A stretch of 36,788 nucleotides of DNA from Candidatus Uhrbacteria bacterium (lineage in GTDB: Bacteria; Patescibacteriota; Patescibacteriia; UBA9934). This document shows positions 1-36,788 of the stretch, piece after piece. The stretch's first letter is position 1, and each line of letters starts with the position of its first letter. The stretch is taken from contig JABHCP010000003.1 of the NCBI GenBank assembly GCA_018673485.1, forward strand, positions 1 through 36,788, in the 5' to 3' direction. The notes beneath the pieces were generated by a model. It did no database searches, had not been told where the DNA came from, and saw only the letters and a program-made list of their open reading frames with translations. The position numbers were made by a program, and so were the translations under genes.

Positions 1-1
1 A

Positions 2-1123
2 AAGGTTAGTAACTGGACAGTGGGTGACACTACCCTAACTATCACACATGACCAACTTCAGGGCTCAACAGATTATACTTTTGAAATGACATCTGCCCCT
101 GACACAGCAAGCAACTCGCTCGCAGGTACAATCTCAGGAGTGACTAACCCCGCAACATTCACAACAGCATCCTCTGGAGGCGTCTCAGTCTCATCATCCG
201 CTCCAGACCCTTCAATCGGTTCAGGAACAGACGACAATCCAGTAGATTCAATCTCAGAGTCCTCAAGTGCATCTGGAACATGCGAAGAAGGTTTCAACCC
301 TGGAGAGAACATCTCCCTTGCATGGGCTTCAAGCTCTTCTGTGAACCTCGTCAACCTATACTATTCTACAGACGCAGGAATAACATACACTCTCATTGAA
401 GGACCAATAACCAACACAGAGAACTACACCTGGACAATACCAGCGGACATTGTAGGTTCAACATTGCAGTTTAAGATCGAAGGAACAGACCTAGCTGAGA
501 TCACAGCCACCTTCGAGACCGAAAGCTGTGCGCTCAACGGTGCGGACGACGGCACAGAAGATTTGACCGATGATACGACAGAAGACCCAACCTCAGAAGT
601 AACAGAGCCAACCACGGGCGAGCAAGGCTACTCACCAGTGACAGGAGAGGTGGAAGATATATCTGTAACTGAGATAGGGGATTACATCCGAAGTTCATAC
701 TTCTCAACCGTTTACTACCTCGACACAGACATATCAACAAACGAAATGGTTCGACGTCCTTTCATGGACGCACAAACATTCTTTACCTACCAAGACAACT
801 TCGACAATATTAAGACAGTCACGGATGCAACTCTCACTACTATCCAACTCGGAAACCCAATGCTTCCAAACCCTGGAGTAGTACTCATCAAGATCCAGTC
901 TGACCCTAAGGTCTATGCAATTGATGCAGACGGAGTTACTATCCGGTGGATATCATCAGAAGAGGTTGCTAACACACTTTACGGCGACGACTGGAGCCAA
1001 TACATCATAGATATAGAGGCAACATTCTTCCCGAGGTTCACACGAGGTGAGGATGTCGATAATGCTGATGATCTTGATCTTGAAGGCAAGGTGATGAAGA
1101 AGAGAGACGAGCTTTCGCAATAA
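2..1123 (+). CDS. C-terminal part of a secreted/surface protein (Ig/Fn-like segments), 5' truncated by window edge
   Basis: Frame is open to the window edge (KVSNWTVGDTTLTITHDQL...); Ser/Thr/Asp-rich, CEEGFNPGENISLAWASSSS...YYSTDAGITYT segment and a C-terminal FFTYQDNF...DPKVYAIDADGVTIRWI domain; terminator follows. Confidence 0.75.
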   Translation, partial: KVSNWTVGDTTLTITHDQLQGSTDYTFEMTSAPDTASNSLAGTISGVTNPATFTTASSGGVSVSSSAPDPSIGSGTDDNPVDSISESSSASGTCEEGFNPGENISLAWASSSSVNLVNLYYSTDAGITYTLIEGPITNTENYTWTIPADIVGSTLQFKIEGTDLAEITATFETESCALNGADDGTEDLTDDTTEDPTSEVTEPTTGEQGYSPVTGEVEDISVTEIGDYIRSSYFSTVYYLDTDISTNEMVRRPFMDAQTFFTYQDNFDNIKTVTDATLTTIQLGNPMLPNPGVVLIKIQSDPKVYAIDADGVTIRWISSEEVANTLYGDDWSQYIIDIEATFFPRFTRGEDVDNADDLDLEGKVMKKRDELSQ

Positions 1124-1132
1124 GGCAAATCA

Positions 1133-1164
1133 AAAACACTCAGTTTGATTGAACTGAGTGTTTT
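1133..1164 (+). terminator. Rho-independent terminator
   Basis: AAAACACTCAGTT / AACTGAGTGTTTT 13-bp arms with T-run. Confidence 0.8.
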
Positions 1165-1205
1165 AAATATATTACATTAAACCCTCTTCCAAGGTCTAGC
1201 TATTT

Positions 1206-1243
1206 AGGCTTAGCCCAAATGGCTAAGCCTGTTTGGCTAAGCC
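1206..1243. repeat. REP-like palindromic repeat (copy 1)
   Basis: AGGCTTAGCC-caaat-GGCTAAGCCT followed by a third GGCTAAGCC; same unit as around the RAYT at 7 kb. Confidence 0.85.
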
Positions 1244-1313
1244 ATTAATCAATCGAGCTGTGTACTATTTTTTGGGTTCTGTTTTCTGAGCCGTGATATA
1301 ATGATTTTGTAGT

Positions 1314-1997
1314 ATGATTCGATTTTCTAATGTCAGCAAACATTATCCACCAACCACACATGCCTTGCAGCATGTAAGTTTGCATATCAAACCGGGTGAG
1401 TTTGTGTCCGTTGTTGGGCAGAGTGGATCTGGAAAAACAACATTGGCTAAATTGCTATTTGCCGAAGAGCAGGCAACAAAAGGAAAGATTGTAATCGGAG
1501 ATTGGGACATTAGTGGTATTAAGCAGTCCGAGGTTCCAGAATTACGTCGTCAGATTGGAATAGTTTTTCAGGATTTCAAATTGTTGCCACGAAAGACAGT
1601 TTTGGAGAATGTAAAGTTCGCATTGGAGGTCGCCGGAGAGTCACGAGTAAGAATTCGCAAGATAGTGCCTCAGGTATTAAAGATTGTGGGACTTTCAGAT
1701 AAGCACGCTCGTTATCCGCGTCAGCTTTCAGGTGGTGAGCAGCAACGCGTATCAATCGCTCGCGCATTAGTTCACCGGCCAAAGATTTTGGTTGCTGATG
1801 AACCGACGGGGAATCTCGATACTATTCATGCTCACGAGATTATTCAATTGCTTAAAAAAATTAACGAATACGGAACAACGGTTGTTTTGGTGACACACGA
1901 TCGCGATATTGTTAATGCATTAAAAAAACGCGTTGTAACAATCGCAGACGGAAAGATTGTTTCAGATATTCAACGTGGTAAATATATTCTTTCATGA
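1314..1997 (+). CDS. ftsE: Cell division ATP-binding protein FtsE
   Basis: ABC ATPase with Walker A GQSGSGKTT, signature LSGGEQQRVSIARAL, Walker B ILVADEPTGNLD; ATGA overlap with an FtsX-like ORF. Confidence 0.92.
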   Translation: MIRFSNVSKHYPPTTHALQHVSLHIKPGEFVSVVGQSGSGKTTLAKLLFAEEQATKGKIVIGDWDISGIKQSEVPELRRQIGIVFQDFKLLPRKTVLENVKFALEVAGESRVRIRKIVPQVLKIVGLSDKHARYPRQLSGGEQQRVSIARALVHRPKILVADEPTGNLDTIHAHEIIQLLKKINEYGTTVVLVTHDRDIVNALKKRVVTIADGKIVSDIQRGKYILS

Positions 1998-2914
1998 GCC
2001 TCACATTGTCACTAACAAGGGTGATAAAATTTACATTCCAGAATATATTTCGCAATTTCTGGCTATCTTTTATTACACTAACTATTTTTGTTCTAACCCT
2101 GATCACGGTCAACGCAGTTCTTTTCATGAACGTGGTAGCCGATTCGGTACTCGAGGCAGTTGAACAAAAGGTTGAGGTTACATTTTACTTTAATACAGAA
2201 ACGTCAGAGGACATTGTTACTTCAGCACAGGGGTACTTGAGAGGTTTTGCGCAAGTTAGAGATGTGGAGTATGTGTCAGCCGATGAGGCGCTTGATTTGT
2301 TCAGGACTCGACACGTGGATGACGAAGTTATTTTGTCATCACTTGATGAGATTGGTGAGAATCCATTTGGGCATTCATTAGTTGTGACCACGCAGTCGAC
2401 TGACGACTTTGCTTTTATTGCTGAGGCGATGGAGACACCGGAGTTCTCAAGTTATATCAAAGAACAAGATTTCACTGATTACGAAGCAGTTATCTCGAAA
2501 ATCGAAGCATTAAATACACGCATTGGTTATGCAGGTTTTGCGTTGGCTGGATTATTTGTGCTAATCGCGATCATGATCATTTTTAATACGATACGTGTAG
2601 CTATTTATGTGCATCGTGATGAGATTGGGATAATGAAGTTGGTGGGTGCGAATAATTGGTTTGTTCGTGGACCTTTTATTCTGGAGGCACTTTTGTATAG
2701 TTTTTGCGCAACAATTTTAATGGTCGCTATTACATTTGGAATTTTAGGAGCGTCACGTGGGCAAATTACAGATTATTTTGGAGACGCATCGGCAAGTATA
2801 TTTAACTACTTTCAAGAGAACGCATTGTTCATCTTTGGCTGGCAATTTTTAGCTCTTGCCGCACTCAGCTTGCTAACAACAGCTTTCGCGATGAGGAAGT
2901 ATCTTAAGACCTAA
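1994..2914 (+). CDS. ftsX: Cell division protein FtsX
   Basis: FtsX/permease topology, conserved IGIMKLVGA-type motif, directly overlapping ftsE. Confidence 0.9.
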   Translation: MSLTLSLTRVIKFTFQNIFRNFWLSFITLTIFVLTLITVNAVLFMNVVADSVLEAVEQKVEVTFYFNTETSEDIVTSAQGYLRGFAQVRDVEYVSADEALDLFRTRHVDDEVILSSLDEIGENPFGHSLVVTTQSTDDFAFIAEAMETPEFSSYIKEQDFTDYEAVISKIEALNTRIGYAGFALAGLFVLIAIMIIFNTIRVAIYVHRDEIGIMKLVGANNWFVRGPFILEALLYSFCATILMVAITFGILGASRGQITDYFGDASASIFNYFQENALFIFGWQFLALAALSLLTTAFAMRKYLKT

Positions 2915-2978
2915 GAAGAGACTTGCAATTGGCGTTAATATTGATCATTAGCTCCTTTTGTGCTAGTCTGAGCGACCT

Positions 2979-4466
2979 ATGGACGAAAATGCATCACAAT
3001 ATGGGAAGCATAGATTCTGGGAAATGATCCCCGGAATTTTAATTTGGACAACATTTGCACTGGCAATAGGTGCTTCTTTTTTTGCACCAGCAATCGCTGT
3101 GGTGTTTATTATAATTTTCGATTTGTATTGGACCATGCGTGTTCTGTACTTTTTAATCTTTGTACTTTTCGCACACAAGACATATAGAAAAGCTATGCTC
3201 GTTGATTGGTATGCAAAGACTCAGGAGATAGAAGATTGGGACAGACTTTACCATGTGGTGTTCTTGCCAACTTACAAGGAGAGTTATGAAATCCTGCGTG
3301 ACGCTTTGCAGTCAATTAAGGATTGTACATATCGCAATGATCGATTCATTGTTGTGCTTGGCGGTGAAGAAGGTGACCAAGAGAACTTCCAGAAGTACGC
3401 AGAAAAATTGAAGGTTGAGTTTGATGGAGTTTTTTCTAAATTCGTGACAACTGTTCATCCAAGAGGGATGAAGGGTGAGATTCCTGGAAAGGGGTCTAAC
3501 ATGAAGTGGATGGAGACAGAGATAAAGAAGTATATTGATGAGGAACAGATCCCATACGAAGATATAATGGCAACAGCCTTTGATGTCGATACTATTGCAC
3601 ATTCACAGTACTACTCACGACTTAGTTACCTATTCCTAACAGTTGAGAATCCAACAAGAGCTTCTTACCAACCAGTTGTGCTGTATTCCAATAATGTTTG
3701 GAAAGTTCAGGCGCCGATTCGTGTTTCTGTATTTGGTACAACCTTTTGGCTACTTTCCGAGCTAGCGCGGTCTGACAGGATGTGGACTTTTTCATCGCAT
3801 TCAATGACTTGGCAGATGTTAGTTGATGTTGGATTTCACGAACCAAACTTGGTTTCAGAGGACTCACGAATCTTTTTGCAAGGTTTGATTAAATATAATG
3901 GAGATTACCGCGTTGAGCCAATGTTCCTGCCTGTGTACATGGATGCAGTAGAAGGCGTTGGATATTGGGATGGGATGAAGGCACTTTATAAACAGCAGCG
4001 TCGATGGGCTTGGGGTGTTGAGCATTTGCCGTACATGCTGGAGAAGTTTAAGGAGAATAAAATGATTCCTTGGTGGATCAAGGTTAAGTATGTGTTTAAC
4101 CAGCTTGAAGGAATGTACACCTGGGCAACAGCACCGATGTTGATTTTTGTGCTTGGGTATTTACCGTTTTTTGTTCTTCAAGATACACCGACTGCACTTT
4201 TGGCAAATTCACCATTTACACTCAAGCATATGATGGAGATCGCGACCGCTGGAGTGTTTGTTAGCGCGATGTTGAGTTTTTGGCTTTTACCAAAGCGCCC
4301 AGCGGACAAGTCTCGTTGGTGGTGGTTGGTCATGGTTCTGCAGTGGGCACTTCTACCCATAACTTTCATAGTTTTCGGTGCTTGGCCGGCAATTGATGCA
4401 CAAACCAGAATGATGACAGGAAAATACTTAGGGTTTGATGTGACAAAGAAGCAAAAACGCAAATAA
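2979..4466 (+). CDS. Membrane glycosyltransferase, GT2-like
   Basis: N-terminal TM segments, DVDTIAHSQYYSRL, SEDSRIFLQ, QQRRWAWG (QxxRW-type) and C-terminal TM helices. Confidence 0.8.
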   Translation: MDENASQYGKHRFWEMIPGILIWTTFALAIGASFFAPAIAVVFIIIFDLYWTMRVLYFLIFVLFAHKTYRKAMLVDWYAKTQEIEDWDRLYHVVFLPTYKESYEILRDALQSIKDCTYRNDRFIVVLGGEEGDQENFQKYAEKLKVEFDGVFSKFVTTVHPRGMKGEIPGKGSNMKWMETEIKKYIDEEQIPYEDIMATAFDVDTIAHSQYYSRLSYLFLTVENPTRASYQPVVLYSNNVWKVQAPIRVSVFGTTFWLLSELARSDRMWTFSSHSMTWQMLVDVGFHEPNLVSEDSRIFLQGLIKYNGDYRVEPMFLPVYMDAVEGVGYWDGMKALYKQQRRWAWGVEHLPYMLEKFKENKMIPWWIKVKYVFNQLEGMYTWATAPMLIFVLGYLPFFVLQDTPTALLANSPFTLKHMMEIATAGVFVSAMLSFWLLPKRPADKSRWWWLVMVLQWALLPITFIVFGAWPAIDAQTRMMTGKYLGFDVTKKQKRK

Positions 4467-4490
4467 TACAATTGAATTATTAAATTTTCC

Positions 4491-4516
4491 AAATTCCGGA
4501 CGATCGTCCGGAATTT
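4491..4516. repeat. 26-bp perfect loopless palindrome, possible bidirectional terminator
   Basis: AAATTCCGGACGATCGTCCGGAATTT followed by GTTTT, between convergent ORFs. Confidence 0.85.
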
Positions 4517-4544
4517 GTTTTATCACAATGTTTTAAAAACAAAG

Positions 4545-4567
4545 CTCACCCCGAGCGATGGGGTGAG
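4545..4567 (-). terminator. Terminator hairpin containing the stop codon of the 4546-4890 ORF
   Basis: Minus strand CTCACCCC-atcgctc-GGGGTGAG then CTTTGTTTTT; TGA stop lies in the 3' arm. Confidence 0.75.
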
Positions 4568-4890
4568 TTACGACGAGCCTGGGCTTCTGCAGTCATACGG
4601 TCACGACGCTTTGACCATGCATATTCGAGTACGAATGATGCGATCAGCATCAGATGCGGATAGAACCAGCAGCTTTGGATCGGTTGACTAGTGATCTGAA
4701 CCCAGGGGAACCAGTGCAATAGCATGATCGGCGGAATTGCCGCACAGATCGCCAGAACGATCGCATGCAATTTTCGAGGATTGTGACCTCGGAACCAGAG
4801 GAAGCCGGGCACGGTCGCGAATAGGCAGCAGATAAAGATAATACCAGACGCCAGTTCGTTGAATACCGGATAGGGCGGAAGTGGAAACAT
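4546..4890 (-). CDS. Orphan small membrane protein (accessory cassette)
   Basis: 114 aa with several hydrophobic segments (GIIFICCLFATVPGFLWF, AIVLAICAAIPPIMLLHWFPWV, LMLIASFVLEYAW); own promoter and terminator; GC-richer than its flanks. Confidence 0.7.
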   Translation of the reverse strand: MFPLPPYPVFNELASGIIFICCLFATVPGFLWFRGHNPRKLHAIVLAICAAIPPIMLLHWFPWVQITSQPIQSCWFYPHLMLIASFVLEYAWSKRRDRMTAEAQARRNSPHRSG

Positions 4891-4928
4891 TGCATTTCTC
4901 GCTTTTGAGTTGGAGGGAGGACATTTTT

Positions 4929-4957
4929 AGAGTACCTAATTGTCATATGACGGTCAA
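4929..4957 (-). promoter_or_regulatory. Sigma70-like promoter for the 4546-4890 cassette
   Basis: Minus strand TTGACC-17 bp-TACTCT. Confidence 0.6.
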
Positions 4958-5005
4958 TCGATGTATTCGCCAAAATATCAAAGTTGAGCTAAACTGATTG
5001 CAACT

Positions 5006-6037
5006 ATGCATGTTTATATTCACATTATTGCTTGGAATGAGCGGGATTATTTGCCTGCGCTTTTAGAGTCGCTTGAGGGTCAGACTTATAAGAATTTTAC
5101 GATTCGTCTTTTGGATAATGGCTCAACTGATGGAACGTATGAGTTTATTCAAGGGCACTGTCCAAAAAATCTTGTAGTTCGTAACAATAAGAACCTTGGA
5201 TTCGCAGAAGGGCACAATCAGTTAATAAGGTTTACACTTGATCGTGCGCCTGAGGGGCAAAAGGCCGCTATCGTGCTAGCAAATGCTGATATGTTATTTG
5301 AGCCCGAGGCGGTAGAGAGGATGGTTGGTGCACTTTCTAAGAACGTTGGTGCAGTCCAGCCAAAAATCTACAGAGCTTTTGGTGAGAACATCGGTGATGA
5401 GTATTTGGAGGAGACTGTTAAGTCAGATATTTTCGATACAACTGGGTTGGTCGTTTCAAAGTCATGGCGCATGAGTGACCGAGGGGCGGGCGATATGGAC
5501 TCTGGGCAGTATGACCAAAAGTTCGATTTGTTTGGCCCGGGTGGCGCCATGTTCATGATTCCACTTGACGTCGTGCGTGACGTGATGATTGATAAGGATC
5601 TCTTTGATTCAGATTTTTTCGCGTATCGAGAGGACTGTGACTTGGCTTGGAGATTACAGAAGCGACAGTGGAAAACGGTATTTGTGCCAGATGCTATTGC
5701 ATATCATTATCGCGGAATGTATGGGGCAGAAAGGCAGACTTGGTTCCAGCGGCTTAAAAATCGGAAAGGTCAGAATCCATTTTTTGCTAGTTACTCAACG
5801 CGCAATCAACTTTTCGTGCTTTTAAAGAACTTAACTTTTGGAGATTATATTATTGGATTGCCCTGGATCATATTCAATGAAGGTGTTAGGGTTATTTATG
5901 CATTTTTCTTCGAGAGCCAAACACGTGCAAGACTCATTAGTGGTATTGGCTTGATTCCAAAAATGCTAAGAAAACGCAAACATATTTTAAAACGACAGCT
6001 AAAACCAGAGCGCGAGATTCGTGGCTATGTTGAATAA
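5006..6037 (+). CDS. Glycosyltransferase family 2
   Basis: AWNERDYLPALLESLEGQTYKNFTIRLLDNGSTDGT...NLGFAEGHN, FDLFGPGGAMFMIP, FFAYREDCDLAWRLQ. Confidence 0.9.
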   Translation: MHVYIHIIAWNERDYLPALLESLEGQTYKNFTIRLLDNGSTDGTYEFIQGHCPKNLVVRNNKNLGFAEGHNQLIRFTLDRAPEGQKAAIVLANADMLFEPEAVERMVGALSKNVGAVQPKIYRAFGENIGDEYLEETVKSDIFDTTGLVVSKSWRMSDRGAGDMDSGQYDQKFDLFGPGGAMFMIPLDVVRDVMIDKDLFDSDFFAYREDCDLAWRLQKRQWKTVFVPDAIAYHYRGMYGAERQTWFQRLKNRKGQNPFFASYSTRNQLFVLLKNLTFGDYIIGLPWIIFNEGVRVIYAFFFESQTRARLISGIGLIPKMLRKRKHILKRQLKPEREIRGYVE

Positions 6038-6884
6038 CGCAGATAAAATCGATGTTTCCATACTCATAGTTCATACTTTTGAGGGTCGTTTATTGCGACA
6101 AACTTTGTCGAGTATCAATAGGGCTGCACCAAAAGTGAAATTTGAAGTTATTATTATTGATAACAATCCAGAAGCTGGATTTGCCCAAGTTCTCAAAGAT
6201 GAATTCCCGCACATTCACCACATCGGATTGGAGCGCAACGTGGGGTTCGGGGCAGCAATGAATGTTGGTTTGAAGGCAGCGAAGGGTCGTTACGTTTTGA
6301 TATTTAATCCAGACATTGTTGTTCAGCCTGAATCATTGGAGTCGATGCTTGAGTTCATGGATCAAAATCCAGACGTAGGAATGTGTGGACCAAAATTGAT
6401 GAATCCAGATGGTAGTTTACAGCACTCATGCTATAGATTCCCAACCATCATGATCCCAGCGTACAGAAGAACTCCACTGGGTAGGCTTCCGGTTGGGCGT
6501 AAGGCCGTGGATCACTATCTTATGGTTCACGAGGATCATGGGTCTCAGATGGACGTTGACTCACTCATCGGTGCCGCTTTGTTTACTCGTCGTTCAGCAC
6601 TGGATGAAGTTGGACATTTCGACGAGAGATTTTTCATGTATTACGAAGACAATGATTTATGTCGGCGGTTTTGGGAAAACGGACACAGGGTAGTATATTA
6701 TCCCGAAGCTCATATGATTCATTACCACCGTCGAGCAAGTGCAGATGGTAGTTTCATACGACAATTATTCAATAGATTCGCTTGGATCCAGATAGCAAGT
6801 GCGTTAAAGTTTTTTGCAAAGTATAGAAGCTCGGAGAATCCGAGGAGTAAGGTGCGGTCATCTGGGCTTAGCCATTTGGGCTAA
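6021..6884 (+). CDS. Glycosyltransferase family 2 (rhamnosyltransferase-like)
   Basis: SILIVHTFEGRLLRQTLSSI, NVGFGAAMNVG, FNPDIVVQPESL, DERFFMYYEDNDLCRRFWE; stop codon lies inside a REP repeat. Confidence 0.9.
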   Translation: MAMLNNADKIDVSILIVHTFEGRLLRQTLSSINRAAPKVKFEVIIIDNNPEAGFAQVLKDEFPHIHHIGLERNVGFGAAMNVGLKAAKGRYVLIFNPDIVVQPESLESMLEFMDQNPDVGMCGPKLMNPDGSLQHSCYRFPTIMIPAYRRTPLGRLPVGRKAVDHYLMVHEDHGSQMDVDSLIGAALFTRRSALDEVGHFDERFFMYYEDNDLCRRFWENGHRVVYYPEAHMIHYHRRASADGSFIRQLFNRFAWIQIASALKFFAKYRSSENPRSKVRSSGLSHLG

Positions 6885-6915
6885 GCCCAGATGGCTAAGC
6901 CCACCAAGCTTAGCC
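6862..6915. repeat. REP-like palindrome pair upstream of the RAYT
   Basis: CTGGGCTTAGCC-atttg-GGCTAAGCCCAG plus GGCTAAGC-ccaccaa-GCTTAGCC. Confidence 0.9.
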
Positions 6916-7032
6916 ATGATTATTTTGTACGCACAGCCCATATTGACAATTGTTCAGTTTGTATAGTGTATAATTTAAGTATCCTCTCCTTATTGCTAGG
7001 AGAATTTTTACTTAAATAATATAAAGAAAATT

Positions 7033-7644
7033 ATGCGAAGAGAACAGTTCGCGAACGGCAATTATTATCATATCTATAATCGAGGAGTTGATAAGAGATG
7101 CACATTTCAAGATCAGTTTGATTATGAAGAATTTATAGAAGCTCTCAAATCTTCTCAATATAAAGATGGTGTTGCATATGTCGATATTAATTATTATTGT
7201 CTTATGGATAATCATTTTCATCTAGTTTTAAGACAAGGAGTAGACAGGGGTGTCTCGGATTTTATGCATAAGATTGGCACAAAATACACTGAATACTTTA
7301 ATCAAAAATATAAAAGAACAGGATGTCTATTCGAAGGACCCTATAGAGCGAAGCCCTTACTAGATGACGCTCATTTTTTGCACATTTCAAGATATGTACA
7401 TTTGAATCCTTTAAAATATCATTTTAACGATTGGAAGTTGAAAGGTGTGCGGAATATAAAGAAGGCTCTTGATTTTTTAAAAAAATATCAGTGGTCTAGT
7501 TATTCATATATTTTCGGCAAGGAAAGTTTTATTAGTACAGGACTAATAGCGGATGAATTTAAGACATCAGCTGAGTATGATAGGTTCCTCATTGATTGGA
7601 TTAGATATGGATCCCCAATAAGATTTAATCAAATATTTTCATAA
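7033..7644 (+). CDS. REP-associated tyrosine transposase (RAYT, Y1/IS200-like)
   Basis: NGNYYHIYNRGVDKR, YCLMDNHFHLVLRQ (HUH motif HFH), GCLFEGPYRAKPLLDDAHFLHISRYVHLNPLK. Confidence 0.92.
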   Translation: MRREQFANGNYYHIYNRGVDKRCTFQDQFDYEEFIEALKSSQYKDGVAYVDINYYCLMDNHFHLVLRQGVDRGVSDFMHKIGTKYTEYFNQKYKRTGCLFEGPYRAKPLLDDAHFLHISRYVHLNPLKYHFNDWKLKGVRNIKKALDFLKKYQWSSYSYIFGKESFISTGLIADEFKTSAEYDRFLIDWIRYGSPIRFNQIFS

Positions 7645-7651
7645 TAGGTAC

Positions 7652-7707
7652 ATTTGGGCTTAGCCCAAATGGCTAAGCCTTAGAGGCCAAGCCCACCGGG
7701 CTTAGCC
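7652..7707. repeat. REP-like palindrome pair downstream of the RAYT
   Basis: ATTTGGGCTTAGCCCAAATGGCTAAGCC and GGCCAAGCCCaccGGGCTTAGCC. Confidence 0.9.
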
Positions 7708-7737
7708 TAGAGCAAGATGAACTGATATAATGATTTC

Positions 7738-9732
7738 ATGTCTAAAGGGTTAAATTTTTTACAAGAGCCTGATGCCTTGGGGGGTCCGGAGGTCGATACT
7801 GAGCCAATGATTTCCTATCAACCTCCAAAGCGGCCTTCAATCGTTAAGAAGGTCAGTGTTGGTGTTGTCGCGACCGTATTGATCATCGGGTGCTTGATTT
7901 TTTTAATTAGCGTCGGAAGGTTGGTGAGTGCCGGATTAACTGCAAAGAGTTCTCTTGAGTACGCTCAAGATTATGCATTAGAGTTTGATTTTGAAAATGC
8001 GCAAAAAGAAGTCCGTATTGCAGGTGAGGCACTCGAGACCGCCAGGAGCAGCCTTTGGTTTGCAAAACTTGCATACCCATTGCCATATGTTGGCGATCAA
8101 GCCGAGGCACTAGTTGTATTGGTCGACACCGGGGTGACACTCGTAGGAGTAATGGATGATTCTTTATCAATTGTGCAGGACGTTTATGCGTCGATGTTTG
8201 AGGTTCAAGAAGCATTAGGTGAAGTATCAGGGCTCGATAAAGAGTATACGTTCGAGACTCTGCCGAGCGATGTCCGTGTGCAAATGTTGCAGACCTTTAA
8301 GAATATCGCTCCTGATTTAGCGCAAGCAAGTGTTCAGTTAGAGATCGCGCAAGAGAAACTTTCAGTGTTAGAGGGGCAGGATTTATTTGGAGATATCGAT
8401 ATTGTAGTTGCGCAGTTGCAAGAGGTCCTACCGCAGATTTCATCTGCTGTGAATCTAATAACGCCATTTGCGCAGTCGATTGAGGAAATTGCTGGAGTTG
8501 ATCAGGATAGACAGTGGTTATTGATATTTTTAAACAATACAGAAATGCGTCCAGGTGGTGGGTTTATGGGCGTGTATGGTTTGTTGCAGGTCCGTGATGG
8601 TGAGATCATCGATATCAATACAGCAGACACATACTCTATCGATCGGTTAGCTGAGGGTGATGATTATGTTGTGGTGCCGCCATATCCGATTGAGGCGTAT
8701 CTAGGGCTTGATACGTGGTATTTCAGGGATGCAAACTGGTATCCTGACTTTGCCGAGTCCAGTAAGACCGCTGTACAGCTTTTAAGACAAGAATATGCGT
8801 ATTCAGGTCAGCCAGTGCCAGAGGTCCACGGTGTGATCGGATTCACACCAACGGTTATAGAGATGTTGCTTGAGGTCATAGGAGACGTTACAGTTGACGG
8901 TATTACTTTTACAAGTGAAACGTTCACAGAGACTTTGGAATACGATGTAGAGTACGGGTTTAAAGATCGAGGAGTTGCTTGGGATGATAGAAAAGCAATT
9001 ATTAATGATTTAGTTGATGAGTTGATAGGGAGTTTAATGAGCATCTCAGTTAGTGAGTTGCCGAATTTGGTTGATGCCTTTGCGGAGATGTTTATACAAA
9101 AACAGATTGCGCTTTATAGTTTTGACGCACAAACTCAGGTTGTATTTGAGGATGCTGCCTGGTCAGGCACGATTGATATTGATAATCATGATGATTTCCT
9201 GATCGTTGCTGACGCTAACATGGGTGCTCTAAAGACAGACCATGCGATGGAGAAAGAGATCGCATATTCGATTATTCCAAATGATGATGGGTATCTGGCA
9301 CAAGTTGATATCACGTATTACCACAATGGAGGATTTGATTGGCGTACAACAAGATACCAAAGCTATACCAGTATTTTGGCACCAATCGGTAGTGAGTTGA
9401 TATATACTTCTGGCGAGAGTGCCTCATCTTATGACGAGTTGGGAATGTCACGTTTTGGCAGTTATATTTCAATTGAGCCAGGTGAAATCGGTACGTTGTC
9501 GTTTACCTATCAATTACCAAGCTCTGTAGCGAGCTCAATAAATAGCGGATCTTACGATTTAGCAGTATTCAAGCAGATCGGTTCTAAACAGGCTACATTG
9601 ACTCTGGACCTGGATTTTGATAAAAATCTAAGAGCAGCACAGCCATCTGAGCTCGAAGATCAGTATGGTGACCAGACATATCACGTCGATGCACAGCTTA
9701 ATCGTGATTTGGAGTTTATTGTGCAGTTTTAG
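7738..9732 (+). CDS. DUF4012-like membrane-anchored extracellular protein
   Basis: N-terminal TM (VGVVATVLIIGCLIFLISVG), then DRQWLLIFLNNTEMRPGGGFMGVYGLLQVRDGEI typical of DUF4012 proteins. Confidence 0.85.
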   Translation: MSKGLNFLQEPDALGGPEVDTEPMISYQPPKRPSIVKKVSVGVVATVLIIGCLIFLISVGRLVSAGLTAKSSLEYAQDYALEFDFENAQKEVRIAGEALETARSSLWFAKLAYPLPYVGDQAEALVVLVDTGVTLVGVMDDSLSIVQDVYASMFEVQEALGEVSGLDKEYTFETLPSDVRVQMLQTFKNIAPDLAQASVQLEIAQEKLSVLEGQDLFGDIDIVVAQLQEVLPQISSAVNLITPFAQSIEEIAGVDQDRQWLLIFLNNTEMRPGGGFMGVYGLLQVRDGEIIDINTADTYSIDRLAEGDDYVVVPPYPIEAYLGLDTWYFRDANWYPDFAESSKTAVQLLRQEYAYSGQPVPEVHGVIGFTPTVIEMLLEVIGDVTVDGITFTSETFTETLEYDVEYGFKDRGVAWDDRKAIINDLVDELIGSLMSISVSELPNLVDAFAEMFIQKQIALYSFDAQTQVVFEDAAWSGTIDIDNHDDFLIVADANMGALKTDHAMEKEIAYSIIPNDDGYLAQVDITYYHNGGFDWRTTRYQSYTSILAPIGSELIYTSGESASSYDELGMSRFGSYISIEPGEIGTLSFTYQLPSSVASSINSGSYDLAVFKQIGSKQATLTLDLDFDKNLRAAQPSELEDQYGDQTYHVDAQLNRDLEFIVQF

Positions 9733-9740
9733 TTGCTATT

Positions 9741-9870
9741 GTGTCACCCCTGGCTACGACCAGGGGCCCATCGATAAATTGAGTTCGATAATTGATGCCA
9801 GGCGGAGCCTGGTCCGGCTTCGCCGGAGATCCTCAGCCTACCGGCAGGCAGGCGGCTCAGGGGCCGGGAT
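9741..9870. repeat. Intergenic GC-rich palindromic repeat cluster
   Basis: CCCCTGGctacgaCCAGGGG, CCGGCTTCGCCGG, ACCGGCAGGCAGG; no supported ORF. Confidence 0.6.
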
Positions 9871-9914
9871 GACAAGTTATTTAAATGGAGGGCAGGGGGT
9901 AGTTAATAACAGCT

Positions 9915-10919
9915 ATGTTCGAAAAGAAAATTGGAATTGATTTGGGAACAACCACGGTTTTGGTCTATTTGCCAAAGCGTGGAATTATTATAAATGAACC
10001 CTCAGTTGTTGCCGTGTCCAAGGCTGACAGAAAGGTTTTGGCGGTTGGTAAGGAGGCCAAGGATATGCTTGGTCGCACGCCGGATACAATTGTTGCTCAA
10101 CGTCCACTCAAAGACGGAGTGATCGCTGACTACAAAACAACCGAGGCAATGCTGAGATATTTTATAAACAAATCACTCGGCGGCATGCGAATATTGCGTC
10201 CAGAGGTTATGATTGCGGTGCCTGGTGGAATTACGTCAACTGAGCGACGAGCAGTAATTGACGCGGCGCTCTCAGCTGGTGCCAAGGCGGCGTATATTAT
10301 TCGTCAGCCAATCGTGGCAGCAATCGGTGCGAGCATTCCTATTGGAAGTCCATCTGGCCATATGATTGTTGAGATCGGCGGCGGAACAACCGAGGTAGCG
10401 GTTATTTCGCTTGGTGGAGTCGTTGCGTCTGACTCTGTTCGTATTGGAGGTGTTAAGTTTGATCAGGCAATAATGGATCACATTAGAAAGAAGTATAACC
10501 TAGCAGTTGGCGAGCGAACAGCTGAAGAGATTAAGATTCGTGTTGGCTCAGCAATGTATTTAGAAGACAAATTGGAGATGGAGGTTAAGGGTCGAGACAT
10601 GATTACGGGGCTACCAAAGATAATGATCGTAACCTCGGATGATGTCACTGAAGCGATCCAATCGCTCTTAGAGGGGATCCTAGAGGCTGTTAAGGAGGTG
10701 CTGTATAAAACACCGCCTGAACTGTCAGCTGACGTGATGGACAAAGGGATCGTGATTTCGGGAGGAAGTGCGCAGTTGCGGAACTTCGATCGGTTGATCG
10801 CCGAGGCCACTGGTGTACCAACATATTTGGCAGAAGAGTCTCAGCTTTGCGTTGCCAAGGGAACTGGGATTGCACTGGACAACCTTGATGCTTATAAGCG
10901 AAGCGTGTTCACAGGATAG
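9915..10919 (+). CDS. mreB: Rod shape-determining protein MreB
   Basis: KKIGIDLGTTTVLVYLPKRGIIINEPSVVAV, MIVEIGGGTTEVAVISLGGVV, GIVISGGSAQLRN. Confidence 0.95.
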   Translation: MFEKKIGIDLGTTTVLVYLPKRGIIINEPSVVAVSKADRKVLAVGKEAKDMLGRTPDTIVAQRPLKDGVIADYKTTEAMLRYFINKSLGGMRILRPEVMIAVPGGITSTERRAVIDAALSAGAKAAYIIRQPIVAAIGASIPIGSPSGHMIVEIGGGTTEVAVISLGGVVASDSVRIGGVKFDQAIMDHIRKKYNLAVGERTAEEIKIRVGSAMYLEDKLEMEVKGRDMITGLPKIMIVTSDDVTEAIQSLLEGILEAVKEVLYKTPPELSADVMDKGIVISGGSAQLRNFDRLIAEATGVPTYLAEESQLCVAKGTGIALDNLDAYKRSVFTG

Positions 10920-10921
10920 GT

Positions 10922-12037
10922 ATGATTTACGGAATAGATGTAAATGCTCTTACGCGACCTAATCGAACTGGAGTGGAAAGGTATGTGTATGAGCTAATAA
11001 CAGAAATGATGAAAGCTCCGCTTATGGAGGGTGAGCGAGTTTTTTTGTATGCGTCTGCAAAGGTCGATGAGCTGGGAGTTTTGCCTGCTGGTTGGGAGTG
11101 GAGAATTATCAAGTTGCCTATACTTACAAAAGGCTGGACGCATTTAAGGTTGAGTTATGAGTTGCTAGCAACAAAACCTGATGTATTTTTTTCACCAGCG
11201 CACGAGATCCCATTGTTTGCAGGCCGAATAAAAATTGTGAACACCATTCATGACATAGCTTTTGTTCATGTGCCAAAGGTGTATACATTTTTTAATCGTA
11301 TGAGACAGCGATGGGCTGTGGCGCGATCTGTAAAGAAATCAGACAAGATTCTGACAGTTTCAGAGACCACGCGTGATGATTTGGGAAAGTTCTATCAGGT
11401 ACAAGTAGATCGAATGATTGTGACTCGACTGGGCATCAGACCTGAGGATTTTAGGGTTAGGGACGAGCAGATCGATCAAACTTTGAAGAAATATAACCTC
11501 AAAGCCCAGAACTACCTTATTACTGTTGGACGAGTTGAGAAGAAGAAGGGAATTAGCTTTTTAATCGATGTTTTCGAAAAGTTTAGACAATATCACCCAG
11601 ATTCAGATTTAAATCTTGTTTTGGCAGGAAAGATGGGGAATGGGCAGGAAGATATAATAAATAATATCGAAAGCTCAAAATTTAAAGATCAGATTCATGT
11701 TTTGGGGTTTGTACCTGAAGAAGATCTGGCGCCATTGATGATCGGATCGTTGGCGTATGTTTTTCCTTCGACCTATGAAGGATTCGGAATTCCAGCGCTT
11801 GAGGCGATGGCGGCCGGCACTCCTGTTATCGCATCAGACATTCCTGCATTGCGGGAAGTTTGCGGTGACGCTGCAATCATTCGATCAACGAACAGTGTCG
11901 ATGATTGGGTTGAGGCGATAGGGCAGATGCAAAATAGTGAGCTTCGATCACAGTTGGTTCAAAAGGGCACGCAGCGCTCCCGAATGTTTAATTGGAGCGA
12001 TACGGCACAGAAAACTTGGGAGGTTTTAAGGGGTTAG
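10922..12037 (+). CDS. Glycosyltransferase family 4 (GT-B)
   Basis: NRTGVERYVYELI, YLITVGRVEKKKGISFLIDVF, YVFPSTYEGFGIPALEAMAAGTPVIASDIPALREV. Confidence 0.92.
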   Translation: MIYGIDVNALTRPNRTGVERYVYELITEMMKAPLMEGERVFLYASAKVDELGVLPAGWEWRIIKLPILTKGWTHLRLSYELLATKPDVFFSPAHEIPLFAGRIKIVNTIHDIAFVHVPKVYTFFNRMRQRWAVARSVKKSDKILTVSETTRDDLGKFYQVQVDRMIVTRLGIRPEDFRVRDEQIDQTLKKYNLKAQNYLITVGRVEKKKGISFLIDVFEKFRQYHPDSDLNLVLAGKMGNGQEDIINNIESSKFKDQIHVLGFVPEEDLAPLMIGSLAYVFPSTYEGFGIPALEAMAAGTPVIASDIPALREVCGDAAIIRSTNSVDDWVEAIGQMQNSELRSQLVQKGTQRSRMFNWSDTAQKTWEVLRG

Positions 12038-12041
12038 GCTT

Positions 12042-12812
12042 ATGCGGGAGATAGTAACTGAATTAGTGCATTTAGGATTTTCAGAAAAAGAGGCCAGGGT
12101 TTACTTAGCTGCACTTGAGGTTGGAGTTTCAAGTGCACAGCAGATTGGTGAGAAGGCAGGAAACAATCGAGCGACCACTTATTCTGTTTTGAAGAGTTTG
12201 ATAAAAAAGGGATTGATCACATTGGTTAGTATCGATGGCTCGCAGAGCTTTCGTGCCGAGGCACCAGGCTCGATTATTAGATTGCTTGATCTGCAGCAAA
12301 AAGAGTTGGAAAAAAGAAAGCACAGAGCCCATCAAACAATTGAGCGCTTACAAGTCTTTCATAATACCGATGGCAGCAAACCAAGGATTCGCTACTTTGA
12401 GCGCGTTACAGGACTGCGAACCATGCAAGCTGAGTACGAGATGCTCGACGAGGACATTATTCAAATAGTGGGGCTCGATACACTTAGGCAGCTTTATGAT
12501 CCAGCTAATGATCAAGAGCACGCTAGGGAGCTAAAGCGTAAGGATCGTAAAGTAAAGACAATCATCGCAACGTCCCAAGACGTTTCACATTTAGATGAGT
12601 TGGATAATTTTGAATATGTCGTTGTTGACCCTGAGGTTTTGAACATAAAAGGGGAGATGACTGTGTGCGGGGACAGGGTTGTGATGTTTTCTTATTCCTC
12701 GACCATAATAGCGGTTGAGGTGCAGTCAAAGGAGATTGCGCAGACTGCAAGGGTGACGCTGGAGTTGGCGTGGAATGAGGCGGTTAGGCTTTCAAGGATA
12801 GGGCAAGAGTAA
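12042..12812 (+). CDS. TrmB-family HTH transcriptional regulator
   Basis: LVHLGFSEKEARVYLAALEVGVSSAQQIGEKAGNNRATTYSVLKSLIKKGLI, typical TrmB wHTH. Confidence 0.88.
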   Translation: MREIVTELVHLGFSEKEARVYLAALEVGVSSAQQIGEKAGNNRATTYSVLKSLIKKGLITLVSIDGSQSFRAEAPGSIIRLLDLQQKELEKRKHRAHQTIERLQVFHNTDGSKPRIRYFERVTGLRTMQAEYEMLDEDIIQIVGLDTLRQLYDPANDQEHARELKRKDRKVKTIIATSQDVSHLDELDNFEYVVVDPEVLNIKGEMTVCGDRVVMFSYSSTIIAVEVQSKEIAQTARVTLELAWNEAVRLSRIGQE

Positions 12813-12845
12813 TACACCTGGGGTGTTTCACCCCCAGACCCCTGA

Positions 12846-12877
12846 CCCGATTTCTTTGTTGGCTCAAAGAAACCGGG
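12846..12877. repeat. Intergenic hairpin
   Basis: CCCGATTTCTTTG-ttggct-CAAAGAAACCGGG, 13-bp arms with one mismatch (G:U in RNA). Confidence 0.55.
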
Positions 12878-13181
12878 GAAAGAAAGAGCCCTTTTCAGAG
12901 TGGTCCCACGGCCGCAAAGAATGCCGCAGCCTGCAGCCAATTTTTCATTTGTATATTCTATGTGCTCTTGGTTGGTGCCGGATCACAAGGCCCGACGCCG
13001 TCATATAACGTTGAGTAACAGCACGTACTCAAGATTGGATAGTAAAAATTGGCGGGGGACCTGCGGTTAGATTTAAAAAAAATAAAACACCAGTCATACC
13101 CCCCTTTTTCGTCATCCAGAGCGAGCGGAGCGCCTTGCCTGCCGGCAGGCAGGAGTCGAAGGATCTATTAAAGCTGATAAC

Positions 13182-13214
13182 AAAACACCACCGAGTTGAT
13201 CGGTGGTGTTTTTT
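13182..13214 (+). terminator. Rho-independent terminator
   Basis: AAAACACCACCGA-gttga-TCGGTGGTGTTTTTT. Confidence 0.8.
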
Positions 13215-13308
13215 GCACTATGCACAAATTGCTTTGTGCGCACTGCGTGTCGGTAGGGCTCAGCGTTGAATGCTGGGCCCTACCTGAGTAAGTAGGAGGG
13301 GACGTGGC

Positions 13309-13950
13309 CTAGGCCGAGGCCTCGGCGAAGTTGTCGTCGTTGTTGGCCATGGCCTGCAGGCAAGCCTGGCGCTTGCACGGCGGCATGCTCCAGGTGGGGT
13401 ACCGATTCCACTGCCGGCCCAGGCGGTTGCGCTCTCCGCCCTGGCGCGCACGGAGGATCTCCTTGCGCTCAGCCTCGGTGTAGACGTGACCCGAGTCACT
13501 GCTGCGGTAGGCGTGGACGGGGATCTGGATTTTGAGGGACGGCGTGATGAGCTCGAGTTCCGGGCGCTCTTCGACCCCCATGGGGACCCCCATGTCCTCG
13601 TCGTCGTAGAGGTCGCCGTAGCTGTCGTTCTGCTCCTCGTTGCCCTCGTCTGCGAACAGCGAGTCGAGGAACATACCCTCGTCGCTGCCGTAGAAGCCGG
13701 ACATCTCGACGACCCGGTCTTCGAAGCTCGCGGCGTACTCGTCGCCGTCGTCGAAGTCGCAGTCCATGTCGGGGCAGAAGGCGCCGACGATGGCTACGCC
13801 ATCCTCGTTGGCGACGAACATGCCGTCCTTGCGGGTCGGGGTGGTCTTGCTGTCCTTGACGAACAGTTCGAGCTCCCGGTTGCGCAACTTCGCGATCTCG
13901 TGCTGGCGCTTCCGCTCTGCCACGATGTCCATGAACATTGTCTGTGCCAT
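13309..13950 (-). CDS. GC-rich orphan protein, acidic centre and basic C-terminus
   Basis: MAQTMFMDIVAERKRQHEIAKLRNRELELFVKD...; start chosen at the ATG preceded by CCCGAGGAGATTCGGAT (SD GAGGAG). One 60-nt line (13381-13440) hand-counts to 43/60 GC. Confidence 0.75.
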   Translation of the reverse strand: MAQTMFMDIVAERKRQHEIAKLRNRELELFVKDSKTTPTRKDGMFVANEDGVAIVGAFCPDMDCDFDDGDEYAASFEDRVVEMSGFYGSDEGMFLDSLFADEGNEEQNDSYGDLYDDEDMGVPMGVEERPELELITPSLKIQIPVHAYRSSDSGHVYTEAERKEILRARQGGERNRLGRQWNRYPTWSMPPCKRQACLQAMANNDDNFAEASA

Positions 13951-14236
13951 ATCCGAATCTCCTCGGGTTGGCGTTGGTGGAAAGGGTGCTCCGGGATGGA
14001 GCTTTGCTTGAAATGTGTGGTTGCCCACAACAAACTGGAGGTAATGTGGTGCTCTGCCTAGGCAGAACATGTGGAGCAGTGACTTCCGAAGAAATATGCT
14101 CCGAGGAACCTCTGGCGTGTACTAGGAGTTAGCCGAGGCCAAGTCTTAGAACTTGAGGTTCCAATCCCCCTGAATAGTTGTTGATTTCAGAAGAAATTCA
14201 TCAACCTCCAGATTGTTGTGAAAAACGTGGCAGACG

Positions 14237-14261
14237 TCAGAACCCAGACGTCAGAACCCAG
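14237..14261. repeat. Left arm of a 25-bp exact inverted repeat (partner 15542-15566)
   Basis: TCAGAACCCAGACGTCAGAACCCAG; reverse complement found at 15542-15566. Confidence 0.9.
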
Positions 14262-14395
14262 TCAAAAATCTTGACTGACGTCTGAAGTCTGACCTCTGTA
14301 GTCTGTTACAGGCCACTCAGAGCTCGCAACCTTTGACTTTAAGCTTTAAACTTTTACCTTTAAGCTTTCCAATTCCTGTTACATTCTCTGCGTGG

Positions 14396-14448
14396 CCCAC
14401 ATGCAAACGATCGGAGTAATCTCGACGATCATATTGTTTGCATGTGGG
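14396..14448. repeat. 13-bp perfect inverted repeat downstream of the 14467 ORF
   Basis: CCCACATGCAAAC (14396-14408) / GTTTGCATGTGGG (14436-14448); no T-run. Confidence 0.85.
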
Positions 14449-14466
14449 ACGTTACGTACGTGGGTC

Positions 14467-15201
14467 CTAGTTGGGCTGCTGGGCGATCTCGCCGAGCCTG
14501 GCTGTGAGGCCACCCGTGGCTTGCGCTACCTGTCGGCCAGCCCGCGGGCGCCAGTTCAGGTCCTCAGCCTTTCCGCCGGCCTTGATGGTCAGCGGTACCG
14601 CGTACTTCTTGGTGATGCTGGTCAGGGTGCGTCGGGGGATGGCACCCATAGCGACGAGCTTGTCACCGACCTCAGCGTAGCTGCGCCGGGCGCCGCGGCT
14701 GGTGCTCTTGGCAATGTGGTACAGAACGCGGCTAGCCGCGACCGTATCGCTCGACAGCCGGATTTCTCCGGAAGCCTTGTCGAGCTCGTAGCGGTACGGG
14801 CACTGGCCGTCGGACTTCCAGCCTTCGCTGGTCCGGTAGCGCCGGTAGAGCCGAGCCTCGTACGCAGCGTCGAGCACAGCACGCGCGGCCTGACTCTGCT
14901 TGTACAGGAACACGGCCACATCGTACGCCCCCTTTTCGGCGAGCGCAGCCTTGTTGTTCGCGAGCATCCAGCGAAGCTGGATCTGCTCGACGGCCGCCCG
15001 CGCGACTTCGATGATCTCGATCGCCTCTTGCGCGATCGCGTCGTCGTCGCTGGTGAGGCGCGCGATGCTGATCATCTTGGCGCGCAACATCCCCTCGGCC
15101 TCGGACAGCGGGAACTCCTTGGCCTTGTTCTGGCCACGGAAGATGTACAGGCCGGGACCCGTGTTCCGACGTTCTTGGTTCTGGGTGGTCTTTTCAGCCA
15201 T
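14467..15201 (-). CDS. GC-rich orphan protein of unknown function (accessory cassette)
   Basis: MAEKTTQNQERRNTGPGLYIFRGQNKAKEF...; start at ATG preceded by GGAGGCCGTC (SD GGAGG); own consensus promoter. Confidence 0.75.
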   Translation of the reverse strand: MAEKTTQNQERRNTGPGLYIFRGQNKAKEFPLSEAEGMLRAKMISIARLTSDDDAIAQEAIEIIEVARAAVEQIQLRWMLANNKAALAEKGAYDVAVFLYKQSQAARAVLDAAYEARLYRRYRTSEGWKSDGQCPYRYELDKASGEIRLSSDTVAASRVLYHIAKSTSRGARRSYAEVGDKLVAMGAIPRRTLTSITKKYAVPLTIKAGGKAEDLNWRPRAGRQVAQATGGLTARLGEIAQQPN

Positions 15202-15218
15202 GACGGCCTCCATGTGTG

Positions 15219-15249
15219 ACCCGACCCTTTTGGGGTCATAGGGTCGGGT
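15219..15249 (-). promoter_or_regulatory. 5'-leader hairpin adjacent to the SD of the 14467-15201 ORF
   Basis: ACCCGACCCT/AGGGTCGGGT 10-bp stem shortly upstream of GGAGG. Confidence 0.6.
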
Positions 15250-15340
15250 TGTGAACGTGTGCCCAGTTGGACTTCATCGTAAAAAGAATTGCATCGAAAT
15301 CGCACTTTTTTAGGCAGTGTTTGCCAAATGCGAACGTTGA

Positions 15341-15369
15341 AATATAACATAAAATGGGGGTTTTGTCAA
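15341..15369 (-). promoter_or_regulatory. Sigma70 promoter of the 14467 cassette
   Basis: Minus strand TTGACA-AAACCCCCATTTTATGT(17)-TATATT with TGn extended -10. Confidence 0.85.
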
Positions 15370-15459
15370 GGCCAGAGGCCCTTTTTGAGGCCAACATTAG
15401 TAAAGTAATTTGTAAAGCGATAGGTTGAATAGAAGAAAATATAATAATGGCAACCCCCT

Positions 15460-15530
15460 GTCGTCCCCCTTGCCCCTTCGACTTCGCTCAGGGCACCCTG
15501 AGTTATATCGATAGGTGGGAAGGGGGACAT
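15460..15530. repeat. Intergenic palindromic repeat (CTTCGACTTCGCTCAGGG type)
   Basis: CCCCTTCGACTTCGCTCAGGGCACCCTGAG; related core at 19650-19690. Confidence 0.6.
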
Positions 15531-15541
15531 GAGAGTTTAGT

Positions 15542-15566
15542 CTGGGTTCTGACGTCTGGGTTCTGA
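15542..15566. repeat. Right arm of the 25-bp exact inverted repeat
   Basis: CTGGGTTCTGACGTCTGGGTTCTGA, exact reverse complement of 14237-14261. Confidence 0.9.
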
Positions 15567-15594
15567 ATTCTGCCTTTTGTGCTACAATACCCCC

Positions 15595-16521
15595 ATGAAT
15601 CAGCCGTTTTCCACAATTATTGGGCATAGTGCGCAGTGTGAGTATCTGCAAAATATTTTGAAGTCCGGAAATATTGCCCATGGATTTTGTTTCTCAGGAT
15701 CAAAAGGCTTGGGTAAAGCCACGATCGCCAAAGAATTCGCTGCTAATTTATTGGGTCTTGAGGCAGAAAAATTGCAGACTTCACCAAATGTGACGATTGT
15801 AAGAAGTGAAGAAGGCAAAGGAATTAGCGTTGAGCAGATTCGGGACTTAAAGCAAACGTTGTCGCTTTCTACTTTTGGTGGTGGCTGGAAGGTTGCTATC
15901 ATCGATGGCGCACAGACTATGAAGGCTTCTGCGCAAAATGCATTATTGAAGACTTTGGAGGAGCCTACTCCTAAAACAATAATCATTTTAGTTTCTCACA
16001 ATTCAAATGCGCTGCTTGAGACCATAAAATCACGCGTTGCAACAATTGAATTTAAATTAGTCGCCGTTGATAGTATTAAAGAATCATTAAAGCAAAAGTT
16101 TGATTTGGATTCTGAGAACGCTGAGTTGATCGGTCAGCTAAGTATGGGGCGACCTGGTTTTGCTTTTGCGTGTTCGGATGAGGAGAGTTATAAGGAACAG
16201 GAGGGTTTGGCTCAAGACGCTTTGCAGTTTTTGCAAGACCCGCTGTATGCGCGCATGAAAAAAATCGAAGAGCTTACAAAGCTTAAAGAAGACCGTCAAC
16301 AGACGATCCAAAACATGGTAGAATTAATGAGGATGTGGCTGCATGAGAGTTTGTTGGGCTCTTTGGAATTAGAGTGCTCCAAGCAGGCTAAGGAACTTTC
16401 TAAAACACATTCACAAGAGCAAATAAAAAATGCATTGCAAGCTTTGCAAAAGTGCGAATCAGCGTTAGCTCGTAACGTTGGACCCGCACTAGCCCTTCAA
16501 GTATTCGCATCAAGTTTTTAA
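15595..16521 (+). CDS. holB: DNA polymerase III delta'-like clamp loader subunit
   Basis: IIGHSAQCEYLQNILKSGNIAHGFCFSGSKGLGKATIAKEFA, QNALLKTLEEPTPKTIIILVSHNSNALLETIKSR. Confidence 0.88.
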   Translation: MNQPFSTIIGHSAQCEYLQNILKSGNIAHGFCFSGSKGLGKATIAKEFAANLLGLEAEKLQTSPNVTIVRSEEGKGISVEQIRDLKQTLSLSTFGGGWKVAIIDGAQTMKASAQNALLKTLEEPTPKTIIILVSHNSNALLETIKSRVATIEFKLVAVDSIKESLKQKFDLDSENAELIGQLSMGRPGFAFACSDEESYKEQEGLAQDALQFLQDPLYARMKKIEELTKLKEDRQQTIQNMVELMRMWLHESLLGSLELECSKQAKELSKTHSQEQIKNALQALQKCESALARNVGPALALQVFASSF

Positions 16522-16532
16522 AAATAAAATCT

Positions 16533-17591
16533 ATGAAAAAATATATTTCCTTGAGCCTTTTGGTTCTTTCCTTGGTAATCGCCGGCGGCGGTTGCTTGTC
16601 ATCGAGTTCGAGCACTGCAACTACAGGTGGTGTTTGGCAAACAAAAGATTACGGTCAGAATTGGACACAGCTCGCGTCATTACCACAAGCAAGTGGTGTT
16701 GGTTCAATAGCGGGTGTTAACGTAACAGCAATCGAGATCGATCCGTCAGACCCAACTGTTTATTATTTAGGAACCGAGGGCAATGGAGTGTTTACTTCCT
16801 ATGACGCAGGAAGCACCTGGCAACGACCTGATGCAAGCGAACTCACAACCGGAACGATAATTGACATCGAAGTTCATCCAAGTGATGTTTGTACGATTTA
16901 TATTGCGTTTCCTGACACTGTACTGAAAACGTCAGATTGTATGCGAAGCGTTTATGATATTTATGAGGTTGATCAGTCGGATGAATATGTAACAACCTTT
17001 GACATTGACTGGTACAGTCCTAGCAATCTATGGCTTGGTAATGAGCAAGGTGCAGTTGTAAAGTCAGCCGACTCTGGTGCTACCTGGTCAACAGTTTACC
17101 GAGTAAATGATGATATTACAGATTTAGAAGTCAGCAAGGCAGATAGCAGAATTGTTTACGTAGCTACTGATCGTCGAGGATTTTACAGGTCAACTGATAG
17201 TGGTGCTAGTTGGGTGGAGTATGAAGATGACCTAAAAAAACAATTCAAGGATTCAGACGAGGTTTATAATTTTGCACAAACTGAAGATGGAACATCAGTT
17301 TTGATGAATACCGAATACGGACTTTTGATCTCAGTTGACATGGGAGAGACTTGGGAGGCATTGTCATTAATTACAGAAGAGGGTGAGGTGAGAATTTGGG
17401 ATGCGGCTTTTGCGCCTCACAATGCAAGTGATATTTATTACGCAACATCAAGCACTTTTTACTCATCAAGCACTGGTGGACAGTCATGGGTGACTGAGGA
17501 CTTACCATCGGGCAGAACTCCGTACATTGTGCGAGTAAATCCAGAAGATATGGATAGAGTTTGGGTGGGCTTTAGGGCGCTCGACAATTAG
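16533..17591 (+). CDS. Lipoprotein with BNR/sialidase-like beta-propeller repeats
   Basis: Signal peptide with AGGGC lipobox; repeated DYGQNW, YDAGSTW, DSGATW, DSGASW, DMGETW, TGGQSW motifs. Confidence 0.85.
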   Translation: MKKYISLSLLVLSLVIAGGGCLSSSSSTATTGGVWQTKDYGQNWTQLASLPQASGVGSIAGVNVTAIEIDPSDPTVYYLGTEGNGVFTSYDAGSTWQRPDASELTTGTIIDIEVHPSDVCTIYIAFPDTVLKTSDCMRSVYDIYEVDQSDEYVTTFDIDWYSPSNLWLGNEQGAVVKSADSGATWSTVYRVNDDITDLEVSKADSRIVYVATDRRGFYRSTDSGASWVEYEDDLKKQFKDSDEVYNFAQTEDGTSVLMNTEYGLLISVDMGETWEALSLITEEGEVRIWDAAFAPHNASDIYYATSSTFYSSSTGGQSWVTEDLPSGRTPYIVRVNPEDMDRVWVGFRALDN

Positions 17592-17618
17592 TTCAATATT
17601 GACTAAGATGCGATTTAT

Positions 17619-18149
17619 ATGAGTAGACAAGAACAATTTCAAAAAGTTATTGAGTTTTTTGAGGGAGAGCTTAAAACTATAAGAACAGGACGTGCAACAC
17701 CCGAGATAGTTGATGGTATTATGGTTGACGCTTATGACACAAAGCAGTCATTGAAGGCAGTGGCGAGCATTGCTACACCGGACGCAAAAACAATACAGAT
17801 CGAGCCATGGGACGGTGCTGTAGTCTCAGCAATTGAGAAAGCTTTGATAGAAGCGGATTTAGGAATGATGCCAAACGTGGACGGTAAAATTATTCGTCTT
17901 AACATGCCGATGATGACTGATGAGAACAGGCAGCAGATGGTTAAGAAGATTAAAGAAAAAGCAGAGGATTCCCGAGTAAAGATTCGTCGGATACGTGAAG
18001 ATGATAAAAAAAGCATTGAGGCACAAGACGGCATTGGAGACGATGACAAGCGACGCGAATTAGAAAACTTAGAAAGTGATGTTAAGGATAGTGTTTCAAA
18101 GATCGATGAGCTAGCACAGACAAAAGAGGATGAAGTAACGACTATATAG
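17619..18149 (+). CDS. frr: Ribosome recycling factor
   Basis: LKTIRTGRATPEIVDGI, DAKTIQIEPWD, LNMPMMTDENRQQMVKKIKEKAEDSRVKIRRIR. Confidence 0.95.
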   Translation: MSRQEQFQKVIEFFEGELKTIRTGRATPEIVDGIMVDAYDTKQSLKAVASIATPDAKTIQIEPWDGAVVSAIEKALIEADLGMMPNVDGKIIRLNMPMMTDENRQQMVKKIKEKAEDSRVKIRRIREDDKKSIEAQDGIGDDDKRRELENLESDVKDSVSKIDELAQTKEDEVTTI

Positions 18150-18153
18150 TTTT

Positions 18154-19539
18154 ATGGCAAAAAATGAACAAGGTACTATGGAAAAGATCGTGTCGCTTTG
18201 TAAGCGACGCGGCTTTGTCTTCCCATCATCAGAAATTTACGGTGGTTTTGCCGCAGTGTATGACTACGGCCCATTGGGAGTTGAGCTTTCAAATAATATC
18301 AAGAAAGCTTGGTGGAAGACTATGGTTCACGAACGTGAAGACGTAGTTGGGCTTGATAGCGCAATTTTCATGAGTCCAAAGGTTTGGGAGGCAAGCGGTC
18401 ACGTTAATGGCTTTTCTGATCCTTTAACTGAGTGTAAGAAATGTAATGTACGGCATCGTGTTGATCACATGCTTGAGTCAATCGACGTATTTGCTGACGA
18501 GAAGATGAGCGTGGAGGAGATTAGCGCGTTGTTTGAGGAAAATAAAGATAAGTTAAAGTGTCCAAAATGTGGCGCGCAGGAATTTACAGAGATTCGTAAC
18601 TTCAACTTACTTGTTCAGTCCAACCTCGGGAACTTCACAGGAGACTGGGCAGAAAATCCGGTTTATTTGCGTGGCGAGACTTGCCAAGGTATTTATGTGA
18701 ACTACAAGAATGTAGTGGACTCAATGCACATGAAGGTTCCGTTTGGTATTGCGCAGACCGGTAAGGCATTCCGAAATGAAATCACAGCTCGCCAGTTTAT
18801 TTTCCGCACACGTGAGTTTGAACAAATGGAGATGCAGTACTTTGTTCATCCAGATGATGCGATGAAGTTTTATGATGAGTGGAAGGAGCGTAGAATGCAG
18901 TTCTATGTCGACATTGGTATTAATGAGGAGAATTTGCAGTGGCATAAGCATGAGAACTTAGTGTTTTATGCTAAGGAAGCTTACGACATTGAATATAAGT
19001 ATCCGTTTGGTTGGAAGGAGCTCGAGGGTATTCATGCGCGAGGGGATTATGATCTTTCCCAACATTGCGAGCATTCAGGGCAAAAGTTGGAGTATGTTGA
19101 TCAGGTAAAGAACGAAAAGTACACACCGCACGTTGTTGAAACTTCAGCTGGTGTTGCTCGAACAATGTTGGCGGTTCTTGCTGACGCTTACACTGAGGAG
19201 GAGGTTGAGGGCGATACTCGAGTAGTGCTGAAGCTAAATACAAAGCTGGCACCGTTTAAGATTGCTGTGTTGCCACTGTCAAAAAAGGATGAGCTGGTTA
19301 CTCCAGCACGTGAGCTATTCAAGAAGCTGTCAAAAAAATATATAGTTGATTTTGATATCACTCAATCAATTGGGAAACGATATCGACGTCAGGATGAGGT
19401 AGGAACACCATATTGCATTACATTTGATTTTGATTCTTTGGAAGACAAGGCGGTCACGGTGCGTGATCGCGATACCATGAAGCAGGATCGCGTGACTATT
19501 GCTGAGCTGGAAGCGTATTTTGCAGAAAAGCTCGATTAA
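18154..19539 (+). CDS. glyS: Glycine--tRNA ligase (single-chain, class II)
   Basis: KRRGFVFPSSEIYGGFAAVYDYGPLGVELSNNIKKAWW, FRNEITARQFIFRTREFEQMEMQYFVHP, C-terminal anticodon-binding domain. Confidence 0.95.
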   Translation: MAKNEQGTMEKIVSLCKRRGFVFPSSEIYGGFAAVYDYGPLGVELSNNIKKAWWKTMVHEREDVVGLDSAIFMSPKVWEASGHVNGFSDPLTECKKCNVRHRVDHMLESIDVFADEKMSVEEISALFEENKDKLKCPKCGAQEFTEIRNFNLLVQSNLGNFTGDWAENPVYLRGETCQGIYVNYKNVVDSMHMKVPFGIAQTGKAFRNEITARQFIFRTREFEQMEMQYFVHPDDAMKFYDEWKERRMQFYVDIGINEENLQWHKHENLVFYAKEAYDIEYKYPFGWKELEGIHARGDYDLSQHCEHSGQKLEYVDQVKNEKYTPHVVETSAGVARTMLAVLADAYTEEEVEGDTRVVLKLNTKLAPFKIAVLPLSKKDELVTPARELFKKLSKKYIVDFDITQSIGKRYRRQDEVGTPYCITFDFDSLEDKAVTVRDRDTMKQDRVTIAELEAYFAEKLD

Positions 19540-19544
19540 CATTT

Positions 19545-19735
19545 AATCCTCCACCCCCTTTTTAAGGGGGAGTTAGAGGGGGTTTGCTGAGAATTTGATT
19601 CGATCGAATATTATTAATCGGAAACCACCCCTAGCCCCTCCTTGACCCATTCGATAAACTCAGGGCCCCTGAGCGAAATCGAAGGGGTCGAGATGGGAAT
19701 TAGGTGGTGGGAAGATCCCTTCTTACCTTAGGTGC
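19545..19735. repeat. Intergenic nested palindromic repeat element
   Basis: CCCCCTTTTTAAGGGGG, then CTCAGGGCCCCTGAG within TTCGATAAACTCAGGGCCCCTGAGCGAAATCGAA. Confidence 0.65.
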
Positions 19736-19817
19736 GTCAAGATGGTGAGTTTGATCGAATTCAGAGTTTCGAACTACATTCTACATTCTACTTTCTACAT
19801 TCTGTAATTATTAAAAT

Positions 19818-21098
19818 ATGACAAAAGCAAAGCAGCTAAAGAATGGCATGCGTTTTCATCTTGTTCCGTTTGATGGCACAGAGGCTGTTACGGTTTTAGT
19901 TTTGATTGATGTTGGCTCTAGATATGAATCCAGTAAGGTTTTGGGGGCGTCACATGTGATTGAGCACATGATGTTTAAGGGCACAGAGAAAAGACCAACA
20001 AACTTGGATATTTCCAAAGAGCTAGATCGCTACGGTGCACAGTTCAATGCGTATACTGGAAAGGATATCACTGGATATTATGTAAAGATCGCCAGTGACA
20101 AAGCACCAATCGCAATAGATTTGTTACACGACATGCTTTTTAATTCAAAGTTTGAGGCAAAGGATTTAAAGCGTGAGAAAAAAGTCATTGTTGAGGAAAT
20201 TAAGATGTATGAGGAAAATCCAATAATGCATATCAAAGATTTGATTGAAGAAACGATGTTTGAGGGCACTTCATTGGGCTTAAATATCGCAGGAACCACA
20301 GATACCGTTTTGAATATGAGAAGAGCTGATATTCTTAAGTATAAGGAGGATAATTATCAAGTTGAACGCATGGTTGTTGTGTTGGCAGGTGCAGTGCCGA
20401 AAAATACTAAGGCTTTACTTGAAAAGTCGTTTGGTAAGGTTGAGGCTGATAAGCGCGACGCAGTTGCTTACGAGACAATTTCCGATCGATTTGAAACGGA
20501 GGGTCTTAAACTAAAGAGTCAGTACAAGCCACTAAAGCAAATTCAGTTGGCGCTTGGTTTCCCAACATTTGGTCGCGAGCACAAGGATGCGCCAGCACTT
20601 AGAATCTTGTCTATGATTTTGGGTGGCACAATGAGCTCAAGGTTGTTTATGGAAGTTAGAGAAAAGAAGGCGCTTTGTTACTACATCGGCAGTCAAGTTA
20701 GTTTTTATGAGGATGTTGGTAAATTTATAATTCAAGCTGGGCTTGATGCGAGTCGATTGGATGACGCGGTAAAGACGGTCTTGAAAGAACTTAGAAAGAT
20801 TAAAAAGCACGGAGTTACTCAAGAGGAATTGCGCTACACGAAAGATCACATTGGGGGTGCAATGAGACTCGGACTAGAAAATTCATCAGCTCGGGCTGAG
20901 TTTTATGGAAGGCAAGAGTTACATCGCCGCTCTATGAAAACTCCAGAAGAGCGACTTGAAGAGTTAAATGCAGTCAAACGCTCTGACATTAAAAGAGTTG
21001 CTAATCAGATACTAGATACTAAAAAATTGTCAGTCGCAGGAATAGGGCCGTACAAAAAAGACAAAGATTTAGCAAAGCACTTTGAAGGATTGCTGTAA
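19818..21098 (+). CDS. M16-family zinc peptidase
   Basis: HVIEHMMFKGT (HxxEH), downstream E, R/Y-type C-terminal domain. Confidence 0.93.
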   Translation: MTKAKQLKNGMRFHLVPFDGTEAVTVLVLIDVGSRYESSKVLGASHVIEHMMFKGTEKRPTNLDISKELDRYGAQFNAYTGKDITGYYVKIASDKAPIAIDLLHDMLFNSKFEAKDLKREKKVIVEEIKMYEENPIMHIKDLIEETMFEGTSLGLNIAGTTDTVLNMRRADILKYKEDNYQVERMVVVLAGAVPKNTKALLEKSFGKVEADKRDAVAYETISDRFETEGLKLKSQYKPLKQIQLALGFPTFGREHKDAPALRILSMILGGTMSSRLFMEVREKKALCYYIGSQVSFYEDVGKFIIQAGLDASRLDDAVKTVLKELRKIKKHGVTQEELRYTKDHIGGAMRLGLENSSARAEFYGRQELHRRSMKTPEERLEELNAVKRSDIKRVANQILDTKKLSVAGIGPYKKDKDLAKHFEGLL

Positions 21099-21121
21099 TC
21101 TAGGATTAAGTTGCTGAAAGT

Positions 21122-21196
21122 GTTTAAAATGTTTATTTTCGAAATAAACATTTTCAACAAACGACAGCGCAGCTGGAGTGATTAAACATTTTAAAC
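21122..21196 (+). promoter_or_regulatory. Structured AT-rich leader upstream of tpiA with competing hairpins
   Basis: 21126-21138/21142-21154 (13-bp arms) and 21122-21135/21183-21196 (14-bp exact inverted repeat) share the same left arm. Confidence 0.55.
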
Positions 21197-21202
21197 ATTC
21201 AT

Positions 21203-21976
21203 ATGAAATACATATTTGCCAACTGGAAGATGAATCTAGGAACACGCGAGAGTGTGGCTCTAGCACGTGGTGTTATGCGAACGCTACGAGGTAAGGAGAA
21301 GACACCATCTGTTGTTATCTTTCCATCATTCACGGTGCTAAACGAGGTCCGTAAGGTTATGGCTCGGTCGCGAATGCGAATCGGTGCGCAAAATTGTGGT
21401 ACTGATAAAAAAGGTGCGTATACAGGCGAGGTGTCAATCTCTATGTTAGAAGACGTCGGTTGTGAGTATGTTCTAGTAGGGCACTCAGAGCGTAGATTTG
21501 TCTTTGGGGAGAGTCTTGATGTTGTTTCGCGTCGATTTGCAGCAGCAATAGCTTCAAAGCTTACACCAGTCTTGTGTGTCGGAGAGCCGCTTGAGGAGCG
21601 CGATGCGGGGAATGCTAAGGGCTACGTTGGAGAACAGCTAACAACTGCCCTAAAGGGTGTAAGACTGCCACGTCAGAAGCATTTGTTTATTGCCTATGAG
21701 CCTGTTTGGGCAATTGGGTCAGACCACGCCGCACTTGTTGCTGATATGGTAGATATGCATGAGTACATCAAAGACACTGCTAGAAAGTTAGTTGACGTTC
21801 CTGAAAGCAAGATTCATATTTTGTATGGAGGTTCAGTTAATGCAGTTAACGCATATACATTTTTACGAGAGGAGCTTGTTGACGGTGTATTGGTTGGTGG
21901 GGCGAGTTTAAAGATCAAAGAGTTTCAAGGTATTGTCGATTCAGCAACAGATGTGATAACAGCGCAAGAATTGTAA
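21203..21976 (+). CDS. tpiA: Triosephosphate isomerase
   Basis: FANWKMN, VGHSERR, IAYEPVWAIGS, YGGSVNAVN, DGVLVGGASL. Confidence 0.96.
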   Translation: MKYIFANWKMNLGTRESVALARGVMRTLRGKEKTPSVVIFPSFTVLNEVRKVMARSRMRIGAQNCGTDKKGAYTGEVSISMLEDVGCEYVLVGHSERRFVFGESLDVVSRRFAAAIASKLTPVLCVGEPLEERDAGNAKGYVGEQLTTALKGVRLPRQKHLFIAYEPVWAIGSDHAALVADMVDMHEYIKDTARKLVDVPESKIHILYGGSVNAVNAYTFLREELVDGVLVGGASLKIKEFQGIVDSATDVITAQEL

Positions 21977-21979
21977 TTT

Positions 21980-22774
21980 ATGATTTGGACAATAATGTTT
22001 TCAATTTTATTCATTGGTGGAGTAATAGTCATTGCTTGGCTTTTGTTGCAGAAATGGACAGAGCTTAGAGTGCTCGACCCAGAGTCAGTCCCTGAATCAG
22101 AATCAAAAAAGAAAAAGCAGGAATTATTGCGAAAAAGAATTGAGCGCACTGGACATAAATATGCGAACAAAGCTCAGAAAGATGTTCTGCGTCCACTGGG
22201 CTCTGGCTTGCAAAATATATTCCGTAAATTTGCCGGTAAGTTGACTGCGGCTGAGCGTAAGTATCAGCAAGAGAAACATAAACAGGCGGCACAAGATGGT
22301 GATCTTCGTGTTATCGATCAGCTAATTGATGAAGCACATAAGCTCATGGATGAGGAAGTATGGGATTTAGCTGAGAAGAAGCTTATTCAGGTCATCGGTC
22401 TTGATGCCAGAAATTCAGAGGCATATGAGCTTTTGGGTAGGGTTTATCTGGCGATGAAGGATTTTGAATCTGCAAAACAAACGTTTGTGTTTTTAAATAA
22501 GCTTAACAAAAAAGACGCAAGTGTGATTGCGAGTTTGGGGGAAGTTAATATGAAGTTGGGAAGCGTGCAAGAAGCTGTTGAGCATTTTGAAAAAGCGGTC
22601 GAGATCAGCCCCAAGAATCCCAAGTATTTAGATTTATGGATAGACTCTGTGATTGAGTCCGGAGATGTTCACAGTGCAATGACAGCCCTTGATAGGCTGA
22701 TAGAGGTAAATCCTGAGAATAAGAAAATATCAGAGTTTGAGAGCAGAATAGAAATACTTCGTAATAAAAAATAG
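21980..22774 (+). CDS. Membrane-anchored TPR protein
   Basis: N-terminal TM (MIWTIMFSILFIGGVIVIAWLLL) and tandem TPR units (AYELLGRVYLAMKDFESAKQTF; AIASLGEVNMKLG-like). Confidence 0.85.
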   Translation: MIWTIMFSILFIGGVIVIAWLLLQKWTELRVLDPESVPESESKKKKQELLRKRIERTGHKYANKAQKDVLRPLGSGLQNIFRKFAGKLTAAERKYQQEKHKQAAQDGDLRVIDQLIDEAHKLMDEEVWDLAEKKLIQVIGLDARNSEAYELLGRVYLAMKDFESAKQTFVFLNKLNKKDASVIASLGEVNMKLGSVQEAVEHFEKAVEISPKNPKYLDLWIDSVIESGDVHSAMTALDRLIEVNPENKKISEFESRIEILRNKK

Positions 22775-22779
22775 AATAA

Positions 22780-22808
22780 AAAAAATCGGCCCGTGGGGCT
22801 GATTTTTT
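22780..22808. terminator. Bidirectional terminator between the TPR gene and rpmG
   Basis: AAAAATCGGCCC-gtg-GGGCTGATTTTTT. Confidence 0.75.
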
Positions 22809-22962
22809 ATTTGCTCTCTTTGTGCATTACGTGCTTTCCACACTGTTTACAAAATTTCTTGATTTCTAGGCGTTCCTGGATTTTCTTTTTGTTTTTGTGT
22901 GAGCGATAATTCGCTGTTTTGCACTCAGTGCACTCGAGCTTGATCATGTTATCCTGTGACAT
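22807..22962 (-). CDS. rpmG: 50S ribosomal protein L33
   Basis: MSQDNMIKLECTECKTANYRSHKNKKKIQERLEIKKFCKQCGKHVMHKESK, CxxC...CxxC. Confidence 0.93.
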   Translation of the reverse strand: MSQDNMIKLECTECKTANYRSHKNKKKIQERLEIKKFCKQCGKHVMHKESK

Positions 22963-23021
22963 AGTTTTGTTGTTCAATAACGGGGGTAATGTACTATATT
23001 TATGCTTTTGAGTCAACACTA

Positions 23022-23053
23022 TTGACACACCAGCGATAATAAGGCATTATAAT
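23022..23053 (+). promoter_or_regulatory. Sigma70-like promoter of the 23090 cassette
   Basis: TTGACA-17-CATTAT (overlapping TATAAT). Confidence 0.6.
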
Positions 23054-23089
23054 TGACCGAAACACATAACCTTGATAGGTAGGTGTCCA

Positions 23090-23518
23090 ATGATTGATTT
23101 CCATGCGTGCGGTAAGCACCCCAAGGGTGTTGGTTGGTGCATAGCTCATCCGTTTCGTGCCCACTGGCGCTGCATGATGCTCAAGGAGCTTCGACGACAG
23201 GAACTCGGGCCGATAGCCCAAGCTCGCCGCGTTGATCCCGATCCAGAGGTTAGGCTCGTTCAATTTGTAGCCGACGCCCTGGCGCTGATTCAGGGCGAAG
23301 CTCTGGAAGGTTGCCCCAGGTCTGTGGTGATTGAAAGGACCGCATCCTGCGTTGGAAAGGATTACGGCGTGTGCCCTGATCCGCGCGAGATGATGGTTGG
23401 TGGCATGTGTCGCTTGCAGAACTTAAAAGACCTGCACATTCCATTTTTCATGTGTAATCACTGTGGCAGCGCACTGGAAAGTCGTGGTGTTGCAGTAAGG
23501 CTCTTTTTCGCCGAGTGA
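23090..23518 (+). CDS. Orphan Cys/His-rich small protein (accessory cassette)
   Basis: MIDFHACGKHPKGVGWCIAHPFRAHWRC...FFMCNHCGSALESRG; ATG preceded by AGGTAGGTGTCCA; own promoter and terminator. Confidence 0.75.
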   Translation: MIDFHACGKHPKGVGWCIAHPFRAHWRCMMLKELRRQELGPIAQARRVDPDPEVRLVQFVADALALIQGEALEGCPRSVVIERTASCVGKDYGVCPDPREMMVGGMCRLQNLKDLHIPFFMCNHCGSALESRGVAVRLFFAE

Positions 23519-23531
23519 CCGTCTTCGTCCT

Positions 23532-23570
23532 CGCACCAGCTCACAAGAGTATGGTGCGATTTGCTTTTTT
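23532..23570 (+). terminator. Rho-independent terminator of the 23090 cassette
   Basis: CGCACCA...TGGTGCG then TTTGCTTTTTT. Confidence 0.75.
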
Positions 23571-23597
23571 AGCCCCAATCACTATAATGACTCCGCT

Positions 23598-24842
23598 ATG
23601 AAAAATTACGATCACATTGAACTTTTAGCCCCAGCTGGCTCGTTTGAATCATTGCGAGCGGCAATCGGCGCTGGTGCTGACGCTGTATATTTTGGCGTGG
23701 AGGGATTTAATATGCGAGCAAATACAGCCAAGAAGTTTACACTTGATGACCTACGCGAGATAGCAAAAATTTCACATGAAAATAATATTAAGTGTTACTT
23801 GGCACTCAACACTCTTGTCTACGATTCAAATATCGATGTCATGAAAGAAGCTGTCGATGCAGTTAAGGAAGCTGAAGTTGATGCAATTATTAGTTTCGAT
23901 TTCTCTGCTATCGAGTACGCTCGATCTAAAGGCGTCGAGGTTCACATTTCAACTCAGCATTCCATTTCAAATATCGAAGCTGTTAAGTTCTTTTCACAAT
24001 GGTCTGATCGAGTTGTGCTTGCGCGGGAGTTAACTCTTGAGCAGATTGATCAGATTATCGATGAGATTAAAGTGCAAAATGTTCGCGGACCAAAGGGTCG
24101 ATTAGTTGAGATAGAAGTATTTGTCCATGGTGCTATGTGCGTTGCGGTTAGCGGACGCTGTGGAATGAGTTTGTATATGTATAACACTTCTGCTAATTGC
24201 GGGGCTTGCTCGCAGCCATGCCGACGAGCATACACGGTCAAAGATCGAGGCACAGGGAAAGAACTTGATATTGAAAATGAATACGTGATGAGCACTCAGG
24301 ATTTGTGCACAATTGGAATGATTGATGAGATTATGGATTCCGGAGTAGTGTCCTTGAAGATCGAAGGTCGTGGACGTGCACCTGAGTATGTAGACGAAGT
24401 TATTGGGTGTTATCGTGAGGCGATCGAATCAGTTAAGGGAGGAGAATATAATCGAGATAAGGTCAAAAACTGGAATGAGCGACTTGGTACAGTCTACAAT
24501 CGAAAAATGAGTGAAGGTTTTTACCGCGGGCAAGCATTCAGGTACTGGAGCGAAGGCGCGCACTCGCAAGCGACACAGAAAAAAGAATTAGTTGGAACGG
24601 TTGAGCACTACTATCCAAAAGTAGGAGTAGCCGAGATCCGCGTGCACGCATCTGACTTGAAAGAAACCGATAAGTGCATGATCACAGGAAAGACAACAGG
24701 TTTGATCCGATTTGTACCAGAAGGCATGATTGTTGATGAAATGCCATCAGATCACGCACAACAGGGAAGTCTGATAACAACCAAGGTCCCCGATAAAGTA
24801 CGAAAGAATGATAAGTTTTATAAGTTCGTGAAAGTTGTATAA
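23598..24842 (+). CDS. Peptidase U32 family protein
   Basis: ELLAPAGSFESLRAAIGAGADAVYFGVEGFNMRA, EVFVHGAMCVAVSGRCGMSLY, CGACSQPCRRAY, SLKIEGRGRAPEYV. Confidence 0.95.
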   Translation: MKNYDHIELLAPAGSFESLRAAIGAGADAVYFGVEGFNMRANTAKKFTLDDLREIAKISHENNIKCYLALNTLVYDSNIDVMKEAVDAVKEAEVDAIISFDFSAIEYARSKGVEVHISTQHSISNIEAVKFFSQWSDRVVLARELTLEQIDQIIDEIKVQNVRGPKGRLVEIEVFVHGAMCVAVSGRCGMSLYMYNTSANCGACSQPCRRAYTVKDRGTGKELDIENEYVMSTQDLCTIGMIDEIMDSGVVSLKIEGRGRAPEYVDEVIGCYREAIESVKGGEYNRDKVKNWNERLGTVYNRKMSEGFYRGQAFRYWSEGAHSQATQKKELVGTVEHYYPKVGVAEIRVHASDLKETDKCMITGKTTGLIRFVPEGMIVDEMPSDHAQQGSLITTKVPDKVRKNDKFYKFVKVV

Positions 24843-24849
24843 ACAAAAG

Positions 24850-24875
24850 GCACCTCCGACGAGAGTCGGAGGTGC
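24850..24875 (-). terminator. Terminator of the 24904 cassette
   Basis: GCACCTCCGAC-tctc-GTCGGAGGTGC then CTTTTGTTT on the minus strand. Confidence 0.8.
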
Positions 24876-24903
24876 TTGTGCGATACGTGTGTAGGTGGTT
24901 AAC

Positions 24904-25353
24904 CTACTGCGCGACGAGCCGGGGCTTGATGGTCTTGACGCGAGTCTCGACCTTGTCGGCGATGGCCTTGTGAGCTTCGTCGCCATTGGCCTCGAGCTCG
25001 GTCGCGAGCTCCTTCAGGCCCTGCGGCAGCTCGAGCCCCTTGGCTTCGAACCACCTCACCCACCGCGCCGCTACTTCGTAGCAGACCCGATAGGTGGGCC
25101 AGGCGGCCAGGACGATCTCATCGACCGGGCCGAGCCATGCGTCGATGAAGGAGATGATCGCACCGAACGCGGGGACTGCGTTCCCGGTTGCGATCGTCCA
25201 GTCGAGCAGGATGACGCAGGCGAGCAGTGCGGTGAGCGCCACGGCATGGACCGTCGTCAGCCAGCGCTTCGCCCACCGGTCCACCTTCACGAAGGTGTTG
25301 TGAACGAAGGCCGTGATGGCCTTGATTGCTAAGGCAGCGATGAGAGTATGCAT
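24904..25353 (-). CDS. GC-rich orphan membrane protein (accessory cassette)
   Basis: MHTLIAALAIKAITAFVHNTF...HAVALTALLACVILLDWTIATGNAVPAFGAIISF...; SD GGAG; own promoter and terminator. Confidence 0.75.
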   Translation of the reverse strand: MHTLIAALAIKAITAFVHNTFVKVDRWAKRWLTTVHAVALTALLACVILLDWTIATGNAVPAFGAIISFIDAWLGPVDEIVLAAWPTYRVCYEVAARWVRWFEAKGLELPQGLKELATELEANGDEAHKAIADKVETRVKTIKPRLVAQ

Positions 25354-25404
25354 GATTTTGAATCTCCATACATTTCTGGTTTGTCTAGTCAAAGGAAAAG
25401 GAAA

Positions 25405-25462
25405 CGCGGTTATTCTTCAGTAAAATGAGAGAATAACCGCGCGTCCTCATCGAAATTCGATG
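25405..25462 (-). promoter_or_regulatory. Structured 5' leader of the 24904 cassette (two hairpins)
   Basis: 12-bp perfect stem CGCGGTTATTCT/AGAATAACCGCG and CATCGAA-t-TTCGATG. Confidence 0.7.
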
Positions 25463-25516
25463 ACTGCCTTTTAACCCAGGCCAGGGCTCTCTCTAGTTGT
25501 GAATGTTGATAACAAT

Positions 25517-25545
25517 ATAATAGCACAAAATTGGCTTTTTGTCAA
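25517..25545 (-). promoter_or_regulatory. Sigma70 promoter of the 24904 cassette
   Basis: Minus strand TTGACA-AAAAGCCAATTTTGTGC(17)-TATTAT. Confidence 0.85.
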
Positions 25546-25578
25546 TAGTCCTTGGCTAAGTTTAGCCCTTTTTTCATA

Positions 25579-25618
25579 CAAAAAGACCCCTCATACTTCA
25601 GTGGGGGAGTCTCTTTTT
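25579..25618 (-). terminator. Terminator of the PIF1-like helicase gene
   Basis: AAAAAGAGACTCCCCCACTGAAGTATGAGGGGTCTTTTT on the minus strand. Confidence 0.7.
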
Positions 25619-25621
25619 GCA

Positions 25622-25653
25622 ATCAATTACGGTCCGATCGGACCGTAATTGAT
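25622..25653. repeat. 32-bp perfect loopless palindrome
   Basis: ATCAATTACGGTCCGATCGGACCGTAATTGAT. Confidence 0.9.
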
Positions 25654-27095
25654 CATGTTCTGTAGTGTAGGAAGTCTAGTACTGCTTGATCGACTATTAC
25701 GTCGCGGGGGCTGAATGGTTTTAGGAGTTTTATGCCTTCTAGTGTTGTGCAGCGACTGAGCGCTACGTACATTTGGCCGTGGGCAAATGCTCCCCAGCCA
25801 ACGTCAATGAGTACTTTGTCGAAAGTTTTACCCTGTGCTTTGTGAATGGTTACTGCCCAAGCAAGTACGATTGGGTATTGTGAGTATGATCCAACCACGC
25901 CTTCTTCAAAGCTATCGCCATTAAGTCCGTATTCAAAGATTTCCCATTTGTGCTGCGCGACCTCAACTCGTTCGCCGGTTTCAAGTTCAACATCGAGTGT
26001 TGGATATTTACTAAGTGCTGTTTTCCGGACTTTGCGGATTGTCCCCAACGATCCGTTTACCCAGCGTTTGGCAGGATCATTTGTGGTAAACATTATCCGA
26101 GCGCCTTCTTTTACTTTAATGATCGCTTCAGACGGCATCTTGCGCGCTGACAACTCACCCATGGATTGTGCCTTTAGCATGTGCTCTTGTCCGCCCAACC
26201 TTTTAAGCTCAAAGTTATTGCGAACTTGAGCCATCTTGTTAGTTGTTGTTAAGTGCACCACGTAGTCAGACTCGTCTGTTGGGTCGAAAAATTCATCATG
26301 GCACGCGTTCCATTTGCTAGTATCATATCTTCCTAACGTTCCACAACGCACTTTGTTTAGCAGATCAATAAAAGTTTTTTCTTTTTGGCGATGAACTTTA
26401 TTAAGTTCGATGATCTTTATTGGAGTATCAGCTATCGCCTCGGATGAAAAGAAGTATGGCGATGTGTACTCACACTCGAATCTGTTTGAGTCTTCTTTTG
26501 TTACAACCGGTGGAAGTTGGAATAGGTCACCAATAAAGATCATCTGTACGCCACCAAAAACCTCTCGTGGTTTACCTCGGTTAAGTCTGAGTGCTTTATC
26601 CACACAATCCAAAAGATCAGCGCGCACCATAGAAATCTCGTCGATGATGATCGTATCGATCTTTTTAAAGAAGTCGATGTTGTCGGAATGTGCTTTGTGG
26701 ACTAGGTGTTTATCGATTTTAGGATGAAAGCCAAAGAAAGAGTGAATCGTCTGGCCCTTCACGTTTAGTGCGGCCACTCCAGTTGGCGCGAGCACCACAT
26801 GCTTTTTCTTTGTTTTGGTTCGGAAGTATTTTAAAAGAGTAGACTTTCCAGTTCCAGCTCGGCCGGTTAGAAATATATGATTATTAGTGTCCTCAATCGC
26901 GCTATAAGCCTCGCGGAACTCCTTTGTAATTTTAATCCCAGGATCAAGCCCGATCTTTGATAAAGGCTTAACGGTTTTTTTGAAATTAGAATTTGTCGGC
27001 ACCTGTTTTGGCCATTTCTTTTTTGTAGCTTTCTTTCGTCCAAAACCACTTTTTCGTTTTTTGGCAGGCTTTGGAGTTTTGAACATCGTTGTCAT
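25653..27095 (-). CDS. PIF1-like AAA/superfamily 1 DNA helicase
   Basis: HIFLTGRAGTGKSTLLKYF, LAPTGVAALNVKGQTIHSFFGF, IIIDEISMVRADLLDCVD, AWAVTIHKAQGKTFDKVLID, QMYVALSRCTTLEGI. Confidence 0.93.
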   Translation of the reverse strand: MTTMFKTPKPAKKRKSGFGRKKATKKKWPKQVPTNSNFKKTVKPLSKIGLDPGIKITKEFREAYSAIEDTNNHIFLTGRAGTGKSTLLKYFRTKTKKKHVVLAPTGVAALNVKGQTIHSFFGFHPKIDKHLVHKAHSDNIDFFKKIDTIIIDEISMVRADLLDCVDKALRLNRGKPREVFGGVQMIFIGDLFQLPPVVTKEDSNRFECEYTSPYFFSSEAIADTPIKIIELNKVHRQKEKTFIDLLNKVRCGTLGRYDTSKWNACHDEFFDPTDESDYVVHLTTTNKMAQVRNNFELKRLGGQEHMLKAQSMGELSARKMPSEAIIKVKEGARIMFTTNDPAKRWVNGSLGTIRKVRKTALSKYPTLDVELETGERVEVAQHKWEIFEYGLNGDSFEEGVVGSYSQYPIVLAWAVTIHKAQGKTFDKVLIDVGWGAFAHGQMYVALSRCTTLEGIKLLKPFSPRDVIVDQAVLDFLHYRT

Positions 27096-27219
27096 AGTTG
27101 CTCTATTTTAACACAAATAAAAATACCCATGTTTTGTGGGGTTGAAACATGCTAGCTTGTCCAAGTGTTTTAAAAGTGAGATACTTGCATCATAAATATT
27201 ATTGAACCAAATAAATTAT

Positions 27220-28032
27220 ATGGAAGATCAAACACCTATTGAAGTGCCAGCGGTGCACATTCCAAAATGGCTTATAGTACTACTCGTAGTATCAACTTGC
27301 CTATCGGTAGTAGCAGTTGCGCTGAGTATCGTTAGTTTAATTGAATCTAATAACTTGGAGTCAGAGATGGATATTGAGATTGTTGATGATGAGGGTTCTG
27401 AGCAGGCTGGTGAAGATGCAACCCAAGACATTTTTACACTAGAAGCTGATCTTATCTCATTTGATGTAGATTCTTCAGGGGATCTAATTGTTTATTATGA
27501 TGAGGAAGAGAAGATTCGGTCAGAAATTACTGCTGGATTGGTTGACTCTGTAGAAATCGTAGCGATTGATGGTGATGATATTTATATCAATATCAAGCCA
27601 GACGGAATGGGTGGCTACGTTTTATATAGTGGATATCGATGGATGTATCAGATCGATGCAACAGATTGGTCATATGTTCAAATACCAATTGATGGCTTCA
27701 TGACTGAGTTATCAACTGAATATCAAAAAGCATTGTTAATTGAGCACCTTGGTTCACGACTAGCAATGGTGATAATGGATTTGGAAACTTTTGAAAAATC
27801 TTCTTATTCGATTGATAGCACTTACGGACAAGCAGGTGACGCTTATTTTTCCCCTGATGGTACCAAGGTAGCTTATGCGACTGCGGTAGGAGATCCAACT
27901 AATGAGGCAAGCGCAATCTATATTTATAATATTGTTGAGAGATTGCAAACAGAATACATGCCACACACCGCTGGTGTTTACGAGATTAGTGGCTGGCTTG
28001 ATAATGATTCTGTAGATTACACATTAAATTAA
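27220..28032 (+). CDS. Membrane-anchored extracellular protein, possible beta-propeller
   Basis: TM helix WLIVLLVVSTCLSVVAVALSIVSLI; FSPDGTKVAYATAVGDP motif. Confidence 0.75.
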   Translation: MEDQTPIEVPAVHIPKWLIVLLVVSTCLSVVAVALSIVSLIESNNLESEMDIEIVDDEGSEQAGEDATQDIFTLEADLISFDVDSSGDLIVYYDEEEKIRSEITAGLVDSVEIVAIDGDDIYINIKPDGMGGYVLYSGYRWMYQIDATDWSYVQIPIDGFMTELSTEYQKALLIEHLGSRLAMVIMDLETFEKSSYSIDSTYGQAGDAYFSPDGTKVAYATAVGDPTNEASAIYIYNIVERLQTEYMPHTAGVYEISGWLDNDSVDYTLN

Positions 28033-28052
28033 GTAGACAAATTCACCATAAA

Positions 28053-28080
28053 AATCCTGGAGTAATAACCAGGGTTTTTA
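28053..28080 (+). terminator. Terminator of the 27220 gene
   Basis: AATCCTGG-agtaata-ACCAGGGTTTTT. Confidence 0.7.
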
Positions 28081-28104
28081 TTTTAGAAAAAGAAGAACCC
28101 CCAC
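28060..28104. repeat. Direct repeat DR1 copy 1
   Basis: gagtaataaccagggtttttattttagaaaaagaagaacccccacg; near-copy at 29642-29689. Confidence 0.85.
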
Positions 28105-28181
28105 GAACCGTGAGTTGGACATGAGTGTCCTTCAGGGTTGTTGGGGGTTGAGGGAGGAGGGGTGGAGGAAGTTGTTGCGAC

Positions 28182-29402
28182 CTAGAACTGCAGGGTGCCG
28201 CCGATGACGCCGAGATCCATGAAGTAGATGGTCTCGCTGACACCGTCGACGTGGAGCATGTTCTCGAGTTCCAGCTGGAGGGCGTCGTCACTCACCGCAC
28301 TGGCACCTGAGGTGTCGACCCACACCGAGAAGGTGATGGTCTCGCCGGCCGGGATCTCGAGGTCTCCCACGAGGCTGACCATGGTGCCGTCGAGCATCGC
28401 CTGACCGGTCATGACCGGGTTGGTCGGATCGGTGCTCAGGTCGTATGCATCGAACTGGAGGATATCGTTCCAGTCGGTGCCAGCGTTGTCCGTGGAGTTG
28501 ATCTCCAGCCGCAGGTAGGTCACCACCATGTCGTCGCACTCATCATGCTCGGACGTGATGTTGACACGCAACACCTCGGTGTAACCCGGGATGCTGGCGC
28601 CAGACGGACTCGTGCTCGACAGGGTGCCGGTGAGCTCGTTGGTGACGTCGATGCGACCGTTGCCAACGGTCACTGCCTCGAAGGTGCAGGCGTTGCCGAC
28701 GTAGGCAGCCAGGGTAGGCACCACACCATCCTCGACGTAGTCCACGTTGTGGGCGATCCACTGCGTGTTCTGTGCCGTGGAGATGACGTCGATGGTCTGG
28801 ATGCCGAAGGCGAAGCTGGCGAACTCGAGCTCCTCGGCGGCCTCGGTGAGGTCGCAGACGAAGTTCATGGCTTCAGCATCGTCACCGCTGACCGTGAAGT
28901 CATCAGTGAAGTTGACCCAGCCGTGGCTGTCGAACTCCATGGGACCCATGATGACGCTGCGCAAGGTGACGTCGACCATTCTACAGTTGGTGAAGTAGTC
29001 GGCCGGGTTGACGCCTTCCTCCTCCAAGCTGCTGAACACGCCATCGCCATCGCTGTCGACGTAGCTCATCATGGTCACGTCTTGGATGGTGATGTCGTCG
29101 CCGGTGACGCTCTGGAACATCCAGGCGCCGAAGTTGATGTCATTCTGGCCGGGGATGATCTGGTAGTGCTCGGCAGCAGACCAGGCCGTGGTGAACTGCA
29201 TCTGCAGGGTCGCCTCGGTCTCGTCGGTGTCGCCGGTATCGCAGAGCTCGGGGAACTCGTCGCAGAAGTCGCCGAGGCCGTCGAACTCGCTCGGCAGGCT
29301 CGGGGTGTTATCCTCGACTTCCTGATCGAAGTCGTCGGAGATGTCCGTGCCACAGCCGATGAGGGCGAAGGCGAGGGTGAGAGGGAACAGGGTGGAACGC
29401 AT
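28182..29402 (-). CDS. GC-rich orphan lipoprotein (accessory cassette)
   Basis: Signal peptide and lipobox MRSTLFPLTLAFALIGCGTD; Asp-rich loop YVDSDGDGVFSSLEEEG; SD CTGGAG. Line 28801-28860 hand-counts to 41/60 GC versus 22/60 in native line 27781-27840. Confidence 0.85.
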   Translation of the reverse strand: MRSTLFPLTLAFALIGCGTDISDDFDQEVEDNTPSLPSEFDGLGDFCDEFPELCDTGDTDETEATLQMQFTTAWSAAEHYQIIPGQNDINFGAWMFQSVTGDDITIQDVTMMSYVDSDGDGVFSSLEEEGVNPADYFTNCRMVDVTLRSVIMGPMEFDSHGWVNFTDDFTVSGDDAEAMNFVCDLTEAAEELEFASFAFGIQTIDVISTAQNTQWIAHNVDYVEDGVVPTLAAYVGNACTFEAVTVGNGRIDVTNELTGTLSSTSPSGASIPGYTEVLRVNITSEHDECDDMVVTYLRLEINSTDNAGTDWNDILQFDAYDLSTDPTNPVMTGQAMLDGTMVSLVGDLEIPAGETITFSVWVDTSGASAVSDDALQLELENMLHVDGVSETIYFMDLGVIGGTLQF

Positions 29403-29437
29403 GTTGGTCTCCAGGGGGGTGAGGGTACAGGGTGGGC

Positions 29438-29486
29438 ATAGAAAAATCCCGTAAAACTATCTACTTTCTTTAAGTACTCAGCTGTA
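29438..29486 (-). promoter_or_regulatory. Terminator-like hairpin in the 5' leader of the lipoprotein gene (candidate attenuator)
   Basis: Minus strand ATCCCGTA...TACGGGATTTTTC with nested TACTT-aaaga-AAGTA. Confidence 0.55.
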
Positions 29487-29519
29487 CGGGATATTCCTTT
29501 ACCTCCTGATTGACCAAGC

Positions 29520-29548
29520 AATATAACATAAAATAGGCCTTTTGTCAA
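29520..29548 (-). promoter_or_regulatory. Sigma70 promoter of the lipoprotein cassette
   Basis: Minus strand TTGACA-AAAGGCCTATTTTATGT(17)-TATATT. Confidence 0.85.
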
Positions 29549-29585
29549 TAGAAAAGCGTGTTTTTTGGGCTAAAATTAGGTGTAA

Positions 29586-29642
29586 AACAAAAGCCACTTT
29601 AGTTTATCAAGCTGTGGACAGAGGTTGAACCTTCGTCCACAG
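29586..29642. repeat. Direct repeat DR2 copy 1 (palindromic)
   Basis: aacaaaagccactttagtttatcaagctgtggacagaggttgaaccttcgtccacag; 49/57 identical to copy 2 by hand alignment. Confidence 0.9.
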
Positions 29643-29689
29643 AGTAATAACCAGGGTTTTTTTATTTAAGAAAAAGAAGAACCCCTACG
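29642..29689. repeat. Direct repeat DR1 copy 2
   Basis: gagtaataaccagggtttttttatttaagaaaaagaagaacccctacg; lacks the CCTGG left terminator arm present at copy 1. Confidence 0.85.
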
Positions 29690-29722
29690 CAAGCGCAGGG
29701 GCTCGGGCAGGGGTAAGGTGCG

Positions 29723-30100
29723 CTAGGGGGGATCCATGTTGTTGGCATGGAAGCATTCTTCGATCAGCCATCGCTCCGATAGACATTTGGCCGAACGATC
29801 GTTGCCCGACTGGTCGTAGCGGATCAGCATCCACTTGAGCGAGGCCTCCTTCCACTTGATTTCATCCATGTAGAGTTCCATCATGCGGAAGCCTCTACTT
29901 ACAGAGAGGGCTACGACCTTATCCACGAATGTGTAGATCTCATCTGCGTCGGCTGTTTTAGGAAGATCAGCCATTTTCAGATGTAGAATGTGAGTAGGGC
30001 GTTTGCTTTCTCGACTCCAGAAACTGCCCTCCCAACGGCCTTCAGGGAGGTCTTGTCGCTCATCGAGCAATTTGACATCGAGCTTCTCGATTGCACTCAT
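29723..30100 (-). CDS. Orphan small protein of unknown function (accessory cassette)
   Basis: MSAIEKLDVKLLDERQDLPEGRWEGSFWSRESKRPTHILHLKMADLPKTADADEIYTFVDKV...; AAGGAAACCAAC before ATG; own promoter and terminator. Confidence 0.78.
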   Translation of the reverse strand: MSAIEKLDVKLLDERQDLPEGRWEGSFWSRESKRPTHILHLKMADLPKTADADEIYTFVDKVVALSVSRGFRMMELYMDEIKWKEASLKWMLIRYDQSGNDRSAKCLSERWLIEECFHANNMDPP

Positions 30101-30149
30101 GTTGGTTTCCTTGGTTGAAGAGTGTTGCGAGTGTTCTTTTGAACCAAAA

Positions 30150-30178
30150 AATATAACAAAAAAAAGCCTTTTTGTCAA
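30150..30178 (-). promoter_or_regulatory. Sigma70 promoter of the 29723 cassette
   Basis: Minus strand TTGACA-AAAAGGCTTTTTTTTGT(17)-TATATT. Confidence 0.85.
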
Positions 30179-30192
30179 TAGTATTAGCCAAT

Positions 30193-30249
30193 AACAAAAG
30201 CCACCCTAGTTCATCAAGCTGTGGATAGAGGTTCAACCTCTATCCACAG
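30193..30249. repeat. Direct repeat DR2 copy 2 with perfect 15-bp-arm palindrome
   Basis: CTGTGGATAGAGGTT-c-AACCTCTATCCACAG at 30219-30249. Confidence 0.9.
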
Positions 30250-30318
30250 TTGTGTACATCTAAAACAAAAGCCACCTTGGATTATTCAAAATGGCTATTT
30301 GTTTATGTTTGAACTTGA

Positions 30319-31860
30319 TTATGAGTATGATCGGCGGCTTGATCGGCGGCGTTGTCCGGTGCTATTGCTGGACTTTTGGCCTCGTCCGTATCCACCTGTT
30401 GATCTTCGCCCCGAAGTTCCTGATTGATTATCAGAATTTTCTGCCCTTCTTCGCGAAGTCGCATTTCCACCAGATCGGCGGGTTGGCTTTCGTCCTGAGC
30501 TTGAAGTCTTTCGATTTCCCCTGTCTCTACGTGGATCATACTGCTCAGGAGAATTCTCCATGAACTGTCGATTCTTAGATCGACCGCTTGGTCTTGATTT
30601 ACCACCTGATCTTGATCCGCCGCTTTGTCTTGATTGAGATGGCGGTCGTTGTCGTCTTGATCCACTTCCACGCTTTTTATTAGAACGTGATTTTGAATAT
30701 GATAGGCTTGCTACCTGTTCAGGAGTAAGCGTTCCAGGACCTTCCAGTACCTCGATATCAGCTCCAATCAGTCGTTCGATTGCTTTCATGTCTCGGCGCT
30801 GCTCGGGTTGAACAAATGATACGGCACAACCTGTGTGTCCAGCGCGGCCAGTTCGTCCAATGCGGTGAATGTAATCCTCATCTCTTTCCGGAATATCGTA
30901 GTTAACAACAAGTGCAATTTCTTTTACATCAATTCCACGTGCTGCCACGTCAGTAGCTACCAAGGTTTTACTCTTTCCACTCTTAAAGTTTGCAAGCGCA
31001 TATCGACGTTGATTTAAGCTTCGGTTTGAGTGAAGCTCCTCAGTTCTGCGCCCGCTCTTGCTTAGCACGCGTGCCATTTTTTGTGTACCTCGTTTTGTTC
31101 GGCAAAAGACTAGAACCGGTCCGTCTTTATACTCTTCCAAAATACATTCAAGAAGTGCAAACTTTTTTGAGGCTTCAACATAGAAAACACCCTGTTGAAT
31201 CTGGCTAGCGCTAGTTACGGTCGGGATAACCTCAACTTTAACTGGATTTTTCATGTAACCGTGACCAATCTTTGCAACCTCTGGCGCCATTGTGGCAGAA
31301 AATAGCATTGTCTGTCGATCACTTGGCACAGACTTTAGAACTTGATTGATTTGTGGCGCGAATCCCATGTCGAGCATTCGGTCAGCCTCATCGAGCACAA
31401 GCATGCAAACACGATCGAGTTTTACTGTTTTACGTTCGATGTGATCGATCAGTCGTCCCGGAGTCGCAACTACAATATGTGGTCGTGCTCTTAGAGATCG
31501 AATCTGTTGACCAATATTTGCTCCACCAATAAGTAATGCAGTCTTAATTCGCAAAGCCCTTCCGGCTTTGTCGATTTCCTCACGAACCTGAAAGGCAAGT
31601 TCTCGTGTTGGGACAACAATTAGTCCAGTTCCACCGGATGCCATAATATTCTGGATCATTGGCAGGGCAAAGGCAAATGTTTTACCAGTACCTGTTTGCG
31701 CAATACCAATAACATCCTGGCCATCAAGGGCTAGGGGAATTGCCTTTGCTTGAATTGGTGTCGGCTCTGTAAAAGATAGCCGTTCCAGGGCCTTGAGTAA
31801 GTCGTCAGACAACCCAAGATCCGTGAAGCGCACAATGCGCTTCGATGTTTCCTGTTTCAT
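30319..31860 (-). CDS. DEAD-box RNA helicase with R/S/G-rich C-terminal tail
   Basis: Q-motif FTEPTPIQ, AQTGTGKTFAFALP, VLDEADRMLDMGF, SATMAPEV, HRIGRTGRAG; RGSGSRRQRPPSQSRQSGG... tail. Confidence 0.95.
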   Translation of the reverse strand: MKQETSKRIVRFTDLGLSDDLLKALERLSFTEPTPIQAKAIPLALDGQDVIGIAQTGTGKTFAFALPMIQNIMASGGTGLIVVPTRELAFQVREEIDKAGRALRIKTALLIGGANIGQQIRSLRARPHIVVATPGRLIDHIERKTVKLDRVCMLVLDEADRMLDMGFAPQINQVLKSVPSDRQTMLFSATMAPEVAKIGHGYMKNPVKVEVIPTVTSASQIQQGVFYVEASKKFALLECILEEYKDGPVLVFCRTKRGTQKMARVLSKSGRRTEELHSNRSLNQRRYALANFKSGKSKTLVATDVAARGIDVKEIALVVNYDIPERDEDYIHRIGRTGRAGHTGCAVSFVQPEQRRDMKAIERLIGADIEVLEGPGTLTPEQVASLSYSKSRSNKKRGSGSRRQRPPSQSRQSGGSRSGGKSRPSGRSKNRQFMENSPEQYDPRRDRGNRKTSSSGRKPTRRSGGNATSRRRAENSDNQSGTSGRRSTGGYGRGQKSSNSTGQRRRSSRRSYS

Positions 31861-31864
31861 AAAT

Positions 31865-31930
31865 AGGGGTTTGTAGGCCTAAATAGACCTTTGATTACTC
31901 AAACCCCTGTAGCATCACGCTATTCGTGAT
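31865..31930 (-). promoter_or_regulatory. Structured 5' leader of the DEAD-box helicase gene
   Basis: 9-bp arms AGGGGTTTG (31865-31873) / CAAACCCCT (31900-31908) next to the start codon; second hairpin ATCACG...CGTGAT. Confidence 0.6.
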
Positions 31931-32001
31931 TACTCGATGTACAGGCTTAAGTTAATAAATAGTGGGGAAGCGCTCTGGCTGTCCCGTAGTACAACCGGCG
32001 A

Positions 32002-32030
32002 ATGATAGCCTAGATAGGCATTTATGTCAA
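32002..32030 (-). promoter_or_regulatory. Sigma70 promoter of the DEAD-box helicase gene
   Basis: Minus strand TTGACA-TAAATGCCTATCTAGGC(17)-TATCAT. Confidence 0.75.
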
Positions 32031-32041
32031 TCAATATGGTC

Positions 32042-32073
32042 TAATAGTTGACAAAACGGTCATTTTGCGCTAT
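32042..32073 (+). repeat. 32-bp promoter repeat, copy 1
   Basis: taatagttgacaaaacggtcattttgcgctat, identical to 32626-32657. Confidence 0.95.
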
Positions 32074-32076
32074 ATT
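32048..32076 (+). promoter_or_regulatory. Sigma70 promoter of the 32135 cassette
   Basis: TTGACA-AAACGGTCATTTTGCGC(17)-TATATT. Confidence 0.85.
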
Positions 32077-32134
32077 GTCAAGTTGTAAAGATGCAACCGA
32101 GGTTAAACCTCGCCACCCTTTTTGGGAGTTCACT

Positions 32135-32341
32135 ATGACCAAGCCTCGCCCCACACCTTCTTTCTCTGGAATCCTGACGCCTGACGCTGCACAGCGCATC
32201 GGCGCGCCTGAGGTCGCCAACAAGCGGGTCAGGTTCAGTAAGACCGATGACGGCAAGTTCGCCCAGGATGTCTACTTCAACGATGAGCTGATCTGTGAGA
32301 GCTACGTCAGCCTCACCCCCGACGGTATCATCGAGGACTGA
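32135..32341 (+). CDS. GC-rich orphan 68-aa protein (accessory cassette)
   Basis: MTKPRPTPSFSGILTPDAAQRIGAPEVANKRVRFSKTDDGKFAQDVYFNDELICESYVSLTPDGIIED; GGGAG SD; own promoter and terminator. Confidence 0.75.
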   Translation: MTKPRPTPSFSGILTPDAAQRIGAPEVANKRVRFSKTDDGKFAQDVYFNDELICESYVSLTPDGIIED

Positions 32342-32370
32342 CATCTCGCGCATCGTTGTCCCAACACTTC

Positions 32371-32429
32371 GCGCATCCGCGCGGCAAAGAGCTATCTGAT
32401 GGCACTGCCGCTCGTCGGATGCGCTTTTT
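32371..32429 (+). terminator. Terminator of the 32135 cassette
   Basis: GCGCATCCG...CGGATGCGC then TTTTT. Confidence 0.7.
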
Positions 32430-32484
32430 GTAATATATTTTTAATTTCATTAACCCAGTTGATTTAACCAGGTTAAACCTATTT

Positions 32485-32532
32485 AAATTAATTACACTTA
32501 TGAGTCGATCGACTCATAAGTGTAATTAATTT
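32485..32532. repeat. 48-bp perfect loopless palindrome
   Basis: AAATTAATTACACTTATGAGTCGATCGACTCATAAGTGTAATTAATTT. Confidence 0.95.
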
Positions 32533-32625
32533 CTTTTTGCCTATAAAAAACATCAAAACGCTACAATCAACGGCCCGGCTGCTAGGTGTTTTGATGGTAA
32601 CGTACTATCCTTGATTATTGCTCCT

Positions 32626-32657
32626 TAATAGTTGACAAAACGGTCATTTTGCGCTAT
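32626..32657 (+). repeat. 32-bp promoter repeat, copy 2
   Basis: Identical to 32042-32073; contains TTGACA-17-TATTAT (32632-32660) upstream of the 32681 gene. Confidence 0.95.
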
Positions 32658-32680
32658 TATAGTGCGTTATAAAAAAACAT

Positions 32681-33835
32681 ATGAAAAAACTTATTGCATT
32701 GTTAGTTATTAGTCTTTTCGCTCTTCCTGCACCTTCTGTGCAGGCTCTCGTGATGTTGTCTGATCCAGACGAAACTCAGCTTATTGAGAACGTCATGAAT
32801 GCGGAGTCATACGATTTTAATGTCGATATTGACTTTGAAACTAGTAACGATGATATTGATAATCCCATCACCCTGCACGTCGATTATGATGCTGCTTGGA
32901 CTGGGGACGAAGCTGGACTATTTGATCTTGGAGTAAATTTTAGCAATCAGTACGGTGATTATAGCGCGTACGATGCGTCACTTATTAGCACACCAGATGA
33001 TAGTTATGTTTCAGATGATGGAGAGCAGTGGTACTTTTTAGGTGAGAGCCTAATAAGTGATAGCCCAACTCAACAGGAGATTGGAGAAGCCATCACTATG
33101 ACGGAAGGTTTTCTAACAGAATTAATTGATAACGATGTTATCACATACGCTCCCGAGATGGCTGACTTTATTAACGGGCAGTTTACAGTTCGTTATGCCT
33201 ATGAGCTTGATGGAGATAAGTTGACAGATTATCTAATCTTGAAGGGGATGGTGCTTGACGCTGATCAAGAAAAAACACGAGAGTATCTTACGAACGATAT
33301 TTCTGTAAGCGGAAACGTGTGGATCGACACAGTTAATACGTTGCCAGTAATGATCACCCTCAATGTGGATACAGGATCAAGCGATGCGTCATATACAACA
33401 TTAAGATTCTCAGTTTTGTTTAATAGCTTTAACGAGCAGGTAATAGTAGAAGTTCCTGAAAACGTTACTGATATTAACGAGTACGACTCAACTGAAATTG
33501 AGGACTTTGTCATGTCGAGCTTTGAAAGCGCTGTTACAAATATGGATACAGACGGAGACGGACTTTCAAACGATCAAGAAATGTTAACTTGGAATACAGA
33601 TGTTCTGAGCTCTGACACTGACGGTGACGGCTATGACGATTACACTGAAGTAGTTAACGGCTACAACCCAAACGGATCTGGAATATTGGATACCGATGGT
33701 GACGGACTTACAGACTACGCCGAAATGACAATTCATTGGTCTGATCCATATGACATCGATTCTGACAACGACGGATACAACGACGGAGTCGAAATCGCAA
33801 ACGGCTACGATCCAAACGGACTAGGTCGTTGGTAA
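32681..33835 (+). CDS. Secreted protein with C-terminal calcium-binding (thrombospondin type 3-like) repeats
   Basis: Signal peptide MKKLIALLVISLFALPAPSVQA; DTDGDGLSNDQE, DTDGDGYDDYTEVVNGYNPN, DTDGDGLTDYAEM, DSDNDGYNDGVEIANGYDPN. Confidence 0.9.
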   Translation: MKKLIALLVISLFALPAPSVQALVMLSDPDETQLIENVMNAESYDFNVDIDFETSNDDIDNPITLHVDYDAAWTGDEAGLFDLGVNFSNQYGDYSAYDASLISTPDDSYVSDDGEQWYFLGESLISDSPTQQEIGEAITMTEGFLTELIDNDVITYAPEMADFINGQFTVRYAYELDGDKLTDYLILKGMVLDADQEKTREYLTNDISVSGNVWIDTVNTLPVMITLNVDTGSSDASYTTLRFSVLFNSFNEQVIVEVPENVTDINEYDSTEIEDFVMSSFESAVTNMDTDGDGLSNDQEMLTWNTDVLSSDTDGDGYDDYTEVVNGYNPNGSGILDTDGDGLTDYAEMTIHWSDPYDIDSDNDGYNDGVEIANGYDPNGLGRW

Positions 33836-33847
33836 TAATCAAATATT

Positions 33848-33876
33848 AAAAAACACCCGAGCAATCGGGTGTTTTT
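33848..33876. terminator. Rho-independent terminator
   Basis: AAAAAACACCCGA-gcaa-TCGGGTGTTTTT. Confidence 0.8.
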
Positions 33877-33888
33877 GTTTGTATGAGT

Positions 33889-34248
33889 TTAGTTATTAAC
33901 TTTCGATGAGAAGTATGCTTTGGTGGTGTATTGGCATTCAACAACGTCTGTTTCGATTTCTGATGCAAAAATAGTTGCGCCGCTTCCGTGTCCTACAGAT
34001 TCGATTCGGTCACCTTCTACGTTATAAAAACTAACAGAACACGTATCGATCCCGCACCAACTTGATTTATATATACGTTCACCTGTTACAGCATCTTCAC
34101 AAACCGAATATGTGTAATCATTAACAAGACTTTCCCCGATCCCGTACTCAACCACTGGAAAGCTATCACTGTTATTTTTTATTATAAGAAAAGTAGCGAT
34201 TGCTATTATTATAATTAATACAGCTGCCATCAATATTCTCTTTTTCAT
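33889..34248 (-). CDS. Small membrane-anchored extracellular protein
   Basis: MKKRILMAAVLIIIIAIATFLII TM/signal anchor, Cys-containing ectodomain. Confidence 0.7.
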   Translation of the reverse strand: MKKRILMAAVLIIIIAIATFLIIKNNSDSFPVVEYGIGESLVNDYTYSVCEDAVTGERIYKSSWCGIDTCSVSFYNVEGDRIESVGHGSGATIFASEIETDVVECQYTTKAYFSSKVNN

Positions 34249-34277
34249 GTTTTGTTGTTTTAGGTGAATATCGAATT

Positions 34278-34679
34278 TTATTCACATCTTCCAGTGTCTT
34301 GACTGTATTCTAAAGGCGACGGGCATATGCAGGCTACACCTGAAATTGTACCTCCACTATCTGTGCAGAGCCCGAGAACAATTGACGTCCAAAATGAATA
34401 ATACCCATGTGGTAGTCCGATAGAGGCTTGAAATGCATCTCCACCTGGTCCACCATATGTTGTCTGACAAAATCCAGTTGCTGAATCATACATTAATTCT
34501 TGCGTTTGCTCACCTTCGAGGTGACATTCACATTCTCCATTAACAAATTCACCGGTACTTAGTTCACAGTTATATTTCACAGGTCCATCTAAAGTTGAGT
34601 TTTGTATTGGCGGCATCGCGAAGAATACAATGACACTTCCAATAATTAATCCAACGATAACAAAAAGTATATTTTTCAT
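34278..34679 (-). CDS. Small Cys-rich membrane-anchored protein
   Basis: MKNILFVIVGLIIGSVIVFFAM anchor; multiple Cys (YNCELSTGEFVNGECECHLEG...CICPSPLEYSQDTGRCE). Confidence 0.7.
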   Translation of the reverse strand: MKNILFVIVGLIIGSVIVFFAMPPIQNSTLDGPVKYNCELSTGEFVNGECECHLEGEQTQELMYDSATGFCQTTYGGPGGDAFQASIGLPHGYYSFWTSIVLGLCTDSGGTISGVACICPSPLEYSQDTGRCE

Positions 34680-34691
34680 ATAATTCAATTA

Positions 34692-34731
34692 TATCAAAAA
34701 ACCACCACATTGTGTGCGGGGGTTTTTTAGG
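34692..34731. repeat. 40-bp terminator repeat, copy 1
   Basis: tatcaaaaaaccaccacattgtgtgcgggggttttttagg; one mismatch to 35022-35061. Confidence 0.9.
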
Positions 34732-34748
34732 TTCCCGAAGTAGATTCA

Positions 34749-35009
34749 CTAGTCAAAGATAATGAAGCTGATTTCAGTTATGGCTTCGATTTTATGGTAT
34801 GTATTTGCTGGGATTTCAAAATAAGTAGGGGATTGTACTATCGAGTCTAGGTTTTTGATCGTGACCTTTGCTTCCCCAGTAATTAGATATACTTTTTCAT
34901 AAGGATTATTTTCATTATCACCAGATATACTCCCCTTGTTTCGATAATAGAGTTTGAATCCATCTGCTTGATATTTTTGTCCGTCACTGTCTTCCCTGAT
35001 CAATTTCAT
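34749..35009 (-). CDS. Cupin-like small protein
   Basis: MKLIREDSDGQKYQADGFKLYYRNKGS...YEKVYLITGEAKVTIKN...YFEIPANTYHKIEAITEISFIIFD, beta-rich cupin pattern. Confidence 0.65.
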   Translation of the reverse strand: MKLIREDSDGQKYQADGFKLYYRNKGSISGDNENNPYEKVYLITGEAKVTIKNLDSIVQSPTYFEIPANTYHKIEAITEISFIIFD

Positions 35010-35021
35010 ATAACTATATTG

Positions 35022-35061
35022 TATCAAAAAACCACCACATTGTGTGCGGTGGTTTTTTAGG
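35022..35061. repeat. 40-bp terminator repeat, copy 2
   Basis: tatcaaaaaaccaccacattgtgtgcggtggttttttagg, with perfect ACCACC/GGTGGT stem. Confidence 0.9.
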
Positions 35062-35094
35062 GGATCGTAGCGTATTTAAATTTTACAACATTGT

Positions 35095-35448
35095 TTAAAT
35101 AGAATTGTGGTTCTTTAATTCTTCGCAAAGGTATTGATATTGTTCGGTGAATTCAGGGTTTGACCCAATCATCTCAGATAATTTTCCTGCGAGCGAATCT
35201 CTTCGTTGTTTTATTTCATTCCAAGCATCTGACCCGATATTTTGTTCGTTCAAGAAGACGGAAACGGGCATTTTTTCATGCGTGTCAATAAAGTGCATAA
35301 ACTGGTCTATTTCAAAATTCAACGTGTGTTCTGCTATACGCATTTGTGCCAATGTTCTGGGGTCTGGAGATTGCTTAATTTTCTCTGCTTGATCTTCAAG
35401 TAAGGTTATAAACTGATTTAGCCATTGCCAATATTCTAAGCTATTCAT
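35095..35448 (-). CDS. Hypothetical helical protein
   Basis: 117-aa ORF, MNSLEYWQWLNQFITLLEDQAEKIKQSPDPRTLAQMRIAEHTLNFEIDQFMHFIDTHEKMPVSVFLNEQNI... Confidence 0.65.
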   Translation of the reverse strand: MNSLEYWQWLNQFITLLEDQAEKIKQSPDPRTLAQMRIAEHTLNFEIDQFMHFIDTHEKMPVSVFLNEQNIGSDAWNEIKQRRDSLAGKLSEMIGSNPEFTEQYQYLCEELKNHNSI

Positions 35449-35563
35449 ATGTCTATTATTTTTAAACCAAAGGCACGAAGCTCCTCGGTGTTATTAAATT
35501 TAGCAGAACTTCAGGAATTTTTATTATAAAGGATTCAGCTCACGATGTGTACATATTTATCTG

Positions 35564-36421
35564 CTAATCCTTCAATCTTTCCAGGAAGGGAATTATTTGA
35601 TTCATTATTTGTTCTTTATCTTCCAGGTGTAGGCCATGACCGACGTTCTTGCATTTATAATATTCCGCATTCGATAATAGGGTCTTGGCTTTTTCGATAT
35701 CTTCATCCTTAATTAGGCCTCCATGGTCAGGGTCTCCTTGCAGTACTAGAACCGGACATTGAATTTTAGGGAACATTTTCTCCATCTTATAATCGACAAA
35801 ATTTTCATCAACTTTATCAATAACGGACTTTAACATTGCTGGATCATTTTGACTCAAACCAATCCCCATTGAACTAAAATAAGGATCATCTTCTCCATAG
35901 AGCTCGCGCGCTTTGACAGTTTTATTCTGATCGGGAATATGAATCTCTCTATTTTTTAGTTCTTCCGTTATTTCTTCTGCTGACATTCCTTGCTCTATCA
36001 TTTCCTTCCATTTTTTGACGTGCTCATTGTCTTCTGATTTCAATGTATCTGAACTAAACGGCGAGTCTCCAATAATTAAACCTTTGACCAAGTCGGGATA
36101 TTTTGCAGTTAGTACCATTGCTACCATGCCACCTAACGAATGACCAAAAATAATGACTGGTTGCTGAATATGTTTTTCTGTAAATGCCATAACGTCGCTC
36201 ACATAGCTTTGGATGTGATAATCATCCCCTCGATCAGACTTTCCATGGCCTCGTAAATCTAAGGCATAAACATGGGCGTGTTTTTCTAGACCCGGAATGA
36301 TTTCACTAAAAGTCTGCCAGCGCGAAGACCCACCATGCAACAATAGCATCGGAGCACCATCACCTTCTACTTCTATGTAATTCAATGTTAATGAACCTGT
36401 ATCAAATTTTTGCTCCTTCAT
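35564..36421 (-). CDS. Alpha/beta hydrolase
   Basis: MLLLHGGSSRWQTF, VYALDLRGHGKSDRGD, IIFGHSLGGMVAMVL (GHSLGG nucleophile elbow), VLVLQGDPDHGG. The start could also be 36469. Confidence 0.9.
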   Translation of the reverse strand: MKEQKFDTGSLTLNYIEVEGDGAPMLLLHGGSSRWQTFSEIIPGLEKHAHVYALDLRGHGKSDRGDDYHIQSYVSDVMAFTEKHIQQPVIIFGHSLGGMVAMVLTAKYPDLVKGLIIGDSPFSSDTLKSEDNEHVKKWKEMIEQGMSAEEITEELKNREIHIPDQNKTVKARELYGEDDPYFSSMGIGLSQNDPAMLKSVIDKVDENFVDYKMEKMFPKIQCPVLVLQGDPDHGGLIKDEDIEKAKTLLSNAEYYKCKNVGHGLHLEDKEQIMNQIIPFLERLKD

Positions 36422-36582
36422 ATTTTTCAATTTTATCAAACTACCTTTAAAAACTCTATCTCCATGCATTAAATGTATATCTTGCGCAAGTATTTTAATC
36501 AGGTCCTTGTCCCGATCAGGGACCTTCTATATATTGCAAAAATGCCCAATTTATAGTATTATGCTCCCGCACAATAGAACTT

Positions 36583-36656
36583 AGGGGTGTAGTGAAATGG
36601 TATCACGAAGGTCTCCAAAACCTTTATTCTGGGTTCGAGCCCCAGCACCCCTGCCA
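36583..36656 (+). tRNA. tRNA-Trp (anticodon CCA), CCA encoded
   Basis: Acceptor AGGGGTG/CACCCCT, D-stem GTGA/TCAC, anticodon stem AAGGT-CTCCAAA-ACCTT, T-arm CTGGG-TTCGAGC-CCCAG, discriminator G and CCA. Confidence 0.88.
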
Positions 36657-36691
36657 AAAAACCACCAGTTTAATCGCTGGTGGTTTTTTGA
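36657..36691 (+). terminator. Terminator following the tRNA
   Basis: AAAAAACCACCAG...CTGGTGGTTTTTT. Confidence 0.8.
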
Positions 36692-36717
36692 TAGAATGTT
36701 TTTGAATTGAAAAATAT

Positions 36718-36788
36718 ATGAATGAATCAACGTCACTCAAACTTGCTCGGACTTTTTTAGGGAAACGTGTAGAGCTTGAGTTTGATCA
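36718..36788 (+). CDS. Start of an ORF truncated by window end (possibly inorganic pyrophosphatase-like)
   Basis: MNESTSLKLARTFLGKRVELEFD...; only 23 codons visible. Confidence 0.35.
   Translation, partial: MNESTSLKLARTFLGKRVELEFD

Follow-up and report, generated by a model that had tools for sequence, protein, structure and literature searches.

Two single-gene units stand in tandem on the minus strand of a Candidatus Uhrbacteria chromosome, between gene A and a DEAD-box helicase gene, and have homologous regulatory ends while the ORFs they enclose are unrelated (Table 1). They were analysed in a stretch of 36,788 nucleotides, called here the window. The best reading is that single-gene accessory units spread via duplication or recombination at common regulatory ends, and that their coding parts diverge fast or get replaced. 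The lineage has a larger set of such GC-rich genes with strong promoters and fast turnover, to which both units belong and whose members seem to be gained and lost one by one.

The genome (~1 Mb) is one MAG, which a search with MreB assigns to Candidatus Uhrbacteria. Its sample consisted of stretches totalling ~476 kb out of 1,028 kb, some of them selected through promoter matches, and genes were called with a home-made caller using two codon tables. The comparison genome, UBA12070 (G001), belongs to the same genus; order-wide searches covered 73 genomes.

Table 1. Features of the two units, of further repeat-flanked ORFs and of dispersed palindromes (window coordinates unless a locus is named).
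Feature	Position	Strand	Description
Zero-loop palindrome sites	window 4490-4517, 25622-25653, 32485-32532; L016 14133-14172; L018 6273-6312; L022 12490-12531		
Gene A	27220-28032		
Gene A bidirectional terminator-like hairpin AAAAATCCTGGAGTAATAACCAGGGTTTTT	28050-28079	.	sequence; minus-strand fold; loop and right arm repeated at 29642
DR1 copy 1	28060-28105	.	gene A terminator (right part), then T-tract and unit 1 terminator edge
Unit 1 ORF	28182-29402	-	406 aa, predicted lipoprotein (lipobox LIGC), GC3 0.87
Unit 1 leader	29403-29513	-	strong hairpin then U's, attenuator-like; fold z -4.4
Unit 1 promoter TTGACAAAAGGCCTATTTTATGTTATATT	29520-29548	-	sequence match, predicted
Third common stretch	29513-29551 / 30143-30181		spans the promoters; 85%
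DR2 copy 1	29586-29642	.	terminator-like half and palindrome 29612-29642
DR1 copy 2	29642-29689	.	gene A terminator (half), then T-tract and unit 2 terminator edge
Unit 2 ORF	29723-30100	-	125 aa, orphan, GC3 0.61
Unit 2 promoter TTGACAAAAAGGCTTTTTTTTGTTATATT	30150-30178	-	sequence match, predicted
DR2 copy 2	30193-30249	.	terminator-like half and perfect palindrome 30219-30249
DEAD-box helicase gene	30319-31860		
Promoter copy before orphan ORF	32042-32073	+	32 nt identical to 32626-32657
Orphan ORF	32135-32341	+	68 aa, GC3 0.75, absent from G001
Promoter of resident gene 32681-33835 (second copy)	32626-32657	+	sequence; single in G001
Third repeat pair	34674-34731 / 35004-35061		58 nt, intergenic, 91%
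ORF flanked by third pair	34749-35009		ordinary composition

The tandem pair with common ends reported in the initial annotation was found again at the same positions. Read along the minus strand, the helicase terminator gives way to a palindrome, a terminator-like half, a promoter, a leader, an ORF and a terminator; the series from palindrome to terminator is repeated and is followed by the gene A terminator. Both units carry a predicted sigma-70-type promoter of their own, close to consensus, and a terminator hairpin with a T-tract. The DR1 copies agree at 92% over 48 columns, and at 48 of 54 when extended to 28110 and 29695, while the DR2 copies (57 nt) are 86% alike and a third common stretch spans the promoters. 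The claim that the ends are homologous and the ORFs unrelated was borne out by local alignment of ends and bodies against 200 shuffles. The 5' ends, from palindrome to promoter, scored 56 (best shuffle at most 15) and the 3' ends 39.5 (at most 16), while the ORF bodies reached 13.5, under the best shuffle (17). The end scores exceed the shuffles and the body score does not, so homology is confined to the ends.

The units adjoin at 29642, as originally described, where the CCACAG palindrome end of copy 1 leads directly into AGTAATAACCAGGGTTTTT of copy 2. DR1 copy 1 contains the loop and right arm of the intact gene A terminator, while DR1 copy 2 has the loop and right arm only, without the left arm, fused to the palindrome end. 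Because of this truncated terminator the units look like a tandem duplication with breakpoints in the terminator loop and at the palindrome end.

The unit 1 product, a lipoprotein predicted from MRSTLFPLTLAFALIGC, may have a role at the cell surface. Its homologues occur in 40 of the 73 genomes of the order, the best full-length match (44%) being in another genus; its C-terminal part is related to a region of ~1300-1400 aa proteins in the order, and the alignment of its relatives is too divergent for a contig scan. For the unit 2 protein, neither the 73 genomes of the order nor GTDB contigs gave a relative. No BLASTP match was obtained between the two proteins, and their genes have no DNA similarity either. 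The payloads tested gave no convincing match in Pfam, PHROGs, NCBIfam, PDB or plasmids, and structure predictions from single sequences had mean pLDDT values of 52 and 38 and were set aside. The unit 1 leader carries, 5' of the start codon, an attenuator-like hairpin CCCGUA..UACGGGA followed by UUUUU, unlike the unit 2 leader, whose fold has no strong hairpin with U's.

Comparison with G001, the only collinear genome in the family, took up, at the level of species, the presence/absence check that had been proposed for strains: this sister species, collinear with the window from 5.0 to 33.8 kb, lacks both. In the collinear stretch 17 of 18 called ordinary genes are present in G001, with 44-94% identity, and so are three of seven GC-rich genes (46%; 31%; 40% over only 45 aa); the absent ones are 24904, units 1 and 2, and 32135. 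The interval from the PIF1-like gene to the helicase measures ~0.6 kb in G001, where it holds one other small ORF, versus 3.2 kb here, and no scaffold remnant was detected there in this two-species comparison. Four other genomes with the PIF1-like gene gave no helicase match in the stretches around it. Gene A, of ordinary composition, is likewise missing from G001, so the region could be simply labile. At the three sites where both species have a class gene the payload is a diverged homologue (one weak) and not a swapped gene; exchange was thus not observed directly.

The orphan ORF 32135-32341, lying between two copies of a resident promoter, is a cleaner second case. In G001 the resident gene is preceded by just one promoter of this type, and the upstream DNA aligns up to the insertion. 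The third repeat pair has different ORFs around it and encloses an ORF of ordinary composition, the arrangement therefore not being limited to GC-rich ORFs.

It is reasonably probable that the pair represents accessory single-gene units whose ends were copied by duplication or unequal exchange and whose payload was replaced by recombination between the common ends. The stretch would have undergone tandem duplication or unequal exchange, with breakpoints at the palindrome end and in the terminator loop, making the regulatory ends of the units copies of each other. One copy may then have received or kept a different payload through recombination between the common ends, for instance from another allele of the site in a related strain, and no dedicated recombinase would be needed. 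We infer the duplication step, the dispensability of a dedicated recombinase and the payload replacement, the latter because no strain with a different payload in the same scaffold was found. Of the duplicated scaffold with a swapped payload put forward in the initial annotation, the common scaffold and the different payloads stand, while the swap itself was not seen directly. The ORFs might alternatively be paralogues past recognition, produced by plain tandem duplication of one whole unit, after which one of the coding parts diverged very rapidly and altered in length, while promoter and terminators were kept alike by selection or gene conversion. This is unlikely for units 1 and 2, which differ in length (406 vs 125 aa) and GC3 (0.87 vs 0.61) and are similar in neither DNA nor protein; the full-length homologue of unit 1 in another genus marks an old family, not derived here from unit 2, which has no relative in the order. 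In other tandem pairs of the genome, too, the scaffold is more alike than the ORFs, which range from recognisable paralogues to unrelated ORFs, and these pairs count for the main reading. Plain duplication has on its side three further sets of neighbouring genes that are plainly paralogous (33% over 183 aa; 38% and 47% over shorter pieces) with scaffolds 69-90% alike, and the class genes common with G001, which are only 31-46% identical. Several of the tandem pairs, as recognisable paralogues, fit plain duplication and divergence. In the case of units 1 and 2, which differ in length, composition and relatives, recombination with different payloads is favoured with moderate confidence.

A dedicated gene-capture or cassette-exchange system, moving single ORFs between repeated ends, perhaps as circles, would accommodate both the recurrence of single ORFs flanked by directly repeated regulatory DNA and the presence or absence of single units between two species. 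We consider it quite improbable: the repeats differ case by case in sequence and length (32 to 154 columns), and the genome has one tyrosine recombinase, which is Xer-like, and attC-like pairs at shuffle level. The cassette exchange originally proposed retains the absence of both units from the sister species and the commoner direct-repeat flanks round class genes and loses the integron analogy. That unrelated genes merely carry the usual promoter of the lineage and similar terminators by coincidence, or that the contig is chimeric or an assembly artefact, is hardly credible. The promoter core is indeed common in the order, also before ordinary genes, and the data come from one MAG, but DR1 and the DR2 terminator half are alike in both units and nowhere else in 476 kb above control, and the flanks on either side are collinear with G001.

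The same search bears on the view of DR1 and DR2 as general ends of mobile cassettes, which was not supported. In the 476 kb of the genome no further DR1 or non-palindromic DR2-half copy exceeded reversed-pattern controls, with the exception of a partial copy of the latter at 30264, inside the helicase terminator. When the DR2-promoter end was searched against the 73 genomes of the order, the palindrome turned up in this genome only and elsewhere essentially the promoter core. DR1/DR2 were thus rejected as dispersed mobile ends, since the dispersed part is the palindrome only, which recurs in contigs C3 (twice), C4 and C13 and, more weakly, in C12. The palindrome was also dismissed as an obligatory unit border, long palindromes being found in the flanks of 10/55 GC-rich genes versus 28/299 ordinary ones, which is not decisive.

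Fourteen short GC-rich ORFs of the class have a mean GC3 of 0.76 versus 0.40 (sd 0.04) for 21 ordinary window genes, and five GC-rich ORFs in 62 kb of G001 range from 0.86 to 0.95. The class accounts for 55 of the 354 genes called in the sampled stretches, a frequency biased upward by the partial choice of stretches via promoter matches. The two codon tables of the caller sharpen the GC3 split; when plain ORFs of 150 aa or more are taken instead, a second GC3 hump persists, less clean than with the caller. The GC-rich stretch exceeds the ORF by ~40 nt on the upstream side and ~60 nt on the downstream side, beyond which GC drops toward host level. A promoter-like site precedes 29/54 class genes (54%) versus 24/212 ordinary genes (11%; P 2e-10, or 2e-8 with the window excluded), and direct repeats flank 11/55 (20%) versus 8/186 (4%; P 6e-4, or 0.010 with the window excluded). 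The sequence TTGACAAAAnnnnnTTTTTGTGCTATATT, with at most 3 mismatches, has 25 sites in the genome (reversed control 0), mostly 5' of a short GC-rich ORF and in some cases before ordinary genes or no clear ORF. The promoter core occurs generally across the order, before ordinary genes too, so that the promoter alone is no sign of mobility. One class gene has GC3 0.84 and 0.86 in two species although its copies are 46% identical, which is not predicted by recent transfer and amelioration.

Integron cassettes are expressed from a common Pc promoter, and attC sites have the paired ends RYYYAAC ... GTTRRRY. The cassettes are generally promoterless and attC-bounded, and resemble the present units in having one gene per unit, a tandem order and common ends with different payloads (PMC8946536). 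The likeness to them drawn in the initial annotation fails on the promoter carried by each unit, the lack of any attC-like pair at the three unit borders (26 such pairs in the sample versus 29-36 in shuffles) and the nature of the recombinase. The search for PF00589 gave a single match in the genome and no integron integrase of IntI type; this protein scored 143 bits versus an integron integrase cut-off of 265, and 93 versus 435, and passed only recomb_XerA_Arch. A missed integrase is unlikely yet possible, as the genome is 99% complete in 21 contigs. An integron was rejected on these grounds.

Phage morons and accessory loci are discussed in PMC7067206. Like morons, the units each comprise one accessory gene that has a predicted promoter and terminator to itself, deviates in base composition (GC3 0.87 and 0.61 vs 0.40) and is inserted between resident genes. 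Unlike morons they are chromosomal, their payload is GC-richer than the host, resident regulatory ends are duplicated and many such genes occur in a small genome. No prophage was seen in the window, whose neighbouring genes are ordinary chromosomal ones collinear with G001, and the payloads have no PHROG match. Tandem gene duplication accounts for repeated ends with a half terminator at the junction, and other pairs of the genome are paralogues, whereas the ORFs enclosed here are unrelated in sequence, length and composition and are not copies of one another. Homology-facilitated illegitimate recombination would insert foreign DNA through one homologous anchor combined with one microhomology join and can leave resident DNA duplicated; no donor was identified here. 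It is mentioned, for natural transformation, in PMC6382021.

That Uhrbacteria have a non-integron gene-capture platform, a mechanism by which individual GC-rich ORFs are inserted or swapped behind resident promoters and terminators that have been duplicated, appears rather doubtful. If true, such a platform would maintain a compositionally separate accessory gene pool in a ~1 Mb genome. Patescibacteria genomes are very small, yet 55 of the 354 genes called in the sampled stretches stand apart as a set with high GC3, often a strong promoter, and fast turnover. Gain, loss or re-filling of single-gene units at common regulatory ends, if it takes place, would offer a testable route by which reduced genomes go on acquiring new accessory proteins. 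A literature search found no description of such a gene class in Patescibacteria, which is weak evidence of novelty.

As in REP/RAYT systems, palindromes are dispersed between genes of the window, which also has an ORF (7033-7644) resembling RAYT (REP-associated tyrosine transposase) that lies between GGCTTAGCC-type palindromes (6859-7707). This RAYT-like ORF scores 37 bits, under the NCBIfam cut-off of 80, and the ORF at the same place of G001 is 52% identical. The DR2 palindrome differs from those beside this ORF, and genes are not known to be carried as REP cargo. Palindromes related to that of DR2 are found in L015 (5851-5879, 5974-6002 and 2184-2216); TGTGGATAACAGTTTAACTGTTATCCACA contains two inverted TTATCCACA words, which resemble DnaA boxes. 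Long zero-loop perfect palindromes, with a core such as GGTCCGATCGGACC and arms CACATAA..TTATGTG, are dispersed in intergenic DNA of the genome (Table 1); none of this kind occurred in two shuffled controls.

In L023 (G000:C20) positions 12200-18300 hold a run of ~10 short ORFs, GC-rich and all on the same strand, that follows one strong promoter and has the look of an operon-like array made up of small accessory genes. Its spacers are repeated and structured, with a TGCGGCAC..GTGCCGCA hairpin, then CGACCAAAGnGTTTAA .. TTGAACCCTTCGGTCG. The leader motif GAGAGAGCCCTAACTTCTGGGTAAAAGAAG, without a match in Rfam, is identical behind two distant strong promoters, in L011 and L036 (C20 12303 and C13 42554), with pseudoknot-like pairing (CCC/GGG, CTTC/GAAG), and a diverged version is found in the window 5' of 24904-25353.
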